64,000 nucleotides of DNA, from positions 1 to 64,000 of the forward strand of contig NZ_JMPI01000068.1 in the NCBI RefSeq assembly GCF_000735355.1, in the 5' to 3' direction. This DNA is from Buttiauxella agrestis ATCC 33320. GTDB lineage: Bacteria > Pseudomonadota > Gammaproteobacteria > Enterobacterales > Enterobacteriaceae. The notes beneath the pieces are model-generated. The model saw nothing but the letters and a program-made list of their open reading frames with translations, searched no databases and had not been told where the DNA came from. Of the stretch, positions 1 to 64,000 are shown piece by piece. Made by a program: the position numbers and the translations under genes. Position 1 is the first letter of the stretch; the number at the start of each line of letters is the position of its first letter.

Positions 1-5
1 AGTAA

Positions 6-2453
6 TTACAATCTCACCGGCTTAATATGCCAAATCTCATCGGCGTATTCCTGAATCGTCCTGTCAGACGAGAAATAACCCATGTTGGCGATATTGTGCA
101 TAGTGCGAATCGTCCACTCTTCCGGTTGGCGATACAACTCATCTACCCTGTCCTGGCAATCCACATAGCTGCGGTAATCTGCCAGCACCTGATAGTGGTC
201 ACCAAAGTTAATCAGTGAATCCAGCAGGTCACGGTAGCGCGTCGGCTCATCCGGGCTGAATGCCCCGGTACCGATTTGCGTCAGCACCTGATGCAGCTCT
301 TCATCTTGCTCGTAATATTCACGCGGCTTATAGCCTTTACGCCGCAGCGTTTCGACCTCTTCCGCCGTATTCCCGAAGATAAAGATATTATCCGCGCCAA
401 CGTGCTCCAGCATTTCGACGTTTGCACCATCGAGCGTGCCGATAGTCAGCGCCCCGTTCAGGCCAAACTTCATGTTACTGGTGCCGGAAGCCTCCGTTCC
501 CGCCAGCGAAATCTGCTCGGAGAGATCCGCCGCCGGAATAATGATCTGCGCCAGGCTAACGCTGTAGTTCGGGATGAATACGACTTTTAAACGATCTTTC
601 ACTACCGGATCGTTATTGATCACCGTCGCCACATCATTGATGAGATGAATGATGTGCTTCGCCATGTAATACGCTGACGCCGCTTTACCGGCGAAGATAT
701 TCACGCGCGGCACCCAATCTGCTGTCGGATCGGCCTTGATGCGGTTGTAGCGCGTAATCACGTGCAGCACGTTCATCAGCTGGCGTTTGTACTCGTGAAT
801 ACGTTTGATTTGCACATCAAATAACGCGTTCGGGTTCACCACCACATTGAGCTGCTGGCCGATGTAACTTGCCAGGCGCTTCTTGTTGGCCAGCTTCGCC
901 TTGCGAACATCCTGATGCACCGTCGGGTAATCAATATGCTGCTTCAGATCGTTCAGTTGGCTGAGATCGGTACGCCAGGTGCGGCCGATATTTTCATCCA
1001 GCACTTCTGAAAGCGGCGGGTTCGCCAGTGCCAGCCAACGGCGCGGCGTAACACCATTGGTTTTGTTGCAAAAACGCATCGGGAAGATCGCGGCGAAATC
1101 GGCAAACAGCGACTGCACCATCAGGTTGGAGTGCAGCTCAGAAACGCCGTTCACTTTATGGCTGGCGACCACCGCAAGCCACGCCATACGGACTTTACGC
1201 CCGTTCGATTCATCAATAATCGAGGTGCGCCCCAGCAGGCCGGTATCGTTCGGATACTGCTCCTGCAAGGTTTTCAGGAAGTAGTCGTTAATCTCAAAGA
1301 TTATCTGCAAGTGGCGCGGCAGAATTTTACCTAACATGTCTACCGGCCAGGTTTCCAGCGCCTCGCTCATCAGCGTGTGGTTGGTGTACGAGAACACCTG
1401 GCAGGTGACTTCAAACGCATCTTCCCAGGTGAATTTATGCTCGTCGATGAGCAAACGCATCAGTTCAGGGATCGCCAACACCGGGTGCGTGTCGTTAAGG
1501 TGAATGGCGATTTTATCCGCCAGATTGTCGTAGGTTTTATGCAACTGGTAATGGCGGCTGAGAATATCCTGCACGGTGGAGGAGACGAGGAAATATTCCT
1601 GACGCAAACGCAGTTCCCGGCCTGAATAGGTTGAGTCATCCGGGTAAAGTACGCGGGAGACGTTTTCCGAATGGTTCTTATCTTCTACCGCAGCGAAATA
1701 ATCGCCCTGGTTAAATTTACCCAGGTTGATTTCGCTACTCGCCTGCGCATTCCACAGGCGCAGCGTGTTAGTCGCATCAGTGTCGTAGCCAGGGATTATC
1801 TGGTCATACGCCACCGCCAAAATCTCTTCGGTTTCTACCCAGCGGAATTTCTTCGCTTCCATTTGCACACGCCCGCCAAAACGCACTTTGTAGCGCGTAT
1901 TGTGGCGTTTAAATTCCCAAGGATTACCGTATTCGAGCCAATAATCCGGCGACTCTTTCTGGCGGCCATCGACGATATTTTGTTTGAACATACCGTAGTC
2001 GTAGCGAATGCCGTAACCGCGGCCAGGCAAACCAAGCGTTGCCATTGAATCGAGGAAACAGGCGGCGAGACGACCTAACCCGCCATTACCGAGGCCGGGG
2101 TCGTTCTCTTCGTCAATCAACTCTTCGAGATCAAGCCCCATCTCTTCCAGCGCATTTTTGACATCTTCATAAATACCTAATGAAAGCAGTGCGTTAGAAA
2201 GAGTGCGGCCAATCAAAAACTCCATCGACAGATAGTAAACCTGGCGAACTTCCTGGGAAAGCTGAGCACGGTTTGAACGCAGCCAGCGTTCTACCAACCG
2301 GTCACGAACGGCAAATAATGTGGCATTGAGCCACTCATGCTTGTTCGCAATGGCAGGGTCTTTCCCAACCGTAAACATCAGTTTATAAGCTATTGAGTGC
2401 TTTAACGCCTCAATACTGAGCGTCGGTGAAGCATAGGAAAAGGGTGCGTTCAT
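6..2453 (-). CDS. glgP: Glycogen phosphorylase GlgP
   Basis: Releases glucose-1-phosphate from the ends of glycogen in the cytosol. The 815-residue product is the usual enterobacterial length. The pyridoxal-phosphate site is visible near residue 660 as [13 protein letters not shown], where the lysine carries the cofactor, and the glycine-rich segment [14 protein letters not shown] lies near residue 125. The ATG at 2453 has AGGA about 11 nt upstream. It is the last gene of glgBXCAP, 22 bp after glgA. The stop codon lies five bases from the window edge, so the gene is complete but its terminator is not visible. Confidence 0.98.
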
Positions 2454-2475
2454 ATCAGTGATTCCTGGTGGATGT

Positions 2476-3909
2476 CTACAGCAAACGTTGGTACAAGTCG
2501 CGGTAGGAATGCGCCGCTACCTGCCAGCTAAAATCCATGCCCATAGCCTGACGCTGAACAAACCGCCACAGCGAAGGGCGAGACCACAACACGAAGGCAC
2601 GCCGAATCGCTCTTAGCAGCGACCAGGCATTACTGTCTTCAAACACGAATCCACTGGCGATACCGTCAGCCAGGTTTTCCAGCGAGCTGTCAGATACGGT
2701 GTCCGCAAGCCCACCCGTACGCCGCACCAGCGGCAAAGTGCCGTACTTCAAACCATACAATTGCGTTAAACCACAAGGCTCAAAACGGCTCGGCACCAGA
2801 ATCACATCTGCGCCCCCCATAATGCGGTGTGAAAAAGCTTCGTGATAGCCGATTTGAACCCCAACTTGCCCAGGGTGCTCAGCTGCCGCCGCCAGGAAAC
2901 CTTCCTGCATGACGGTATCACCCGCGCCCAGCAATGCCAGTTGCCCGCCTTGCTCGAGCAATCCCGGCAACGCTTCCAGCACCAAATCCAAACCTTTCTG
3001 GCTGGTCAAACGGCTCACTACCGCAAACAGCGGCGCTTTGTCGTTAACCTTCAGCCCCATCGCCACCTGCAACTGACGCTTGTTCTCGGCTTTTTCTTCC
3101 AGCGTGTCGCGGGTGTAACGCGAAGCCAGAAGCAAGTCATGAGCCGGGTCCCAAATTTTTTCGTCCACGCCGTTAAGAATGCCGGACAGCCGTCCCTCGC
3201 GGTGGCGCTGGCGCAGCAGCCCTTCCATGCCGTAGGCAAATTGTGGCTCGGTTATCTCACGGGCATACGTTGGGCTGACCGCCGTAATATGATCAGCATA
3301 GTAAAGGCCAGCTTTCAAGTACGAAATTTGACCGTTAAACTCCAGGCCGTTCATGTTGTAGAACGACCATGGCAGGTCAATTTCATTCATATGATGGGCG
3401 TAAAACAGCCCCTGGTAAGCCAGGTTGTGAACGGTAAATACCGACTTTGCCGGGCGACCACGGGCCTCGAGATACGCTGGTACCAGGCCCGCATGCCAGT
3501 CATGTGCATGCACAATATCCGGGTGCCAGAAGGGATCCAGACCACAAGCCATCTCAGCGCCGACCCATCCGAGCAATGCAAAACGGTGCACGTTATCGGT
3601 GTAAGCGAACTGGTTAGTATCGTGATACGGGCTGCCTGGGCGTTCGTATAAATGTGGAGCGTCAATCAGGTAAATCCCCACGCCGTTGAAGTGGCCATAT
3701 AACAAAGTCATATGACCCGCGAAGGTGTCACGATGTGCGACAACCTGCGCATCAACAATGCCACGACGGATATCCGGGAATGCAGGCAGCAGGACTCTCG
3801 TCTCAACACCTCCTGCAATTTGTGCCGCCGGTAGAGCGCCAAGCACATCTGCCAGACCACCCGTTTTTAGCAGTGGAAACATTTCAGAACATACATGTAA
3901 GACCTGCAT
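2476..3909 (-). CDS. glgA: Glycogen synthase GlgA
   Basis: ADP-glucose-dependent glycogen synthase (GT5), which elongates alpha-1,4 chains. I start it at the ATG at 3909, giving 477 residues as in E. coli. The N-terminus [18 protein letters not shown] contains the KTGGLADV substrate loop, and GGGAG-type RBS (GGGAG) sits 6 nt upstream. The frame stays open 13 codons further upstream but without conservation. The C-terminal GT-B half shows [18 protein letters not shown], the family's nucleotide-sugar binding segment. It lies between glgC (91 bp gap with a hairpin) and glgP (22 bp) and uses the ADP-glucose made by GlgC. Confidence 0.98.
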
Positions 3910-3970
3910 TATCGCTCCCGTATGGAAAGTCGTGGCGTAAAAAATCAAACGCCAAACGATAAAATTACAA

Positions 3971-3990
3971 CGCGCAGCCCCTGCTGCGCG
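3971..3990. repeat. Hairpin between glgC and glgA
   Basis: Arms CGCGCAG and CTGCGCG enclose a six-base loop in the 91-bp glgC-glgA gap. On the transcribed (minus) strand it is followed by TTGTAATTTTAT, too weak a U-tract for a confident terminator. It may act as an attenuator or a 3'-end stabiliser for the upstream glgBXC mRNA. Function is inferred only. Confidence 0.5.
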
Positions 3991-4000
3991 GAGGTCAATC

Positions 4001-5284
4001 CTAACCTGGCAATTTGGCCAGCATTTCCCGCGTCACCAGCACAATACCTTCTTCGGAACGGTAGAAACGGCGTGCATCTTCCTCAGCGTTTTCCCCCACT
4101 ACCATGCCTTCAGGAATGACGCAGGCGCGGTCGATAATGCAACGGCGTAAACGGCAGGAGCGCCCGACAATGACATCCGGCAGCAATACTGAAGAATCAA
4201 TGTTGCAAAACGAATTAACGCGCACTCTCGGGAACAACACCGACTGAACCACCACCGAACCGGAAATAATGCAGCCGCCAGAAACCAACGAGTTCAGCGT
4301 CATGCCGTGACTGCCCGAACGGTCTTGCACAAATTTCGCCGGAGGCAACGGTTCCATATGAGTACGGATCGGCCATTCCTGGTCGTACATATCCAGTTCC
4401 GGCGTTACCGAAGCGAGGTCGAGGTTGGCTTTCCAGTAGGCTTCCAGCGTCCCGACATCGCGCCAGTATGGTTCGGCATCAGGGTCAGACTGCACGCAAG
4501 AGAGCGGGAATGGATGGGCGAAGGCCGAGCCAGATTTCATGACGTACGGAATAATATCTTTCCCGAAGTCATGGCTTGAGTTTTCGTCTTTGTCGTCGGC
4601 TTCCAGCAATTCGTAGAGATAATCTGCATCGAAAACGTAGATCCCCATGCTGGCGAGCGCTTTGCTGTCGTCGCCTGGCATCGACGGCGGGTTAGCCGGC
4701 TTTTCCACGAATTCGATAATTTTCTCTTCGCTATCCACCGCCATCACGCCAAATGCCGAAGCTTCGTGCAGCGGCACTGGCATACATGCCACCGTACAAC
4801 GCGCCCCCTTCTCCACGTGGTCAATCAACATGCGTGAATAATCTTGCTTGTAGATGTGATCGCCCGCGAGGATAACCACATACTCCGCCTTGTAGCGGCG
4901 AATAATGTCGAGGTTTTGCGTCACCGCATCCGCCGTACCGCGATACCAGTTTTCACCGTGTACCCGCTGCTGCGCCGGGAGCAAATCGACAAATTCGTTC
5001 ATCTCCTCGCTGAAAAACGACCAGCCGCGCTGAATATGCTGCACCAGCGTATGTGACTGATATTGGGTGATAACGCCGATGCGGCGAATACCCGAGTTAA
5101 TGCAATTCGACAGCGCGAAATCAATGATTCGGAACTTGCCACCAAAGTGAACGGCAGGCTTGGCGCGTGTAGAGGTTAAATCTTTCAATCGGGTACCGCG
5201 CCCACCAGCCAGAATCAGGGCGACAGATTTATTTGGCAGTTGTCTTGCCAACATCAGAGGATCGTTCTTATCAAGCCTAACCAT
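4001..5284 (-). CDS. glgC: Glucose-1-phosphate adenylyltransferase GlgC
   Basis: ADP-glucose pyrophosphorylase, the committed and allosterically controlled step of glycogen synthesis (glucose-1-phosphate + ATP to ADP-glucose + PPi). The N-terminal nucleotidyltransferase motif [15 protein letters not shown], the WYRGTADAV loop, [10 protein letters not shown] and the C-terminal left-handed beta-helix are all clear. The product is 427 residues, four shorter than E. coli GlgC because the extreme C-terminus ends in [13 protein letters not shown] lies 7 nt before the ATG at 5284. It is the third gene of glgBXCAP, 15 bp after glgX. Confidence 0.98.
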
Positions 5285-5299
5285 GACTGACTCCTTTTT

Positions 5300-7282
5300 T
5301 TATGACTTCTGGAATACGCAGACTCCGTGCGCCGGACCATGCCATACAGCCATCACCACCGGGTTGTCTTCGCCGGCAAACGGAGGAATGGCGCGCCATT
5401 CCCCTTCGGGTAATACGATGTCGGCCACTTCTTCGGTAGCGTTAATCGTAATAAGCCAACGTTCTGAAAGCTGGATTTGCAGGCGATGAACGCCGTTTTC
5501 CCACTCGTCAGCACTCAGAGGCTGAGCCTCTTTATTCCACCAGCGAACATTGCCATCACCGTCCTCCCACCAGACATTCTGGGTTAGCGCCGGAATCGTC
5601 TTGCGTAGATGAATCAATGCCGCGGTAAATGTGGTTAAGCCATCGTTACAATGCTCCCAGTCAAGCCATGTCAGTTGGTTATCCTGGCAGTAAGCGTTGT
5701 TATTACCGTGCTGGCTGTGACCATGTTCGTCACCGGCCAAAAGCATCGGCGTACCCTGGGAAAGCAGTAACAATGTCAGCAAGGCGTGAACACTGTCGCG
5801 CCGCCGTTCTTTGATATACAACGAGGCTTCCAGCCCTTCGAAGCCGTAATTGTTACTGTAGTTATTGTTGGTGCCATCACGGTTATCTTCGCCGTTTGCT
5901 TCATTGTGTTTTTGATTGAAGCTGACACAGTCACGCAGCGTGAAACCATCATGCGCCGTGATTAAATTGATGCTGGTTGAAGGTTTACGCTCGCCTCGAC
6001 GATACACATCGCTCGAACCGGCAAAGCGGCACGCGAATCCTCCTAACGATAGATCTTGTCGCAGCCAGAAACGCCGCATGCCATCACGAAAATGGTCATT
6101 CCATTCCGCAAATAACGGTGGATAGTTGCCGACCTGATAACCCCCCGCGCCAATATCCCAGGGTTCCGCTATCAGTTTTATCTGCGACAAAACCGGGTCA
6201 TTTTTAATGGCTTCAAACAGCGGCGCATCCTGGCGAAATTCCGGCGTGCGCCCCATAACAGAAGCTAAATCGAAACGGAAACCATCAATGTGGCAGCTGT
6301 CGACCCAATAACGCAGACAATCCACCACCTGCGCCACCACGCCTGGCGTACTCAAATTCAACGTATTACCGCAACCCGTCCAGTTCTGGTAATCGCCATT
6401 CTCCATTAACCAATAATAGCTACGGTTATCGATTCCGCTTAGTGAGAGGGTCGGGCCATCGCGATCCAGTTCCGCGCTGTGGTTGAGCACAATGTCGAGA
6501 ATCACCTCGATACCCGCGCTGTGTAACGCTTTAATCGCGCCACGTAACTCATTGGCGGCACTGAGCGGATCGTGATTCACCGCGTAATAACCTTCGACGG
6601 CATAGATAGAGCGCGGGTTGTAGCCCCAGTAGTTGCTCAGTCCGAGGTGTGAAACGCGCGGCTCGCTAACAAAATGCGCCACCGGCAACAGCTCCAGCGC
6701 CGTAATCCCCAGGCGTTTGAAGTAGTTAATCATCACCGGATGGCCAAGTGCAGCGTAAGTTCCGCGCAGTTCTTCGGGAATACCTGGGTGAAGCAGCGTC
6801 AGGCCGCGCACGTGAGCTTCGTAAATAACGGTATCGCCCCACGCAGTGCGCGGATATTCATCGTCTTCCCAGTCAAACTTATCCTGCACCACCACGCATT
6901 TCGCCATATGCGGGGCGCTGTCTTCCAGATTCGGTTCGTCATAACCGCCATGCAAATGGGGATGATGTTCCACCCCACCCACCACCACGCGGGCGCAAGG
7001 GTCGAGTAACAATTTTGCCGGGTTAAAACGATGGCCGTTATGCGGTTCCCACGGCCCATGCACGCGGTAACCGTACTTCAAACCGGGTTTGGCATTAGGC
7101 AAATAACCGTGCCAGATATCTCCGGTTCGCACCGGCAAATCGTAGCGTTGCTCGTGACCGTGTTCGTCGAACACGCACAGTTCGACTTTATGAGCATTTG
7201 CGGAAAACAGGGTGAAGTTCACCCCTTTTCCATCATAAAACGAGCCGTAAGGCGCGGAGTTTCCGGCAGTGAGTTGTGTCAT
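5300..7282 (-). CDS. glgX: Glycogen debranching enzyme GlgX
   Basis: GH13 isoamylase-type enzyme that hydrolyses the alpha-1,6 links of limit-dextrin branches left by GlgP. The product is 660 residues (E. coli 657). An N-terminal CBM48-like beta domain is followed by the GH13 barrel: region [10 protein letters not shown], region [10 protein letters not shown] (nucleophile Asp), region III LIAEPWD (acid Glu) and region IV TAHDGF. Its ATG overlaps the glgB stop by 4 bp (ATGA), so the two are translationally coupled. Confidence 0.98.
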
Positions 7283-9465
7283 TCAGCCTCCCTTACCAAC
7301 CAGATAGTCGAAAGCGGAGGCAGGGTCAGACTCAGGGAGTGCTCGCGACCGTGGCTTGGGATCTCATCGCTGTGCACCACGCCACTGTTCCCGGCGTTAC
7401 TGCCGTGATAGTGCATCGAGTCCGTGTTCAGCTCTTCACGCCAGCGGCCTGGCTGGTTAATGCCAAAGCGATAGTTGTAACGCGGTACCGGAGTGAAGTT
7501 ACTGGCAACAATGATTTCATTGCCCTTCGAGTCGCGGCGCACAAAGATAAACACCGAATTCACGTTGTCTTCGACCACCAGCCATTCAAAGCCGTAGCTG
7601 TCGAAATCCAGCTCATGCATTGCAGCGTGATGGCGATAAGTGTGGTTTAAATCGCGGACCAGGCGTTTCACGCCGTGGTGCCAGTTATCGCCGCCTTCCA
7701 GTAAATGCCAGTCGAGACTGCTGTCGTGGTTCCACTCGCGGCCCTGGGCGAATTCATTGCCCATGAACAACAATTTCTTGCCGGGGAATGCCCACATCCA
7801 GCCGTAGTACGCACGCAAGTTGGCAAACTTCTGCCACGCATCACCCGGCATACGGTCGAGAATAGATTTTTTGCCGTGGACCACTTCGTCATGCGACAAC
7901 GGCAGCACGAAGTTTTCGGTGCTGTTGTACAGCATGCCGAAGGTCATTTTGTTGTGATGATACTGGCGATGCACCGGGTCGAGTTTCATATAGTCGAGGG
8001 TGTCGTGCATCCAGCCGAGGTTCCATTTAAACCAGAAACCTAAGCCGCCCATTGAAGCCGGGCGCGACACGCCTGCAAAGTCGGTGGACTCTTCCGCCAT
8101 CGTCACCGCACCCGGCGTTTGCTCGCCGATAATACGGTTGGTATTACGCAGGAATTCGATAGCTTCGAGGTTTTCGCGCCCGCCTTTATCGTTCGGTATC
8201 CACTCTCCAGGCTGGCGGCTGTAGTCGCGATAAATCATTGATGCCACCGCATCAACGCGCAGACCGTCAATACCGAAGCGCTCAATCCAGTACAGCCCGT
8301 TACCGACCAGATAGTTGCTGACTTCACGCCGTCCATAGTTATAAATCAGCGTGTTCCAGTCCTGGTGATAACCCTCACGCGGGTCGCCGTGTTCATAAAG
8401 CGAGGTGCCATCGAATTTCGCAAGGCCAGCGTCGTCCGTCGGGAAATGCCCGGGAACCCAGTCCAGCAGCACATTCAGGCCCGCAGCATGTGCGGCATTA
8501 ATGAAGTAGCGGAAGTCGTCGCGCGTGCCGAAGCGGCGCGTCGGCGCATACATCCCTTGTGGCTGGTAGCCCCAACTGCCATCGAACGGATGCTCGTTAA
8601 TCGGCAACAGTTCGAGGTGCGTAAAGCCCATCTCTTTCACGTACGGCACCAGTTGGTCTGCCAGTTCGCGATAGCTGAGCCAGAAATTATTGTCGGTATG
8701 ACGACGCCAGGAACCGAGATGCACTTCGTAAATTGAGATCGGCTGGTCAAAGCCGTTGGCGCGTTGACGCGCAGGACTCAGCGTGGTTTTTTCAGGCAGG
8801 CCACAAATCAGCGACGCCGTTTCCGGGCGCATTTGCGACTCAAAAGCATACGGATCAGCCTTCAGGCGCAGATGCCCTTCGGTGTCGATAAGCTCGAATT
8901 TATATAACTGCCCGGGGTGAGCACCTGGAATAAAGAGTTCCCAGATCCCGCTTTCACGGCGCAAACGCATCGGGTGGCGACGACCATCCCAATAGTTGAA
9001 TTGACCCACAACCGAGACGCGGCGGGCGTTGGGTGCCCAAACAGAAAAACGAGTACCGGTCACGCCATCCATCGTGTCGGCGTGTGCGCCGAGCGTTTCG
9101 TAAGGGCGTAAATGGGTACCTTCGGACAACAGCCAGCTATCCATTTCCTGAATTAGCGGCCCAAAGCGATAGGGATCATCAATCAGATTTTCATGGCCAT
9201 GCCAGACGACAGCCAGTTGGTAACGAAAAGGATTTTTACGTCGGGGAATAACCCCGCAAAAGAAACCGCGAGAATCAATACACTCTAATTTACCGACCTT
9301 CCCACCGGTTTTAGGGTCGATAATCCAGACTTCTGTGGCGTTGGGTAACAGGGCGCGTACTTCCAGCCCGGCTTCTGTTTTATGCATTCCCAGCAGAGAA
9401 AACGGATCAGCAAAATGACCCGCAATTAGCGCATTTATCACGTCTTTTTCTGGATGAACAGACAT
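7279..9465 (-). CDS. glgB: 1,4-alpha-glucan branching enzyme GlgB
   Basis: GH13 branching enzyme that introduces alpha-1,6 branches into glycogen. Starting at the ATG at 9465 gives 728 residues, exactly the E. coli length, with AGGA 8 nt upstream. The in-frame ATG eight codons further upstream lacks conservation. Catalytic motifs: [19 protein letters not shown] (nucleophile Asp), TMAEESTDF (acid/base Glu) and [12 protein letters not shown]. It opens the glgBXCAP operon, and its promoter must lie in the 9466-9639 stretch. Confidence 0.98.
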
Positions 9466-9639
9466 GGCATTCGTCCTGTTTTTTGTCATTCATTGACCCT
9501 AACGGACGGCAATAACATTGTTTTCCTGCAAGCCGTTCCGCCCAACTAATTTTCATGGCGGTTTATCGCCCTGAATAAAGCATAGCCAACGCTCTGTTTT
9601 GCTCCCGAAAATTAATGAACTAAAGTCATACGCTTCATG
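9466..9639. other. glgB upstream region
   Basis: Non-coding stretch between glgB and the ERIC element. With the repeat and terminator it fills a 350-bp gap before asd. It must hold the glgB promoter, since asd upstream ends in a terminator. I see no promoter strong enough to place by eye. Confidence 0.4.
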
Positions 9640-9765
9640 TATACCCAAATAATTCACGTTATGGGAAGGCGGTAAACTCAGGAATCCCCAGGAGCTTACT
9701 TAAGTAAGTGGCTGGGGTGACGGAGTGCAACCAACACATCCATAACGTGAAGTATGAAGGGTATA
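9640..9765. repeat. ERIC element
   Basis: A 126-bp imperfect palindrome. The ends read TATACCCAAATAATTCACG and, in reverse complement, TATACCCTTCATACTTCACG. The centre carries the diagnostic ERIC core around CCCCAGGAGCTTACTTAAGT and AAGTAAGTGGCTGGGGTGA, which nearly matches the classical ERIC-PCR primer sites. The length agrees with the usual 127 bp. It lies between the asd terminator and the glgB promoter region. Confidence 0.93.
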
Positions 9766-9774
9766 TGACGTGAT

Positions 9775-9800
9775 AAAAAAAGGGGCTGCAATGCCCCTTT
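9775..9800 (-). terminator. asd intrinsic terminator
   Basis: On the minus strand AAAGGGGC-attgca-GCCCCTTT is followed by a U-run, 16 bp after the asd stop. The stem and tail are typical of a rho-independent terminator. Confidence 0.9.
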
Positions 9801-9815
9801 GGTGAGTAAGTGTAA

Positions 9816-10922
9816 TTATGCGAGCAAGCGCAACATTCTACGTAACGGTTCCGCCGCACCCCACAAAAGCTGGTCGCCAACGGTGAAGGCAGAAAGATAC
9901 TCCGGCCCCATGTTCAGCTTACGCAAACGCCCGACAGGTGTGGTCAATGTGCCGGTGACTGCCGCAGGCGTCAGTTCACGCAGTGTGATATCGCGGTCGT
10001 TTGGCACCACTTTCACCCAATCGTTATGGGCGGCCAGCATCGCTTCGATAGTTGGCAGAGAGACATCTTTTTTCAGTTTGAGGGTGAACGCCTGGCTGTG
10101 GCAACGCAGTGCGCCAACACGGACACACAAGCCATCAACAGGAATGACGGTGCCGGTATTCAGAATCTTGTTGGTTTCAGCCTGGCCTTTCCACTCTTCG
10201 CGGGTCTGGCCGTTATCAAGCTGCTTGTCGATCCATGGGATCAGGCTGCCAGCCAGTGGCACGCCAAAGTTATCCGTTGGCAGGCTGCCGCTACGGGCCA
10301 GATCCGTCACTTTACGTTCGATGTTCAGGATGGCAGAAGCCGGGTCCGCCAGCTCGCTGGCAACATGGCTATGCAGTTGGCCCATTTGAGTCAGCAGTTC
10401 ACGCATATGACGCGCACCGCCGCCAGATGCCGCCTGGTAAGTCGCAACGGAAACCCAGTCAACCAGGTCGTTCGCGAACAGGCCGCCGAGAGACATCAGC
10501 ATCAGGCTGACGGTGCAGTTACCGCCCACAAAGGTTTTCACGCCATTGTTCAGACCTTCCTGAATAACGTGCTGGTTTACCGGGTCGAGGATGATAATCG
10601 CATCATCTTTCATACGCAGAGAAGAAGCCGCATCAATCCAGTAACCTTGCCAGCCGCTTTCACGAAGCTTTGGATAGATTTCGTTGGTATAATCGCCGCC
10701 CTGGCAGGTAATGATGATGTCCAGTGCCTTCAGCGCTTCCAGGTCATACGCGTCCTGCAACGTGCCGTTGTTCTGGCCGGCAAAAGACGGAGCCGCGAGG
10801 CCGAGCTGAGAAGTGGAGAAGAAAACCGGACGAATGGCGTCAAAATCGCGTTCTTCAACCATGCGTTGCATGAGAACGGAACCGACCATACCGCGCCAAC
10901 CGATAAAACCAACATTTTTCAT
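9816..10922 (-). CDS. asd: Aspartate-semialdehyde dehydrogenase Asd
   Basis: Reduces aspartyl-4-phosphate with NADPH to aspartate semialdehyde, the branch point to diaminopimelate, lysine, methionine and threonine; normally essential. The ATG at 10922 gives 368 residues (E. coli 367) starting [16 protein letters not shown], the Rossmann NADP site. The catalytic cysteine is in GGNCTVSLM near residue 136, and the acid/base His is in [12 protein letters not shown]. The frame is open 28 codons upstream but is not conserved there. Divergent from yhgN across 163 bp; ends in a clear terminator. Confidence 0.98.
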
Positions 10923-11085
10923 AGCGACTAATCCTGCAGAGGTGTTTGCGTTGTGCACATTAATTGAGATTACTGCCCACATTACAAAATGCTGCCAAAG
11001 TCGCAAGTGAAATTAATCAATGATATGCGCGCTATTAGAAATACAACTTATCAATGAACACGTTATTTATTAGAGAACACTATTC

Positions 11086-11679
11086 ATGACCGAAATCATT
11101 TCTGCGGCAGTACTGTTAATCCTGATTATGGACCCGTTGGGAAACCTGCCGATTTTTATGTCAGTGCTCAAGCATACCGAGCCGAAGCGCCGCCGGGCCA
11201 TCATGATCCGCGAGCTGCTTATTGCGCTGATCATCATGCTGATTTTCTTGTTTGCCGGGGAAAAAATTCTCGCGTTTCTTAACCTGCGCACAGAAAGCGT
11301 GTCTATTTCCGGCGGGATAATTTTGTTCCTGATTGCGATTAAAATGATCTTCCCAAGCCACGAAGGGAACGCCTCTGGCCTGCCTGCGGGCGAAGAACCC
11401 TTTATTGTGCCGCTGGCGATCCCGCTGGTTGCCGGGCCGACGCTGCTGGCAACGTTAATGCTGTTATCGCACCAGTATCCGAATCAAATGGGCCATTTAG
11501 TGATAGCGCTATTGCTGGCCTGGGGCGGCACCGTGGCGATTTTGCTGCAATCGTCGCTGTTCTTGCGCCTGCTGGGCGAGAAAGGCGTGAACGCACTGGA
11601 ACGCCTGATGGGACTGGTGCTGGTCATGCTGGCGACGCAGATGTTCCTGGATGGGCTGCGGGTGTGGATGAAGGGTTAA
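11086..11679 (+). CDS. yhgN: MarC-family membrane protein YhgN
   Basis: A 197-residue integral inner-membrane protein of the MarC/UPF0056 family with about six hydrophobic segments. The conserved N-terminal motif AVLLILIMDPLGNLPIF is present. Length and sequence match E. coli YhgN, whose transported substrate is not established. It keeps the E. coli neighbourhood beside asd. A palindromic repeat at 11689-11711 separates it from convergent yicI. Confidence 0.93.
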   Translation: MTEIISAAVLLILIMDPLGNLPIFMSVLKHTEPKRRRAIMIRELLIALIIMLIFLFAGEKILAFLNLRTESVSISGGIILFLIAIKMIFPSHEGNASGLPAGEEPFIVPLAIPLVAGPTLLATLMLLSHQYPNQMGHLVIALLLAWGGTVAILLQSSLFLRLLGEKGVNALERLMGLVLVMLATQMFLDGLRVWMKG

Positions 11680-11688
11680 ATTTTTAGT

Positions 11689-11711
11689 CCCCTCTCCCTT
11701 AGGGAGAGGGG
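11689..11711. repeat. REP-like palindrome, yhgN/yicI junction
   Basis: Perfect inverted repeat CCCCTCTCCCT-T-AGGGAGAGGGG between two convergent genes. It belongs to the same CCCTCTCCC/GGGAGAGGG family as the copies at 49126 and 52722. Position suggests transcript-end protection or termination; the role is inferred. Confidence 0.8.
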
Positions 11712-11720
11712 AAAGACCAA

Positions 11721-14045
11721 TTAAAGCTCGATAACCAATCCCGCCTCGTGCGAATCCGGTGTAATCACCACACCCTGCTCGCCCGCAGCACTCTTACCTT
11801 GCTTCACCCCTTTCACGTTACCGATATTGCGCAGACACAGCGTCCAGTCTTTTGCCTGACCCTCGCACTGCACCGCCAGCGTATTGCCTTCACGACGAAC
11901 TTTCAGCGTGAAGATAACCGAACCGTCTGCTGCCGGGACTTCGCAAAGCGCCTCGCGCCCATCGTCGAGATTAAACAGCTGGAAGGCGGTGCCTTCATGC
12001 CACGCGTAATCCGGTTTCTGGTCGTTATTGCCCAGCGCTAACAGCGTATTGTCAGGCACGTACACCGGCAGGCTCTGGAAATCATGCTTCTCTTTATGCC
12101 AGCGGCTACCTTGCGCTTGCTGGTTGTTGAGCAAATGCGTCCAGCGCCCTTCTGGCAGATAGAACTGCACGTCGCCTGCCTCCGAGAACACCGGCGCAAC
12201 CATCACGGAATCGCCCAGCATGTACTGGCGGTCGAGATAATCGCAGCCCGGATCGTCCGGGAACTCCAGCATCATGGCGCGCATCATCGGCGTACCAAAC
12301 TCTGCGGCCTGCGCCGCCTGACGATACAGATACGGCATCATGCGTGATTTCAGCTGCGTGAAGTGGCGCACCACGTCGCAGGCTTCATCGTCATACGCCC
12401 ATGGCACACGATAGGATTTGCTACCGTGCAGGCGGCTGTGGCTGGAAAGCAGCCCGAACGCGCACCAGCGTTTATACACATGCGCCGGAGCGGTATTTTC
12501 GAAGCCGCCAATATCGTGGCTCCAGAAGCCAAAGCCGGACATGCCGAGTGACAGGCCGCCGCGCAGGCTTTCCGCCATTGATTCGTAGTTGGCGTAGCAG
12601 TCGCCACCCCAGTGAACCGGGAATTGTTGTGCGCCAACGGAGGCTGAACGGGCAAACAGCACCGCTTCTTCGTCGCCCAGCTCTTGCTTGAGCACGTTCC
12701 ACACCAGCTCGTTATAGATGAACGCGTAATGGTTGTGCATTTTCTGCGGGTCGGAACCATCGTGCCACACCACATCCGTTGGAATGCGCTCGCCAAAGTC
12801 AGTTTTGAAGCAATCCACACCCATGCGCACCAGGCGTTTCAGATGCCCTGCATACCATTCGCACGCCGCCGGATGAGTAAAATCGACAATCGCCTGGCCT
12901 GGCTGCCATTTATCCCACTGCCACACCGCGCCGTTCGGGCGTTTGAGCAGATAGCCTTTTTCCATTCCTTCGCGGAACAGCGGGGATTTCTGGCCGATAT
13001 ACGGGTTAATCCACACGCAGATTTTCAGGCCACGCGCTTTCAAGCGTTTCAACATGCCTTCCGGATCGGGGAACGTCACCGGGTCCCACTCAAAATCGCA
13101 CCACTGGAAGGCTTTCATCCAGAAGCAGTCGAAATGGAACACGTGCAGCGGCAAATTGCGTTCGGCCATGCCGTCGATAAAGCTGTTAACCGTCGCTTCG
13201 TCGTAGTTGGTGGTAAAGGAAGTGGTGAGCCACAGGCCAAACGACCACGCTGGCGGCAACGCCGGGCGGCCGGTGAAGCGAGTGTAACGGTCGAGAACCG
13301 CTTTCGGCGTTGGGCCGTCAATCACGAAATATTCGAGATATTCGCCTTCGACACTGAACTGCACTTTGGAGACTTTCTCGGAACCGACTTCAAAGGAGAC
13401 ACATTCCGGGTGGTTCACCAGCACGCCATAACCGCGATTGGTGAGATAGAACGGAATATTTTTGTAGGATTGCTCGGTGCTGGTGCCGCCATCGCGGTTC
13501 CAGGTTTCCACCGTCTGACCATTTTTCACCAATGCGGTAAAACGCTCGCCCAGGCCGTAAACCGTTTCACCGACGCCCAAATCCAGGCGCTCGAACATGT
13601 GCGTATTACCGCTGTTCGCATCCTGCACATAACCGTTGTTCTTCACTGCACTGCCGGTGATACGCACGCCATCGCGCAGGAAATCCAGCGCCCATTCAGT
13701 GCCTTTGGTTACGCGCACCGCCAGGTTGCCGCTTTTCAGCTCGGCAAATTCAGCGGTGTTTTGCATGGTCACTTTCACATCGTGCAATACGTTGAGCGGA
13801 TAATGCGGGCCGTTATTCACCGCGCCCTGGAAATGCTCGATGCGCACACCAACAATCCCTTCCTGCGGGGAGAAAAAGCGCAGCGTAAACAGTGGAGTAT
13901 CAAGCTGATTCCCCCGCTCCCGCACATCCTTCATGCCCGCGTACACCACCATTTCGTTGCCCTGTTGTTCAACTTCAAACACTTGCACCGGGTGGATAAG
14001 CGCTAAACCGGGCTGAATCAGCCAGTTGCCGTCACTAATTTTCAT
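11721..14045 (-). CDS. yicI: Alpha-xylosidase YicI (GH31)
   Basis: Cytosolic GH31 enzyme releasing alpha-linked xylose from isoprimeverose-type disaccharides. The 774 residues align with E. coli YicI (772) nearly throughout. The nucleophile Asp is in [11 protein letters not shown] (E. coli D416) and the acid/base Asp in [12 protein letters not shown] (E. coli D482). The GH31 N-terminal beta domain and C-terminal beta domains are intact. In E. coli the gene is paired with the sugar transporter yicJ, between yicI and selC. Here yicJ is absent and 340 bp of non-coding DNA separates yicI from selC, so uptake must come from elsewhere. Confidence 0.96.
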
Positions 14046-14325
14046 TATGCCGTCCTTTTGAATACTGAATTTTTGGAAACGGTGTGCCAGTGGGTCTGGT
14101 GATCACCTTTAAAAGCGAGTGTAAAAAATTCGATAGTTCAGGTTTTAAAGCATCGGGAGGCGGGCCGGAATTCCAATTTCTGGTTATCAGATTACGTTTC
14201 TTGATAAGTGTGAGCAGAGTCGCTCAATAGAGGGTGCCAGAAGTGCTAAACGCGTGGATTTCGTACGGTTTAATTGATCCGGCTAATAGTTTTCAGGAAA
14301 TCATTGTGGAAAGGGCAAAGCATTG
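14046..14325. other. yicI-selC intergenic region
   Basis: About 280 bp upstream of both yicI (minus) and selC (plus). It must contain the yicI promoter. I see no coding remnant of yicJ and no convincing regulatory site, though TGATCACC near 14100 is a possible weak palindrome. Confidence 0.4.
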
Positions 14326-14354
14326 TTTGGTAAGCGGGAGAAACCAGGTATACT
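14326..14354 (+). promoter_or_regulatory. selC promoter
   Basis: A -10 hexamer TATACT at 14349-14354 is followed by a GC-rich discriminator (GCGCACCGCC) typical of stable-RNA promoters. The -35 position 17 bp upstream (TTTGGT) is weak. The tRNA begins 32 nt after the -10. Confidence 0.65.
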
Positions 14355-14385
14355 GCGCACCGCCTCCATGTAGCAATCGAGGCTA

Positions 14386-14480
14386 GGAAGATCGTCGTCT
14401 CCGGTGAGGCGGCTGGACTTCAAATCCAGTTGGTGCCGCCAGCGGTGCCGGGCAGGTTCAACTCCTGTGATCTTCCGCCA
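14386..14480 (+). tRNA. selC: tRNA-Sec(UCA)
   Basis: The 95-nt selenocysteine tRNA ending in encoded CCA. It has the long acceptor stem GGAAGATC/GATCTTCC, the anticodon loop CTTCAAA with anticodon TCA, and the long variable arm. Compared with E. coli, the variable-arm stem reads GGTGCCGC/GCGGTGCC, with two linked changes that keep it paired. It decodes the UGA in fdoG at 25930-25932. Its 3' end is a known integration site for genomic islands, and accessory genes follow here. A T-run comes directly after the CCA. Confidence 0.97.
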
Positions 14481-14645
14481 TTTTTTGATTCAATCATGTA
14501 GATATGCGGAATTACACATTTTACGATCCTGATCCATTAATCACTTCCACTCCTAGCATAATTATCTATACTAGCGTGAGTTTATAAATCTCGCTAATTA
14601 TATGCACTTTTAGTCATTTAATAATATTTTGCGCTGGAGATCTTT

Positions 14646-15254
14646 ATGGAAACTAGTACAAATTTATTTGGAATGTTGTTTAATAGTAATACTCTTGTTG
14701 TTTTAGCAACATTGTTTGCACCATTGCTAGCAATTCAAGCTACACGTTATTTAGATAGAAAAAGAGAAGTGGGTCAAAATCAACAATTTTTATTTAGAAC
14801 TCTTATGGCAACCAGAGCGACGTCAACTGATATTAGACATGTAGAAGCATTGAATTCTATTGATGTTATATTTTCAAATCAAAAAAATAAAGATGAAAAA
14901 AATATACGCCTTGCGTGGAAAGAATATTTAGACTTTTTAGCAACCAGAAAATACACAGCTGAAAATGCTGATAACTGGGAATCAGAAAGAAAGAATCACC
15001 AGATTGAATTGCTTAGTAGGATGGCAAAATATTTAGGTTATGATTTCGATAAAACACACATTAAGAATCAAGTATATTATCCGGAGCGTTTCAACACGGA
15101 TGAGAATTATGCAACCATAGGGAAAGAGTCATTATTAAAGGTATTGCAAGGGAAATCTCCCATTTCAATTAATATTACTGGAATGGATCTTCCCACACAA
15201 AAAGAGAAGACAGAGAAATCAGATGTTGTCGAAAAAATATTCAATTCACAGTGA
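14646..15254 (+). CDS. AT-rich membrane-anchored unknown protein, DUF6680-like
   Basis: A 202-residue protein, visibly far more AT-rich than its neighbours, which points to horizontal transfer. Residues 14-34 form one hydrophobic segment (TLVVLATLFAPLLAIQATRYL). It is followed by the charged stretch DRKREVGQNQQFLFRTLMATRATSTDIRHVEALNSIDVIF, which resembles DUF6680 proteins as I remember them. The rest looks soluble, charged and helical, with a lysine-rich C-terminus. The start has GGAGATCTTT before the ATG. Function is unknown. It is the first gene after selC; no integrase accompanies it. Confidence 0.75.
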   Translation: METSTNLFGMLFNSNTLVVLATLFAPLLAIQATRYLDRKREVGQNQQFLFRTLMATRATSTDIRHVEALNSIDVIFSNQKNKDEKNIRLAWKEYLDFLATRKYTAENADNWESERKNHQIELLSRMAKYLGYDFDKTHIKNQVYYPERFNTDENYATIGKESLLKVLQGKSPISINITGMDLPTQKEKTEKSDVVEKIFNSQ

Positions 15255-15272
15255 GTAATTATACATACCTAA

Positions 15273-15310
15273 TTTTTCGCCGTCATATTTAAAATCTGAT
15301 GGCGAAAAAA
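15273..15310. repeat. Hairpin between convergent genes
   Basis: TTTTTCGCC and GGCGAAAAA face each other across about 19 bases between the AT-rich gene and the RHH gene. The T and A tracts sit inside the arms rather than after them, so it is not a standard intrinsic terminator. Confidence 0.4.
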
Positions 15311-15326
15311 TATAGAAACATAAATT

Positions 15327-15515
15327 CTATATTTCTTTGTGATCCAGCCTCTCCAATTCTTTCCTACCCAACTCCTTCAACCAATTCCCCAAACTCATAC
15401 CAGCATCTTTCGCTGCAACTTCAAATTGGGATTTCAGTTCCGGTGTGATGCGGATCTGAAATGTCGGAGATAGTCCTTTTCCCTTAGGGCTTTTATCACG
15501 TTTGATAGTTGACAT
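15327..15515 (-). CDS. Ribbon-helix-helix DNA-binding protein
   Basis: A 62-residue basic protein. Residues 17-55 (SPTFQIRITPELKSQFEVAA and onward through MSLGNWLKELGRKELERL) match the Arc/MetJ-type ribbon-helix-helix fold seen in many antitoxins and small repressors. The residues SPTFQIRITPEL supply the DNA-contacting strand. A perfect 11-bp inverted repeat begins at the base before its start codon, which suggests autorepression. No recognisable toxin gene adjoins it, so it may be an orphan antitoxin or a plasmid/island regulator. Confidence 0.8.
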   Translation of the reverse strand: MSTIKRDKSPKGKGLSPTFQIRITPELKSQFEVAAKDAGMSLGNWLKELGRKELERLDHKEI

Positions 15516-15562
15516 GTACGTACGCGTTCCTCATTATGTTCTAGTCGCGTACGTACATTATA
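15516..15562 (-). promoter_or_regulatory. RHH gene promoter and operator arms
   Basis: GTACGTACGCG at 15516-15526 and its exact reverse complement CGCGTACGTAC at 15546-15556 are 30 bp apart, about three helical turns. A perfect minus-strand -10 TATAAT lies at 15557-15562, next to the second arm. One arm abuts the start codon and the other the -10, as expected of a self-repressing RHH regulator. GAGGA is the likely RBS between them. Confidence 0.75.
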
Positions 15563-15581
15563 ACGGTACGAGATAAAGAGC

Positions 15582-15616
15582 AACGCCCCGGAGTGCGTCA
15601 ACACTACCGAGGCGTT
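15582..15616 (+). repeat. Leader hairpin of the 176-residue gene
   Basis: AACGCCCCGG and CCGAGGCGTT form a ten-base stem with one mismatch, 29 nt upstream of the ATG at 15645. It sits in the 5' leader and could be a regulatory hairpin; role unknown. Confidence 0.5.
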
Positions 15617-15644
15617 TAACCACTATCGTTAAGGACATAACGCA

Positions 15645-16175
15645 ATGGCTAACACCAATAGTACCACAACCGCTTGCACTGAAAGCGTGTGCCTGCCGTC
15701 AGTTAATGAAACCGCTATTACCGCACTGCTAAAAACCCCACTTGGTGCGCATCTGGATTTATTCCAGATCCTCGACGCCTGCCAGCACCATGTCGATGCG
15801 CTGATTGAAAACGACGACAACACCGAATGTATGGCATTGTGTGGGCGACTGCTTGCCGCGCTCGAAGTGTTGAAAGTTGCGCTAAAAACGCCGTTACCCG
15901 CGCATTTAATCGAACGACTGACAGTGGATGTGGCGGAACCCGATAATTATCGTGCTCCGCTTTCTACTGATTCCGAAACTCTGCGCGAGTATTGTTCCGC
16001 ACTCACCATCTTATTGCTGCAACACCAGCAGTCACCCGAGCAGAAAGAACACATCACAGGGCTATTATTCGAGTTGGTTAACGTTCTGGTCGAGGATTTA
16101 AAAGCACCACGCTTTGTTAGCACAGATGGCGGGCTGGTGATGATCAGCGGCGAGGCAGTGCCTGGGATTCACTAG
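15645..16175 (+). CDS. Unknown 176-residue acidic protein
   Basis: I do not recognise the family. The protein is acidic, Leu-rich and predicted mostly helical, with no membrane segment or signal peptide. The Cys-containing N-terminus (TTTACTESVCLPS) precedes two similar segments (ALLKTPLGAHLDLF near 26-39 and VALKTPLPAHLIERL near 78-92) that may be an internal duplication of a K-T-P-L-x-A-H-L unit. The start has AAGGACATAACGCA before the ATG. It is transcribed away from the RHH gene and could share its control region. Base composition is ordinary for the window. Confidence 0.75.
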   Translation: MANTNSTTTACTESVCLPSVNETAITALLKTPLGAHLDLFQILDACQHHVDALIENDDNTECMALCGRLLAALEVLKVALKTPLPAHLIERLTVDVAEPDNYRAPLSTDSETLREYCSALTILLLQHQQSPEQKEHITGLLFELVNVLVEDLKAPRFVSTDGGLVMISGEAVPGIH

Positions 16176-16201
16176 TTTTTGTAGGGTGGATAAGCTTGCG
16201 T

Positions 16202-16223
16202 CATCCACCATTTTTGGTGGATG
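16202..16223. repeat. Perfect hairpin between convergent genes
   Basis: CATCCACCA-TTTT-TGGTGGATG, nine perfect pairs with a four-base loop, preceded by GTAGGGTGGATAAGC. It belongs to the GTAGG/GGTGGATG short palindrome family also seen at 17764 and 53831. It lies between convergent genes and may block read-through. Confidence 0.75.
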
Positions 16224-16248
16224 GCACTCTTGTTAAAGTTCTCATATA

Positions 16249-16530
16249 TTATCTCGAACGCATGTCTTTAATGACGTACAAAACCAGCCATTCGAGCAGC
16301 GCTACCAGCAAAACAGCGAGGATGACGGAAAGAGTGAAATATATGACTATCCCGTTTGTTTCCAGCCGTTGGCTATAATCCGGTAATCGCCCCATTCCCA
16401 GCGACGTAAGCAGATTGGTATATGGCCCAGCCAGCGCATAAGAAAGTGAACGAAACACACCGCCGAGCACCAGCAACCAGCCAAAAAATAAAAACAAGCC
16501 AGTCCTTAATATCCATCTAAGACTCTTCAA
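16249..16530 (-). CDS. Two-helix membrane protein, presumed Tlde1 immunity
   Basis: A 93-residue protein with two hydrophobic segments: residues 6-26 (WILRTGLFLFFGWLLVLGGVF) and 62-86 (IVIYFTLSVILAVLLVALLEWLVLY). About 35 residues lie between them, predicted to be periplasmic. The only usable start is a TTG at 16530; an in-frame UGA lies 11 codons upstream of it. It overlaps the toxin gene's 3' end by 14 bp, so the two are probably translationally coupled. Gene order hcp-toxin-this gene and membrane location fit an immunity protein for a periplasmic cell-wall toxin. That role is inferred from context only. Confidence 0.7.
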   Translation of the reverse strand: MKSLRWILRTGLFLFFGWLLVLGGVFRSLSYALAGPYTNLLTSLGMGRLPDYSQRLETNGIVIYFTLSVILAVLLVALLEWLVLYVIKDMRSR

Positions 16531-17062
16531 TATCGCATGCCCCGCTGTTTCTTCCGATCACAACAACTTCACCATAAGAAAATAAACCACCGCCGCCTAA
16601 TATTTGCTGTTTGCGCGTAGCAAGCAATGCTCTGCGCACTGTATAGAAGTCTTCGCGCCGATAGAAAGTTACACAACCTTCACTTAAGCCTGTGCCGTCC
16701 GGTCTGAGCGGGTGAAGGCGAAAGCTGGAACGGAAATATTGCCCTGCACCAACCTGGAAGGCCATGTGATCATCAATAACGCCATCTTTTCGGAATAGGC
16801 CAAACCAATCGTCGTAAGTATTACCTGTCCACATTTCCTTCCCCCACTGGTAATACGCACCAAGCCGCCCACCGGAGGGGCGCTCAACAATCCAGTAACT
16901 TCCAGGAGGTATCGCTGCATTGCTCAGCATTGAGCACTCAGGGCGATTCACATAATTCCCCATACCACTGAATACAGGAAAACGCCCGACGCCAGATACC
17001 TGAAAGTCGGCAATCCGGCCGTGATCCAGCAGATGATTAAAATCAAGCCTGCAATAAATCAT
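16517..17062 (-). CDS. DUF2778 / Tlde1-like type VI effector
   Basis: A 181-residue protein resembling Tlde1, the L,D-transpeptidase-like type VI effector that attacks peptidoglycan tetrapeptides in the target periplasm. The candidate catalytic pair is His117 and Cys130 in LHPLRPDGTGLSEGCV; Salmonella Tlde1 uses a His and a Cys at nearly the same positions. The N-terminus (FPVFSGMGNYVNR and IPPGSYWIVERPSGGRLG) matches the DUF2778 pattern. There is no signal peptide, as expected for cargo carried by Hcp. Its ATG overlaps the hcp stop in a TGATG coupling. Confidence 0.85.
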   Translation of the reverse strand: MIYCRLDFNHLLDHGRIADFQVSGVGRFPVFSGMGNYVNRPECSMLSNAAIPPGSYWIVERPSGGRLGAYYQWGKEMWTGNTYDDWFGLFRKDGVIDDHMAFQVGAGQYFRSSFRLHPLRPDGTGLSEGCVTFYRREDFYTVRRALLATRKQQILGGGGLFSYGEVVVIGRNSGACDIEES

Positions 17063-17550
17063 CAGTAGACCACCCGGTTATTCCATTCGTCGGTATACTG
17101 AATATTCCCATCCAGATATTTCCAGGTTATACGCTGGTAGCCCAGTGATATAGATTCAGTCGGATTAGAAGGCTGATTAGAACTTTTAAAATTATGCATT
17201 ACAGGCGTAACTCCTATTACACGAATCCCCTCCATCATCATGTGCATAAATTCTTCTTCAATTCCGGCGTCATTAATGCGATACCATTTAATAATAGCTT
17301 TTTGAAGTTTTTCACACTGAGCGGTCGCACGATATAGATAAGGTGTAGCCTTATCAAACTCTTTGGTGAAGCTTAACAGATCGTGGACTCTAGTCCCGGC
17401 AAGGCTTCCACTGTTCCCGTCAAAAGGGACATGTACACCATGGTTGAAACTTTGCAGCTCAATAGCACCAGTCCTATCCAACACGTTACAGTCACCAACA
17501 ATTAATGCACCGGTTGCATCATAAAGCCATAAATATGCAGGAACAGCCAT
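17062..17550 (-). CDS. hcp: Type VI secretion tube protein Hcp
   Basis: A 162-residue Hcp1-family protein that forms the hexameric rings of the type VI inner tube and carries small effectors in its lumen. The N-terminus MAVPAYLWLYDATGALI, the core ELQSFNHGVHVPFDGN and GTRVHDLLSFTKEFDKATP, and the C-terminal QRITWKYLDGNIQYTDEW all match enterobacterial Hcp. No other tss genes occur in the window, so this is an orphan hcp that must work with an apparatus encoded elsewhere. It heads a three-gene cassette with the Tlde1-like toxin and its presumed immunity gene. Confidence 0.94.
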   Translation of the reverse strand: MAVPAYLWLYDATGALIVGDCNVLDRTGAIELQSFNHGVHVPFDGNSGSLAGTRVHDLLSFTKEFDKATPYLYRATAQCEKLQKAIIKWYRINDAGIEEEFMHMMMEGIRVIGVTPVMHNFKSSNQPSNPTESISLGYQRITWKYLDGNIQYTDEWNNRVVY

Positions 17551-17763
17551 GTTCTATTTCTCCATTATTAGTTGATGTGTTATTAACGTGAAAATCAAAT
17601 ATCACGTTAAAGTTACAGGAACAAAAAACATATTTTCATGATCTATTTCGCAGTTAAAATAATAAAAATGTCAGACATGAAGATAATTGTGAAGAGTTAT
17701 ATCAAAAATATATATCCCAGAATGTTATATTCATTATTTCGATGTATATTTCCCTCAATTTTC
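17551..17763. other. hcp upstream region
   Basis: AT-rich non-coding DNA upstream of hcp, which must contain its promoter. It includes the inverted repeat AACGTGA/TCACGTT near 17585-17606. I see no gene on either strand; the short open frame on the plus strand at 17638 has no RBS or conserved content. Confidence 0.4.
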
Positions 17764-17829
17764 GTAGGTCGGGCAAGCGCAGCGTCACCCGACAAATGGT
17801 GGATGACGCTAACGCTTATCCATCCTACA
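17764..17829. repeat. GTAGG...CCTAC palindromic repeat
   Basis: Starts GTAGGTCGGGCAAGCGCAGC and ends GCTTATCCATCCTAC. It contains CGGG...CCCG and GATGACGC/GCGTCA-type internal complementarity. It is related to the short GTAGGGTGGAT palindromes at 16180 and 53831, an extragenic repeat of the kind scattered in enterobacterial intergenic regions. Confidence 0.7.
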
Positions 17830-17941
17830 TCCCCCTACCGCACAACCTGTACGGTCTTCTTTGTCGATGAAGCATGTGACATACTGTGCAGATATTGTTC
17901 CCGCCACAAAAACTCACCTGGCGTAAACAAACGAAAACAAG

Positions 17942-17968
17942 GGGTTACGTGACGCGTAGCCCTTTTTT
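17942..17968 (+). terminator. Intrinsic terminator with no gene upstream
   Basis: GGGTTACG-tgacg-CGTAGCCC-TTTTTT on the plus strand: eight pairs (one G-T) and six Ts. No plus-strand CDS precedes it for over 1.5 kb. It either ends a small RNA or acts as a leader attenuator for the gene at 18010. Confidence 0.75.
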
Positions 17969-18009
17969 AATGCCTGACGAAACAGGTAGCAGCAATTTAA
18001 GAGGTTTGT

Positions 18010-18369
18010 ATGAACTGGGATGTGTTGAAGTGGTTGATTGGCATCTACTTTGGCTGTTTTTTTGGGCTTCTCAAAGTCGCCTACTCCGACCCAAAGTTTT
18101 ATCTTGAGTACATAGATAAAAAACTCACCTGGTTCTGTTACACGTGTTTGGTCGGCTTCAGCGCCTTCTGGTACGGGCTTTATGCGTGCAGAAATTACAC
18201 CGTAGAAAACATTGATCTGATATCGGAACAACTGTCCCATCTGGACAAAGAATATAGCTATGTCACGTCCTATCTTCTTGTCTTGATTATTGCGTCCTGT
18301 TTGTCTTTTGGCGCCAGCATTTTGTTTATTGATATCGCGCGCAGAAAGCAGGCGCATCTGAGCTCTTAA
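18010..18369 (+). CDS. Small three-helix membrane protein, unknown
   Basis: A 119-residue protein with hydrophobic segments at about 8-26 (KWLIGIYFGCFFGLLKVAY), 39-58 (TWFCYTCLVGFSAFWYGLYA) and 86-106 (TSYLLVLIIASCLSFGASIL and onward). It is predicted to be an inner-membrane protein; I do not recognise a family. AAGAGGTTTGT precedes the ATG and a strong terminator follows. It is single-copy and monocistronic, next to the hcp cassette but on the opposite strand, so any link to type VI secretion is unproven. Confidence 0.72.
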   Translation: MNWDVLKWLIGIYFGCFFGLLKVAYSDPKFYLEYIDKKLTWFCYTCLVGFSAFWYGLYACRNYTVENIDLISEQLSHLDKEYSYVTSYLLVLIIASCLSFGASILFIDIARRKQAHLSS

Positions 18370-18383
18370 GCCTGAACAAACTG

Positions 18384-18420
18384 AAAACCCGTATGGTTTC
18401 GCCATGCGGGTTTTTGTTTT
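18384..18420 (+). terminator. Terminator of the small membrane-protein gene
   Basis: AAAACCCGTATGG-TTTC-GCCATGCGGGTTTTTGTTTT: a 12-pair stem with one G-T, a four-base loop and a T-run, 14 bp after the stop codon. Confidence 0.92.
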
Positions 18421-18527
18421 GTGGCAACGCTGAACCCTCCCCCTAAAACCCTTCGTAATACACCTTAACAATCTGTCTTGAGCGCAGTAGGTAGAATCCC
18501 CTTCTTATTTAAAAGGGATGTTTCAGC

Positions 18528-18749
18528 ATGAAAAAATTGATGGCAGTTCTTCTGTTAAGCGGTGTAGCGCTTTCGGTCACGGCGTGTTCGAGCGATTACG
18601 TTATGTCGACCAAAGCAGGCGATATGATTGTGACGCAGGGGAAACCGCAAGTGGATTCAGATACTGGCCTGATTAGTTACACCGATCAGCAAGGCAACGA
18701 GCGCCAGATTAATAATGACCAAATCGTGCAGATGATTAAGAAAGACTGA
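18528..18749 (+). CDS. YgdI/YgdR-family lipoprotein
   Basis: A 73-residue lipoprotein of the DUF903 (YgdI/YgdR) family. The signal peptide MKKLMAVLLLSGVALSVTAC ends in a lipobox with the modified cysteine at residue 20. After the cysteine SSDYV follows, then the conserved SH3-like core (TKAGDMIVTQGKPQVDSDTG and SYTDQQGNERQINND). Serine at +2 predicts outer-membrane sorting. Function of the family is unknown. A modest hairpin terminator follows at 18761. Confidence 0.9.
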   Translation: MKKLMAVLLLSGVALSVTACSSDYVMSTKAGDMIVTQGKPQVDSDTGLISYTDQQGNERQINNDQIVQMIKKD

Positions 18750-18760
18750 TTTTCTGCGCC

Positions 18761-18792
18761 AATATCAGCCAGCTTAGGTTGGCTGGTATTTT
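18761..18792 (+). terminator. Probable lipoprotein-gene terminator
   Basis: CAGCCA-gcttaggt-TGGCTG, extended by AATA/TATT pairs and ending in TATTTTC, 12 bp after the lipoprotein stop. The T-run is short. Confidence 0.65.
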
Positions 18793-18896
18793 CATCCCCC
18801 CGCTTATTCCCTGGGTTAAATCACTGTCTGTGCTGCACAAATACGTGCCGGAGAGGGTGTACTTTTATTCTAGCCGCATAAAAATTTCATTTTCCT

Positions 18897-18924
18897 GGCA
18901 ATATTTCTGCTTCTCATTCGTCTA
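18897..18924 (+). promoter_or_regulatory. Candidate ECF-sigma promoter
   Basis: GGCAAT, a 16-bp spacer, then CGTCTA. The CGTC -10 is the hallmark of many ECF-sigma promoters and no sigma-70 -10 is better placed. It lies just upstream of the membrane-protein/ECF-sigma gene pair, so autoregulation is plausible. The -35 half is a weak match. Confidence 0.45.
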
Positions 18925-18925
18925 C

Positions 18926-18959
18926 CTCATCAGAAGCAATAATTAACTAATCTGATGAG
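18926..18959 (+). promoter_or_regulatory. Hairpin overlapping the Shine-Dalgarno
   Basis: CTCATCAGA at 18926-18934 and its exact reverse complement TCTGATGAG at 18951-18959, with a 16-base AT-rich loop. The 3' arm overlaps the GAGGAG Shine-Dalgarno (18957-18962) of the ATG at 18968. As RNA, the hairpin would sit at the mRNA 5' end and could hide the RBS. Confidence 0.65.
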
Positions 18960-18967
18960 GAGTAAAA

Positions 18968-19444
18968 ATGATGAGAGATTTTGATATGCGTGGACATGGC
19001 CGGGAGCACGGTCGCGGATTCGGCGGCCACCCGATGGCGAAACCACTGCTGATTGGCATTGTGTTTATTGCCGTGTTAAGCCTGCTGGTGATGTCGCTGT
19101 GGAATGCATTGTTGCCTGCGATTATCGGCGTGAAAAGCATTGGCTTCTGGCAGGCGCTTGGGTTGCTGGTGCTGTGTCGGATTCTGTTCGGCGGTCTTGG
19201 GCTGCGTCCAGGGATGTTCGGTATGGGCCGCGATCGCCGTCGTATGCATGAACGCTGGATGCAAATGACACCAGAACAGCGCGAGCAGTTTGTTCAGCAG
19301 CGCCGTGGGGGATTCTGGCGTCATGGCCGCGGGCATTGCCATCATCGCGATGAGCATCATGCCGATCGCCACGAGCGCGGTGAGCATGAGCCTTGCCGTC
19401 AGAAGCCGGAAGATAACGTCCAGAAACCGACGCAAGCTGAGTGA
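18968..19444 (+). CDS. His-rich two-helix membrane protein, ECF-sigma partner
   Basis: A 158-residue protein. The N-terminal tail (MMRDFDMRGHGREHGRGFGG) is rich in His and Gly. Two hydrophobic segments follow at about 27-49 and 57-77. After a basic loop (GRDRRRMHERW) comes MTPEQREQFVQQRRGGFW, similar to the LTPEQ-type helices of Spy/CpxP-like periplasmic sensors. The tail has clustered His (HGRGHCHHRDEHHADRHERG), suggesting metal binding. The stop overlaps the start region of the ECF sigma gene. It could be an anti-sigma or metal-sensing partner; this is inference from operon structure and composition. Confidence 0.75.
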   Translation: MMRDFDMRGHGREHGRGFGGHPMAKPLLIGIVFIAVLSLLVMSLWNALLPAIIGVKSIGFWQALGLLVLCRILFGGLGLRPGMFGMGRDRRRMHERWMQMTPEQREQFVQQRRGGFWRHGRGHCHHRDEHHADRHERGEHEPCRQKPEDNVQKPTQAE

Positions 19445-19449
19445 CGATA

Positions 19450-20010
19450 ATGAAAGCCGGGACGGCAGGACATTCTCGAGTCATGTTGGCGCTCAACGCT
19501 TGTCGCTCGAAGCTGAAAGCATTTATCGTTGGCCGCACGCCGATACGTGATGACGCAGACGATATCCTGCAAGAAGTGACATGGCAGTTGATGAAGGTGG
19601 AGCAACCGGTGGAGAACGTCGCCGCCTGGTTGTTTCGCGCCGCACGTAATGAAATGACCGACAGGGCGCGTAAAAAGCGCGAGCTTCCGCTTTCTGACTA
19701 CTATTCTGACGACGATGATGGTTTTCTTCCTGAAGACGAACTGGCGGAAACGTTGTTTGGCGTGCCACAGTCACCGGAAGACGAATATCTGAGTCAGCTG
19801 CTCTGGGATGAGCTGGAAGATGCAATGTCGGAGCTTCCTGTGGCGCAGCGTGAGGCGTTCGAAAAAACCGAACTCCACGGCTACAGCTTTAAAGAGTTAG
19901 CGGAAGAAACAGGCACTAGCGTCCAGGCCCTGTTATCCCGCAAACACAAGGCCGTGCTTTATCTACGAACCCGTCTTCGCACTCTTTATGATGAGCTAAC
20001 CGAAGACTGA
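19450..20010 (+). CDS. ECF-type RNA polymerase sigma factor
   Basis: A sigma-70 family ECF factor of 186 residues from the ATG at 19450. A GTG at 19441 is also in frame and would overlap the upstream stop as GTGA, so the true start is uncertain. Region 2 is DDADDILQEVTWQLMK with ENVAAWLFRAARNEMTDRARKK; region 4 is MSELPVAQREAFEKTELHGY and FKELAEETGTSVQALLSRKH, the helix-turn-helix for the -35. An acidic linker (DYYSDDDDGFLPEDEL) separates them. It is coupled to the His-rich membrane protein, typical of sigma/anti-sigma pairs. The signal and regulon are unknown. Confidence 0.88.
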   Translation: MKAGTAGHSRVMLALNACRSKLKAFIVGRTPIRDDADDILQEVTWQLMKVEQPVENVAAWLFRAARNEMTDRARKKRELPLSDYYSDDDDGFLPEDELAETLFGVPQSPEDEYLSQLLWDELEDAMSELPVAQREAFEKTELHGYSFKELAEETGTSVQALLSRKHKAVLYLRTRLRTLYDELTED

Positions 20011-20021
20011 GTTAATTGCGC

Positions 20022-20930
20022 TTATTGACCGACCCGCCACGCAACATCACGCATGGCATCGCGGGCTGCCTGGCTGATACCACCAAGCTGGAAAAAGCCG
20101 TGGATCACGCCGAGATAGCGTTGGCAGGTGGACTCAACGCCTTGATCCATCAGGCACTCATGCAGAACCTCGCCTTCATTACGCAGTGGGTCATATTCAG
20201 CGGTAATGATATGTACCGGCGGCAGGCCTGCAAAATCTTCACGAAATAACGGGCTGGCCTCTTCATCCATTGAGTCAAGATCGGGCATATAGGCTTCGTA
20301 GCCTGAAAGCAGCGTATCGCGGGTAATGATGTAGTCGTAGCCATTTTCCTGATAACTGACCGATTCCGCCGTCGCGTCCAGCATCGGGTAAATCAGCATC
20401 AGCCGCGCAGGCAGCCAGTTTCCCGCACTTTTCAGGCGCAAGGCGGTGACCAGAGCAATGTGCCCGCCAGCGCTGTCGCCCGCGAGCGTGATTCGTTCAC
20501 GATTCACTTCCAGTTGTTCCGCCGCTTGCCAGATAGCGTCCGCTGCACGCTCAGCGTCGTCATGCGCAGCCGGGTAAGTGTGCTCCGGTGCCACACGATA
20601 CTGAACGGCAATCACCCGGCAACCACTGTGATAGCAAAGCTGGCGTAACTGATTGTCATGGGTTTCAAACCCCCCGCTAACAAAGCAACCGCCGTGGTAG
20701 TAGATCACGGCGGGGAGTGATCCGGTTGAATTTAGTGGGGAAAATATACGTAACGTGCATCCATTAAGACTGATGTCTTTCACGTCGACTCGGGTTTCGG
20801 TTTCGCCCGCTAAAACAGTGCTGGCGATATACCCAGCCCGGCGTTCGGCAAAAGTTTGTTGGCGTGAAGAAGGGCGGCCAGAGTTAATAAATTCATCAAC
20901 CAGCCCGGCAATTGCGGGTTCGAGGGACAT
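20022..20930 (-). CDS. Alpha/beta hydrolase, HSL-family esterase
   Basis: A 302-residue carboxylesterase of the hormone-sensitive lipase group, which includes E. coli Aes. The oxyanion motif is YYHGGCF, the nucleophile elbow GDSAGG (Ser near 154), the acid Asp is in TAEYDPLRNEGE and the catalytic His in VIHGFF. No signal peptide, so it is cytosolic. The natural substrate is unknown. It is convergent with the sigma gene, with only 11 bp between their stops, and is separated from fdhE by a strong hairpin. The start MSLEPAIAGLVDEF at 20930 is typical of the family. Confidence 0.9.
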   Translation of the reverse strand: MSLEPAIAGLVDEFINSGRPSSRQQTFAERRAGYIASTVLAGETETRVDVKDISLNGCTLRIFSPLNSTGSLPAVIYYHGGCFVSGGFETHDNQLRQLCYHSGCRVIAVQYRVAPEHTYPAAHDDAERAADAIWQAAEQLEVNRERITLAGDSAGGHIALVTALRLKSAGNWLPARLMLIYPMLDATAESVSYQENGYDYIITRDTLLSGYEAYMPDLDSMDEEASPLFREDFAGLPPVHIITAEYDPLRNEGEVLHECLMDQGVESTCQRYLGVIHGFFQLGGISQAARDAMRDVAWRVGQ

Positions 20931-20950
20931 ACTGTGATCCTGCGTGATGA

Positions 20951-20983
20951 CCAGGGCGGATAAGCCAAAGCTCTCCGCCCTGG
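20951..20983. repeat. Stable hairpin after fdhE
   Basis: CCAGGGCGGA and TCCGCCCTGG, ten perfect pairs with a 13-base loop, just downstream of the fdhE stop on the minus strand. No U-tract follows, so it probably protects or punctuates the mRNA rather than terminating it. Confidence 0.7.
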
Positions 20984-20990
20984 GAACTTG

Positions 20991-21920
20991 TTACTCCCCT
21001 TCCCCCGGGAACAGGAAAGGATTGATACTGCTGCGGGCAAAGCCTTCTTGCTCCATGCGTGCATCCAGCACTAACGAGGCTAAATCGTCGGCCACGGCTT
21101 CCACTTTGGCATCTTTTTCCTGATAGAGAATCTTCAGGTAGGTGCCGCAGTCGCCACAGCTTTCCGCTTTAATCGCTGACTGTTCGCTTTCCAGCGACCA
21201 GTAGTTCAAATCGCGGGTTTGCTCGCAGTTGCTACATTTCACACGCACCACGTGCCACTCGGTTTCACACAAGTTGCAGTGCAAGTAACGCAAGCCACTG
21301 GTGCCGCCAATCTGCACGATGCTGGAAACCGGCATCGAACCGCAAACCGGGCAGAACTGGCGTTGCTCGCCGTATTCCGCTTTCGCACGCCCTGGAATCA
21401 GGCTCGCCATTTGCGCCCAGTAAAGCGACAACGCAGCCCAGATGAACGGGGCTTTGTCGCTGGAAACCAGCGCAAAATCAGCGTTAAACAACGCAGTAGC
21501 CATCTCTTCCAGCTCTTGAGTTGAAGCCTTTTCCAGATTTTCGATAACCGCCAGCGCCTGGCCGCTCATCTCTGGTTTTAGCTCAGCAATCAATGAGTTG
21601 AGCAAACGCTGCCAGTGCGGGTCACGCGGCAGAACATGGATATCCAGCGGCGGCTTGCCCGTTTCAGAAGATTTCTGAATCAGCGCCGTTAAATCCATTT
21701 CCAGCGGGTGGTCGTACAGCACCACTTCCTGCGCATGGGCAATAAGCGCCGCAAAGCGCAGGAAATCACCCAGCGGATTGTCGGTCGCCAGTTCGCGCAG
21801 GCGTTCTGCACGGCGGTTGTAGAGATTTTTCAGCCGGGGGAACAGTAACGGCGGGATAGTCTCCGCCGTACGTTTCGCGCTCTTATCCAGCTGGTCTTGC
21901 GGGATTATGCGAATGCTCAT
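20991..21920 (-). CDS. fdhE: Formate dehydrogenase accessory protein FdhE
   Basis: Iron-binding rubredoxin-like accessory protein needed for activity of the respiratory formate dehydrogenases; it interacts with their catalytic subunit before export. The 309 residues equal E. coli FdhE. Four CxxC motifs are visible in the C-terminal half: CPVCG, CNLCE, CSNCE and CGDCG. The start overlaps the fdoI stop by 4 bp (ATGA). Last gene of fdoGHI-fdhE. Its cytosolic location fits the absence of a signal peptide. Confidence 0.97.
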
Positions 21921-22552
21921 TCCTGTCGTTTTTCCTGTTTCTGGCGAACTTCACGATACCATTTCGGATGGTGTTTCTTCGCCCAGGACGTTGTGACCCA
22001 GCCTTCCACCATCGCGGTAATCGTGCCTTTCACCCAAAGGGCGGCGTAGATGTGGACCATAATAACCACAATCAGTGCCACTGCGGCAAATGAATGCACC
22101 ATCAGGGCTACGCGAATCACCGGGATTGAGAAAGCAGGAGCGAAGTAAGGACGCCAGATAATCACGCCGCTCACCAGCAGTAGCACCAGGAAAATAATCG
22201 CCGCCCAGAACACGCATTTCTGGCCGAAGTTATAACGCCCGGTGTCACCCACTTCCTCGTTGACGACGATCTTACGAATATTCTTCGCCCAAAAGATATC
22301 ATCCCGATTGATTAGATTGTGGTGCCAGTAACGGAAAAACATGATGATAAACGAGGCAAACATCACCACACCGACGAACGGATGGAGGATGCGCGCCAGC
22401 TGCGGCGTACCCAGAATGTGCATCAGCCAGTTAAAGGATGGGAAGAAGAACCCCAGCCCACTCACCGCCGCCAGTATGAAGCAGAAGGCGGTTACCCAGT
22501 GGTTGATGCGCTCTGGTGCGCTGTAACGTTGAATGGTCACTTGTTTTTTCAT
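21917..22552 (-). CDS. fdoI: Formate dehydrogenase-O cytochrome b556 subunit FdoI
   Basis: Membrane gamma subunit that carries two b haems and passes electrons from FdoH to quinone. The 211-residue product has four hydrophobic helices, with haem-ligand histidines in [18 protein letters not shown] and [20 protein letters not shown]. Its start overlaps the fdoH stop by 4 bp and its stop overlaps fdhE, so the three genes are tightly coupled. Confidence 0.97.
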
Positions 22553-23454
22553 GGTTTGCGCACCTCGTCATCGTCATGGTGCAAGTTTTCGTCTTCATCA
22601 TCGGCACGGTTCGGGCCAACTCCCACATAGTGGAACACGCTGGCGGCGAAGGTCGCAGCAAAGCCAATAGCGGCGAGCGGCTTCCAGACACCTTTCCAGA
22701 ATTTCACGGTTGGGCTGATGGACGGATTCTCCGGCAGGCCGTGGTACAGCGTCGGCTTGTCCGCATGATGCAGCACGTACATCACGTGAGTGCCGCCAAC
22801 GCCTTCCGGGTCGTACAATCCGGCGTTGTCATAACCGCGTGTTTTCAACTCTGCCACGCGCTCGCCCGCCAGGTTTTTCATCGACTCTTTCGAGCCAAAA
22901 TGAATCGCGCCGGTTGGGCAAGTTTTCACGCAGGCAGGCTCCTGGCCGACGGTCACACGGTCTACGCACAGGGTACATTTGTAGACACGGTTGTCCTCCG
23001 GGTTCAGGCGCGGTACATCGAACGGGCAACCGGCAATGCAGTAACCGCAGCCGATGCACTGCTCGGACTGGAAATCGACAATACCATTGGCGTACTGAAT
23101 GATTGCGCCTTCAGCCGGGCAGGCTTTCAGGCAGCCTGGGTCCGCGCAGTGCATACAACCATCTTTGCGGATCAACCATTCCAGTTTGTCGTTTTGCTCC
23201 ACTTCCGAGAAGCGCATGACCGTCCATGATTTGGCGGTCAAATCAGCCGGATTATCATAAACACCGACGTTGCTGCCGATTTCATCACGCAGATCGTTCC
23301 ACTCCGAACATGCCACCTGGCAGGCTTTACAGCCGATACAGGTGGTGACGTCGATAAGTTTCGCGACCTCTTGCTGACTTCCCCGCGCTTGTGGCGCGGG
23401 CGTGAGGCCGTTGGTGGCGGAACGACGGATAATGTCCTGAGATTGATAAGCCAT
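22549..23454 (-). CDS. fdoH: Formate dehydrogenase-O iron-sulfur subunit FdoH
   Basis: Periplasm-facing beta subunit with four [4Fe-4S] clusters wiring FdoG to FdoI. The 301-residue protein shows the ferredoxin-type cysteine sets [35 protein letters not shown] and CTLCVDRV. A single C-terminal membrane helix ([20 protein letters not shown]) anchors it. It has no signal peptide and is exported with FdoG. It follows fdoG by 12 bp. Confidence 0.97.
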
Positions 23455-23466
23455 AATTCGTCTCCG

Positions 23467-26400
23467 TTACACCTTTTCCACATTGACCAGGAACGCCTTA
23501 AATTCAGGCGTTTGCGTGTTGGCATCACCGACAAATGGCGTCAGGGTGTTAGCGATAAAGCCTTTCTTCGCCACACCTTCATAACCCCAGTGAATCGGAA
23601 TACCGATGGTGTCCACTTTCTGGCCGTTCACATCGAGCTGGCGAATACGCTTGGTCACCACCGCTTTGGCTTTGATAAAGCCACGGTTGGAGGAGACTTT
23701 CACCGTGTCGCCGTGAGCAATGCCGAGTGAATTCGCGAGCTTTTCGCCAATCTCGATAAACTGCTCTGGCTGCGCGATGGCGTTAAGTACCGCGTGTTTA
23801 GTCCAGTAGTGGAAATGCTCGGTCAAACGATACGTGGTGCCGACATACGGGAATTTGTCATGCTTGCCCATCGCTTCCAGGTCACCTTTGAACACGCGCG
23901 CCGCCGGGTTAGAAACCACGTTCGGGTGCAGCGGGTTGGTGCCAAGCGGCGTTTCAAACGGCTCGTAATGTTCCGGGAACGGCCCTTCTGCCATCTTGTC
24001 GATAGCAAACAGACGCCCTAAACCTTCCGGCTGCATGATGAACGGCCCAACGTCAGTGCCAGGTGCGGCAGTGCTGTAGTCGGCAATATCCGCGCCGCTC
24101 CACTTCGCGCCATCCCAGGAGATCAGGCGGCGTTTTTCATCCCACGGTTTACCCGCTGGATCAGCAGAAGCACGGTTATACAGAATGCGGCGGTTGAGCG
24201 GCCAGGCCCAGGCCCAGCCTAGCGTGTTACCCAAACCAGACGGGTCAGCGTTATCGCGGCGTGCCATCTGGTTGCCGTCTGGCGTCCAGGAACCGGCGAA
24301 AATCCAGCAGCCACTGGAAGTAGTGCCGTCATCGCGCAGTTGTGCGAACGAGCTAAGCTGCTGACCTTTTTTCACCAGTACCGCGCCGGTTGCCGGATCG
24401 ACCACGTCCTGCAACGCTTTACCGTTGCTTTCCATCGCCACTTCTTCCGGAGCCGGGTTGTCTGGCGTCTGGTAATTCCAGGTCATGTTCAGCACTTGCT
24501 CAGGCAGCGCACCGCCTTCGCTTTGGTACATATGGCGCATGCGGCTAAAGATACCCGCAAGGATTTCGCCGTCGTTCAGCGCTTCCCCTGGGGCATCCGC
24601 ACCTTTCCAGTGCCACTGCAACCAGCGGCCGGAGTTAACGATAGAACCGTTTTCTTCAGCAAAGCAGGTGGATGGCAAGCGGAACACTTCGGTCTGGATT
24701 TTCGACGGGTCGACATCGTTAATCTCGCCGTGGTTTTGCCAGAAGTTCGAGGTTTCGGTGTTCAGCGGGTCGATGGTCACGAGGAATTTCAGCTTCGACA
24801 GTGACGCAATGACCTTGTTTTTGTTCGGGAACGAGGCGACAGGGTTAAAGCCCTGGCACAAATAACCGTTCACCTTGCCCTGGTTCATCATCTCGAAATA
24901 TTGCAGGACGTCGTAGCCCTTGTCCCACTTCGGCAACCAGTCATAACCCCAGCTATTTTCCGCTGTGGCTTTGTCGCCGAAGAAGGCTTTCATCATCGAA
25001 ACGAAGAATTTCGGGTAGTTGCCCCAGTAGTTGACCTGGCCTTCCAGCAGCGGTTTCGGCGTGTTGGCAGCAAGGTAAGTCTGGAGGTCAGGCTGTTTTT
25101 CATTCGGCAGCGTCATGTAGCCTGGCAGGCTTTGTGACAGCAGGCCGAGGTCGGTCAGACCCTGAATATTGGAGTGGCCGCGCAGGGCGTTGACGCCGCC
25201 GCCTGCCATCCCCATGTTGCCGAGCAGCAACTGAATCATCGCCATGGTGCGAATGTTCTGCGCGCCCACGGAGTGTTGCGTCCAGCCCAGCGCGTACAAG
25301 AACGACGCGGTTTTATCTTTTACGCTGGTCGCTGCGATGTATTCACAGACCTGGATGAAGTCATCTTTCGGAGTGCCGCAAATATTGGAAACCACTTCCG
25401 GCGTGTAGCGAGAAACGTGCTCTTTGAGCAGGTTCCACACGCAACGTGGATGAGTCAGCGTCAGGTCGCGTTTGGCGAAGCCTTTTTCGTCCAGCTCATA
25501 GTTCCAGGTGGTTTTGTCGTATTTACGATTTACCGCGTCATAGCCCGAGAACAGGCCGTCATCGAAGCTGTAATCCTCACGCACAATCAGATTGGCGTTG
25601 GTGTAAGCCTCAACGTATTCACGGTTGTATTTATTGTTATTGATCAGGTACAGCAACACGCCAGACAAGAAAGCGATGTCTGAGCCGGAACGAATCGGGG
25701 TGTAGAAATCCGCCACCGAAGCGGTACGCGTGAAGCGCGGATCGATAACAATCAGCTTCGCACCGTTGTGGATTTTGGCTTCCATCGCCCAGCGGAACCC
25801 GACTGGATGCGCTTCTGCCGCGTTTCCACCCATCACAATAACGAGATCGGCGTTCTTGATATCAACCCAGTGGTTGGTCATCGCACCGCGACCAAATGTT
25901 GGAGCAAGACTTGCTACCGTTGGTCCGTGTCAGACACGCGCCTGGTTATCTACGGCTAACATGCCGAGGGCGCGGGAAAATTTCTGGGTTAAATAGCCGG
26001 TTTCATTACTGGAAGCGGATGCGCACAACATGCCGGTGGAAAGCCAACGGTTAACCGTGGTTCCCTGGTCATTCTGGGCAATAAAGTTGGCATCGCGGTC
26101 AGCTTTCATCAGTTTGGCGATACGGTCAAACGCCGTTTCCCAGCTGATTTGTTCCCATTTATCCGAGCCTGGGGCGCGGTAAGACGGGAATTTAAGACGG
26201 CTTTCGCTGTGGATGAAATCCACCAGCCCTGCGCCTTTAGGGCAAAGTGCACCACGGTTTACCGGATGGTCCGGGTCGCCTTCAATATGGAAGATAGATG
26301 CTTTGGCATTTTTCGCGCCGTCACCGAGGCTGTACATCAATAGCCCGCAACCGACGGAACAGTATGTGCAGGTATTACGCGTTTCACGGGTACGTAGTAA

Positions 26401-26517
26401 TTTGTATTGCCGTGTTTCCGCCAGTGCAACGCCCGGGGCAAAACCCAGTGCCGCTGCTGTAGTCCCTGCCATACCGCCAGCACAGATCTTAAAGAACTGT
26501 CTTCTGCTGACCTGCAT
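23467..26517 (-). CDS. fdoG: Formate dehydrogenase-O selenoprotein subunit FdoG
   Basis: Molybdopterin (bis-MGD) catalytic subunit oxidising formate to CO2 in the periplasm. From the ATG at 26517 (AGGAG upstream) the 1016 codons equal E. coli FdoG exactly, provided the in-frame UGA at 25930-25932 (codon 196) is read as selenocysteine: DNQARV-Sec-HGPTVA. The twin-arginine signal is MQVSRRQFFKICAGG. The [4Fe-4S] site is CTYCSVGCGLL with GALCPKGAG. A SECIS hairpin follows the UGA, and selC is in this window. Automatic callers tend to split this gene into two. Confidence 0.98.
25890..25932 (-). promoter_or_regulatory. SECIS element of fdoG
   Basis: Begins with the UGA at 25932-25930 on the minus strand. 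The outer stem is GACCAA/TTGGTC and the inner stem AGCAA-gtc-TTGCT, giving the G-U-C apical loop bound by SelB. It sits immediately 3' of the UGA, as bacterial SECIS elements require. Confidence 0.92.
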
Positions 26518-26689
26518 GGGTGCTCCTTGTTTCGACATTTTCACATGACTTATAGGTGTATTTTTTTTGCGGTCTGCGCCGCAAAAGTCCACAATCAAAC
26601 CGAACTGGAAATATCCCCTACTCCAGAAGGGTTAGTGTTTCCAGAATACCACATTAGAATTAAGGCTGTTCCAATCAGGTTAAGACAAA

Positions 26690-27514
26690 GTGAACAATTC
26701 CAACCCAAATCAAAGCAAAATTGTGAACGCCGTCACTGGTGCGCGGACTATCGAGCTATGGCAACGCCAGGATTTGCTCGAGTCCAAAGACGACTGGCTG
26801 GCTGAAGAAGTGCCAGTAGCGCTGGTCTACAACGGTATTTCTCACGTGGTCATGATGGCCTCGCCCAAAGATTTGGAACTTTTTGCGCTCGGTTTCTCTT
26901 TATCTGAAGGGATTATTGAATCTCCGGCAGACATTTATGGAATTGATGTTTTATCCGTTTGTAATGGCTTAGAAGTGCAAATTGAGCTTTCCAGCCGCCG
27001 TTTTATGGGCTTGAAAGAGCGCCGACGCTCCCTTGCCGGGCGCACCGGCTGTGGCGTATGCGGTGTGGAGCAGCTCAATGATATTGGTCGCCCGATTACC
27101 CCGCTGCCATTTACGCAAACCTTCGATTTAAACCAACTTGATGCCGCCTTAAACCAGATGCGCGAATACCAGCCGGTCGGGCAACTCACGGGTTGTACTC
27201 ACGCCGCACTTTGGCTTGATGCAAACGGCACCATTCTGGATGGCAGAGAAGATATTGGTCGCCACGTGGCATTAGATAAACTGCTCGGTGCACGCGCTCG
27301 CGAGGCCTGGCACAACGGCGCGGTTTTAGTCTCAAGCCGTGCCAGCTATGAAATGGTGCAAAAATCGGCCCAGTGCGGCGTCGAAATTCTGTTTGCCGTT
27401 TCTGCCGCGACAACGCTTGCCGTAGAAGTGGCAAGCCGCTGCAATTTGACGCTGGTTGGCTTTAGTAAACCAGGTCGAGCCACGGTTTATACGCACCCGC
27501 AGCGGCTGCGATAA
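26690..27514 (+). CDS. fdhD: Sulfurtransferase FdhD
   Basis: Sulfur carrier that transfers sulfur from IscS to the bis-MGD cofactor of formate dehydrogenases. The 274 residues (E. coli 277) contain the signature [20 protein letters not shown], the cysteine motif RTGCGVCG with the essential CxxC, and GCTHAALW. The start is a GTG at 26690 with AGG upstream. Divergent from fdoG across about 170 bp; convergent with frvR. Confidence 0.97.
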
Positions 27515-27561
27515 TAATCACCTGTTTCAGCATTCGTTTTTAATGGTTAGCGGGTAACGGG

Positions 27562-29295
27562 TTAGCCGCAAAGTAACGCCATAAACTGCGGGTAGCTCCT
27601 GATGCGTTCAATCTCATGCGCATCGTAGCGGTTTAACGCATTAGCTAAATAGCTGAAAATCTTTAGCTCCTGGCGCAATGCAGTGCTGGTGCAGGCTAAC
27701 AACAGATGGGCAACAGACTCGCCGTTAATCATCACCGGGTGTTTAAGGCAAATAAAATAGCTGCGAAATTGATTGCTCGATTCACTCCAGCAATGGGGGA
27801 TGGCGATATGATTGACGACCAGGTTTTCCCCTTCAGTTTCTCGTTGATAAACACTGTGCGCATCATCCTTATTTAAAAGCCCCCGCTTCACTAACCTGGC
27901 ACAGATATCTTTGATAATGGTTAGCCACTGATCACCCGGAGTGTTGGCATAAACAAAACTGCACTCCTCAGGGATAAATTGCGGTAGCTTTTGTTTTATC
28001 AATGAATAATCCAGCTTCTCTTTCACGAGATTAATGCCTGCCGGATTAATAATATTCTTGATAACCAGCATTTCCGCCACGAGTGTATCCAGTGGAAAAG
28101 CGCTGTTATTGATAATCAGCGCGGGAGTCATTTCTTCGCACAATGCGTACAACTCCGCAGGGTGGAGCGCGATAACCACCCGGCAATTATGCAACTCACG
28201 TTCAATAGCCAGTTGATTGATAGTGGCGATGGCATTTTGCTCGGCGAGCAAAACAATGGTGTGCTTTTCACCCTGGTTGCGTTCCAGCGCACAGGCGAAA
28301 TACAGGCCTATCAAATCGCTGTCATAAATTTCAATATTCAGCCGCTGCCTGATTTGGTTAATCAGCCCGATGCTGAGATCAAACGCCACTGGCCACGCTG
28401 CCTTCAGGTTGTTCATGGACCCTTGACGGCTCTCTTGTAACCATAAAGGCCGCGCCGCACACCGCGCAATATGAGCAGTCAGGTCATCAATCAGTTGCTG
28501 ATCCAGTTCCCCCAAACCGTGGCTAATCAATAACTCATTCGTCAACTCGCCTATCACTGTGGTGGTGACTTGCGAAGCACTGTCTTGCAGCGCTTTTACC
28601 AGGGAATCGGCTTCCTTCAGCGCGTCATGCGAAAGGTACAGTCCAGCGGCTTCGTAAGCAGCATGGAAAGTCTGGCTGTTGCCTGCCGGTACCGAAGGCG
28701 ATTTTTGATTTCGCAGCGCGTAAACCGCCAACAACAACGTTGCGCAGTATTCAGAGTTATCGCTGATGCCTTCAATATTCTGTTGCAGAACCTGAAAGAC
28801 CCGGCTTTCAAGGTTGAGACTGGCACAGACTGCCGACGGTGATTTTTTGATTAAATTAGCCAAAATGATCAGCTTCTTTCGGCGCGGCTCATCAATATAG
28901 TGCCCGGAGTTTGGCCTGCTGGTGATCCTGAAGCACCGTGAGCTTCGCTGCTTGAGCCGTGCGAGTTGATCGTTAACGATTTTCTCAGGCAAATTGAGGG
29001 CTTCTGCCAGTTGCAGCCGTGTGGTGTACAGGTTCGTGAGTAAGACAAAAAGCATTTTGTCATCGTTATCATGGCGCTGTAACTGCATGAAATAACGGTT
29101 TCTGTCGAAAATATCTAACTGATAGCCACTACCGTTAGTGCTAATGCGTGCCGCATCGCTGAGAGTAAAATTCAGGTAGTCGATATCGCGCAGCACAGTT
29201 CGGCTGGAGACATTTCCCCCGCTCGCCAACTCCTTCATGGTCAGGTTCTGGTTTTCCAGTCTTTCGAGCAGGGACAACTGACGTTCACTAAGCAT
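27562..29295 (-). CDS. frvR: PTS-regulated transcriptional activator FrvR
   Basis: BglG/MtlR-type regulator of the frv operon. From the ATG at 29295 it has 577 residues (E. coli 582). The N-terminal helix-turn-helix is MLSERQLSLLERLENQNLTM with SRTVLRDIDYLNFTL; PRD-type domains follow, and a C-terminal EIIA-like domain contains a phospho-His candidate in NHIAIPHCWSE. The frame is open 30 codons upstream but nothing there matches the family. Last gene after frvABX, 121 bp from frvX. What it senses is unknown. Confidence 0.9.
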   Translation of the reverse strand: MLSERQLSLLERLENQNLTMKELASGGNVSSRTVLRDIDYLNFTLSDAARISTNGSGYQLDIFDRNRYFMQLQRHDNDDKMLFVLLTNLYTTRLQLAEALNLPEKIVNDQLARLKQRSSRCFRITSRPNSGHYIDEPRRKKLIILANLIKKSPSAVCASLNLESRVFQVLQQNIEGISDNSEYCATLLLAVYALRNQKSPSVPAGNSQTFHAAYEAAGLYLSHDALKEADSLVKALQDSASQVTTTVIGELTNELLISHGLGELDQQLIDDLTAHIARCAARPLWLQESRQGSMNNLKAAWPVAFDLSIGLINQIRQRLNIEIYDSDLIGLYFACALERNQGEKHTIVLLAEQNAIATINQLAIERELHNCRVVIALHPAELYALCEEMTPALIINNSAFPLDTLVAEMLVIKNIINPAGINLVKEKLDYSLIKQKLPQFIPEECSFVYANTPGDQWLTIIKDICARLVKRGLLNKDDAHSVYQRETEGENLVVNHIAIPHCWSESSNQFRSYFICLKHPVMINGESVAHLLLACTSTALRQELKIFSYLANALNRYDAHEIERIRSYPQFMALLCG

Positions 29296-29415
29296 TGATG
29301 GCGTACCGGGTTGAAGAAAACATAACCACTTTTGCGATTCGCCCGGAGAATGGCAAGCATCAAAAAACGGGTTTGCGAGATACATTCCAGAACTTACGCA
29401 ATCCCGTAATTATCT

Positions 29416-30477
29416 TTAAATATAAGTATTTACCTCATCAATAAATGAAGCGTTAATTCTATTTAGAAGATGATGAATCATGCTAAAAGCCGCTGCATAA
29501 TCGTTCCCGGAAATCATCGAACTATTCGCGTGCAGATAACGTGTTGGCAGGCAAATGGACACTACCGGGCGGCCTCCTCCCATCACATTAAAACGCCCGC
29601 CGTCTGTGGCCCCCGTTTTCATTGTGCAAAACTGCACGGGCGCGCCTACGGCTTCACTACTTTGCTTCAGCGCTGCCACCAGCTTTTGGTTGGGGAAATA
29701 ACGTTTATCAAACAGCATTACCGCCGGGCCGTGGCCAAGTTTGAGCGGGAATTTAATGGGGTCGATGCCGGGAATATCCCCTGCCACGGCGGTATCCAGC
29801 ACAATCACAATATCCGGTTTAACAAATTCGGCAGACGTTTGAGCCCCGCGCAGACCGACTTCTTCTTCAACCGTCGCAATGCCGTAAAGCGTGATGTCAG
29901 GGTTATTAACACTCTCAAATAACTCCGCCATTAATGCGCAACCCGCACGATTATCCAGCGCTTTCGCGGTGATTTTATCTTCACCCCAGCGGGCAAAATT
30001 GGCCTCTGGACTAATGAAATCCCCAATAGCGATGCCGCGCGAACAGACTTCTTCCCGACTGCTGGCACCGATATCAATAAACATTTCTTCATGCGCCATC
30101 GGCTGCTGTTTTTGCTTTTCACTTAAGGCATGAGGCGCTACGGAACCAATCAAACCGGGGATTTTCTCACCGCCACGGGTTCTGATTGTTACGCGGTGAT
30201 TCAGCATTGACTGGTTCCACCATGACCCAATGGTATCGAACCAAATAAAGCCTTGTTCGCTGATGTGTTTCACCATAAAACCGACTTCATCCATATGGCC
30301 GACTATCGCCACTTTCGGGCCTTTATTGCCTTTGCAGGCGATAAAACTGCCCAGCCCATCGAACGTAATTTCATCCGCGAAGGGGCGTAGTTGGCGCGCC
30401 AGAATTTGGCGGACTTCATGTTCGTCACCACTGACTGCGCTGGCGTCACAAAGCTGTTTTAAGAAGTTAAATTTCAT
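29416..30477 (-). CDS. frvX: M42-family peptidase-like protein FrvX
   Basis: M42 glutamyl-aminopeptidase/cellulase-like metalloenzyme of 353 residues (E. coli FrvX 356). Metal-binding motifs visible: VGHMDEVGFM, ALDNRAGCAL, TVEEEVGLRGA and VLDTAVAGD. Its ATG overlaps the frvB end by 11 bp. The role of a peptidase fold in a PTS operon is not established; it may hydrolyse a modified sugar or glycoside. Confidence 0.93.
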   Translation of the reverse strand: MKFNFLKQLCDASAVSGDEHEVRQILARQLRPFADEITFDGLGSFIACKGNKGPKVAIVGHMDEVGFMVKHISEQGFIWFDTIGSWWNQSMLNHRVTIRTRGGEKIPGLIGSVAPHALSEKQKQQPMAHEEMFIDIGASSREEVCSRGIAIGDFISPEANFARWGEDKITAKALDNRAGCALMAELFESVNNPDITLYGIATVEEEVGLRGAQTSAEFVKPDIVIVLDTAVAGDIPGIDPIKFPLKLGHGPAVMLFDKRYFPNQKLVAALKQSSEAVGAPVQFCTMKTGATDGGRFNVMGGGRPVVSICLPTRYLHANSSMISGNDYAAAFSMIHHLLNRINASFIDEVNTYI

Positions 30478-31924
30478 GAGCAACGTCCTGTTTTGCTGCG
30501 AGTTTACGAGCGCTATGTTTAAGCCAGGCGCCTTTGAGCACAATAATCAGCGTGATGTTCAACGCCAGTCCTGCGGCAAGCACCGCATAAAATGGAATGA
30601 CAGGAGACATCAAACCAATCAGCGGGTCGAATACGCCAAGGCCCGGAGCCAGGCGTTGAATACCAAAGGCAATAACCAACATTCCAGTGATCCCACCGCT
30701 TAAAGTATTCGCGGTAATCATCGGTAACGGTGCAGCCAGCGCATACGGTATTGCAGGTTCGGTTGCCACGGTAGCCCCCACCACAATCGCGCTGCCTGCG
30801 GCGTCTTTTTCCTGCTGGGTAAACAGTTTTGGCGCAATAAAGGTGGCGATACCGGCAGCCATCGGCGGCATTAATGCCACCACGCCGACAATCGCGTACC
30901 AGTCATAAATGTGTTTTTCGAGCAGTGAAAAGCAGAAGAACCACGCAGTTTTGTTGATTGGCCCACCCATATCAAACGCCAGCATGGCCCCAACAAGGAA
31001 CGCCGCGCCCAGTTTCATCGACGGTGGAATGGTATTCAGGAAATGCAGCAGCCCGTCCATGATGCTCGCCATAAACGGCCCGACGACGTAATACGTCAAA
31101 ACACCAAACACGAAAAGCGTAATGAAAGGGATCAGCATCGAGCCAAGCAGAGGTTGCAGCGCCTTGCCAAGTTTGACCTTACGGAAGTAACGAACGAAAT
31201 AACCAATCGCCAGGCCGAGCACGACCGCGCCCAAGAATCCCGCGCCAGATTGAGTGCCGAGTAAACCTTTGTCATTTGCGAGGTAACAGACGATAAACGC
31301 CGGAGCAAACGCGGGTTTATCGCTAATTGACCAGGCGATATATGCGCCCATTATCGGGATCATAAATTTGAAGCCAAGATAGCCGATGGACTCGATAATC
31401 CAGCTAAACGACGGCGCGCCTTTGCTCATGTCCTGATACGGCAGGCCAAATTGCACCAGCATATTGGCGATTGCCACCAGAATACCGCCGCCAATCACGA
31501 ACGGGAGAGCGGCTGAAACACCTGCCATCAGGTGACTCATCACGCTGCCCTGCCTTACTTCCTGATTTCCCAGTCTCACGCCGCTATCTGCCGCGAAAAG
31601 TTTTGAATGCGTCGGTAATTGTTCAAAGATCTGATTAATGTTTTTTAGCGCTTGCGAGATAGGCAACTCATACACTTTTTTCCCGGCGAAACGGGCGCGA
31701 TCTTCTTCGTTTAATCCGCGCCCAATAGCGAGAATAACGTAGTCCGCAGCGGCGATTTCGCTGTCCAACAGGCGGTTTTCGACTCCGTTTGCACCTTGTG
31801 TTTCAACTTTAATGACATGCCCAAGCGAACGGGCTTTTTGCTCCAGCGCCTCAGCCACCATGTAGGTGTGGGCAATCCCCGCCGGGCAGTTTGTTATAGC
31901 GACAAGTTTGAGAGGGGCTTCCAT
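30467..31924 (-). CDS. frvB: Fructose-like PTS EIIBC FrvB
   Basis: Inner-membrane permease of the Fru PTS family. The 485 residues (E. coli 483) consist of an N-terminal IIB domain (phospho-cysteine in VAITNCPAGIAHTYM near residue 13) and a C-terminal IIC domain of eight to ten helices from about residue 130. It takes its phosphate from FrvA. The substrate is unknown. It follows frvA by 16 bp and overlaps frvX. Confidence 0.94.
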   Translation of the reverse strand: MEAPLKLVAITNCPAGIAHTYMVAEALEQKARSLGHVIKVETQGANGVENRLLDSEIAAADYVILAIGRGLNEEDRARFAGKKVYELPISQALKNINQIFEQLPTHSKLFAADSGVRLGNQEVRQGSVMSHLMAGVSAALPFVIGGGILVAIANMLVQFGLPYQDMSKGAPSFSWIIESIGYLGFKFMIPIMGAYIAWSISDKPAFAPAFIVCYLANDKGLLGTQSGAGFLGAVVLGLAIGYFVRYFRKVKLGKALQPLLGSMLIPFITLFVFGVLTYYVVGPFMASIMDGLLHFLNTIPPSMKLGAAFLVGAMLAFDMGGPINKTAWFFCFSLLEKHIYDWYAIVGVVALMPPMAAGIATFIAPKLFTQQEKDAAGSAIVVGATVATEPAIPYALAAPLPMITANTLSGGITGMLVIAFGIQRLAPGLGVFDPLIGLMSPVIPFYAVLAAGLALNITLIIVLKGAWLKHSARKLAAKQDVAHEI

Positions 31925-31940
31925 GGCGTGTTCCTCAGGC

Positions 31941-32384
31941 TCAGGAGAGAGTTTGGTTGAGCAGCGCGACGACATCCTGCGCATTGCCGGTTTTCAGCTG
32001 TTGGATAAAATCCTGGTGAATAATTTTGCGGCACAATGTGGAAATCACATTCACCTGTTCTTCGCCGCCGATCTCGGGAATGCCGATGCAAATCCAGCAG
32101 TTAACCCCTTCGCCATCCATCGCTTTCCAGTCAATATCCAGGGTGCTTCTGGCGAACAAAACAAAAGGTTTTACTACCGCAACGCTTTTGCCGTGGGGAA
32201 CCGCCACACCAGAACCAAAACCCGTGGAGTGGTTTTGTTCACGCAGCAATAGCGTTTGCATAAAGGCTTGTTTGTCATTGATGTAGCCAAGATCTGCCGC
32301 CATTGCAGCAAGGTTTTTCAGCACTGAATAAGCGCTGTTGCCGCCAATATTGAGGTTTACTGCATTGGCATTGAGGAAGGACAT
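31941..32384 (-). CDS. frvA: Fructose-like PTS EIIA FrvA
   Basis: Cytosolic EIIA (mannitol/fructose type, PTS_EIIA_2) of 147 residues. The phospho-His is in GSGVAVPHGKSVAV. The start at 32384 has TGGAG 8 nt upstream, better than the in-frame ATG eight codons earlier. First gene of frvABXR, reading away from the LacI gene. A 25-bp palindrome lies 66 bp upstream. Confidence 0.92.
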   Translation of the reverse strand: MSFLNANAVNLNIGGNSAYSVLKNLAAMAADLGYINDKQAFMQTLLLREQNHSTGFGSGVAVPHGKSVAVVKPFVLFARSTLDIDWKAMDGEGVNCWICIGIPEIGGEEQVNVISTLCRKIIHQDFIQQLKTGNAQDVVALLNQTLS

Positions 32385-32449
32385 CTGTTCGCTCCATCGA
32401 AGATTCAAAGCGATAGTGTAGAAAGTTAAACGCCTGCAAATAACAGCGG

Positions 32450-32474
32450 ATATGTCACAGACCCGGTGACATAT
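32450..32474. promoter_or_regulatory. Palindrome in the frvA / lacI-type intergenic region
   Basis: ATATGTCAC-agacccg-GTGACATAT: nine perfect pairs around a seven-base centre, in the divergent promoter region. Candidate operator for FrvR or another local regulator. The spacing does not fit CRP (TGTGA-N6-TCACA). Confidence 0.6.
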
Positions 32475-32570
32475 TTGCGACTCTTAATCACGTTATTCTG
32501 TGGACGGGTACACATTGTTGCGGGAAACTAGCTTTCAGCTCCGCCACTTACTCACCAGACACGGATTTTT

Positions 32571-33578
32571 ATGTCGCTTAAAGCCATCGCCAAACAACTC
32601 GGACTTTCTGTTACTACTGTCAGCCGCGCGCTGAACGGTTATGACGATGTATCGCAAGAGACAAAAGCACGTGTCGAAGCCGAAGCACAGCGCCGTGGTT
32701 ACCGCCCAAATACCTTTGCCCGCCGCCTGAAGATGGGGAAAATTGATGCCGTTGGGCTGGTTTTTCCTGTTCATCCCGTGCCGCTCAATAACAGCGTCTT
32801 TATGGACATGGTCGGCGAAATTAGCCGTGAACTGGCGCAACATGAAGTGGATTTACTGCTTATTGCCGATGACGATAATGCCGATCGGCACGGATTTATG
32901 CGCATGGTGCAAGGCCGCCGTGTCGATGCGCTGATTGTGGCTCACACGCTCGATAACGATCCACGTTTGCAGCAGCTACAATCTGCCGGTTTTCCGTTTT
33001 TGGCACTGGGTCGCAGCCAACTGGCTCAACCCTACGCATGGTTTGATTTTGACAACCACGCTGGCACATTTAATGCGGCTAACCATCTGATTTCACTCGG
33101 ACATGAGCGAATCGCGCTGCTTGGCGAAAATAACTACCAGGCGTTTATCACGCAACGCCGCAACGGCTATCTTGATGCACTCGCAAACCACCAGTTATGC
33201 ACGGATTATCTACGCGAAGTGCCACCAACCCGCCGCGCGGGTTACAAAGCCGTGCAAGAGTTAATGGCGTTACCTTCGCCACCCACGGCGATAATTACCG
33301 ACTGCAACTCGCATGGCGACGGTGCCGCGATGGCATTGCAACATATGGGATTGCTGACGGGTGAAAACCGCGTGTCCCTCGTGGTTTATGATGGTTTGCC
33401 AACAGACAGCATTGTCGAAACTGACGTCGCCGCCGTGATTCAATCGACGCGTGAAGGTGTCGGAAAGCAAATTTCAAGCATGGTGCTGGGCCTGATTTCC
33501 GGCCAACCTATCGATTCCCTGCAAATACTTTGGCAACCGGAATTTTTTCCCGGCGTCACCACTAATCCTCCAGCCTGA
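32571..33578 (+). CDS. LacI-family repressor of the alpha-galactoside operon
   Basis: A 335-residue LacI/GalR regulator. The helix-turn-helix SLKAIAKQLGLSVTTVSRAL and hinge RRGYRPNTFARRL lie at residues 2-60; the rest is a periplasmic-binding-like sugar domain. It lies 106 bp upstream of the alpha-galactosidase gene in the same orientation. Two GAAACGTTTC-type operators sit in that gap, so repression relieved by an alpha-galactoside or galactose is likely. It resembles RafR/GalR-type repressors. Confidence 0.92.
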   Translation: MSLKAIAKQLGLSVTTVSRALNGYDDVSQETKARVEAEAQRRGYRPNTFARRLKMGKIDAVGLVFPVHPVPLNNSVFMDMVGEISRELAQHEVDLLLIADDDNADRHGFMRMVQGRRVDALIVAHTLDNDPRLQQLQSAGFPFLALGRSQLAQPYAWFDFDNHAGTFNAANHLISLGHERIALLGENNYQAFITQRRNGYLDALANHQLCTDYLREVPPTRRAGYKAVQELMALPSPPTAIITDCNSHGDGAAMALQHMGLLTGENRVSLVVYDGLPTDSIVETDVAAVIQSTREGVGKQISSMVLGLISGQPIDSLQILWQPEFFPGVTTNPPA

Positions 33579-33591
33579 TTTTCACTGATTT

Positions 33592-33647
33592 TATAATCAC
33601 GATCACATTACCGAAACGTTTTGGTTGGCATCCGAAACGTTTCGGAT
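33592..33647 (+). promoter_or_regulatory. Alpha-galactoside operon control region with tandem LacI operators
   Basis: TATAAT at 33592-33597 is a possible -10. CCGAAACGTTTTGG (33611-33624) and the perfect palindrome ATCCGAAACGTTTCGGAT (33630-33647) have centres 21 bp apart, two helical turns, suiting paired LacI-family dimers. A partial CRP-like half site (TCACA) lies just upstream at 33603. Confidence 0.85.
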
Positions 33648-33684
33648 CAACAGTAATGACATCACTTTCCCGGAGATGCCATTC

Positions 33685-35808
33685 ATGGAACCGATTTATC
33701 ATCGCTTAACCAGCGCCCAAAGCGACATCGTTATAAGAACCCAACCTTTCGCCGAAATTGTCTACTGGGGCCAGCATCTTGTGCACTTTTCACCGCTAGA
33801 TTGCGCCAGCCTGGATCGCCCCATCGCCAATGGCCGCCTTGATATTGATACGCCGATAACCTTAGGTGCAGAACTCGGGCGCGGTCTGTTTGGCTCGCCG
33901 GGGATTGAAGGCCATCGCAACGGCCTGGATGCCTCCCCTATCTTTACCACCACGCAGGTGGAACAAAACGGCCAGAATTTAACGATCACCGCTGAGGATA
34001 AGCAGGCCGGTTTGCGCCTGATTAGCGAGCTTCGTCTTGATAGCAGCGGCGTGTTGCAAATTCGCCATGGGCTGACCAACTTACGCGCGACTCCGTGGCA
34101 AGTGGATCGCCTGGCTATCACTCTGCCCATTGCTGAACGCGCCCTGGAAGTCATGGCGTTTCATGGGCGCTGGACACGTGAATTCCAGCCACACCGCATT
34201 CGTCTCGAACACGACAGCTTCGTGCTGGAAAATCGCCGGGGGCGCACCTCGCATGAACATTTCCCGGCCATGATTGCGGGAACGGCCGCATTTAGTGAAC
34301 AGCAAGGCGCTGTGTGGGGCGTGCATTTGGGCTGGAGCGGCAACCATCGTCTGCGCTGCGAAGTGAAAACGGATGGCCGTCGTTATCTGCAAGCCGAAGC
34401 GCTGTATCTGGCGGGGGAAATGGCGCTGGGTGAAGGCGAAACGCTGCACACGCCGTGGCTTTATGCCAGCCATTCTGGCAATGGGCTGAACGGTATGAGC
34501 CAGCAATTTCACCAATTCCTGCGCGAACAGGTTATTCGCTTCCCGGAAAATAAGCCGCGCCCGGTGCATCTCAATACGTGGGAAGGGATCTATTTCGACC
34601 ATAACCCGGAATACATCATGCAGATGGCGAGCCGCGCCGCCGAATTGGGCGTGGAGCGTTTCATCATTGATGACGGCTGGTTTAAAGGCCGCAATCATGA
34701 CCGGGCAGCGCTCGGCGACTGGTATCTTGACGAGCAAAAATATCCGAATGGTTTGATGCCGGTTATCAACCATGTGAAGGCATGCGGCATGGAATTTGGT
34801 ATTTGGGTCGAGCCGGAAATGATTAACCCGGATTCCGATTTATACCGTGCGCATCCTGATTGGGTACTGGCGCTGCCGGGCTACGAGCAGGCAACCGGGC
34901 GTTACCAGTGGGTGCTCGATCTTAGCAATCCACAGGTGTTCGATTATCTTTTAGAGCGCATGAACTGGCTGCTGGGCGAACATCCGATTGATTACGTGAA
35001 GTGGGATATGAACCGCGAGCTGGTTCAGGCGGGGCATAATGGCAAAGCGGCAGCGGATGCACAAACTCGTCAGTTTTACCGTCTGTTGGACGAACTTAAC
35101 CGCAAATACCCGCATGTTGAGTTTGAATCCTGCGCATCGGGTGGCGGTCGAATCGACTATGAAGTGCTAAAACGCACCCACCGTTTCTGGGCCTCAGACA
35201 ATAACGATGCGCTGGAGCGTAATACCATCCAGCGCGGCATGAGCTATTTCTTCCCACCAGAAGTGATGGGCGCGCACATCGGTAATCTGCGTTGCCATGC
35301 CACCTATCGTCAGCACAGCATTGAGTTTCGTGGCCTGACAGCCCTGTTCGGGCACCTGGGTATGGAGCTTGACCCGATGACGGCCGACGCTGCCGAAAGC
35401 GCAGGTTACGAGCGCTACGTGCAACTCTACAAACAGTGGCGACCGCTGCTGCATACCGGCAAACAGTGGCGCGTGGATATGCCAGATGCCACAACGCAAG
35501 TGCAAGGTGTCGTTGCGGAAGATAAGTCTCAGGCGCTGTATTTAGTCAGCCAACTGGCGATGCCGGATTATACGCTCGCCGGTAATTTGCGCGTGCCAGG
35601 CCTCGACCCGGCGGCACGTTATTGCATCACGCTGCTCGACCATCCGCAAATCAGCGTGGTGGGCAAAGGCGGTCATACCATGCGCAAGCTACCGGGCTGG
35701 ATGGAAACAACGCAAACCGTTAGCGGGGAATGGCTGGCGCAGGCCGGATTAGCCCTGCCGATCCTCGACCCGGAAAGCGCCATTTTGATTGGCTTTGAAC
35801 GCGTGTAA
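33685..35808 (+). CDS. Alpha-galactosidase, GH36
   Basis: Cytosolic GH36 enzyme hydrolysing melibiose or raffinose-type alpha-galactosides. From the ATG at 33685 (GGAG upstream) it has 707 residues, like plasmid RafA. Catalytic motifs: nucleophile Asp in YVKWDMNRE, and SCASGGGRIDYEVL followed by the acid/base Asp in FWASDNNDALER. The N-terminal beta-supersandwich and the FIIDDGWFKGR segment are intact. First structural gene of a three-gene operon with a LacY/RafB-type symporter and a LacA-like acetyltransferase. Confidence 0.95.
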   Translation: MEPIYHRLTSAQSDIVIRTQPFAEIVYWGQHLVHFSPLDCASLDRPIANGRLDIDTPITLGAELGRGLFGSPGIEGHRNGLDASPIFTTTQVEQNGQNLTITAEDKQAGLRLISELRLDSSGVLQIRHGLTNLRATPWQVDRLAITLPIAERALEVMAFHGRWTREFQPHRIRLEHDSFVLENRRGRTSHEHFPAMIAGTAAFSEQQGAVWGVHLGWSGNHRLRCEVKTDGRRYLQAEALYLAGEMALGEGETLHTPWLYASHSGNGLNGMSQQFHQFLREQVIRFPENKPRPVHLNTWEGIYFDHNPEYIMQMASRAAELGVERFIIDDGWFKGRNHDRAALGDWYLDEQKYPNGLMPVINHVKACGMEFGIWVEPEMINPDSDLYRAHPDWVLALPGYEQATGRYQWVLDLSNPQVFDYLLERMNWLLGEHPIDYVKWDMNRELVQAGHNGKAAADAQTRQFYRLLDELNRKYPHVEFESCASGGGRIDYEVLKRTHRFWASDNNDALERNTIQRGMSYFFPPEVMGAHIGNLRCHATYRQHSIEFRGLTALFGHLGMELDPMTADAAESAGYERYVQLYKQWRPLLHTGKQWRVDMPDATTQVQGVVAEDKSQALYLVSQLAMPDYTLAGNLRVPGLDPAARYCITLLDHPQISVVGKGGHTMRKLPGWMETTQTVSGEWLAQAGLALPILDPESAILIGFERV

Positions 35809-35869
35809 TACCATGACATCGGGGCGGCACACGCTGCCCCATCAAGTTTGTCCCTTTGAGGAAAACACA

Positions 35870-37135
35870 ATGAGCATGCCTGCCTGTACCCATAAAAATA
35901 ACCCTAATTTCTGGATTTTTGGCCTGTTTTTCTTTCTCTACTTTTTCATTATGGCGACCTGTTTCCCGTTCCTGCCCATCTGGCTTTCGGACGTAATCGG
36001 CCTGAATAAAACGCATACCGGGATCGTGTTTTCCTGTATTTCTCTGTTTGCCATTCTCTGCCAGCCCGTTCTGGGGATCATTTCCGACAAGCTTGGGCTT
36101 AAAAAGCATTTGCTGTGGGTCATAACCCTGATGCTGTTCTTCTTCGCCCCTTTCTTCTTGTATGTTTTTGCTCCGCTGCTAAAAGCCAATATCGTGCTCG
36201 GGGCGCTTGCTGGCGGGATTTATATCGGTTTTGTATTCTCTGCCGGTTCCGGCGCAATTGAGGCGTATATCGAGCGTGTGAGCCGCAATAGCTATTTTGA
36301 ATACGGTAAAGCGCGGATGTTTGGCTGCCTGGGCTGGGGGTTGTGCGCTTCCACCGCAGGGGTGTTATTTAACGTTAATCCGGCGTTTGTGTTCTGGATG
36401 GGTTCAGGTGCGGCCGTGATTTTGATGGTGCTGTTGCTGGTCGCTCGCCCACAGGCAAACCAGACCGCGCAGGTTATGGATTCTTTGGGTGCCAATCAGC
36501 GCCAGATTTCTGCAAAAATGGTCTTTTCGTTATTTAAAATGCCCAAAATGTGGATGTTCATTCTCTATGTAGTGGGTGTGGCATGCGTTTACGACGTCTT
36601 CGATCAACAGTTTGCGACCTTCTTTAAAACCTTCTTTGATACTCCGCAGCAAGGCACCCAAGCCTTCGGTTTTGCGACCACTGCCGGAGAAATTTGCAAC
36701 GCGATTATTATGTTCTGCTCGCCGTGGATCATTAACCGCATCGGCGCCAAAAACACGCTGCTGATTGCCGGGGCGATCATGACCACGCGTATCATCGGCT
36801 CGGCTTTCGCCACCTCCGCGTTTGAAGTGATTGCACTCAAAATGTTGCATGCGCTGGAAGTGCCGTTCCTGTTGGTTGGGGCATTTAAATATATTACCGG
36901 CGTGTTCGACACCCGCCTGTCAGCCACGATTTATTTGATTGGTTTCCAGTTTGCCAAACAGTCCGCGGCGATTTTCCTCTCGGCTTTTGCCGGAAATATG
37001 TACGATAAGATTGGCTTCCAGGATACATACCTGATTCTGGGCGGTATCGTGCTGACCATCACCGTCGTGTCAGCGTTTACCCTGTCAAATCACAGAGTCC
37101 CGCTCCCACAAACTGCGGCAGCTCCGGCAAATTAA
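35870..37135 (+). CDS. Oligosaccharide:H+ symporter, LacY/RafB family
   Basis: A 421-residue MFS permease with twelve helices that imports the galactoside with a proton. The LacY functional residues are all visible: Glu and Arg of the sugar site in AYIERVSR and GKARMFGCLGW, Arg in TTRIIGSAF, and His/Glu of proton translocation in LHALEVPFLLVGAFKYI. The start at 35870 has GAGGA 8 nt upstream; an earlier in-frame ATG overlaps the galactosidase gene and is unconserved. Whether it prefers raffinose, melibiose or lactose cannot be read from the sequence. Confidence 0.94.
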   Translation: MSMPACTHKNNPNFWIFGLFFFLYFFIMATCFPFLPIWLSDVIGLNKTHTGIVFSCISLFAILCQPVLGIISDKLGLKKHLLWVITLMLFFFAPFFLYVFAPLLKANIVLGALAGGIYIGFVFSAGSGAIEAYIERVSRNSYFEYGKARMFGCLGWGLCASTAGVLFNVNPAFVFWMGSGAAVILMVLLLVARPQANQTAQVMDSLGANQRQISAKMVFSLFKMPKMWMFILYVVGVACVYDVFDQQFATFFKTFFDTPQQGTQAFGFATTAGEICNAIIMFCSPWIINRIGAKNTLLIAGAIMTTRIIGSAFATSAFEVIALKMLHALEVPFLLVGAFKYITGVFDTRLSATIYLIGFQFAKQSAAIFLSAFAGNMYDKIGFQDTYLILGGIVLTITVVSAFTLSNHRVPLPQTAAAPAN

Positions 37136-37147
37136 GGAAGAAAGAAC

Positions 37148-37729
37148 ATGTCAGTACGAAGAAAAATGGAAGTTGGCGAGCTGTATACGGACCACTGCGA
37201 AGGGTTGCCGGAAGAGCGCCGGGCAGGCAAAGAGTTGGTCTATGACTACAACATGACGCGCCCTTCGCAAGAAGCTCACCGTGCCGAACTGCTCCAGCAA
37301 TTATTTGGCAGCGTGGGCGAAAATTGCTGGGTCGAGCCGCCCATCCGCGTGGCTTATGGCAACCACACGCATATCGGCAAAAACTTTTACGCTAACTTTA
37401 ATTTCATCGTGGTGGACGATGCCACGGTGACGATTGGCGATAACGTGATGGTTGCCCCCAATGTGACTATTTCTACCGCCGGGCATCCGATAGACCCGGA
37501 GATCCGCATCACCGGGCAGCAGTTTTCTTTGCCCGTCATCATTGAAGATAACGTGTGGCTGGGAACGGGCGTCATCATCAACCCCGGCGTGGTGATTGGC
37601 CGCAACAGCGTGATTGGCGCGGGTAGCGTAGTGACAAAATCTATTCCGCCAAACGTGGTTGCCGCAGGCGTGCCTTGCCGGGTGCTGCGTGACATTACCG
37701 TGGAAGATAAATTGTCTTTTGCTGGTTAG
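37148..37729 (+). CDS. Galactoside/maltose O-acetyltransferase, LacA-like
   Basis: A 193-residue acetyl-CoA-dependent left-handed beta-helix acetyltransferase close to LacA/Maa. The N-terminal cap is DHCEGLPEERRAGKELVYDYN. The catalytic His lies in VTISTAGHPIDPE, and hexapeptide repeats run from about 70 to 180 (IGDNV, IEDNVWLGTGVIINPG, IGAGSVV). It follows the symporter by 12 bp, reproducing the lacZYA logic with an alpha-galactosidase in place of LacZ. It probably detoxifies excess sugar. Confidence 0.93.
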   Translation: MSVRRKMEVGELYTDHCEGLPEERRAGKELVYDYNMTRPSQEAHRAELLQQLFGSVGENCWVEPPIRVAYGNHTHIGKNFYANFNFIVVDDATVTIGDNVMVAPNVTISTAGHPIDPEIRITGQQFSLPVIIEDNVWLGTGVIINPGVVIGRNSVIGAGSVVTKSIPPNVVAAGVPCRVLRDITVEDKLSFAG

Positions 37730-37747
37730 AATGCCCTTTTAAATGAT

Positions 37748-37772
37748 GAAGACGGATGGCTTATCCGTCTTC
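37748..37772 (+). terminator. Probable terminator of the alpha-galactoside operon
   Basis: GAAGACGGAT-ggctt-ATCCGTCTTC, ten perfect pairs, 18 bp after the acetyltransferase stop. The tail (ACGCTTATTTCTTTT) is T-rich but interrupted. Confidence 0.7.
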
Positions 37773-38123
37773 ACGCTTATTTCTTTTAGACATCTAAATT
37801 AAACCCTTCCCTTTTCAGCCATATAAAAATGCGTTAGCAGTCACATTTTTGAAAGCTAATAATCCCCCATCAAAACCAAGTACACGCTGATATTATTAGT
37901 TTTCACCCGCCAAGATTAATCCATTGAAATATAAAATATTTTCAACAAATGTTTTGTTTTCCGCAATTAATTAGCTGTGATTCATATCACAAAAAAAGCC
38001 CCTAAAAACCCTCTGTCAATGACCTCCAGGCTTAAATGAATCCTGCTTTTGTGACATCCATTGCAAATTCAAGTCTTGTTTAAAGGGAAAAATGTCTGCA
38101 AGCAAATAAACGAGGCGAGCGTC
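37773..38123 (+). other. Control region of the Ula-type PTS operon
   Basis: A 351-bp AT-rich non-coding stretch. It contains the inverted repeat CTAATAAT (37856-37863) / ATTATTAG (37892-37899), a consensus CRP site at 37976-37991, and GAGG before the ATG at 38124. No gene seen. Confidence 0.6.
37976..37991 (+). promoter_or_regulatory. CRP-binding site
   Basis: TGTGA-TTCATA-TCACA, a perfect match to both CRP half-sites, 132 bp before the PfkA-like start codon. It predicts cAMP-CRP activation of the operon. Confidence 0.88.
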
Positions 38124-39104
38124 ATGAGAATCGGCATGGTAATTAGCGGCGGTGATGTCACGGGAATAAATAATTTTGTTTTTCAGATTTCCCGACTGGC
38201 ACAAGCAGAAATCGTTTTGTTTAACGGTGGTATTCCAGGTTTATTGCAGAATAATCACCAGGCTATTTCCGCACGGGATCTAGTGGATTTTTCTGTTGCT
38301 GCCATTCCGATTATGTCTTCAGGCAGAACTCATCGTAAATTAATGGGTAGCGAATATGAAACCATCGCAAAACAGTTAAAAACCCTGCATATCGATGTGC
38401 TTATTATGGCAGGCGGAGACGGCTCCTTACAGTTTCTGAATAACCTTAGCGAATATGGTGTGAATTGTTTCGGTGTCGGTATGACTATCGACAACGATGT
38501 TTACGGCAGTGATTACACCATTGGTTTTTCAACTGCCTGTGAACAAGTCATTAAAGAAGTCGGCAAACTGCGTAATACAGGTCGCGCTTTGCCAGGGCGG
38601 GTTTTTATGGTTGAACTGCTCGGCGGCTACTGCGGTGAATTGACGCTGCAATCGGCGATTAAAAGCAATGCTGATTTTGCGCTCATCCCCGAATGCCAGC
38701 AGTCGTTGAGCGAACTGGCACACAAGATTAGCGCACGCCTTGAGACACAAAACAGCGTCGTAATCCTTTGCTCTGAAGGTTACACCAAAGAATATTCCCC
38801 CGGTTTCCAGGGGGCGATTGACACCATGATTAAACAACTTGAGCCAAAAATTGGCGTACGAATTCGTAAGTCAATTATTGGTTATAGCCTGCGTAACGGT
38901 GACCCTACCTGCGAGGAAATTTATCAGGGCACAATTATGGCAGGTGAAGTCGTTCGTTGTATCCAGTCCGGTATGAGAAATAAAGCCATTATTATTAATT
39001 CGAGTAACAAACCGATCCCTATAGATTTAATCAGTATGCAAAAACGCCTCGTCGACACCGAAGGGCATCATTATAAATTAGCGAAGCAGCTCAATATTAT
39101 TTGA
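38124..39104 (+). CDS. Divergent PfkA-family sugar-phosphate kinase
   Basis: A 326-residue ATP-type phosphofructokinase homologue. Kept: the N-terminal ISGGDVTGINN loop, GGDGS (glycine after Asp marks an ATP- rather than PPi-dependent enzyme) and TIDNDVYGSDYTIGF with the catalytic Asp. Changed relative to E. coli PfkA: the EVMGR motif is ELLGG (losing Arg171 and Met169) and GHIQRGG is GYSLRNG (His249 to Tyr). Both touch the fructose-6-phosphate site, so a different sugar phosphate is likely. GAGG precedes the ATG at 38124. It heads a seven-gene PTS operon. Confidence 0.85.
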   Translation: MRIGMVISGGDVTGINNFVFQISRLAQAEIVLFNGGIPGLLQNNHQAISARDLVDFSVAAIPIMSSGRTHRKLMGSEYETIAKQLKTLHIDVLIMAGGDGSLQFLNNLSEYGVNCFGVGMTIDNDVYGSDYTIGFSTACEQVIKEVGKLRNTGRALPGRVFMVELLGGYCGELTLQSAIKSNADFALIPECQQSLSELAHKISARLETQNSVVILCSEGYTKEYSPGFQGAIDTMIKQLEPKIGVRIRKSIIGYSLRNGDPTCEEIYQGTIMAGEVVRCIQSGMRNKAIIINSSNKPIPIDLISMQKRLVDTEGHHYKLAKQLNII

Positions 39105-39115
39105 GGAGACTTTCA

Positions 39116-39430
39116 ATGCTTAAAATTCTTTGTGTATGCGGCTGTGGTTTAGGTTCCAGTTTCGCCATTGAAATGGCTGCAACTGCGGTACTTAAAAAAC
39201 TTCAAATCCCGGCAGAAATTGATCACACCACCGTATCAGAAGCGGGGGCCTTTAAATCTGACATTATTTTAACGCAAAAAACCTTCGCCGATATTTTAAC
39301 GGCCGATGCCAGCGAAGAGGAAATTAAACGCGTCATTGTGCTGCACCGTCTCACGGATAAAGACGAAATCGAACAAAAGATTGTCGCCTTTTTAAAAGAA
39401 CGCAATGTGAAGGTATTCGACCATGAATAG
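39116..39430 (+). CDS. PTS EIIB, Ula (ascorbate) family
   Basis: A 104-residue cytosolic IIB protein. The phospho-Cys motif is LCVCGCGLGSSFA (residues 5-17), as in UlaB/SgaB. The start at 39116 follows GAGGAG. It overlaps the IIC gene by 8 bp. It passes phosphate from the IIA at 41967 to sugar bound by the IIC. Confidence 0.9.
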   Translation: MLKILCVCGCGLGSSFAIEMAATAVLKKLQIPAEIDHTTVSEAGAFKSDIILTQKTFADILTADASEEEIKRVIVLHRLTDKDEIEQKIVAFLKERNVKVFDHE

Positions 39431-40790
39431 CATCATTAACTTTATTGTTAAAGACCTGCTAGGACAGGCATCAATATTGATTGCCTTTATTGCCATGCTC
39501 GGTCTTTTGCTGCAAAAAAAATCGAAGGGTAAAGTCGCGGAAGGGACGTTTAAAACGCTGCTTGGTTTTTTAATCATGATGGCGGGTATCAACATTATTG
39601 TTGATACGCTGACTTTCCTGAACGACATCTTCACCCACGGTTTCGGTATGAAAGGCTACATCACCGATGTGGCCGCTATTGCCGGCCTTGCAAACCGTGA
39701 GCTGGGTTCCGAAGTGGCACTCACGCTGATGGTGATATTTATCGTCAACATCATCATTGCCCGCATCACGCCGTTTAAGTACATCTTTCTCACCGGGCAA
39801 GCACTGCTTTGGATGGCAACGATTGGTGCAGTTATCGGCTATAAAGCCGGGCTGACCGGGCTACCGTTGATTCTTACTGGCGGGATCTTCGGCGGAATTA
39901 TGGCGGTGCTGATGCCTGCCCTCGCCCAACCTGTGGTACGCCGCATTACCGGTTCTGACGATGTCGCTCTGGGCCACTTCTGCACTATTGGTTATCTGGT
40001 GCAGGCTGCGGTGGCGAAAGTTGTCGGCAAGGGTTCTAAATCTACCGAAGACCTGGTGCTACCGGATAACTTCAAATTCTTGCAGGACACTTACCTTTCG
40101 ATGGCCGTGGTGATGATCCCTATGTACCTCATCCCGGCGCTGGCGGCAGGCCCGGAATACATCGGCCAATACTCCAACGGCGTGAATTACCTGATGTTTG
40201 CGTTTATGCAGGCAATTCAGTTTGTTGCCGGGGTATTCGTGCTCTATAGCGGTGTGCGTTTGCTGCTTAACGAACTGGTGCCTGCGTTCCGTGGTATTGC
40301 GATGCGCATCGTACCGGATGCCAAACCGGCGCTGGACTGCCCGGTGCTGTTCCCTTACGCCCCCAATGCCGTAATTGTTGGTTTCCTTGCCACAACTGTC
40401 GGCTCCATCATCGGCATGATTGTCTTCCCAATGTTTGGCCTGGCGATGATTCTGCCTGGCTTGTTGACCAACTTCTTTGCTGGCGGCACCGCTGGGATTT
40501 TCGGTAACGCAATGGGCGGCAGACGCGGTGCAATCATCGGCGGCGTAGTACATGGACTGTTTATTACCTTCCTGCCAGCCATCCTGGTGCCAATGCTTGA
40601 AAGCTACGGCTTTACCGGTGTGACTTTCAGTGATTCTGATGTGATCAGTAGCGGCCTGATTTTGGGACATGTATTCCAGAATAACTGGACGTTTGTCGGC
40701 TTATTCATCCTGTTCGTAGCGCTTATCGCCTGGTTCGTGAATGGCAAATCAACCAAACCTCAAGAGGAAAAAGCACATGAGTCTGTATAA
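39423..40790 (+). CDS. PTS EIIC, UlaA/SgaT family
   Basis: A 455-residue polytopic permease of the ascorbate PTS family with about ten to eleven helices. The family segments GFLIMMAGINIIVDTL, the GLTGLPLILTGGIFGGIMA stretch, DVALGHFCTIGYL and HVFQNNWTFVGL align with UlaA. The soluble tail (GKSTKPQEEKAHESV) overlaps the aldolase start by 14 bp. Ula genes usually travel with decarboxylase and epimerase genes, whereas here it is with a kinase and an aldolase, so the substrate is probably not ascorbate. Confidence 0.9.
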   Translation: MNSIINFIVKDLLGQASILIAFIAMLGLLLQKKSKGKVAEGTFKTLLGFLIMMAGINIIVDTLTFLNDIFTHGFGMKGYITDVAAIAGLANRELGSEVALTLMVIFIVNIIIARITPFKYIFLTGQALLWMATIGAVIGYKAGLTGLPLILTGGIFGGIMAVLMPALAQPVVRRITGSDDVALGHFCTIGYLVQAAVAKVVGKGSKSTEDLVLPDNFKFLQDTYLSMAVVMIPMYLIPALAAGPEYIGQYSNGVNYLMFAFMQAIQFVAGVFVLYSGVRLLLNELVPAFRGIAMRIVPDAKPALDCPVLFPYAPNAVIVGFLATTVGSIIGMIVFPMFGLAMILPGLLTNFFAGGTAGIFGNAMGGRRGAIIGGVVHGLFITFLPAILVPMLESYGFTGVTFSDSDVISSGLILGHVFQNNWTFVGLFILFVALIAWFVNGKSTKPQEEKAHESV

Positions 40791-41619
40791 CTTCCCGGAT
40801 TTATTACAGGTAGCCAAAGAGCGTAAATTTAAAGCGGTAGGCTCCTTTAATTTGCATTGTCTTGAAATGCTGCCCGCTTATTTTAAAGCTGCCAAAGCAA
40901 CCAATAGCCCGTTAATGATTCAAATTTCTACCGGGACGGCGGAATATTTAGGTTATCGTTTATTAGTAGATTCCATTCGTTCTTTATCCGAAAGCCAGCA
41001 AATACCCACCTGCTTGCATCTGGATCACTGCTCAGATATTGAGTCCATTAAAACAGCCATCGATGCCGGGTTTAGTTCAGTAATGTATGACGGTTCCCAT
41101 CTGGACATGGCAGATAATATTGCTAATACCCGTAAGGTTATTGATATTGCTCGCCCGCGAAATATCTCTGTAGAAGCAGAATTAGGCGCGATTGGCGGCT
41201 CAGAAGATGGCAAAGCGGTTGCCATGGAAGATATTTGCTTTACCACCACCGAAGACGCCAAACGCTTTGTTGATGAAACCGGGGTGGATATGCTGGCGGT
41301 ATCCGTCGGTACGGTACACGGCCTGTATACCGGCAAAGCGAAAATTCAGCATCAACGCCTGGCGGATATCAGCGAAGTGACCAAAACCCCGCTGGTACTG
41401 CACGGTGGCACAGGTGTCAGCGATGAAGATATGCGCCGCGCCGTCGCCGGGGGCATTGATAAAGTCAACGTCGGTACTGAAATGAACGTGCAATGGGTTG
41501 GACACTGCAAAGAAACCTTCGAGAAGGGCAAAGTGAATGACAGTGTGCGCAAATTTTTAATACCGGCAAATGATGCAGTCGCTGCTGTATTAATCGAAAA
41601 GATCGCATTATTTAAATAA
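40777..41619 (+). CDS. Class II fructose/tagatose-bisphosphate aldolase family protein
   Basis: A 280-residue zinc aldolase of the KbaY/GatY/FbaA family. Zinc and substrate motifs are visible: LHLDHCSD (base Asp and zinc His), YDGSHLD, VEAELG, SVGTVHGLY (zinc His), LHGGTGVSDED (zinc His, phosphate loop) and KVNVGTEM. AGAGGA precedes the ATG at 40777. With the PfkA-like kinase it suggests phosphorylation to a bisphosphate and cleavage to two trioses. Confidence 0.92.
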   Translation: MSLYNFPDLLQVAKERKFKAVGSFNLHCLEMLPAYFKAAKATNSPLMIQISTGTAEYLGYRLLVDSIRSLSESQQIPTCLHLDHCSDIESIKTAIDAGFSSVMYDGSHLDMADNIANTRKVIDIARPRNISVEAELGAIGGSEDGKAVAMEDICFTTTEDAKRFVDETGVDMLAVSVGTVHGLYTGKAKIQHQRLADISEVTKTPLVLHGGTGVSDEDMRRAVAGGIDKVNVGTEMNVQWVGHCKETFEKGKVNDSVRKFLIPANDAVAAVLIEKIALFK

Positions 41620-41687
41620 AGCAGGCGTTATCCTCTACTCTTCATTGTAACCCTGGTTGCGTGGCAACCGTCGGGCGGGAGCTAGCT

Positions 41688-41957
41688 ATGTTTGGATCTT
41701 TAAAAAAACTTTTTCACAGTGATAATTCGGATACGGCGCAATATGATATTCAAGCCGTACAACTTGAAACTGAATTAACTGCTCTGGAAAACACGTTAAC
41801 GGAAAACCCAAATAATGGCGAAACACAAAAAGCATTAATGTTGCGCTATAACCAGGCGTTACAAGTTTTTGCGAAGAGTAAAACACACCGTCAGCATATC
41901 GATGCTTTATTTGTCAAAATTGATGAGCTGAGAAATATTATTCGTAAGAATATTTAG
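41688..41957 (+). CDS. Small coiled protein of the PTS operon, unknown
   Basis: An 89-residue charged helical protein that I do not recognise. MFGSLKKLF is a short amphipathic start, followed by heptad-like segments (DIQAVQLETELTALENTL and IDALFVKIDELRNIIRK) that suggest a coiled coil. GGGAG precedes the ATG at 41688. A small hairpin (GGTTGC/GCAACC) in the 68-bp gap after the aldolase may tune expression. It lies 9 bp before the IIA gene, so it is probably co-translated with PTS components; an adaptor or regulator role is speculation. Confidence 0.72.
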   Translation: MFGSLKKLFHSDNSDTAQYDIQAVQLETELTALENTLTENPNNGETQKALMLRYNQALQVFAKSKTHRQHIDALFVKIDELRNIIRKNI

Positions 41958-41966
41958 GGAGAACTC

Positions 41967-42404
41967 ATGGCCATTAAAGAGTTATTAATTGAAGCGCAAG
42001 CAATACAAGTTGGCGTGCGCGAAACGGACTGGAAAAAGGTGATTAGACTGGCGGCTCAACCGCTGGTTGATAATGGCTATATCCTGCCCTCCTACTACCA
42101 GGCAGTAATTAATAACACCCTTGAGCATGGTGCGTATTACGTTTTTGAAGAGGGCGTCGCCATGCCCCACGCTCGCCCGGAATGCGGGGTGATAAAAAAT
42201 GGCTTCAGTCTGGTTTTGCTTGATGAGCCCATCGCCTTTGCCGACAGCGAAAAGGCCGATATCGTGATTATGTTTGCCGCCTGCGACAGCAACGGGCACA
42301 TCGAAGAAGGTATCCGCGCGATTGTGAATTTGTTGGGCGATGATGATGTGATGGCAAAACTGCGTCGGGCAAAAGGTAAGGAAGAGGTGATCGCAATATT
42401 ATGA
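41967..42404 (+). CDS. PTS EIIA, Ula/mannitol type
   Basis: A 145-residue PTS_EIIA_2 protein close to UlaC. The phospho-His is in EEGVAMPHARPE near residue 68. A good RBS (AGGGAGAA) precedes the ATG. Its stop overlaps the P-loop kinase start as ATGA. It completes an A+B+C set split across the operon. Confidence 0.9.
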   Translation: MAIKELLIEAQAIQVGVRETDWKKVIRLAAQPLVDNGYILPSYYQAVINNTLEHGAYYVFEEGVAMPHARPECGVIKNGFSLVLLDEPIAFADSEKADIVIMFAACDSNGHIEEGIRAIVNLLGDDDVMAKLRRAKGKEEVIAIL

Positions 42405-42958
42405 GCCAGACCACGCGAACACAGGGCAAAACGGTGGTACTTGTGAACGGCGTACCCGCCTCAGGAAAAAGCACTATCGCCCGTTTGTTGTCCGAACATT
42501 TTGCGCTACCGATTCTGACCATTGATGGCATAAAAGAGCCTTTTATGGCCCAGTTCGATGAAATTGATCGGCCATTCAACCGCCGCCTCGGAAGTGCCGC
42601 TTATGAGGTCATTTGGTCGATAGTGGCCGATAGCCCAATGCAATGTGTCTTTATTGTCGATGCATGGTTTGGCTTCCAACCGAAAGAGGCGCTTGAACGA
42701 TATCTTGAGCAGGCGGGCGTTACCCGGGTTCTGGAGGTATGGAACCAAATTCCTGGCCCCCTCGCCGCCGAACGCTATGCGCAGCGGCTTGGCGTAAGAC
42801 GCCACGGGCACCCAGGGGAAGAATATCTGCCGGAGTTGGTAAAACTTGCGGATAACGCAGAACCGATGTCGCTTGGGCCGGTTTACACCGTGGACCACCG
42901 CGAGCCGATAGACAGAGCCGGTCTCGTGGCATGGCTGGATAATGGAATGGGCCAATAA
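42401..42958 (+). CDS. P-loop kinase of unknown substrate
   Basis: A 185-residue AAA_33/zeta-like small-molecule kinase. Walker A is VNGVPASGKSTIARLL (residues 14-29), a DGIKEPF segment follows, and FIVDAWFGF (about 88) is Walker-B-like. Conserved C-terminal RRHGHPGEEYLPEL may be the lid. It is translationally coupled to the IIA gene (4-bp overlap). It may phosphorylate a pathway intermediate; the chloramphenicol-phosphotransferase/gluconokinase-like fold does not reveal which. Confidence 0.82.
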   Translation: MSQTTRTQGKTVVLVNGVPASGKSTIARLLSEHFALPILTIDGIKEPFMAQFDEIDRPFNRRLGSAAYEVIWSIVADSPMQCVFIVDAWFGFQPKEALERYLEQAGVTRVLEVWNQIPGPLAAERYAQRLGVRRHGHPGEEYLPELVKLADNAEPMSLGPVYTVDHREPIDRAGLVAWLDNGMGQ

Positions 42959-42984
42959 GGGTGAATTTTCCCGGCTATACAGAC

Positions 42985-43011
42985 TCCACTTTTTCCCCAT
43001 TCTGCCGATAA
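42985..43011 (+). promoter_or_regulatory. Candidate sigma-28 (FliA) promoter of cheV
   Basis: TCCACTTT, 11 bp, then a perfect GCCGATAA. The -10 and spacer match the flagellar class 3 consensus (TAAAGTTT-N11-GCCGATAA); the -35 matches five of eight. It lies 52 bp upstream of cheV. Confidence 0.75.
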
Positions 43012-43063
43012 CTTAAACACGCGCCAGGGCGACTACCCGCCAGGTTACCGAGCAGAGGTTTAA

Positions 43064-44029
43064 ATGGATAGTTTTCAAAAAGATATTGATGAAAGGGCTA
43101 ACCTGGCGTTATCCAACAAATTTGAGCTGTTGTTGTTCCGCTTAGGAGAAGGCCAGCACGGCGGGAATTCTGAGCTGTATGGCATCAACGTTTTTAAGCT
43201 ACGTGAAATTGTGCCGATGCCGAAAATTAACCGTGCGGCGGGAATGAAATCGCCCCTGCTGGGCATGGCGAATATTCGCGACCAGTTTATTCCGGTCATC
43301 GACCTGCCAGCCGTTACGGGTTGCACGCCACAAACTGGCTTGAATTTATTGCTGATAACCGAGTACGCCCGCAGCACACAGGCATTTGCAGTGGAGTCGG
43401 TAGAAAATATTATCCGCCTCGACTGGAGCCAGGTTCACGCCGCCGAATCCGGTGTGAGTAGCCGCAATATCACCAGTATCGCTTCACTCAATAGCGACGA
43501 ATACAAAGGCGAACTGGCGCTGGTACTCGATGTTGAACAGATTCTTTACGACATTATTCCTTCCGGGCGCAAAGTCGATATGGCGGCCATCGAAGGGAAC
43601 ACAAACCCTCTGAAACCGGGTGCTGTCGCGATTGTTGCCGAAGATTCAAAAGTCGCCCGTTTGATGCTTGAGCAAGGCCTGAAAGGCATGGGTATTCCGG
43701 TGATGATGCATTCCACGGGTTTAGAGGCCTGGGAGAAAATAAAAGTGATCGCCGCAGAAGCCAAGGCCGCTGGCCAGCCGATCACCGACCGCATTGGTAT
43801 GGTTTTAACGGATATTGAAATGCCAGAAATGGACGGATTTACCCTGACGCGAAATATCAAAACAGATATCACGTTAAAACACATTCCGGTGGTGATTCAC
43901 TCGTCGCTTTCAGGCAGCGCCAACGAAGATCACGTCCGCAAAGTGGGCGCGAACGGCTATGTGGCGAAGTTCGATGTGAAAGAGCTTTCACAAGTGATTA
44001 ATAAAGCGCTGGAAGGTGCGGTGGTTTAA
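43064..44029 (+). CDS. cheV: Chemotaxis coupling protein CheV
   Basis: A 321-residue fusion of an N-terminal CheW coupling domain (about 17-165, with YGINVFKLREIVPMP and NIRDQFIPVIDLP) and a C-terminal response-receiver domain (about 188-318). The receiver has the acidic pair AEDS, the phospho-acceptor Asp in MVLTDIEMPEMDGF, Ser in VIHSSLSGS and Lys in YVAKFD. It couples chemoreceptors to CheA. CheV is absent from E. coli K-12 but present in Salmonella. Its own FliA-type promoter makes it a separate flagellar-regulon unit among sugar genes. AGAGG precedes the ATG. Confidence 0.95.
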   Translation: MDSFQKDIDERANLALSNKFELLLFRLGEGQHGGNSELYGINVFKLREIVPMPKINRAAGMKSPLLGMANIRDQFIPVIDLPAVTGCTPQTGLNLLLITEYARSTQAFAVESVENIIRLDWSQVHAAESGVSSRNITSIASLNSDEYKGELALVLDVEQILYDIIPSGRKVDMAAIEGNTNPLKPGAVAIVAEDSKVARLMLEQGLKGMGIPVMMHSTGLEAWEKIKVIAAEAKAAGQPITDRIGMVLTDIEMPEMDGFTLTRNIKTDITLKHIPVVIHSSLSGSANEDHVRKVGANGYVAKFDVKELSQVINKALEGAVV

Positions 44030-44092
44030 ACAGGCGAAAAGGGTGGATTGGCGCTGAGGTTTATCCCCCCTACAAAACCTGTTTATTACCTG

Positions 44093-44821
44093 TTACTTCC
44101 CCACCCAGCTATTTTTTATTTTGAATTTGTCTGCGCGGTTGTAGCTGCACGAAAAGTTAAACGCTTTGCCATCTTCAAGTTTGGTCACACCAGAGACTTT
44201 GAGCATTGGTAAACCTTCAGAAATCGACAATAAAGCGGCGAGTTCTTCATTGAACAAATCGCCTTCAATAACCGAGTTATAAAACTTAATTTTTTTGCCG
44301 GTGTATTTTTCGATGTATTCATATAAAGAGCCATGCTCTAGCACTGAGCCTGGAATGGTTTCGATAACATCACTATTTATCCATGAGTCTTCAACCAGCA
44401 CCGGGACACCGTCAATTAAACGGATACGTCGAATAAAATGCACCCGCTGTTCTGGCTGCATTTCCAACTGCTGCGCGACCCACTGCGGCACTTGAATTTG
44501 TTCATGTTGAACAAGCTGGCTGGTGATTTTCGCCTGCTGACCAAATTCACGAGAAAAGCCTAAAATAGAATCCCCGGTACCGCTGTTGAGCATATAGACA
44601 TTGTCTTCAATCACTTTCGTGACATACATTCCTTTGCCATGGATTCGCTCGATAAACCCTTCCTGTTCAAGGATATGCATCGCTTTTTGTAGCGTCACTC
44701 GCGTGACGCCATATTGCACGGCAAGCTCTCTTTCTGACGGGATTTTCTCGCCAAGCTGGTAGCGATGGCTGAGGATATCATCCTGAATACTCTTCTTTAT
44801 TTCTATATATCGCGCAGCCAT
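44093..44821 (-). CDS. GntR/UTRA-family regulator
   Basis: A 242-residue HutC-subfamily regulator. The winged helix is residues 5-70 (YQLGEKIPSERELAVQYGVT and HGKGMYV); the UTRA ligand domain is about 85-235. Members of this group often sense phosphorylated sugars. It is the last gene of a minus-strand operon behind the EIIC and GH4 genes, and probably acts at the 20-bp palindrome upstream of the GH4 gene. Confidence 0.9.
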   Translation of the reverse strand: MAARYIEIKKSIQDDILSHRYQLGEKIPSERELAVQYGVTRVTLQKAMHILEQEGFIERIHGKGMYVTKVIEDNVYMLNSGTGDSILGFSREFGQQAKITSQLVQHEQIQVPQWVAQQLEMQPEQRVHFIRRIRLIDGVPVLVEDSWINSDVIETIPGSVLEHGSLYEYIEKYTGKKIKFYNSVIEGDLFNEELAALLSISEGLPMLKVSGVTKLEDGKAFNFSCSYNRADKFKIKNSWVGK

Positions 44822-44853
44822 AGGGGTTATTTCCGGGTGTTATCATCCAGCCA

Positions 44854-46104
44854 TTAGTGTACCACTTCAGCTAACAACTCTGCTTCCTGCGCTTCAATAG
44901 CCAACTGTTTTACTTCCATTATTCTGAAGAACGGATAGTAGATGATTGTCGAAATAATAATCATGCAGCCCGACCATATTGCCGCAGGAATATTCCCGCC
45001 GGTGGCAAAATACGCATTCAGAATGGGTGGCATCGTCCAGGGGATTTGGAATACCGGCCTGCCAATAATGCCGAAATCCATCAGCAGATAAGAGCAGGTA
45101 CAAATCACCATGGGCGCGACAATCAGCGGGAACATCATGATTGGGTTGAGGACCATCGGCACGCCAAATATAACCGGTTCGTTAATACAGAAAATCGACG
45201 GCCCAAAAGAGACGCGGCCAATGGATTTGTAATAACGGCTTTTAGACAGCAGCATTGCCAGCACTAAACCCATGGTGGCACCCGATCCACCGGCACAGAT
45301 AAAGAAGTTATAAAACCCTTCGGCGGTTATGTGTGGAACGGGCTGGCCACTAAGATATGCCTGAGTATTTTCAGCAATAAATTTTAAAAATATCGGGCTG
45401 GTGATCCCGGAAAGTACGTTGGTGCCATGAATGCCGCAGCTCCATAACAACGAAATAAGCGCTACCAGAATTAACATACCAGGCAACGTATCTAAACCGT
45501 GAACCAGTGGGCTGAGCAGCAGAGTAAAGAACGCGTTGATATCAAAATTCAGAATCACGCGTACAAACCAGACGATCGTAAGGCATACCACTGCGGGTAC
45601 CAGACTGATAAACGATTGCAACACGGCGGGAGGAACACCTTCTGGCATTCGGATATAGATTTTGTGCGTGATAAAAAAGCGTACGGTATAGACCGTAAAT
45701 ATCGACAAAATAATGGCTGAGAATAACCCCGCGGCCCCAAAATTATCGACGTTAATTTTATAATGGCTATCGAGTTGCGCGAGAACAAAAACCGCTACCG
45801 TAATACAACAACAACTTAGACCATCAAGGTTGTATTGTTTTGCCAGGTTATAACTGATGCCAATCGCCGCGACTAAACCAATTATCCCAAAAGTTGCCTG
45901 TACCGGGACACTGAGTTTATCCGCATAGGCTCCAAGAAACTCACTCCAGCCCGGAATGGGTAAGTTAGCAATAATCAGAAACAGGCTTCCGGCAATAATA
46001 AATGGCAATGTAAAAGCGATACCGTTACGAATGGCGACCAAAATAACGTTATTGCCGAGCTTCATTAAGACCGGAATAACTCTGTTTTCCAGAAAGCTTT
46101 GCAT
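44854..46104 (-). CDS. PTS EIIC, cellobiose/lactose family
   Basis: A 416-residue membrane permease of the Lac PTS family (CelB/ChbC-like). The segments IRNGIAFTLPFIIAGSLFLI, CGIHGTNVLSGITSP, CAGGSGATMGLVLAMLLSKS and GPSIFCINEPVIFGVPMVLNP are characteristic. It is shorter than ChbC (about 450) and no IIA or IIB partner is encoded next to it, so it must borrow them in trans. AAGGA precedes the ATG at 46104. It follows the GH4 gene by 18 bp. Confidence 0.92.
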   Translation of the reverse strand: MQSFLENRVIPVLMKLGNNVILVAIRNGIAFTLPFIIAGSLFLIIANLPIPGWSEFLGAYADKLSVPVQATFGIIGLVAAIGISYNLAKQYNLDGLSCCCITVAVFVLAQLDSHYKINVDNFGAAGLFSAIILSIFTVYTVRFFITHKIYIRMPEGVPPAVLQSFISLVPAVVCLTIVWFVRVILNFDINAFFTLLLSPLVHGLDTLPGMLILVALISLLWSCGIHGTNVLSGITSPIFLKFIAENTQAYLSGQPVPHITAEGFYNFFICAGGSGATMGLVLAMLLSKSRYYKSIGRVSFGPSIFCINEPVIFGVPMVLNPIMMFPLIVAPMVICTCSYLLMDFGIIGRPVFQIPWTMPPILNAYFATGGNIPAAIWSGCMIIISTIIYYPFFRIMEVKQLAIEAQEAELLAEVVH

Positions 46105-46122
46105 GAAATATTCCTTTAATGA

Positions 46123-47445
46123 CTATTCATCCATGGCGAGAGTGTATTGCGGCAAGAAGTCTCGGTTAGCGGCTAAATACTCCTTGAGTATATTCTCCGC
46201 AACCGCCACGGACGGCACTAACGGGTGAGCCGCCAGCGCCAGCAAAGCCGTATGTTTATTGCCGGTCATTGCCGCTTCAATGGTCAGTTCTTCAAAGGCT
46301 TTAACACTCTGAACTAGCCCACGAATGCGGGCTGGCAAGCGCCCGTAAGCCAAAGGACGTGCGCCCTGTTTATCAATCAGCGCATTGGTTTCAATGACTG
46401 CGTCATCCGGCAAATCAGGCGTTGTCCCTCGATTGGCGGTATTAACGACATGTACCTCTTTTTTATTGTTATAAAGCGCGCTGATAATCGAGCAGGCAGT
46501 GTCGGAATAATAAGCGCCGCCCCGGTTTGAGAGTTCCGGGGGTTTTTCGCAAAGCTCAGGGTTGCGATAAATTTCAAACAGGGCCTTTTCAATTTGCAGC
46601 GAACGTTCGCCACGAGTACCGCCTTGATTTAATTCCTCCAGTTCATGCTCAACCATTTCCCGATTTAAGTAGAAATACTTTAAATAGGAGAGTGGATATA
46701 CATTCAGCGCGCGGATAAACTCAGGCGGTAAACCCACATCAGGGATATTTTTTAATTTATTGTCACTCGCTCCCTGCGCAAGTTTCTCAATAAAATCAGC
46801 GGTAATATCTTTGCCATGCAGAGTAATTCGGTCGGCAAAAATTAAATGGTTCAGCCCCATAATTCTGGCATCAATTGCCTCGCGGCCCACGCCGTAGGTT
46901 TTCGCGATATCCATCATCATGCTGTTTGCACCGCTACAAATCCCCAGAGATTTGATTTTGCTGTGCTTCTCAATGGCCTCAGTCACAATCCCTGCCGGAT
47001 TAGTGAAGTTGATTAGCCAGGCATCCGGGCAGAGCGTCTCCATCTCTTTGCAGATTTCCAACAAAACCGGAATGGTGCGCTGCGCCTTCATAAAACCGCC
47101 AGGACCAGTGGTTTCCTGGCCCAAAACACCATAACGCAGGGGGATCTTTTCATCCTGAATACGTGCGGCAAGCTGCCCGACGCGAATTTGTGTAGTAACG
47201 AAATCGGCATCTTTTAACGCCAACTGGCGGTCGGTGGAAAGGTGCACCGTCATGGGAATACCCGATTTTTTCACCATTCGCTGGGCGAGTTGACCGACGA
47301 TTTCCAACTTTTCACGGCCTGTTTCAATATCCACCAACCAAAATTCGCTAACAGGAAGTTCAGCGTGTCTTTTAATAAATCCGTCTATGAGTTCCGGCGT
47401 ATAACCAGAACCACCGCCAAGAGTAACTATCTTTAATGGCTTCAT
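46123..47445 (-). CDS. 6-phospho-beta-glucosidase, GH4
   Basis: NAD- and metal-dependent GH4 glycosidase hydrolysing phosphorylated beta-glucosides delivered by the PTS. From the ATG at 47445 (AAGGAAG upstream) it has 440 residues. The NAD loop is KIVTLGGGSGYTPELIDGF; the metal-binding motifs are NFTNPAGIVTEA and LGICSGANSMM (the usual C-N of GH4), with GLNHL following. It resembles CelF/LicH. First gene of the GH4-EIIC-GntR operon. Confidence 0.93.
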   Translation of the reverse strand: MKPLKIVTLGGGSGYTPELIDGFIKRHAELPVSEFWLVDIETGREKLEIVGQLAQRMVKKSGIPMTVHLSTDRQLALKDADFVTTQIRVGQLAARIQDEKIPLRYGVLGQETTGPGGFMKAQRTIPVLLEICKEMETLCPDAWLINFTNPAGIVTEAIEKHSKIKSLGICSGANSMMMDIAKTYGVGREAIDARIMGLNHLIFADRITLHGKDITADFIEKLAQGASDNKLKNIPDVGLPPEFIRALNVYPLSYLKYFYLNREMVEHELEELNQGGTRGERSLQIEKALFEIYRNPELCEKPPELSNRGGAYYSDTACSIISALYNNKKEVHVVNTANRGTTPDLPDDAVIETNALIDKQGARPLAYGRLPARIRGLVQSVKAFEELTIEAAMTGNKHTALLALAAHPLVPSVAVAENILKEYLAANRDFLPQYTLAMDE

Positions 47446-47466
47446 GATGCTTCCTTTTTTTAAATT

Positions 47467-47486
47467 AAACTGGCATATGCCAGTTT
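47467..47486. promoter_or_regulatory. Operator of the GH4-EIIC-gntR operon
   Basis: Perfect 20-bp palindrome: AAACTGGCAT followed directly by its reverse complement ATGCCAGTTT, 21 bp before the GH4 start. Position and symmetry fit binding by the GntR dimer encoded in the operon. Confidence 0.8.
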
Positions 47487-47573
47487 GCAAAAAAGAAAAT
47501 ATCACACTCGTTGAGAGCAACTTTGGATATTTGTCACATATTTAAAAGGGTTATTGATAACCTGAAAATCGGC

Positions 47574-47598
47574 AAAAAATCCCCGACCGGGGCCGGGG
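47574..47598 (-). terminator. Terminator of the rha operon
   Basis: On the minus strand CCCCGGCCCCGGTCGGGG is followed by ATTTTTT, 29 bp after the rhaM stop. Very GC-rich stem with a good U-run. Confidence 0.9.
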
Positions 47599-47627
47599 AA
47601 TAGATTCAACTTGTTTGGAAAAAGGTC

Positions 47628-47942
47628 TTACTCTAAATAAAACACCTCTTTCAGCTCCACACTCACCGGGCTGTTATCGGCATTGCTCGGCATGATTTCG
47701 CTCATATGCTTCCACCAGCGCTGGCAAACTTCCGTTTGTGCGACCGCATTCCAGCGAGCTTCGGACTCTATTTCTACCGTGGCAAAAAGTAGGTTGCGCT
47801 CCGCATCAAGATAAATAGCGTAGTGATGAGCACCATGCTGTTTAAGTACCGCTTCCAGCTCTGGCCAAATCGGCGTATGGCGACGTTGATATTCTTCATG
47901 GGCATCTGGATTTACCTGCATCACAAAAGCTTTGCGGATCAT
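47628..47942 (-). CDS. rhaM: L-rhamnose mutarotase RhaM
   Basis: Interconverts alpha and beta anomers of L-rhamnose. The 104 residues equal E. coli RhaM ([22 protein letters not shown]). The catalytic His is in the HTPIWPEL segment, and ICQRWWKHM-type C-terminal aromatic residues are present ([11 protein letters not shown]). It overlaps the lactaldehyde reductase gene by 4 bp and is the last gene of the rha operon. In rhizobia the same gene (rhaU) follows the ABC transporter genes. Confidence 0.97.
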
Positions 47943-49087
47943 AGCGCCTCCATATACAGCTCACGCACTTCCTCACGTGTTGCCGGGCGTGGATTACACC
48001 CTGCGCATGGGTCAGCCAGAGCGTTATCCAGCCAGCCTTCGATATCTGCAGTTTGAATTCCAAGCTGGCTAAAGCCAGATGGAATGCCGACGCGAGTAGA
48101 AAGCGCACGAATCGCCAGAATCGCCTCAAAGCTGGCTTCTTCTTCGTTCATATCCTGAGTATTTACGCCCATCGCTGCGGCAACTTTCGCAAAACGTGCA
48201 ACGGCTTTCGGGCGGTTAAAGGCTTCGATAACTGGTAGCAAGATCGCGTTGCACACGCCATGCGGCAGGTTGTGCGTCGCACCCGGTTGGTGAGCCAGCG
48301 CATGTACCAGGCCAAGGCCGGCGCTGTTAAATGCCATGCCCGCCAGGTATTGCCCGTAAGCCATCATTTCACGCGCTTCGAGGTTGTGCCCTTCGTCGAC
48401 TGCTTTTGGCAACCACTGGCTAATCAGGCGGATAGACTCCAGTGCGTTAGCATCAGTTAACGGATGAGCTGCAACGGAAACATAGGCTTCAATGGCGTGA
48501 GTCAGCGCGTCCATGCCGGTTGCGGCGGTCACGCTTGCCGGGATATCGAGCATCACGCTGGCGTCATCCACGGCGATATCCGGGATCAGATTGGTGTCGA
48601 TAATCACTTCTTTCACGTGGCGCACAGAATCAATGATTACCGCATTGCTGGTCATCTCCGCTGCAGTGCCTGCGGTGGTGTTAATCGCCACCAGCGGTAC
48701 GCCAGGGTTGGCGACTTTGCCTACGCCAGAATATGCGGTGGATGGGCCAGGGTTTGCCGTCAGGATTTTCACCGCTTTGGCGGTATCAATCGGACTGCCG
48801 CCACCGAAGGCAATCAGGTAATCGCAACTTGCCGCCTGGTACGCGGCAAAACCTTTCTGCACCAGTTCTTCGGTCGGGTTCGGGAACACTTCATCGAAAA
48901 GTTCGTAAGAAAGTTGATGTTCATCGAGCGCACTAAACAGGCTGTCGAGCAGGCCCATTTTCACCAGTTGCCCGTCGGTAATAATCAGGGCTTTTCCCCA
49001 GGGTTTAGCGGCAATTAATTTCACCATATCGCCGATGGCACCTGCGCCGTGAAGGCTGATTTTTGGTAAAGCCAACATAAAGCTCAT
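47939..49087 (-). CDS. fucO: Iron-dependent lactaldehyde reductase, FucO/YiaY type
   Basis: Group III iron-dependent alcohol dehydrogenase of 382 residues. The NAD-binding [11 protein letters not shown], the [12 protein letters not shown] segment and the iron ligands in [12 protein letters not shown] and [17 protein letters not shown] are clear. In sequence it is closer to YiaY than to E. coli FucO, but its place in the rha operon indicates reduction of the L-lactaldehyde made by RhaD to 1,2-propanediol. TAAGGAG lies before the ATG at 49087. The frame stays open far upstream through rhaQ, which is not its start. Confidence 0.93.
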
Positions 49088-49125
49088 TACTATTCTCCTT
49101 AATATTGATGTTTTATAAATCCATA

Positions 49126-49173
49126 CCCTCACCCCGGCCCTCTCCCCCAGGAGAGGGGGAGAACCAGGGAGGG
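49126..49173. repeat. REP-like palindrome, rhaQ/fucO junction
   Basis: CCCTCACCCCGGCCCTCTCC with CCAGGAGAGGGGGAG: near-perfect CCCTCTCCCCC/GGGGGAGAGG-type stem. Same family as 52722-52775. It sits between two genes of one operon. Confidence 0.85.
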
Positions 49174-49179
49174 AAAAAA

Positions 49180-50184
49180 TCAAACTCGCCGACGACCTAA
49201 AAAACGCCGGGTAATAATCGGTAGTGAAATCACGGTAATCAGCATCGCGCCGACAATAATCGACATCACGATGCCCGGCACATTCAAAAGACTGAGTCCG
49301 AAGGTGACGAGGCCCATCAGGAACGCGGCGATGATCACGCCCGCCATGCTGCCAGAGCCGCCAAGAATATTGACGCCGCCCAGCACCGCCATGGTCACCA
49401 CGCTTAATTCCCAACCCATAGCAATAGTCGGGCGTGTGCTGCCAAGACGCGAGGTCAGCAACACCGAGGCAAGTCCCGCCATGACGCCCACCAGCACAAA
49501 CAACATCAGGTTGTGACGTTTCACGTTGATGCCGGAATACCACGCGCCGGTGGGGTTATTGCCGATGGCGTAAGTCCGGCGGCCAAAGTTAGTTTTATGC
49601 AGCAGGAAGGCGAAAACCGCCCCCAGCACAATGAAGAGCGCAAATTCAAACGACAATGCCCCCCAGACATAGCCCTGCCCAAACCAGGCAAAACTTTCGG
49701 GGTAGTGGTTTAGCGCTTGGTCGCCCAGCAAAATGTAGGTAATGCCGCGATACAGACTCATGGTGCCGATGGTGATAACAATTGATGAAAGGTTAAAACG
49801 CGTGACCAGCAGGCCATTGAACAAACCGCACAACAACCCGACGCCAAGCCCGATGCACACCAGCCCTGCGGTATCGACACCTGCCTGAGCGCAAAAGCCC
49901 ATGGCCGTTGAACTGAGCGCAATGGTTGACGCTACAGACAAGTCGATTTCACGGGCGATAATCAACATCGCCATCGGCAAAACGATGATCGCTTTTTCCG
50001 TGAAGTTAAAGGTGGCATCTGACAGGTTCCAGATGTTGAGGAAATACGGTGAAGCCAGCGCATTTACCACAAAGACCGCCAGCGTTACCGCCAGTAAAAA
50101 TGACTCCCAGCACAGCAAACGGCGCAACAGCGGAGCCGCTCCAGCCTGCGATGGCACAGATTCAGAGATCAGCGTTTTATTCAT
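49180..50184 (-). CDS. rhaQ: L-rhamnose ABC transporter permease RhaQ
   Basis: A 334-residue RbsC-type (BPD_transp_2) permease with eight to ten helices. It carries GINVKRHNLMLFVLVGVMAG and MAVLGGVNILGGSGSMAGVI, the conserved loop contacting the ATPase. Start at 50184; it overlaps rhaP by 8 bp. Order binding protein-ATPase-P-Q-(reductase)-mutarotase matches the rhizobial rhaSTPQU locus. Confidence 0.92.
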   Translation of the reverse strand: MNKTLISESVPSQAGAAPLLRRLLCWESFLLAVTLAVFVVNALASPYFLNIWNLSDATFNFTEKAIIVLPMAMLIIAREIDLSVASTIALSSTAMGFCAQAGVDTAGLVCIGLGVGLLCGLFNGLLVTRFNLSSIVITIGTMSLYRGITYILLGDQALNHYPESFAWFGQGYVWGALSFEFALFIVLGAVFAFLLHKTNFGRRTYAIGNNPTGAWYSGINVKRHNLMLFVLVGVMAGLASVLLTSRLGSTRPTIAMGWELSVVTMAVLGGVNILGGSGSMAGVIIAAFLMGLVTFGLSLLNVPGIVMSIIVGAMLITVISLPIITRRFLGRRRV

Positions 50185-51184
50185 GGCTCGCTCCCGAAGT
50201 TTGTCGCGCAAGCGCTGCGTCGCGCAGAATCAGCCGCCCTTTGCGTTTATTGCCGCGTTCGTTAAGCAGCACCGCAATCACAATCACCGCACCCGATATC
50301 GCCATTTGCCAGAATGGCGATACGCCAATCACCGGCAGCGCGTTGTTGATCACGCCGAGGAACAGAGCACCCAGCAGGCATCCAAGCACACGCCCGATTC
50401 CACCCATGGTGCTAATTCCACCAATCACACAGGCTGCGACGATTTGCAGTTCAAAACCGTTAGCGACATCGACATACGCAACGGCAAATCGAGAAATCCA
50501 CAAATAGCCGCAAAAACCGGCCAGCGCTCCCGAGAGGCTAAAACTGATGAACTGCATTTTCCCGGCATTGATTCCGGTGTAATACGCCGCCGTCGCGTTG
50601 CCGCCCGCGGTGTACATCGCCCGCCCGGTGCGGCTGTAACGCAAGAAATACCCCACCAGCAAAAGGGCCGCGACCGCACACCAACTGAGCAACGGCATGC
50701 CCAGCACTACCGCTCGCGGCAATCCGAGAAAATCGCTACTCATCTGATGCGCATTAATCCAGCCGCCGTTTGAGAGCAGGAAGATTATGCCGCGATAAAT
50801 ACTCATGGTGCCAAGCGTGACGACAATCGCCGGAATGCCGAGCTTCCAGACCAGCAAACCGTTAATCACCCCCATCACCAGGCCAAGAACGGTCGCCAGG
50901 GATAGCAGCGCCCAGACCGGGATTTGCGGATAGTGGAAGTTAAGCAAGGCGACAATCATGCCGGTGAGCGCCAGGTTCGCGGCCATCGACAAATCAATGC
51001 CTTTGGTCAGCAGCACCATCATCTGGCCGAGGGCGAGAATGATCAGAATCGAGGTGTCATTGAACATTTCTACGAGGTTGCCGGGCGCCAGGAACGACGG
51101 CACGCGGCTGCCAATCCCCAGAATCATCAGCAAGATCACACCCGCCAAGAGGAATTCACGATGTTTGAGAAGAGATTGCCACAT
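50177..51184 (-). CDS. rhaP: L-rhamnose ABC transporter permease RhaP
   Basis: A 335-residue RbsC-type permease, partner of RhaQ. It carries VLTKGIDLSMAANLALTGMI and ACVIGGISTMGGIGRVLGCL, the EAA-like loop. Its ATG shares one base with the stop of the ATPase gene (TAATG), so the two are translationally coupled. Confidence 0.92.
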   Translation of the reverse strand: MWQSLLKHREFLLAGVILLMILGIGSRVPSFLAPGNLVEMFNDTSILIILALGQMMVLLTKGIDLSMAANLALTGMIVALLNFHYPQIPVWALLSLATVLGLVMGVINGLLVWKLGIPAIVVTLGTMSIYRGIIFLLSNGGWINAHQMSSDFLGLPRAVVLGMPLLSWCAVAALLLVGYFLRYSRTGRAMYTAGGNATAAYYTGINAGKMQFISFSLSGALAGFCGYLWISRFAVAYVDVANGFELQIVAACVIGGISTMGGIGRVLGCLLGALFLGVINNALPVIGVSPFWQMAISGAVIVIAVLLNERGNKRKGRLILRDAALARQTSGASHE

Positions 51185-52695
51185 TATGCTGCCTCCTCAT
51201 GGGAACCGCTGGCGGCGCTAACAATCATCTCAGCACTCGCTTCACCTGCTTCAAATTGCGCCACCATCAGCCCCTCGTGCATCACGATAATTCGGTCGGC
51301 CATGCCCATCACTTCCGGCAGCTCGGACGACACCATGATCACCGCCAGACCGTGGCCAACCAGCTCGGACATAAACTGGTGCACCGCCGCTTTCGAGCCG
51401 ATGTCGATACCTTTGGTCGGTTCGTCGAGAATGATGACTTCCGGCTGAGTTGCCAGCCATTTGCCGATCACCACCTTCTGCTGGTTGCCGCCGGAAAGCG
51501 TTTCAACCGGCTGTTTCCAGCTAAAGGCTTTTACCTGTAACCGTTTGGCGTATTCGTCCGCCAACGCCCATTCGCGCGCATCGTTTAAGACACCGCGCGG
51601 GTTAAGGCGGCTCAGTTGGGGCAGGCTAATGTTTTGATAAATAGGCAGTTCGATAATCGCGCCCTGCTTCTGACGCTCTTCCGGCACGCAGACAATCCCG
51701 GCTTTGATCGCGTCCGCTGGCTGGCGGAACTGCATCGCCTGGCCGTTGAGCAAGATTTCGCCGTGGGACGGGCGCGAAATACCCGATAGCGCCTGCATTA
51801 ATTCGGTACGCCCGGCACCGACTAAGCCGTAGAAACCGAGGATTTCCCCTTTGCGTAACTGGAAGTCGATATGGGCAAATTCGGTTGGATGGCAGAGGTC
51901 TTTCACCTCCAGCACCACCTCGCCTGGCTCGCAATTCACTTTCGGGAAGGCGTGAGTGATTTCGCGCCCGACCATCATGGTGACCATCCGCTCTTCGGTT
52001 ATCTCGCTGATTTGCCCGGAACTGATATAGATGCCGTCGCGCAAAATGGTGTAGTGATCGGCGATGGCAAAAATCTCGTCGAACTTGTGCGAGATAAACA
52101 GAATCGCTTTCCCCTCGGCTTTCAGGCGCTCGACGATTTGATAGAACTCGACGATTTCATGCTGCGAAAGTGCGGCGGTTGGCTCATCGAGAATCACGAC
52201 CTGCGCTTCAAACGACAGCGCGCGGGCAATCGCCACCATGTGACGTTGGGCAATACTCAGCGTTTTGAGTGTGGCGCGAGGGTTAATTTGCACTTCAAGG
52301 CGAGTGAGGATGTCTTGCGCTTGTTGGTGCATGGCGGGCCAGTCGAGCTTCTTGAAGAAGCCGCGATAAATGTAGTGGCCGACAAAAATGTTTTCGGTGA
52401 CGGTCAGTTCATCGAACAGCACCGTTTCCTGATGAATCGCCGTGATGCCGACTTTGTGCGCCGCTTCCGGGTTTGGCAGCGTTATCGGTATCGCTTTATA
52501 AAGCAGTTCGCCCTCTTCCGGCTGATAAATCCCGGTCATGACTTTAACCAGTGTGGATTTACCTGCGCCGTTTTCACCGATTAGCGCCGTGACTTTTCCT
52601 GGCCACAAATCGAGGTGGACGTTTTCAAGCGCGCGCACACCGGGGAAAACTTTCGTTATCCCCTTCAGGGACAGCAATGGTGTAGTGAGTGTCAT
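51184..52695 (-). CDS. L-rhamnose ABC transporter ATPase
   Basis: A 503-residue double-NBD sugar ABC ATPase like RbsA. First domain: Walker A GENGAGKST near 40, the signature-like LSIAQRHMVAIARAL and Walker B VILDEPTAAL. Second domain: degenerate Walker A FYGLVGAGRTE, signature LSGGNQQKVVIGKWL and Walker B VIILDEPTKGID. Rhizobial literature names this gene rhaT; I leave the symbol blank to avoid confusion with the rhaT symporter at 59675. Confidence 0.94.
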   Translation of the reverse strand: MTLTTPLLSLKGITKVFPGVRALENVHLDLWPGKVTALIGENGAGKSTLVKVMTGIYQPEEGELLYKAIPITLPNPEAAHKVGITAIHQETVLFDELTVTENIFVGHYIYRGFFKKLDWPAMHQQAQDILTRLEVQINPRATLKTLSIAQRHMVAIARALSFEAQVVILDEPTAALSQHEIVEFYQIVERLKAEGKAILFISHKFDEIFAIADHYTILRDGIYISSGQISEITEERMVTMMVGREITHAFPKVNCEPGEVVLEVKDLCHPTEFAHIDFQLRKGEILGFYGLVGAGRTELMQALSGISRPSHGEILLNGQAMQFRQPADAIKAGIVCVPEERQKQGAIIELPIYQNISLPQLSRLNPRGVLNDAREWALADEYAKRLQVKAFSWKQPVETLSGGNQQKVVIGKWLATQPEVIILDEPTKGIDIGSKAAVHQFMSELVGHGLAVIMVSSELPEVMGMADRIIVMHEGLMVAQFEAGEASAEMIVSAASGSHEEAA

Positions 52696-52721
52696 GGTAA
52701 ATTCCCCATTAAATCAGATCG

Positions 52722-52775
52722 CCCTCACCCCGACCCTCTCCCCCAGGAGAGGGGGAAAACAGGTTAGGGTGAGGG
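52722..52775. repeat. REP-like palindrome, binding protein/ATPase junction
   Basis: Outer arms CCCTCACCC and GGGTGAGGG; inner stem CCCTCTCCCCC/GGAGAGGGGGA. It lies in the 95-bp gap after the binding-protein gene. Likely 3'-end stabiliser that keeps binding-protein mRNA abundant. Confidence 0.88.
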
Positions 52776-52790
52776 TTGTTTAATACCCAA

Positions 52791-53783
52791 TCAGAATATT
52801 TTGGAGAATTTATCAATGTTGCTGGCATCGTAAACAAACGGTTCAGCCATCGCGCCGCTACCGTCTGCATCCAGTTTCACTTTGCCCAATTTGCCCATGC
52901 TGGCTTCATCTTTGGTGGCGGTTCCTTTGACTAAATCATCCGCCAGATAAGTCGCGGCGTAGCCCAAATCAATAGGGTTCCAGATAGCGAAGCTTTTCGA
53001 CGCACCAGATTTCACCGCACCCGCCATTTCTGACGGTAAACCCAGGCCAGTCACATAAACTTTGCCGATTTTGCCCTGGTCTTTCACCGCTTGCGCGGCG
53101 GCAACAATCCCGACGGACGACGGCGAGACTATCACTTTCAAATCCGGGTAGGATTTCAACAGGCCGACGGTTTCACGGTAGCTTTTATCAGATAGATCAT
53201 CGCCATAAGCGACCGTCACCAGGTTCACGGAAGGGTATTTCGGCAGCACTTTTTTCATCTCAGCAATCCAGATATTCTGGTTAGTTGAGGTGGGTGTAGC
53301 GCTCAGGATCGCGACGTCGCCCTTTTCGAGGTTCATCGCTTTTAATGCATCAGCCGCCAGCTTGACGTTGGTTTCGCCAATCAATGCGTTATTGGAAGGA
53401 TTAAGGTGAATCTGGCGGCCCTCTTTTGCCACGCCGGAATCCCAAGAAACCACTTTAATGCCGCGCTGCATGGCCTTTTTCAGCACCGGAACCAGCGCGT
53501 CTGGGTCATTGGCAGAAATAGCAATGGCATCAACACCCTGAGCGATCAAGCCGTTGAGAACTTCAATTTGTGCTTCGGCGGTTGTCGTGGTTGGGCCGGT
53601 ATAAATAACTTTTACATCCCCCAACTCTTTGGCGGCTTCCTGCGCCCCGACGTTTGCGGCTTCAAAGAAACCATTCCCGAGGGATTTCGCCACCAGCGCG
53701 ATTTTCACTTCAGCAAGGGCAGAGCTGGACAGAGCCAGTGCGACAACGGTGAGCGTACAACCTAATATTGCTTTAGTTTTCAT
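52791..53783 (-). CDS. L-rhamnose ABC transporter periplasmic binding protein
   Basis: A 330-residue RbsB-type protein. The Sec signal is MKTKAILGCTLTVVALALSS ending before AEVKIALVAK (cleavage near residue 24). The sugar-binding fold shows ISANDPDALVPVLKKAMQRG, VVSWDSGV and VYVTGLGLPSEM. It is delivered to the RhaPQ permease. It corresponds to rhizobial RhaS; symbol left blank because rhaS is used for the activator here. Confidence 0.94.
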   Translation of the reverse strand: MKTKAILGCTLTVVALALSSSALAEVKIALVAKSLGNGFFEAANVGAQEAAKELGDVKVIYTGPTTTTAEAQIEVLNGLIAQGVDAIAISANDPDALVPVLKKAMQRGIKVVSWDSGVAKEGRQIHLNPSNNALIGETNVKLAADALKAMNLEKGDVAILSATPTSTNQNIWIAEMKKVLPKYPSVNLVTVAYGDDLSDKSYRETVGLLKSYPDLKVIVSPSSVGIVAAAQAVKDQGKIGKVYVTGLGLPSEMAGAVKSGASKSFAIWNPIDLGYAATYLADDLVKGTATKDEASMGKLGKVKLDADGSGAMAEPFVYDASNIDKFSKIF

Positions 53784-53830
53784 TGCTTGTACTCCGATGT
53801 ATGTAGGGTTTGCAGGTTTTTTATTTTTTT

Positions 53831-53856
53831 CGTAGGGTGGATGAACCCACCCTACG
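53831..53856. repeat. Perfect hairpin, rhaD/binding-protein junction
   Basis: CGTAGGGTGG-atgaac-CCACCCTACG: ten perfect pairs, 8 bp after the rhaD stop on the minus strand. Same family as 16202 and 17764. T-run lies on the wrong side for a minus-strand terminator. Confidence 0.85.
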
Positions 53857-53864
53857 TTTACGAC

Positions 53865-54689
53865 TTACAGCTCTAATGCACTTGCTAATGGGGTGACGCC
53901 AAAACGCTTGCCCAGCGCGATAAGCTCATCACGAGAAATGGTTTGTTTCATGCCACCCATCGAAATGACTTTTACCAATACTTCGGCAGACTTCTCAGCG
54001 GTATCAATAAGACCAAACGCTTCATCAAGCGTTGGGCCACTACCAAATACCCCGTGGAACGGCCACAACACCAGCGAGTGTTTTGTCATCTCGCCCGCGG
54101 TCGCCGTGCCAATTTCATCGGTGCCCGGCACCATCCACGGCAGAATGCCCACGCCGTCCGGGAACACTACCAGGCACTCGGTGCTGCCTTCCCACAATTT
54201 GCGGGTAATCACGTCGGTCGTGTTTTCCAGCACGTAAGTCAGGGCAATCAGGTTGGTGGCGTGGCAATGCATAATGACGCGATCTTTTCCGCCGGTGGTT
54301 TTGATACGCACGATGTGTGACTGGAAATGCGAAGCCAGTTCCGAAGTCGGCACCGCTTCGTTCTCCAGCCCCCACAAAATGTGGTAGCCCGTACCGCGAT
54401 TGTCCACTTTCACCACGCCAATATTTGCCGCCGGGTCGAGCTGCACGTTACGGAAGAATTTTCCGGAACCGGTCACGATGAACGGCGTGTTCGCCAGTTC
54501 AGGCATCGGCTGGCTTAGGGCGATATAACGCGGAGCGGCATGGAATTCAGCCTGGAATGGCGTGATATCCGCTTCATCCAGACGCATGGTGATGTTACCG
54601 CCATTGCGCTCGTCCCAGCCTTTCAGCCAGGCGTCGCTCGTTGCTTTGATCATGCCTTCTACAAACCAGGCGTTAAGGATGTTCTGCAT
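53865..54689 (-). CDS. rhaD: Rhamnulose-1-phosphate aldolase RhaD
   Basis: Zinc class II aldolase cleaving L-rhamnulose-1-phosphate to DHAP and L-lactaldehyde. The 274 residues equal E. coli RhaD. Visible: [11 protein letters not shown] phosphate loop, zinc histidines in [10 protein letters not shown] and [13 protein letters not shown], and the catalytic Glu in [17 protein letters not shown]. Third enzyme of the operon, 68 bp after rhaA with a palindrome between. Confidence 0.97.
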
Positions 54690-54718
54690 AGTCTTGTGTT
54701 CCTGTTGTGTTCGTTTTT

Positions 54719-54754
54719 CCCCTTCTCCCTCTTAGGAGAAGGCCGGGATGAGGG
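54719..54754. repeat. REP-like palindrome, rhaA/rhaD junction
   Basis: CCTTCTCC-ctctta-GGAGAAGG followed by CCGGGATGAGGG, a variant of the CCCTCTCC family found elsewhere in this operon. Confidence 0.8.
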
Positions 54755-54757
54755 TGG

Positions 54758-56017
54758 TTAAGCGCGTTGACTCAACACGTCTTTTTCATAAGTCCGCACT
54801 GTTTTCAGCCACTGGGCATCAACCGGCGTGTCATTGCGCTGGCAATACATTTCCCAGACCGCCGCCCACGGCAGTGATTTTTGCTCTTCGAGCAATGCCA
54901 GACGCGCGGTGTAATCGCCTTCCAGCTCCAGCTGACGCAAAGTTTCGGTAGGTTCGAGCAATGCACGCAACAGCGCTTTCTTCATGTTGCGGGTGCCGAT
55001 AACCCATGCGGCGATGCGGTTAATGGAGGCGTCGAAGAAATCCAGGCCGATGTGCACGCGATCGAACAGATCGTGGCGAATAATCTCGCTGGCGATCGCC
55101 TGAGTTTCATCATCCAGCAGCACCACATGATCGCTGTCCCAACGCACCGGGCGGCTCACGTGCAGCAGCAGGCGCGGCACATACAACATCGCGCTGGAGA
55201 TTTTGTCAGAGATAACTTCGGTCGGGTGGAAGTGGCCTGCATCCAGACACAGTGCGGTCTGGCGGCTGGTCGCGTAACCAAAATAGAATTCGTTGGAGCC
55301 GACGGTATAGCTTTCTGCACCAATGCCGAACAGTTTGCTTTCTACCGCGTCGATGTGGTGTTGCGGATTGAGTTTTTCGCTCATCGCTTCATCAAGAGCG
55401 GCGACTAAACGCTGGCGTGGGGCCAGTCGATCAACGGTGATGTCTTTCATGCCATCCGGGATCCAGATGTTCATGACTGACGGCGTGCCCAATTGTTCAC
55501 CGAAGTACGCGGACACTTTGCGGCTGGCCTTAACGTGGTCAATCCAGAACTGGCGGATTTCATCGTTAGCGTGCGAAAGCGTAAAACCGTCGGCGCTTAA
55601 CGGGTGCGAGAAACAAGACGGGTTAAAATCCAGCCCTAATTTGTTGGTTTTCGCCCACTCAACCCAGTTTTTAAAATGTTCTGGTTTGATTTTATCGCGT
55701 GCAACCGGCTGTTCGGACTCCAGATAAATCGCGTGCAGATTCAGGCGTTTTGGCCCAGGGATCAGGCTTAGTGCGCGTTCCAGATCCGAGCGTAATTCAG
55801 CGGCGTTACGCGCTTTACCGGGGTAATTGCCCGTCGCCTGAATCCCGCCACTCAGCGCGCCTTCCGGGTTTTCAAATCCGGCAACGTCATCGCCCTGCCA
55901 GCAGTGCATAGAAACCGGTAAACGGTCGAGCTGTTGCAGTGCGGCTTCAACATCAACACCGACAGCAGCAAAGCGCTGTTTCGCCAGTTCCCAGGCTGTT
56001 TCAAGAGATGTGGTCAT
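54758..56017 (-). CDS. rhaA: L-rhamnose isomerase RhaA
   Basis: Isomerises L-rhamnose to L-rhamnulose using Mn2+. The 419 residues equal E. coli RhaA. Metal and active-site segments are conserved: [59 protein letters not shown] and [17 protein letters not shown]. The start at 56017 overlaps the rhaB stop by 4 bp (ATGA); a second in-frame ATG two codons upstream is less likely. Confidence 0.98.
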
Positions 56018-57486
56018 GCGCAAAACTCCTTTCGTGTTTGAATGTTCAGCGGAAACTGCGCGATATAACGGGCAATTTCGCTTTCTGTTTCGGGGGAAAA
56101 AGATTTCAGTTCATAGTTGGCGGCGACCACTTTGCGGAAGTCATCGACATCAGTGATTTCGTCCAGTGCCATTAACTGGCAGCCGATATTGCCGAGCGTT
56201 GAGGCTTCAATCGGCCCGGCGAACACCGGAATACCGCAGGCATCGGCGCATAGCTGATTGAGTAAGGCATTCTGGCTGCCGCCACCGACAATGTGCAGGC
56301 AGCTAAACGGGCGGCCACGGACGGAGGCGAGTTCTGACAGCGTTTTGGCATACAGCAGCGCCAGGCTGTCGAAAATGCAGCGCGCCAGTTCGTTGTCGGT
56401 GAACGGCACCGGCTGGTTGCTTTCGCGACACGCCGCCTGAATCTCGCGGCTCATGCTTTCCGGATTAATAAAACGATCGTCATTCGGGTTGATCACAAAA
56501 CGGCAGGCCGGTGTTTGTCTGGTGCGATCGATAAGATCAGCCAGATCGGTGATGCCCAGTTCGCGTGTCACGCGCTGCAACAACCACAGTCCCATAATGT
56601 TTTTGAGCACCCGATAGCGCCCTTCCGCACCACCTTCGTTGGTGATATTGGCGGCCAGCGCCGCGCTATTGGCATAAGGCGTTTTACTCTCAAAACCCAT
56701 CAGCGACCAGGTGCCGGAAGAGAGATACGCGGCATCTTTGTCTTTCAGCGGTGCACCAATCACCGCGCTGGCGGTGTCATGCGTGGCAACCGAAACCACC
56801 GGGATTTTGTTGCCTTCACGGCAAATCCACTGCCCGATAACGTTGCCCGGATGCGTCGGTGTGCCGAACCATTTATGCGGCACGCCCGCCCAGTCGAGCA
56901 GCGTTTCATCCCAGTTGTCGCTGTTGATATTCACCAGTTGCGTGGTGGTTGCGTTGGTGTATTCCCAGTTCAGTGCGCCAGTCAGGCGGAAGCAGAAATA
57001 GTCCGGGATCAACAGGGCGTGCTCGACGTTATCGATCAGTTCCGGCTGCTGTTCCACCAGCGCACGGAACTGATAGAGCGTGTTAAATGGCAGGAATTGA
57101 ATGCCGGTGCGGCGGTAAATATCTTCCCGGCCCAGTTGCTTGAGCGCGATGTCCATCACGCCATCGGTACGGCTGTCGCGGTAGGAAATAGGCTGCCCGA
57201 CGCGCTTGCCTTCGCGGTCAATCAGCACGTAATCCACACCCCAGGTGTCGATGCCGATGCTGTCGATAGCAATGCCTTCGTCGCAGGCTTTTTGCAGGCC
57301 GGTACGGATTTCATCTTCCAGCGCGTCGACATCCCAGATGGTGGAAGTTTCGGCCAGTTTTAAGCAGTTAGTGAAACGATGAATTTCGCGCAGGCAGATA
57401 CTGCGAGTGTCGCTATCAAAACGCGCCAGCATGACACGGCCGCTTGATGCGCCCAGGTCTACCGCAACACTATGGCGTAGAGTCAT
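56014..57486 (-). CDS. rhaB: Rhamnulokinase RhaB
   Basis: FGGY-family kinase phosphorylating L-rhamnulose at O1. From the ATG at 57486 it has 490 residues (E. coli 489). Visible: the first phosphate loop [13 protein letters not shown], catalytic Asp in [25 protein letters not shown] and SSGTWSLMG, plus the second nucleotide loop [13 protein letters not shown]. First gene of the rha operon, driven from the divergent rhaSR-rhaB region. Confidence 0.98.
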
Positions 57487-57517
57487 TTTGGGGGTCCTTG
57501 CTAAATTAATTGCCCCC

Positions 57518-57612
57518 ACTCTAAAAAGTAACGCCGTCGTCCACCTTCTCGACACTGACAGTGCCTACCAGCCGTTGGCAAAAAGGCAAAGGTGAACGTG
57601 AGTGATGTCACA
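57518..57612 (-). promoter_or_regulatory. rhaB promoter: CRP site, RhaS half-sites, -10
   Basis: Minus strand, 5' to 3': CRP site TGTGACATCACTCACG (57612-57597); first RhaS-type half-site with TTTTGCCA ending at 57576; second half-site CTGTCAGTGTCGAGAAGG; -10 TAGAGT at 57523-57518, starting 53 nt after TTTTGCCA. The layout parallels the E. coli rhaBAD promoter, where -10 reads TAGACT. Confidence 0.85.
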
Positions 57613-57661
57613 GATTCATGTTTATCCCCCATAAAGCTGCCCTGTGACGCTCTCCGCATTT

Positions 57662-57755
57662 CCTGATAATTCCCGTCCGTTCTTAAAAAACGAGCAAGTT
57701 TTAACTGATTTCGTGTCGAAACTTTAAGGTGCAGATGAGAATCGTTACCTACTAT
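57662..57755 (+). promoter_or_regulatory. rhaSR promoter region
   Basis: A likely RhaR site (TGATAATTCCCG through GTGTCGAAACTTTAAGGTG) precedes -10 TACTAT at 57750-57755. The order and several blocks resemble the E. coli rhaSR promoter (there TTCCTGAAAATTC and TCGAAAATTTAAGGT). Boundaries approximate. Confidence 0.65.
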
Positions 57756-57787
57756 CTGCCCATGTTAAAAAAAGCTTGGGGGTAATG

Positions 57788-58624
57788 ATGACGGTATTAC
57801 ATGGTTTTGACTTTTTCCCATCTGGACATTCATCCGTGGCGATTGAGCCGCGTTTACCCCAGGCTGCATTCCCTGAACATCATCATGATTTTTATGAAAT
57901 TGTCATTGTGGAACATGGCACTGGAACGCACGTTTTTAACGGCCAGCCATACACGTTGAGTGGCGGTTCGGTCTGCTTTGTACGTGACCACGACCGCCAT
58001 TTGTACGAGCACACCGAAAATCTGTGCCTGACCAATATTCTGTATCGCGCCCCGGATGCGTTTTGCTTTTTGTCCGGCCTCGATAAGCTGCTGCCGCAGG
58101 AACTAGACGGCAATTATCCGTCGCACTGGCGTGTAAACCAGCCGGTGCTGCAACAGGTACGCGGCCTGATCGATCAGTTTGAGCAAATTGGCGAAGCGGC
58201 GGACACGCACGCCGTCGCCAATCGTGAAATTCTGTTTATGCAGCTTCTGGTGTTGCTGCGTAAAGGCAGCATGATGGAAGGCGTAAGCAACTCGGAAGGC
58301 CGCTTAAATCAACTGATGGCGTGGCTGGAAGACCATTTTGCCGAGGAGATTTGTTGGGAACAGTTAGCCTCACAATTCACTCTTTCCTTGCGCACGTTGC
58401 ATCGGCAGCTTAAACAGCAAACCGGCATGACCCCGCAGCGTTATCTCAACCGTTTGCGCCTGATGAAAGCGCGTCATTTGCTGCGTCATGGCGAGGAGAG
58501 CGTGACGGAAATCGCCTTCCAGTGCGGTTTTGGCGACAGTAACCATTTTTCGACACTTTTTAAGCGTGAGTTTTCCTGGTCCCCGCGTGAGATTCGCCAG
58601 GGACGCGACACGCAACTTCAGTAA
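57788..58624 (+). CDS. rhaS: L-rhamnose operon activator RhaS
   Basis: AraC-family activator of rhaBAD and rhaT in the presence of L-rhamnose. 278 residues, as in E. coli. N-terminal cupin sensing domain ([20 protein letters not shown]) and C-terminal double helix-turn-helix: [20 protein letters not shown] and [21 protein letters not shown] start it at the ATG at 57788 (MTVLHG); an ATG one codon upstream is also possible, after GGGGGT. Confidence 0.97.
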
Positions 58625-58699
58625 TCGCGAAGGCAGTCACCGTTTTTTTAGCCAAAAAAGCCAATACTTTCTGATTCTTTCGGTTTTTGAGGCATCACG

Positions 58700-59557
58700 G
58701 TGGCGGGTCATTTAGTTCTCAAGAAAGCAGATTTTTTCGCCTCTGCCACGCAGCCCGTGGCGGTGGCTGACCGCTATCCGCAAAACGTCTTTGCCGAACA
58801 TACCCATGATTTCTGCGAGCTAGTTCTGGTGTGGCGCGGCAACGGCCTGCATATTCTAAATGACCGCCCTTATCGCATTACCTGCGGCGACCTGTTTTAC
58901 ATTCGTGCCGAAGACCGCCACAGCTACGAATCCGTCAACGGCCTGGTACTGCATAATATTATTTACTGCCCGGAACGGCTGAAACTGAACGTCGACTGGA
59001 AGGATTTGCTGCAAAACACCACGGTGGCAGGGAAGGATCCGCGCTGGCGACTGAGTAGCCACGGTATGGCGCAGGCAAGACAGTTAATCGCCCAACTGGA
59101 ACACGAAAGCGTGAAGCCCGATGCACTGTCGTTATGTTTGACGGAAAGCCTGTTTCTGCAACTGTGTATTTTGCTGCGTCGCCACCGTTATCAATCCCAG
59201 GACTCCGCCGGGCCTGACAGCAACGAAACCCTCGATTTACTGATGGCAGCCCTGGGAAAAAGTCTCGATGTGCCTTTTGAGCTGTCGCAGTTTTGCCAGC
59301 AGCATCAGGTAGCAGAGCGCCAATTACGCCAGTTCTTTCGCCAACAAACCGGCATGACGATTAGCCAGTATTTACGTCAGTTAAAGATTTGCCAGGCCCA
59401 GGATTTGCTGCGTCATAGTGAACTGTTGATTGGGGATATCGCCACGCGCTGCGGCTTTGAAGACAGCAATTACTTTTCGGTGGTGTTTACTAAGGAAACG
59501 GGGATGACGCCACGGATGTGGCGCCAACGATATACCCTTCATCTTTCAAATTTCTGA
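58700..59557 (+). CDS. rhaR: rhaSR activator RhaR
   Basis: AraC-family activator of rhaSR. 285 residues (E. coli 282). Cupin domain [21 protein letters not shown]-terminal HTHs [20 protein letters not shown] and [20 protein letters not shown]. The start is a GTG at 58700 with GAGG 7 nt upstream. The last eight codons (YTLHLSNF) and the stop are supplied by an ERIC-like repeat that begins at 59531, so the C-terminus differs from the E. coli protein beyond TPRMWRQR. Confidence 0.96.
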
Positions 59558-59657
59558 TGCGTTAGCTGCTCTCGCTCACCCGAATCACTTACCTGAGTAA
59601 GCTCATCGGGATTCGCTCCTTTGCTGCCTTCCAGCAATTCGAAATCTTTTGGGTATC
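59531..59657. repeat. ERIC-like element overlapping the rhaR 3' end
   Basis: Ends TATACCCTTCATCTTTC and, in reverse complement, GATACCCAAAAGATTTC. The core is CACTTACCTGAGTAAGCTCA followed by TCGGGATTCGCTCC, the same plan as the ERIC at 9640 (CTTACTTAAGTAAG flanked by CCCC blocks). About 127 bp. It fills the space between convergent rhaR and rhaT. Confidence 0.85.
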
Positions 59658-59674
59658 TTGAAGGTTAAAGACGA

Positions 59675-60709
59675 TTATGCAGCCATACCTAATCCGACGA
59701 TATTCGCAGCAATAATAATCACCACGCAACCCACGCTCAGCACACCAACCGGCCGTCTGCCCGCTGATTTCCACTCTTTCATGATCAAGCCAACCAATCC
59801 GCCGCACAACACGTAGAAGCTCATGTGCAACATCCAGCTCATGTAGTCGTATTGTGCCGGGATTTTGGCGTGGCCCCAGGCGTAGAAGAAGAATTGCAGA
59901 TACCACATCAAACCGGCAAGGGCTGCGAACAGCACGTTGCTGATGATCAGCGGTTTTGCCAGCGAGAAGTCGGCTTTTATCGACAAACTCTTCATGTTTG
60001 CCAGACGAATGAAGCAATAACCGAGGTTAATCACCGCCCCCCCGCCCATGATGATTACGTAGCTTGGCAGCGCGACATACAACGGGTCAACGCCTAACGC
60101 GGCAGCAGCTTCATGCATTGGTTTTGCTGCGTCCATCGCAAATGACATACCCGCCGAGAAGATGCCGCACATCACCGCCAGAACCAGCCCTTTTTTCAGG
60201 TTGAACTCTTCGGCTTTGATACCCATTTTGCGTTCTTTGAGTTGGCCTGCGCGGGTCACAATCGCCACACCAACCAATGCCACCAGCACGCCCAGCAGGG
60301 TCATGCGCCCGCCAGGTGTTCCCACTAAGACATCAAATTTACCGGCAATAATGGGTGTCATTAACGTGCCGACAATCAGCGTGATACCAATCGCAATACC
60401 GATGCCCATCGACATGCCGAGATAGCGCATCGTCAGGCCGTAGTTGATGTTACCAATGCCCCACATCGCGCCGAACAGGAATATCGGCAGCAGCGTGGAA
60501 GCATTGAATGAACCGTAATAAGCCCAAAAATCAGGAAGCAGAATGTAACTGACCAGCCATGGCAAAATTATCCACGAGACGAAACCGCCAATTGCCCACA
60601 TGGTTTCCCAGGACCAGTGCTGAACTTTCTTAAAAGGGGCGTAAAAACAGGCGGCGCTTGCAGCACCCACCAGATGCCAAATTATCCCCATTGTTATTGC
60701 ATTACTCAT
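59675..60709 (-). CDS. rhaT: L-rhamnose:H+ symporter RhaT
   Basis: DMT-superfamily rhamnose-proton symporter with ten helices. The 344 residues equal E. coli RhaT, near-identical across [40 protein letters not shown] and [20 protein letters not shown]. It duplicates the function of the RhaPQ ABC importer. It has its own CRP/RhaS promoter at 60773-60867. Confidence 0.98.
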
Positions 60710-60772
60710 TATCCATCCCTCTGTTTTAACTAAAAAACGCAGGGGTGACAGCGCATTACCCCATTGCGAGTA

Positions 60773-60867
60773 AGTCTAAAGAGTGAGCAACTTGCGAACC
60801 TTCTATGTGCTGCCGTAACGGGGTGGAAAATGGCAAAATTCAGGGGGTACGATTGACGGCGGTCACA
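60773..60867 (-). promoter_or_regulatory. rhaT promoter: CRP and RhaS sites
   Basis: Minus strand: TGTGA (60867-60863) with second half TCAAT, TTTTGCCA ending at 60831, the second half-site block CATAGAAGGTTCG, and -10 TAGACT at 60778-60773. TGTGA-to-TTTTGCCA and TTTTGCCA-to--10 distances are identical to those at rhaB. Confidence 0.85.
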
Positions 60868-60900
60868 GTTCTTTATACCCGCCGTCGCTCGTTTTCCGGG

Positions 60901-62322
60901 TTAACAGATTTTCACGCTTTGCACATCCAGCAGCCAGGCGAGCTTTTCCAGAACCTCGCCCTGATGACCAAGCCCGATCGCGCAATGATGTGCAGGCCCG
61001 CCGAGGCACCATTGTGTGGTGAAATCACGCGCGGATAACGGGAAGCGATAGCGGCTATTGGTGTTGCCGATATCCAGCACATCCCCTGTAACAGCTTGCC
61101 CTTCGGCATACTGCAAACGCACGCCGTTTTGCGCATCCTCCACAATAGACAGGAAAGTGACCGGGCCGGGTTTTACCGTCATCTGAATCGACACGCCTTT
61201 GCCCGGTTTGCCGTGATAAACCGGCAGCGGGACGAGGCGCACGTCACCTTGCGCCATCAATGGATGCGCCGGGCCATCATGCCCCCAGAGCACGACATCG
61301 TCGGCAAACTCAATGCCATAGGGTTCTGAAAACGAGCCACCCGCCCCCAGCAACTGCTGGATTTTCATCGCCAGCACGTTTTTGATTTCATACTCCCCGG
61401 CCACCGGCACGCCGCGCTGGGTCAGCAGCGTGTTACCGAGAATAATCGAGGTAATAATATTTTCGTAGGCGTTGCCGTTGCGACCTTCGTAGTAGTAAGC
61501 CAGCGCCCCGAGGTGATTGTTTTCGATGAGTTTGTCCATGGCGCAGGCGGTTTGTACGGCACGATCCAGCTCGGCTTTTTCACACGCCGGGTCGATTTGC
61601 AGTGAGGCTTCCACCTCCTGCCATTTTTGCGTGCTGGTGTCCGCCGCCACCTGTTCGCGATATTCCGCCAGTTCGCACATTTCCAGCGGTTTGAAGCGCA
61701 CGCCGAGTCTGGCGCTCAGGTTAGTCATGTTGCTGTAAACATCGACCATACCGTCGTAATAGTGGCCAAGCACACCCACCTGGCAGGCCGCTAACCCCTT
61801 CTGCACCTCCAGCGCTTGCAGCCACTGTTCCGTTTGCTGCCAGACGTATTCATCGCCCTGCAATGCGCCCACAAGCAGCTGGTAGCGAATCCCCGCCCGA
61901 TTAAACACGTTCGCCAGTTCAGGTGCGCTACACGCCTGGCAATGGGCCAGCCATTCGCCGGTGCGTTCGCCACGATCGGCCATGTCGCGGATTTTCCCGT
62001 ACGGCAAACCCAGCTCGGGTTGCAGGGCGAGGATAATCACCGGCTTGTTGATCTTTTGTACCAGCGGCAGAACCGTGGAACTCAGCGCGTAGGTGCTGAT
62101 ATAAAGCACAATGGCATCGACCGGTTGGCTTTGCAGGTGCGTGGCAAAAGTATCGGCTTTGGCAACGCTATCAATCAGGCCGCCGTTGATCACCGTGGCA
62201 TTCAGCTTCGTGAGGCGTTGGTCGATGTGCTGCAAGTACCCCGTCAGACGTTGTTCCAGACCCGAAAACTGCGGCCAGTAAGTATCAAGGCCAATACCAA
62301 AAAGGGCGACGTTAAGCGACAT
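60901..62322 (-). CDS. L-fucose/L-arabinose isomerase-like protein
   Basis: A 473-residue protein of the FucI/AraA-like isomerase fold. The N-terminal Rossmann-like part has the [16 protein letters not shown] segment; the middle shows [19 protein letters not shown] and the C-terminal catalytic part [45 protein letters not shown] and [13 protein letters not shown] with candidate metal ligands Glu and His. The substrate is unknown. It has a rhaB-type promoter, so it is probably induced by rhamnose and may isomerise a related deoxyhexose or pentose. It is monocistronic and not part of the E. coli rha locus. Confidence 0.85.
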
Positions 62323-62352
62323 GATGGTGCTCCAGGATTCAAAGAAACGCCG

Positions 62353-62446
62353 ACTATCCCCCTAATTTTGCTGCACTGCCTTTGCCGTAATGCCAGTTTC
62401 TGAACAGCGTGGCAAAAAACGATTTATCCGCCTGACAATGCTCACA
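62353..62446 (-). promoter_or_regulatory. Rhamnose-type promoter of the isomerase-like gene
   Basis: Minus strand: TGTGA (62446-62442), TTTTGCCA ending at 62410 (exactly the 37-nt span seen at rhaB and rhaT), second half-site block ACTGGCATTACGGCAAAGG, -10 GATAGT at 62358-62353. The second half-site and -10 are both shifted by one base relative to rhaB. Confidence 0.75.
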
Positions 62447-62495
62447 TTTTCGCCATCATGATGAAAAGTGATAACCTTATAAAAAGTACGGCATT

Positions 62496-62514
62496 GATAA
62501 TCATTTTCAATATC
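62496..62514. promoter_or_regulatory. Fur box upstream of sodA
   Basis: GATAATCATTTTCAATATC matches 15 of 19 positions of the Fur consensus GATAATGATAATCATTATC. It lies 95 bp before the sodA start. Fur repression of sodA is established in E. coli. Confidence 0.75.
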
Positions 62515-62608
62515 ATTTAATTAACTATAATGAACCAACTGATTACGCGGCGTTAACAGGTTGTTCGCCGCTCATTTATCTATCCACCCCTTCGAGGAGA
62601 TAATGAAT

Positions 62609-63229
62609 ATGAGCTATACCCTGCCATCCCTGCCTTACGCTTACGACGCCCTGGAACCTCATTTCGACAAACAAACGATGGAAATCCATCACAGCAAACA
62701 CCACCAGGCGTATGTTAATAACGCGAATGCAGCGCTGGAATCTCTGCCAGAGTTCGCAAGCCTGCCAGTTGAAGAGCTGATCGCTAAACTGGATCAACTG
62801 CCAGCAGACAAGAAAACCGTTCTGCGTAACAACGCGGGCGGCCACGCAAACCACAGCTTCTTCTGGAAAGGCCTGAAAACTGGCACCACCCTGCAAGGTG
62901 ACCTGAAGGCGGCCATCGAGCGTGATTTCGGTAGCGTTGACAACTTCAAAGCAGAATTTGAGAAAGCAGCAGCAACTCGCTTCGGCTCCGGCTGGGCGTG
63001 GCTGGTTCTGAAAGGTGACAAACTGGCTGTCGTTTCTACTGCAAACCAGGACAGCCCGTTGATGGGCGAAGCAGTTTCTGGCGTTTCCGGCTTCCCAATC
63101 GTGGGCCTGGACGTTTGGGAACACGCTTACTACCTGAAATTCCAAAACCGTCGCCCTGACTACATCAAAGCATTCTGGGATGTCGTGAACTGGGACGAAG
63201 CAGCAGCACGTTTTGCCGCTAAAAAATAA
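62609..63229 (+). CDS. sodA: Manganese superoxide dismutase SodA
   Basis: Cytosolic Mn-SOD. 206 residues from the ATG at 62609, equal to E. coli SodA ([20 protein letters not shown]). Metal ligands His in [11 protein letters not shown] and [10 protein letters not shown], and Asp/His in [16 protein letters not shown] is conserved. GAGGAG lies 11 nt before this ATG and 5 nt before an in-frame ATG two codons earlier (MNMSYT), so that start is possible. Confidence 0.98.
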
Positions 63230-63250
63230 GTTGCATTGCAGCTGACGAGA

Positions 63251-63276
63251 GGCGAGCCTGATGGCTCGCTTTTTTT
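63251..63276 (+). terminator. sodA terminator
   Basis: GCGAGCC-tgat-GGCTCGC-TTTTTTT, 22 bp after the sodA stop: seven perfect pairs and seven Ts. Confidence 0.95.
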
Positions 63277-63299
63277 ATGTCTGTTGCAGGGAGGTTCAG

Positions 63300-63974
63300 A
63301 TGCACTATCCGCTAAACGTTTATCTTGGCAAGGTCCGCGAATACGAAGGCAGCAAACCCAGCGCTATCGCCAAATATCAGGTGGACGGTGAACTTAAACT
63401 CACCGAACTGGGGCTGGAAGGCGATCAGCAGGCTGAAAAAGTTGTTCACGGTGGGCCAGATCGCGCGTTGTGCCACTATCCACGTGAGCATTACATCTAT
63501 TGGGCACGTGAATTCCCTGAACAGGCAGAGCTATTTACGTCTCCGGCTTATGGCGAAAATTTATCGACCGAAGGCCTGACCGAGAAAGATGTTTATATCG
63601 GCGATATTTTCCGTTGGGGCGACGCACTGATTCAGGTCACGCAGCCGCGTTCGCCGTGCTACAAGCTGAATTACCATTTTGGCATTCATGATATGTCGTC
63701 CTTGATGCAGGAAACGGGTTATTGCGGTTGGCTGTATCGGGTGGTTTTGGCGGGAAATGTATCGACGGAATCACCGCTGGAGCTGGTTTCTCGTCTGAGT
63801 GATGTGACGGTGGCAGAAGCGATTGCTACGGCGTGGCATATGCCGTTTGATGATGAGCAGTATCACCGATTGCTGTCGGCGGCGGGGTTGTCCGTTAGCT
63901 GGACGCGCACCATGCAGAAACGGCGCATTTCCGGGAAGATCGAGGATAATTCGCGGCGTTTATTTGATAAGTAA
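63300..63974 (+). CDS. yiiM: MOSC-domain protein YiiM
   Basis: A 224-residue MOSC-domain molybdenum-cofactor-binding protein; E. coli YiiM (224) reduces N-hydroxylated purines such as 6-N-hydroxylaminopurine. The conserved cysteine is in QPRSPCYKLNYHF, and GLEGDQQAEKVVHGGPDRAL and GENLSTEGLTE are family motifs. The start at 63300 follows GGGAGG; the upstream in-frame ATG lies within the sodA terminator. Confidence 0.97.
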   Translation: MHYPLNVYLGKVREYEGSKPSAIAKYQVDGELKLTELGLEGDQQAEKVVHGGPDRALCHYPREHYIYWAREFPEQAELFTSPAYGENLSTEGLTEKDVYIGDIFRWGDALIQVTQPRSPCYKLNYHFGIHDMSSLMQETGYCGWLYRVVLAGNVSTESPLELVSRLSDVTVAEAIATAWHMPFDDEQYHRLLSAAGLSVSWTRTMQKRRISGKIEDNSRRLFDK

Positions 63975-64000
63975 GGTTTTAAAAAGGTATTCAACAAGAA

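Follow-up and report, generated by a model that had tools for sequence, protein, structure and literature searches.

We describe a seven-gene operon of Buttiauxella agrestis that encodes a PTS of the Ula type together with a kinase of the PfkA family (PFK), a class II aldolase and a P-loop kinase (KIN). It is reasonably likely that the operon encodes a dedicated catabolic pathway in which a ketose, probably not fructose, is imported, phosphorylated twice and split by the aldolase. New here is a variant in Sodalis with a LacD-type aldolase and its tie to alphaproteobacterial loci that encode a ROK kinase and a KIN relative. The operon lies on the plus strand at 38124-42958 of the window, the whole stretch of 64 kb that was analysed. 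The ORF list and Pfam/NCBIfam profile searches recovered all seven genes and the families that the initial annotation had assigned to them. The operon and its upstream region contain the following features:

37976-37991, plus strand: CRP (cAMP receptor protein) site TGTGATTCATATCACA, perfect TGTGA-N6-TCACA
38013-38019, plus strand: CTGTCAA block, conserved in an alignment of 64 upstream regions
38050-38067, plus strand: TGTGACATCCATTGCAAA block, conserved in the alignment of upstream regions
38124-39104, plus strand: PFK; PF00365, 198 bits; GGDGS motif; altered sugar pocket
39116-39430, plus strand: PTS IIB; PF02302, 37 bits; CVCGCGLGS motif
39423-40790, plus strand: PTS IIC, Ula/GatC superfamily; PF03611, 408 bits; NF009551, 823 bits (cut-off 657)
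40777-41619, plus strand: class II ketose-bisphosphate aldolase; PF01116, 299 bits
41688-41957, plus strand: 89-aa protein; modelled with three helices; distant likeness to the TPR protein of an Enterococcus operon
41967-42404, plus strand: PTS IIA; PF00359, 106 bits; HARP motif in 68/68
42401-42958, plus strand: KIN; sub-threshold Pfam matches to AAA_18 and AAA_33

The genome-neighbourhood search proposed in the initial annotation found the seven genes in identical order in 66/66 PFK loci of close relatives, which argues against a chance grouping; these loci were located through PFK, the presence of which is thus by construction. The overlaps of 8, 14 and 4 bp noted earlier are all real and are largely kept, between IIB and IIC (8 bp) in 62/68, between IIC and the aldolase (14 bp) in 67/67 and between IIA and KIN (4 bp) in 68/68 loci. 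Altogether, at least 66 species-level genomes contain the operon, the carriers including Buttiauxella, Serratia, Pantoea, Klebsiella, Raoultella, Vibrio and others. Many of the carrier genera are plant-associated, and opportunistic ones are also among them. No match spanning 80% of the query turned up in 5,426 E. coli genomes. The open-access full-text literature, which leaves subscription papers aside, yielded no published description of the operon, nor did these texts reveal a characterised homologous operon with a known substrate, which had been named as a possible objection.

The CRP site lies 132 bp upstream of the operon and is the only perfect palindrome of its kind in the window (0.08 expected in 64 kb), in line with the consensus site claimed before. 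A perfect CRP palindrome is present in 37 of 68 upstream regions, and the block is conserved in the relatives; judged from the sequence, the operon is probably CRP-controlled. The CTGTCAA block is a possible operator candidate, and the TGTGACATCCATTGCAAA block looks like a second, imperfect CRP site at a distance of 74 bp from the first, or might belong to the promoter. Promoter-like sites were not more frequent than in shuffled sequences and were disregarded. That the operon has no dedicated regulator holds for this window, where none is adjacent, but not for Serratia, where a DeoR-family gene was called upstream of PFK in 7/8 loci. The best model for this regulator is GlpR (185 of 300 bits), followed by AgaR (161 of 260 bits), both below cut-off.

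The permease resembles the L-ascorbate PTS UlaABC in having an IIC of the PF03611 superfamily and separate IIA, IIB and IIC proteins. IIC also exceeds the cut-off for 'PTS ascorbate transporter subunit IIC' (NF006919, 478.6 of 380 bits), but its best model, NF009551, names no sugar. In contrast to the Ula system, the operon carries a kinase and an aldolase; by family assignment, lactonase, 3-keto-L-gulonate-6-phosphate decarboxylase and epimerases are not among its seven genes, as the initial annotation had stated for decarboxylase and epimerase. We considered whether the EtcABC system of Klebsiella pneumoniae is the same PTS and rejected this on gene order, not on sequence: its genes for IIA, IIB and IIC are numbered consecutively (KPN00353 to KPN00351; PMC6629953), whereas IIB-IIC and IIA of the operon stand two genes apart.

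The GGDGS motif of the operon PFK presumably marks an ATP-type enzyme. Like glycolytic PfkA, it belongs to the PFK family and has kept catalytic and phosphate-binding residues (GGDG, T125, D127, D129, R72, R162, E222, R243 and R252 in E. coli numbering, 67/67); identity to the PfkA proteins of the relatives is 26-34%. It differs at three positions of the sugar pocket and two allosteric arginines, roles which we assign from known structures. M169 is replaced by Leu in 67/67 sequences, R171 by Gly (64) or Ala (3) and H249 by Tyr (58) or Phe (9), and R21 and R54 are missing from all 67, so that none of the five residues is present in any operon PFK (0/67). All 12 gammaproteobacterial PfkA proteins examined have M169, R171, H249 and R21; R54 is Lys in 2/12. 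Position R171 varies beyond the operon PFKs too, since a Robinsoniella PFK has His there. In the tree, the operon PFKs group on a branch of their own (support 1.0), and the B. agrestis protein misses the PfkA equivalog cut-offs (TIGR02482, 158.9 of 371; NF002872, 203.9 of 253); an ordinary PfkA is also encoded in the same genome (G000:C74). The residues agree with a PfkA-type enzyme that would act on a phosphorylated ketose.

The aldolase passes the broad class II models (PF01116, cut-off 25.5 bits; TIGR00167 (cbbA), 261 of 215.6 bits) and has kept D83, H84, H181, H209 and R258 in 67/67 sequences; R258 lines up with the Arg of 'DPRKF' found in class II FBP aldolases of solved structure. These residues are consistent with the bisphosphate aldolase postulated initially. 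The best NCBIfam model is class II FBP aldolase (285 bits, below the cut-off of 343), and the scores for GatY (254 of 383), KbaY (203 of 542) and tagatose-bisphosphate aldolase (234 of 444) are below cut-off as well. In Sodalis, a LacD-type aldolase replaces the class II enzyme. It is 66.6% (Rhizobium) and 71.5% (Agrobacterium) identical to aldolases encoded beside ROK-KIN.

The window KIN scores 19.9 of 27 bits with AAA_33, and a rhizobial ROK-KIN relative 30.4 of 27. Its model has a P-loop kinase fold with 2rhm as best solved match (Z 21.4, rmsd 2.3, 178 aligned); this fold is common to adenylate, phosphoseryl-tRNA, shikimate and gluconate kinases and names no acceptor. KIN matches occur in 29 plasmid records (42-57% identical), four alphaproteobacterial ones of which were inspected; two of the four were picked for a ROK-labelled match, so that the presence of ROK is partly by construction. 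The KIN search also gave further hits in Enterobacterales. With tblastn, a LacD-like aldolase, a ROK kinase and a KIN relative were found together in 25/25 alphaproteobacterial loci. These were located through KIN, which is therefore present by construction, ROK being so in part, while LacD is the independent finding; a GC-based gene caller had called no KIN in 4/25, and the count used is the later one from tblastn. KIN is fused to the ROK kinase in some loci and adjacent to it in others. Most of the loci, which lie in Hyphomicrobiales, include ABC genes of the ribose type as well as a regulator of the SorC type, and we found no published description of them. They share the P-loop kinase with the operon and, in Sodalis, also the aldolase, but have ABC import and a ROK kinase instead of the PTS, and PFK was not found in the searched stretches of the 25 loci. 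PFK is thus not the universal second kinase. Since close relatives of the Sodalis aldolase adjoin ROK and KIN in 25/25 loci, the P-loop kinase and the aldolase look like a core common to PTS and ATP-kinase versions.

From families, gene order, residues and synteny we infer the following course for the pathway. IIA, IIB and IIC would import a ketose and phosphorylate its terminal CH2OH, and PFK would use ATP to phosphorylate C1. The class II aldolase (LacD-type in Sodalis) would cleave the resulting ketose bisphosphate into DHAP and an aldose phosphate, which would be glyceraldehyde 3-phosphate for a hexulose and erythrose 4-phosphate for a heptulose. KIN may serve this pathway as a second, conserved kinase for a sugar or sugar phosphate, and in alphaproteobacteria the ROK kinase would stand in for the PTS. 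The initial annotation had proposed a self-contained line of import, kinase and aldolase, with which the gene set and the residues agree. It left out the role of the fully conserved KIN, which such a line does not explain because KIN relatives travel with a LacD-type aldolase and a ROK kinase in alphaproteobacteria, where PFK was not found; products and sugar are putative. Among the points against our main reading, the PTS could phosphorylate C1 rather than the terminal CH2OH, and PFK and KIN would seem to duplicate each other if C1 is the target of both. The lack of PFK in the alphaproteobacterial stretches searched and the variation of R171 outside the operon PFKs also count against it.

Alternatively, KIN makes the bisphosphate and PFK serves a second sugar or epimer taken up by the same PTS, which is possible but rather doubtful. 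This would fit the 25/25 alphaproteobacterial loci with LacD-like aldolase, ROK and KIN in which PFK was not found. It would also fit the plasmid operon of two Enterococcus species, E. gilvus and E. raffinosus, that encodes PRD-IIA, IIB, IIC, a TPR protein, a class II aldolase and a P-loop kinase. IIC (58%) and the aldolase (46% identical) resemble those of our operon and the small helical protein is distantly alike, but PFK is missing and regulator domains are fused to IIA. However, the kinases of Enterococcus are related to KIN only remotely, if at all (small-set E-values of 0.00095 and 0.012), and the PTS version has PFK in 66/66 loci and in Sodalis, all found through PFK and hence by construction. 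For the 89-aa protein itself, DUF2968 was rejected (19.8 of 27 bits), and a structure search gave nothing at E <=0.001, the best matches being TPR-like (E 0.39 and worse).

That PFK and the aldolase are spare parts of ordinary glycolysis, acting on fructose 6-phosphate and fructose 1,6-bisphosphate with fructose or a sugar feeding in there as PTS substrate, is unlikely. Both enzymes belong to glycolytic superfamilies, and the aldolase has FBP aldolase as best NCBIfam model and intact catalytic residues. But both are below the respective equivalog cut-offs, the genome has a normal PfkA from which the operon PFKs branch apart, their pocket and allosteric residues are changed, and in 66/66 loci the genes of the two enzymes go together with that of a specialised kinase.

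Three sugars were weighed as special cases of the dedicated ketose pathway. The D-tagatose and galactitol pathways (TagTH, TagK, GatY) and LacC-LacD likewise combine a PTS, a second kinase and a ketose-bisphosphate aldolase. Their second kinase belongs to the PfkB family, whereas that of the operon is a PF00365 PFK, a PfkB-family tagatose-6-phosphate kinase not being among its genes, and its aldolase does not reach the cut-offs for GatY or KbaY. The permeases presumably differ too, being Ula-type in the operon and fructose- or Gat-type in those pathways. A new-style D-tagatose pathway, which seems improbable, would agree with the LacD-type aldolase of Sodalis and with AgaR as second-best model of the Serratia regulator. 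One alphaproteobacterial locus (L115) encodes, behind its ABC genes, a PfkB kinase that is nearest to tagatose kinase (266 of 420 bits, below cut-off) and has relatives (39-45% identical) in three more of the 25 loci. Furthermore, E. coli PfkA is said in PMC10101011 to convert tagatose 6-phosphate to tagatose 1,6-bisphosphate. Against D-tagatose, the aldolase is also below the tagatose-bisphosphate aldolase cut-off, Klebsiella owns another D-tagatose PTS (PMC10101011), and Cedecea sulfonylureivorans, a genome of which (L027) holds the whole operon, is tabled as D-tagatose negative in PMC12671600; this match is at species level, and kits can miss unexpressed genes. When searched for tagatose kinase and for allulose-6-phosphate epimerase, the B. 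agrestis genome yielded matches below cut-offs only.

That the sugar is a ketoheptose, either sedoheptulose or mannoheptulose, with DHAP and erythrose 4-phosphate as cleavage products, is quite improbable. PfkA and FBP aldolase accept sedoheptulose phosphates, the enzyme set is chemically suitable, PFK is altered at sugar-contacting positions, and the plant association of many carrier genera would fit. But sedoheptulose 7-phosphate would join the pentose phosphate pathway without operon enzymes, and the open-access literature held nothing pertinent on such a role. D-psicose (allulose) is very unlikely: a gene resembling ribulose-phosphate or allulose-6-phosphate 3-epimerase lies near three alphaproteobacterial loci (L105, L106, L136), but Klebsiella pneumoniae uses another locus (permease, kinase, epimerase), deletion of the permease impairing growth on psicose (PMC6020474). 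K. pneumoniae ATCC 13883 (L062) carries the operon, the comparison with that psicose locus being at species level. Hamamelose, for which a kinase is reportedly known from Kluyvera citrophila, was also considered, and the open-access literature yielded nothing useful.

Returning to the dedicated ketose pathway, two uptake routes may converge on one natural ketose that is split as bisphosphate, a proposal we make tentatively. Gammaproteobacteria would use a Ula-type PTS and a kinase derived from PfkA, rhizobia and related bacteria an ABC transporter together with ROK and P-loop kinase, which are sometimes fused. The tie to the LacD-ROK-KIN loci offers independent enzyme sets for one sugar, PFK with class II aldolase and ROK-KIN with LacD-type aldolase. 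The substrate question is directly testable, because both sets can face one sugar panel. The same tie lends a metabolic context to an uncharacterised family of P-loop kinases. The family names ascorbate permease, phosphofructokinase and FBP aldolase are probably all three misleading for this operon, and a real nutrient may be overlooked, as the spread over so many species, including plant-associated and opportunistic genera, suggests. If the proposal of two converging routes is true, KIN would represent a kinase of a new kind, acting on a ketose or a ketose phosphate, and in the operon a PfkA-family enzyme would, unusually, have been recruited to a dedicated rare-sugar pathway.

The operon consists of seven open reading frames, assigned by family as follows.

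38124-42958, plus strand: seven-gene operon encoding a PfkA-family kinase (PFK), PTS IIB, PTS IIC, a class II aldolase, an 89-aa protein, PTS IIA and a P-loop protein (KIN)

The initial annotation had claimed gene overlaps and an upstream CRP site; the overlaps are as claimed and are conserved in most or all of the loci compared, and a scan of the 64-kb window confirmed the site, a palindrome at 37976-37991 that is the sole perfect one in the window (0.08 expected). Perfect CRP palindromes are found in 37 of 68 upstream regions, and in a looser scan the site, where found, mostly starts 145 to 158 bases ahead of the start codon. When 64 of these regions were aligned (all but two from Vibrio and those of Celerinatantimonas and Sodalis), two more conserved blocks emerged, CTGTCAA and TTTTGTGATnTCnnTTGCAAAT; within the latter lies a CRP-like site that is imperfect and 74 bp from the palindrome. 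In Serratia, seven of eight loci have a called DeoR-family gene upstream of PFK; the one protein checked is under all equivalog cut-offs, including AgaR.

Judged from open reading frames, a raffinose-type set (LacI-like regulator, alpha-galactosidase, sugar permease, acetyltransferase) is located upstream of the operon at 32571-37729. Five loci from Klebsiella and Raoultella have a relative of this LacI gene on the downstream side of the same operon, followed in Klebsiella pneumoniae CP125156 by an annotated alpha-galactosidase; a shared hotspot and a functional link are both possible readings. Open reading frames downstream of the operon (44093-47520, minus strand) suggest a GntR-like regulator, a PTS IIC and a 6-phospho-glycosidase-like gene. 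Elsewhere in the genome (4.73 Mb, 93 contigs), a second Ula-type IIA-IIB-IIC set follows a LacI-type gene (L155 3866-6026, G000:C73), with no ascorbate decarboxylase seen by eye among the adjoining open reading frames. Another such set lies approximately 3 kb upstream of the Celerinatantimonas operon (L085 2176-4193).

A pattern scan of one genome per species (84,980 species), which reaches close PFK relatives only, yielded 67 PFK loci. All seven genes are present in identical order in 66 of 66 loci other than Robinsoniella, where PFK identity is just 27% and the 9.7 kb examined yielded no match to the six remaining operon genes. Since the flanking genes vary from genus to genus, the block seems to move as one unit. 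The distribution is patchy. Operon-type PFK (at least 66% identity) is found in nine of 60 relatives, and KIN in 13 of 394 genomes of the order (E 1e-6), one of 274 of the class (E 1e-10) and 10 of 398 of the phylum (E 1e-15), own genome counted each time. At E 1e-45, PFK was detected in the own genome alone among 369 genomes of the class. No place in 5,426 E. coli genomes covered 80% of the 3,977-base operon query; 1,318 of them match a short piece of it, the ascorbate IIC gene among the matches listed. By PFK, Buttiauxella brennerae and B. noackiae (97%) are among the closest named relatives, and the Enterobacter sp. R1(2018) PFK is 98% identical in its best segment. In the latter assembly PFK is broken (L087 7001-8039), possibly by decay or assembly error. 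The gene table of CP125156, by design not a full one, lists neither PFK nor aldolase (L154 4300-8255); this may reflect decay, an assembly error or a gap in the table.

PFK residues, numbered by alignment to E. coli PfkA, were compared in 67 proteins (window, Sodalis and 65 of 66 loci; L087, its frame broken, was omitted). GGDG, T125, D127, D129, R72, R162, E222, R243 and R252 are present in all 67; R162, R243 and R252 we take to grip the 6-phosphate. M169, R171 and H249, presumably lining the sugar, are replaced by Leu, by Gly or Ala, and by Tyr or Phe, respectively, and R21 and R54, which we assume to be part of the allosteric site, are absent. The gammaproteobacterial PfkA proteins examined have M169, R171, H249 and R21 in 12 of 12 cases, and Lys at R54 in two of 12; the Robinsoniella PFK likewise differs at R171. 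Based on these kept and changed residues and their roles in PfkA, the substrate is likely a phosphorylated ketose, fructose 6-phosphate is doubtful as substrate, and allosteric control has probably been lost. A normal PfkA is encoded elsewhere in the genome. In the operon aldolases D83, H84, E135, H181, H209 and R258 are invariant (67/67); R258, presumably the distal-phosphate binder, corresponds in the alignment to the 'DPRKF' Arg of class II FBP aldolases with solved structures. All 67 have Gly at position 233, where the four FBP aldolases compared carry Asn. The operon aldolase passed the broad ketose-bisphosphate aldolase model and is under the cut-off for each specific aldolase model.

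The Sodalis praecaptivus plasmid block (PFK-IIB-IIC-small-IIA-KIN) is without class II aldolase and is followed by a LacD/DeoC-family aldolase and a HAD phosphatase. LacD-like proteins of Rhizobium and Agrobacterium share 66.6% and 71.5% identity, respectively, with this aldolase, and their genes adjoin one for a protein with an N-terminal ROK kinase and a C-terminal KIN relative; ribose-type ABC genes and a gene for a SorC-type regulator lie nearby. LacD-like aldolase, ROK kinase and KIN occur together, fused or adjacent, in 25 of 25 alphaproteobacterial loci (19 of the 297 genomes searched in the order gave 20 of them, another genome gave one, and four came from plasmid records). Because KIN served as bait and two plasmid matches were picked by their ROK label, the aldolase is the informative member of this trio. 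At E 1e-8 none of these 25 stretches gave a match to PFK, class II aldolase or IIC; 21 of them hold a SorC-type gene and 16 a relative of the substrate-binding protein. At L105 13011-17440 we observed a Gfo/Idh oxidoreductase, sugar isomerase, hydrolase and ribulose-phosphate or allulose epimerase-like set, part of which also lies near L106, L136, L139 and L146, all loci of this type. Two Enterococcus operons resemble the window operon in IIC (58%) and aldolase (46%); unlike it, they have no PFK in the gene annotation, and their kinases are at most remote KIN relatives. Their TPR protein shows a distant likeness to the operon small protein (hhalign probability 84%, pairwise E 7.7e-6), for which a three-helix model (pLDDT 83) gave no significant match in the structure search.

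In the proposed pathway the PTS, or an ABC transporter plus ROK, would place a terminal phosphate on the sugar, PFK or KIN would add the C1 phosphate, and a class II or LacD-type aldolase would split the bisphosphate. PFK and KIN are both kept in 66 of 66 gammaproteobacterial loci and in Sodalis. The two might serve two epimeric substrates, one might be a rescue kinase for free sugar, or one might phosphorylate a cleavage product. The confident KIN model (pLDDT 91) has as best solved match the putative kinase 2rhm (Z 21.4, rmsd 2.3, 178 aligned).

Ketoheptoses and D-sorbose are possible candidates for the operon sugar. D-psicose is weakened, since Klebsiella pneumoniae, a species in which the operon occurs, has a separate psicose locus according to PMC6020474, a comparison made at species level. 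D-tagatose is weakened because Cedecea sulfonylureivorans, an operon-carrying species, is entered as negative in a table of PMC12671600; for Dryocola boscaweniae, which also carries the operon (L025), the text calls the trait absent and the table gives 'na'. PMC10101011 supports no more here than that PfkA is able to act on tagatose 6-phosphate, and nothing decisive on the sugar came from PMC9007349, PMC10064268, PMC4723187 and PMC13410766.

The operon is real and wider in reach than the initial annotation described. It is not categorically new, and probably represents a rare-ketose pathway of known general type with unusual parts. Its interest lies in a testable link between classes and in a second kinase whose role stands unexplained.
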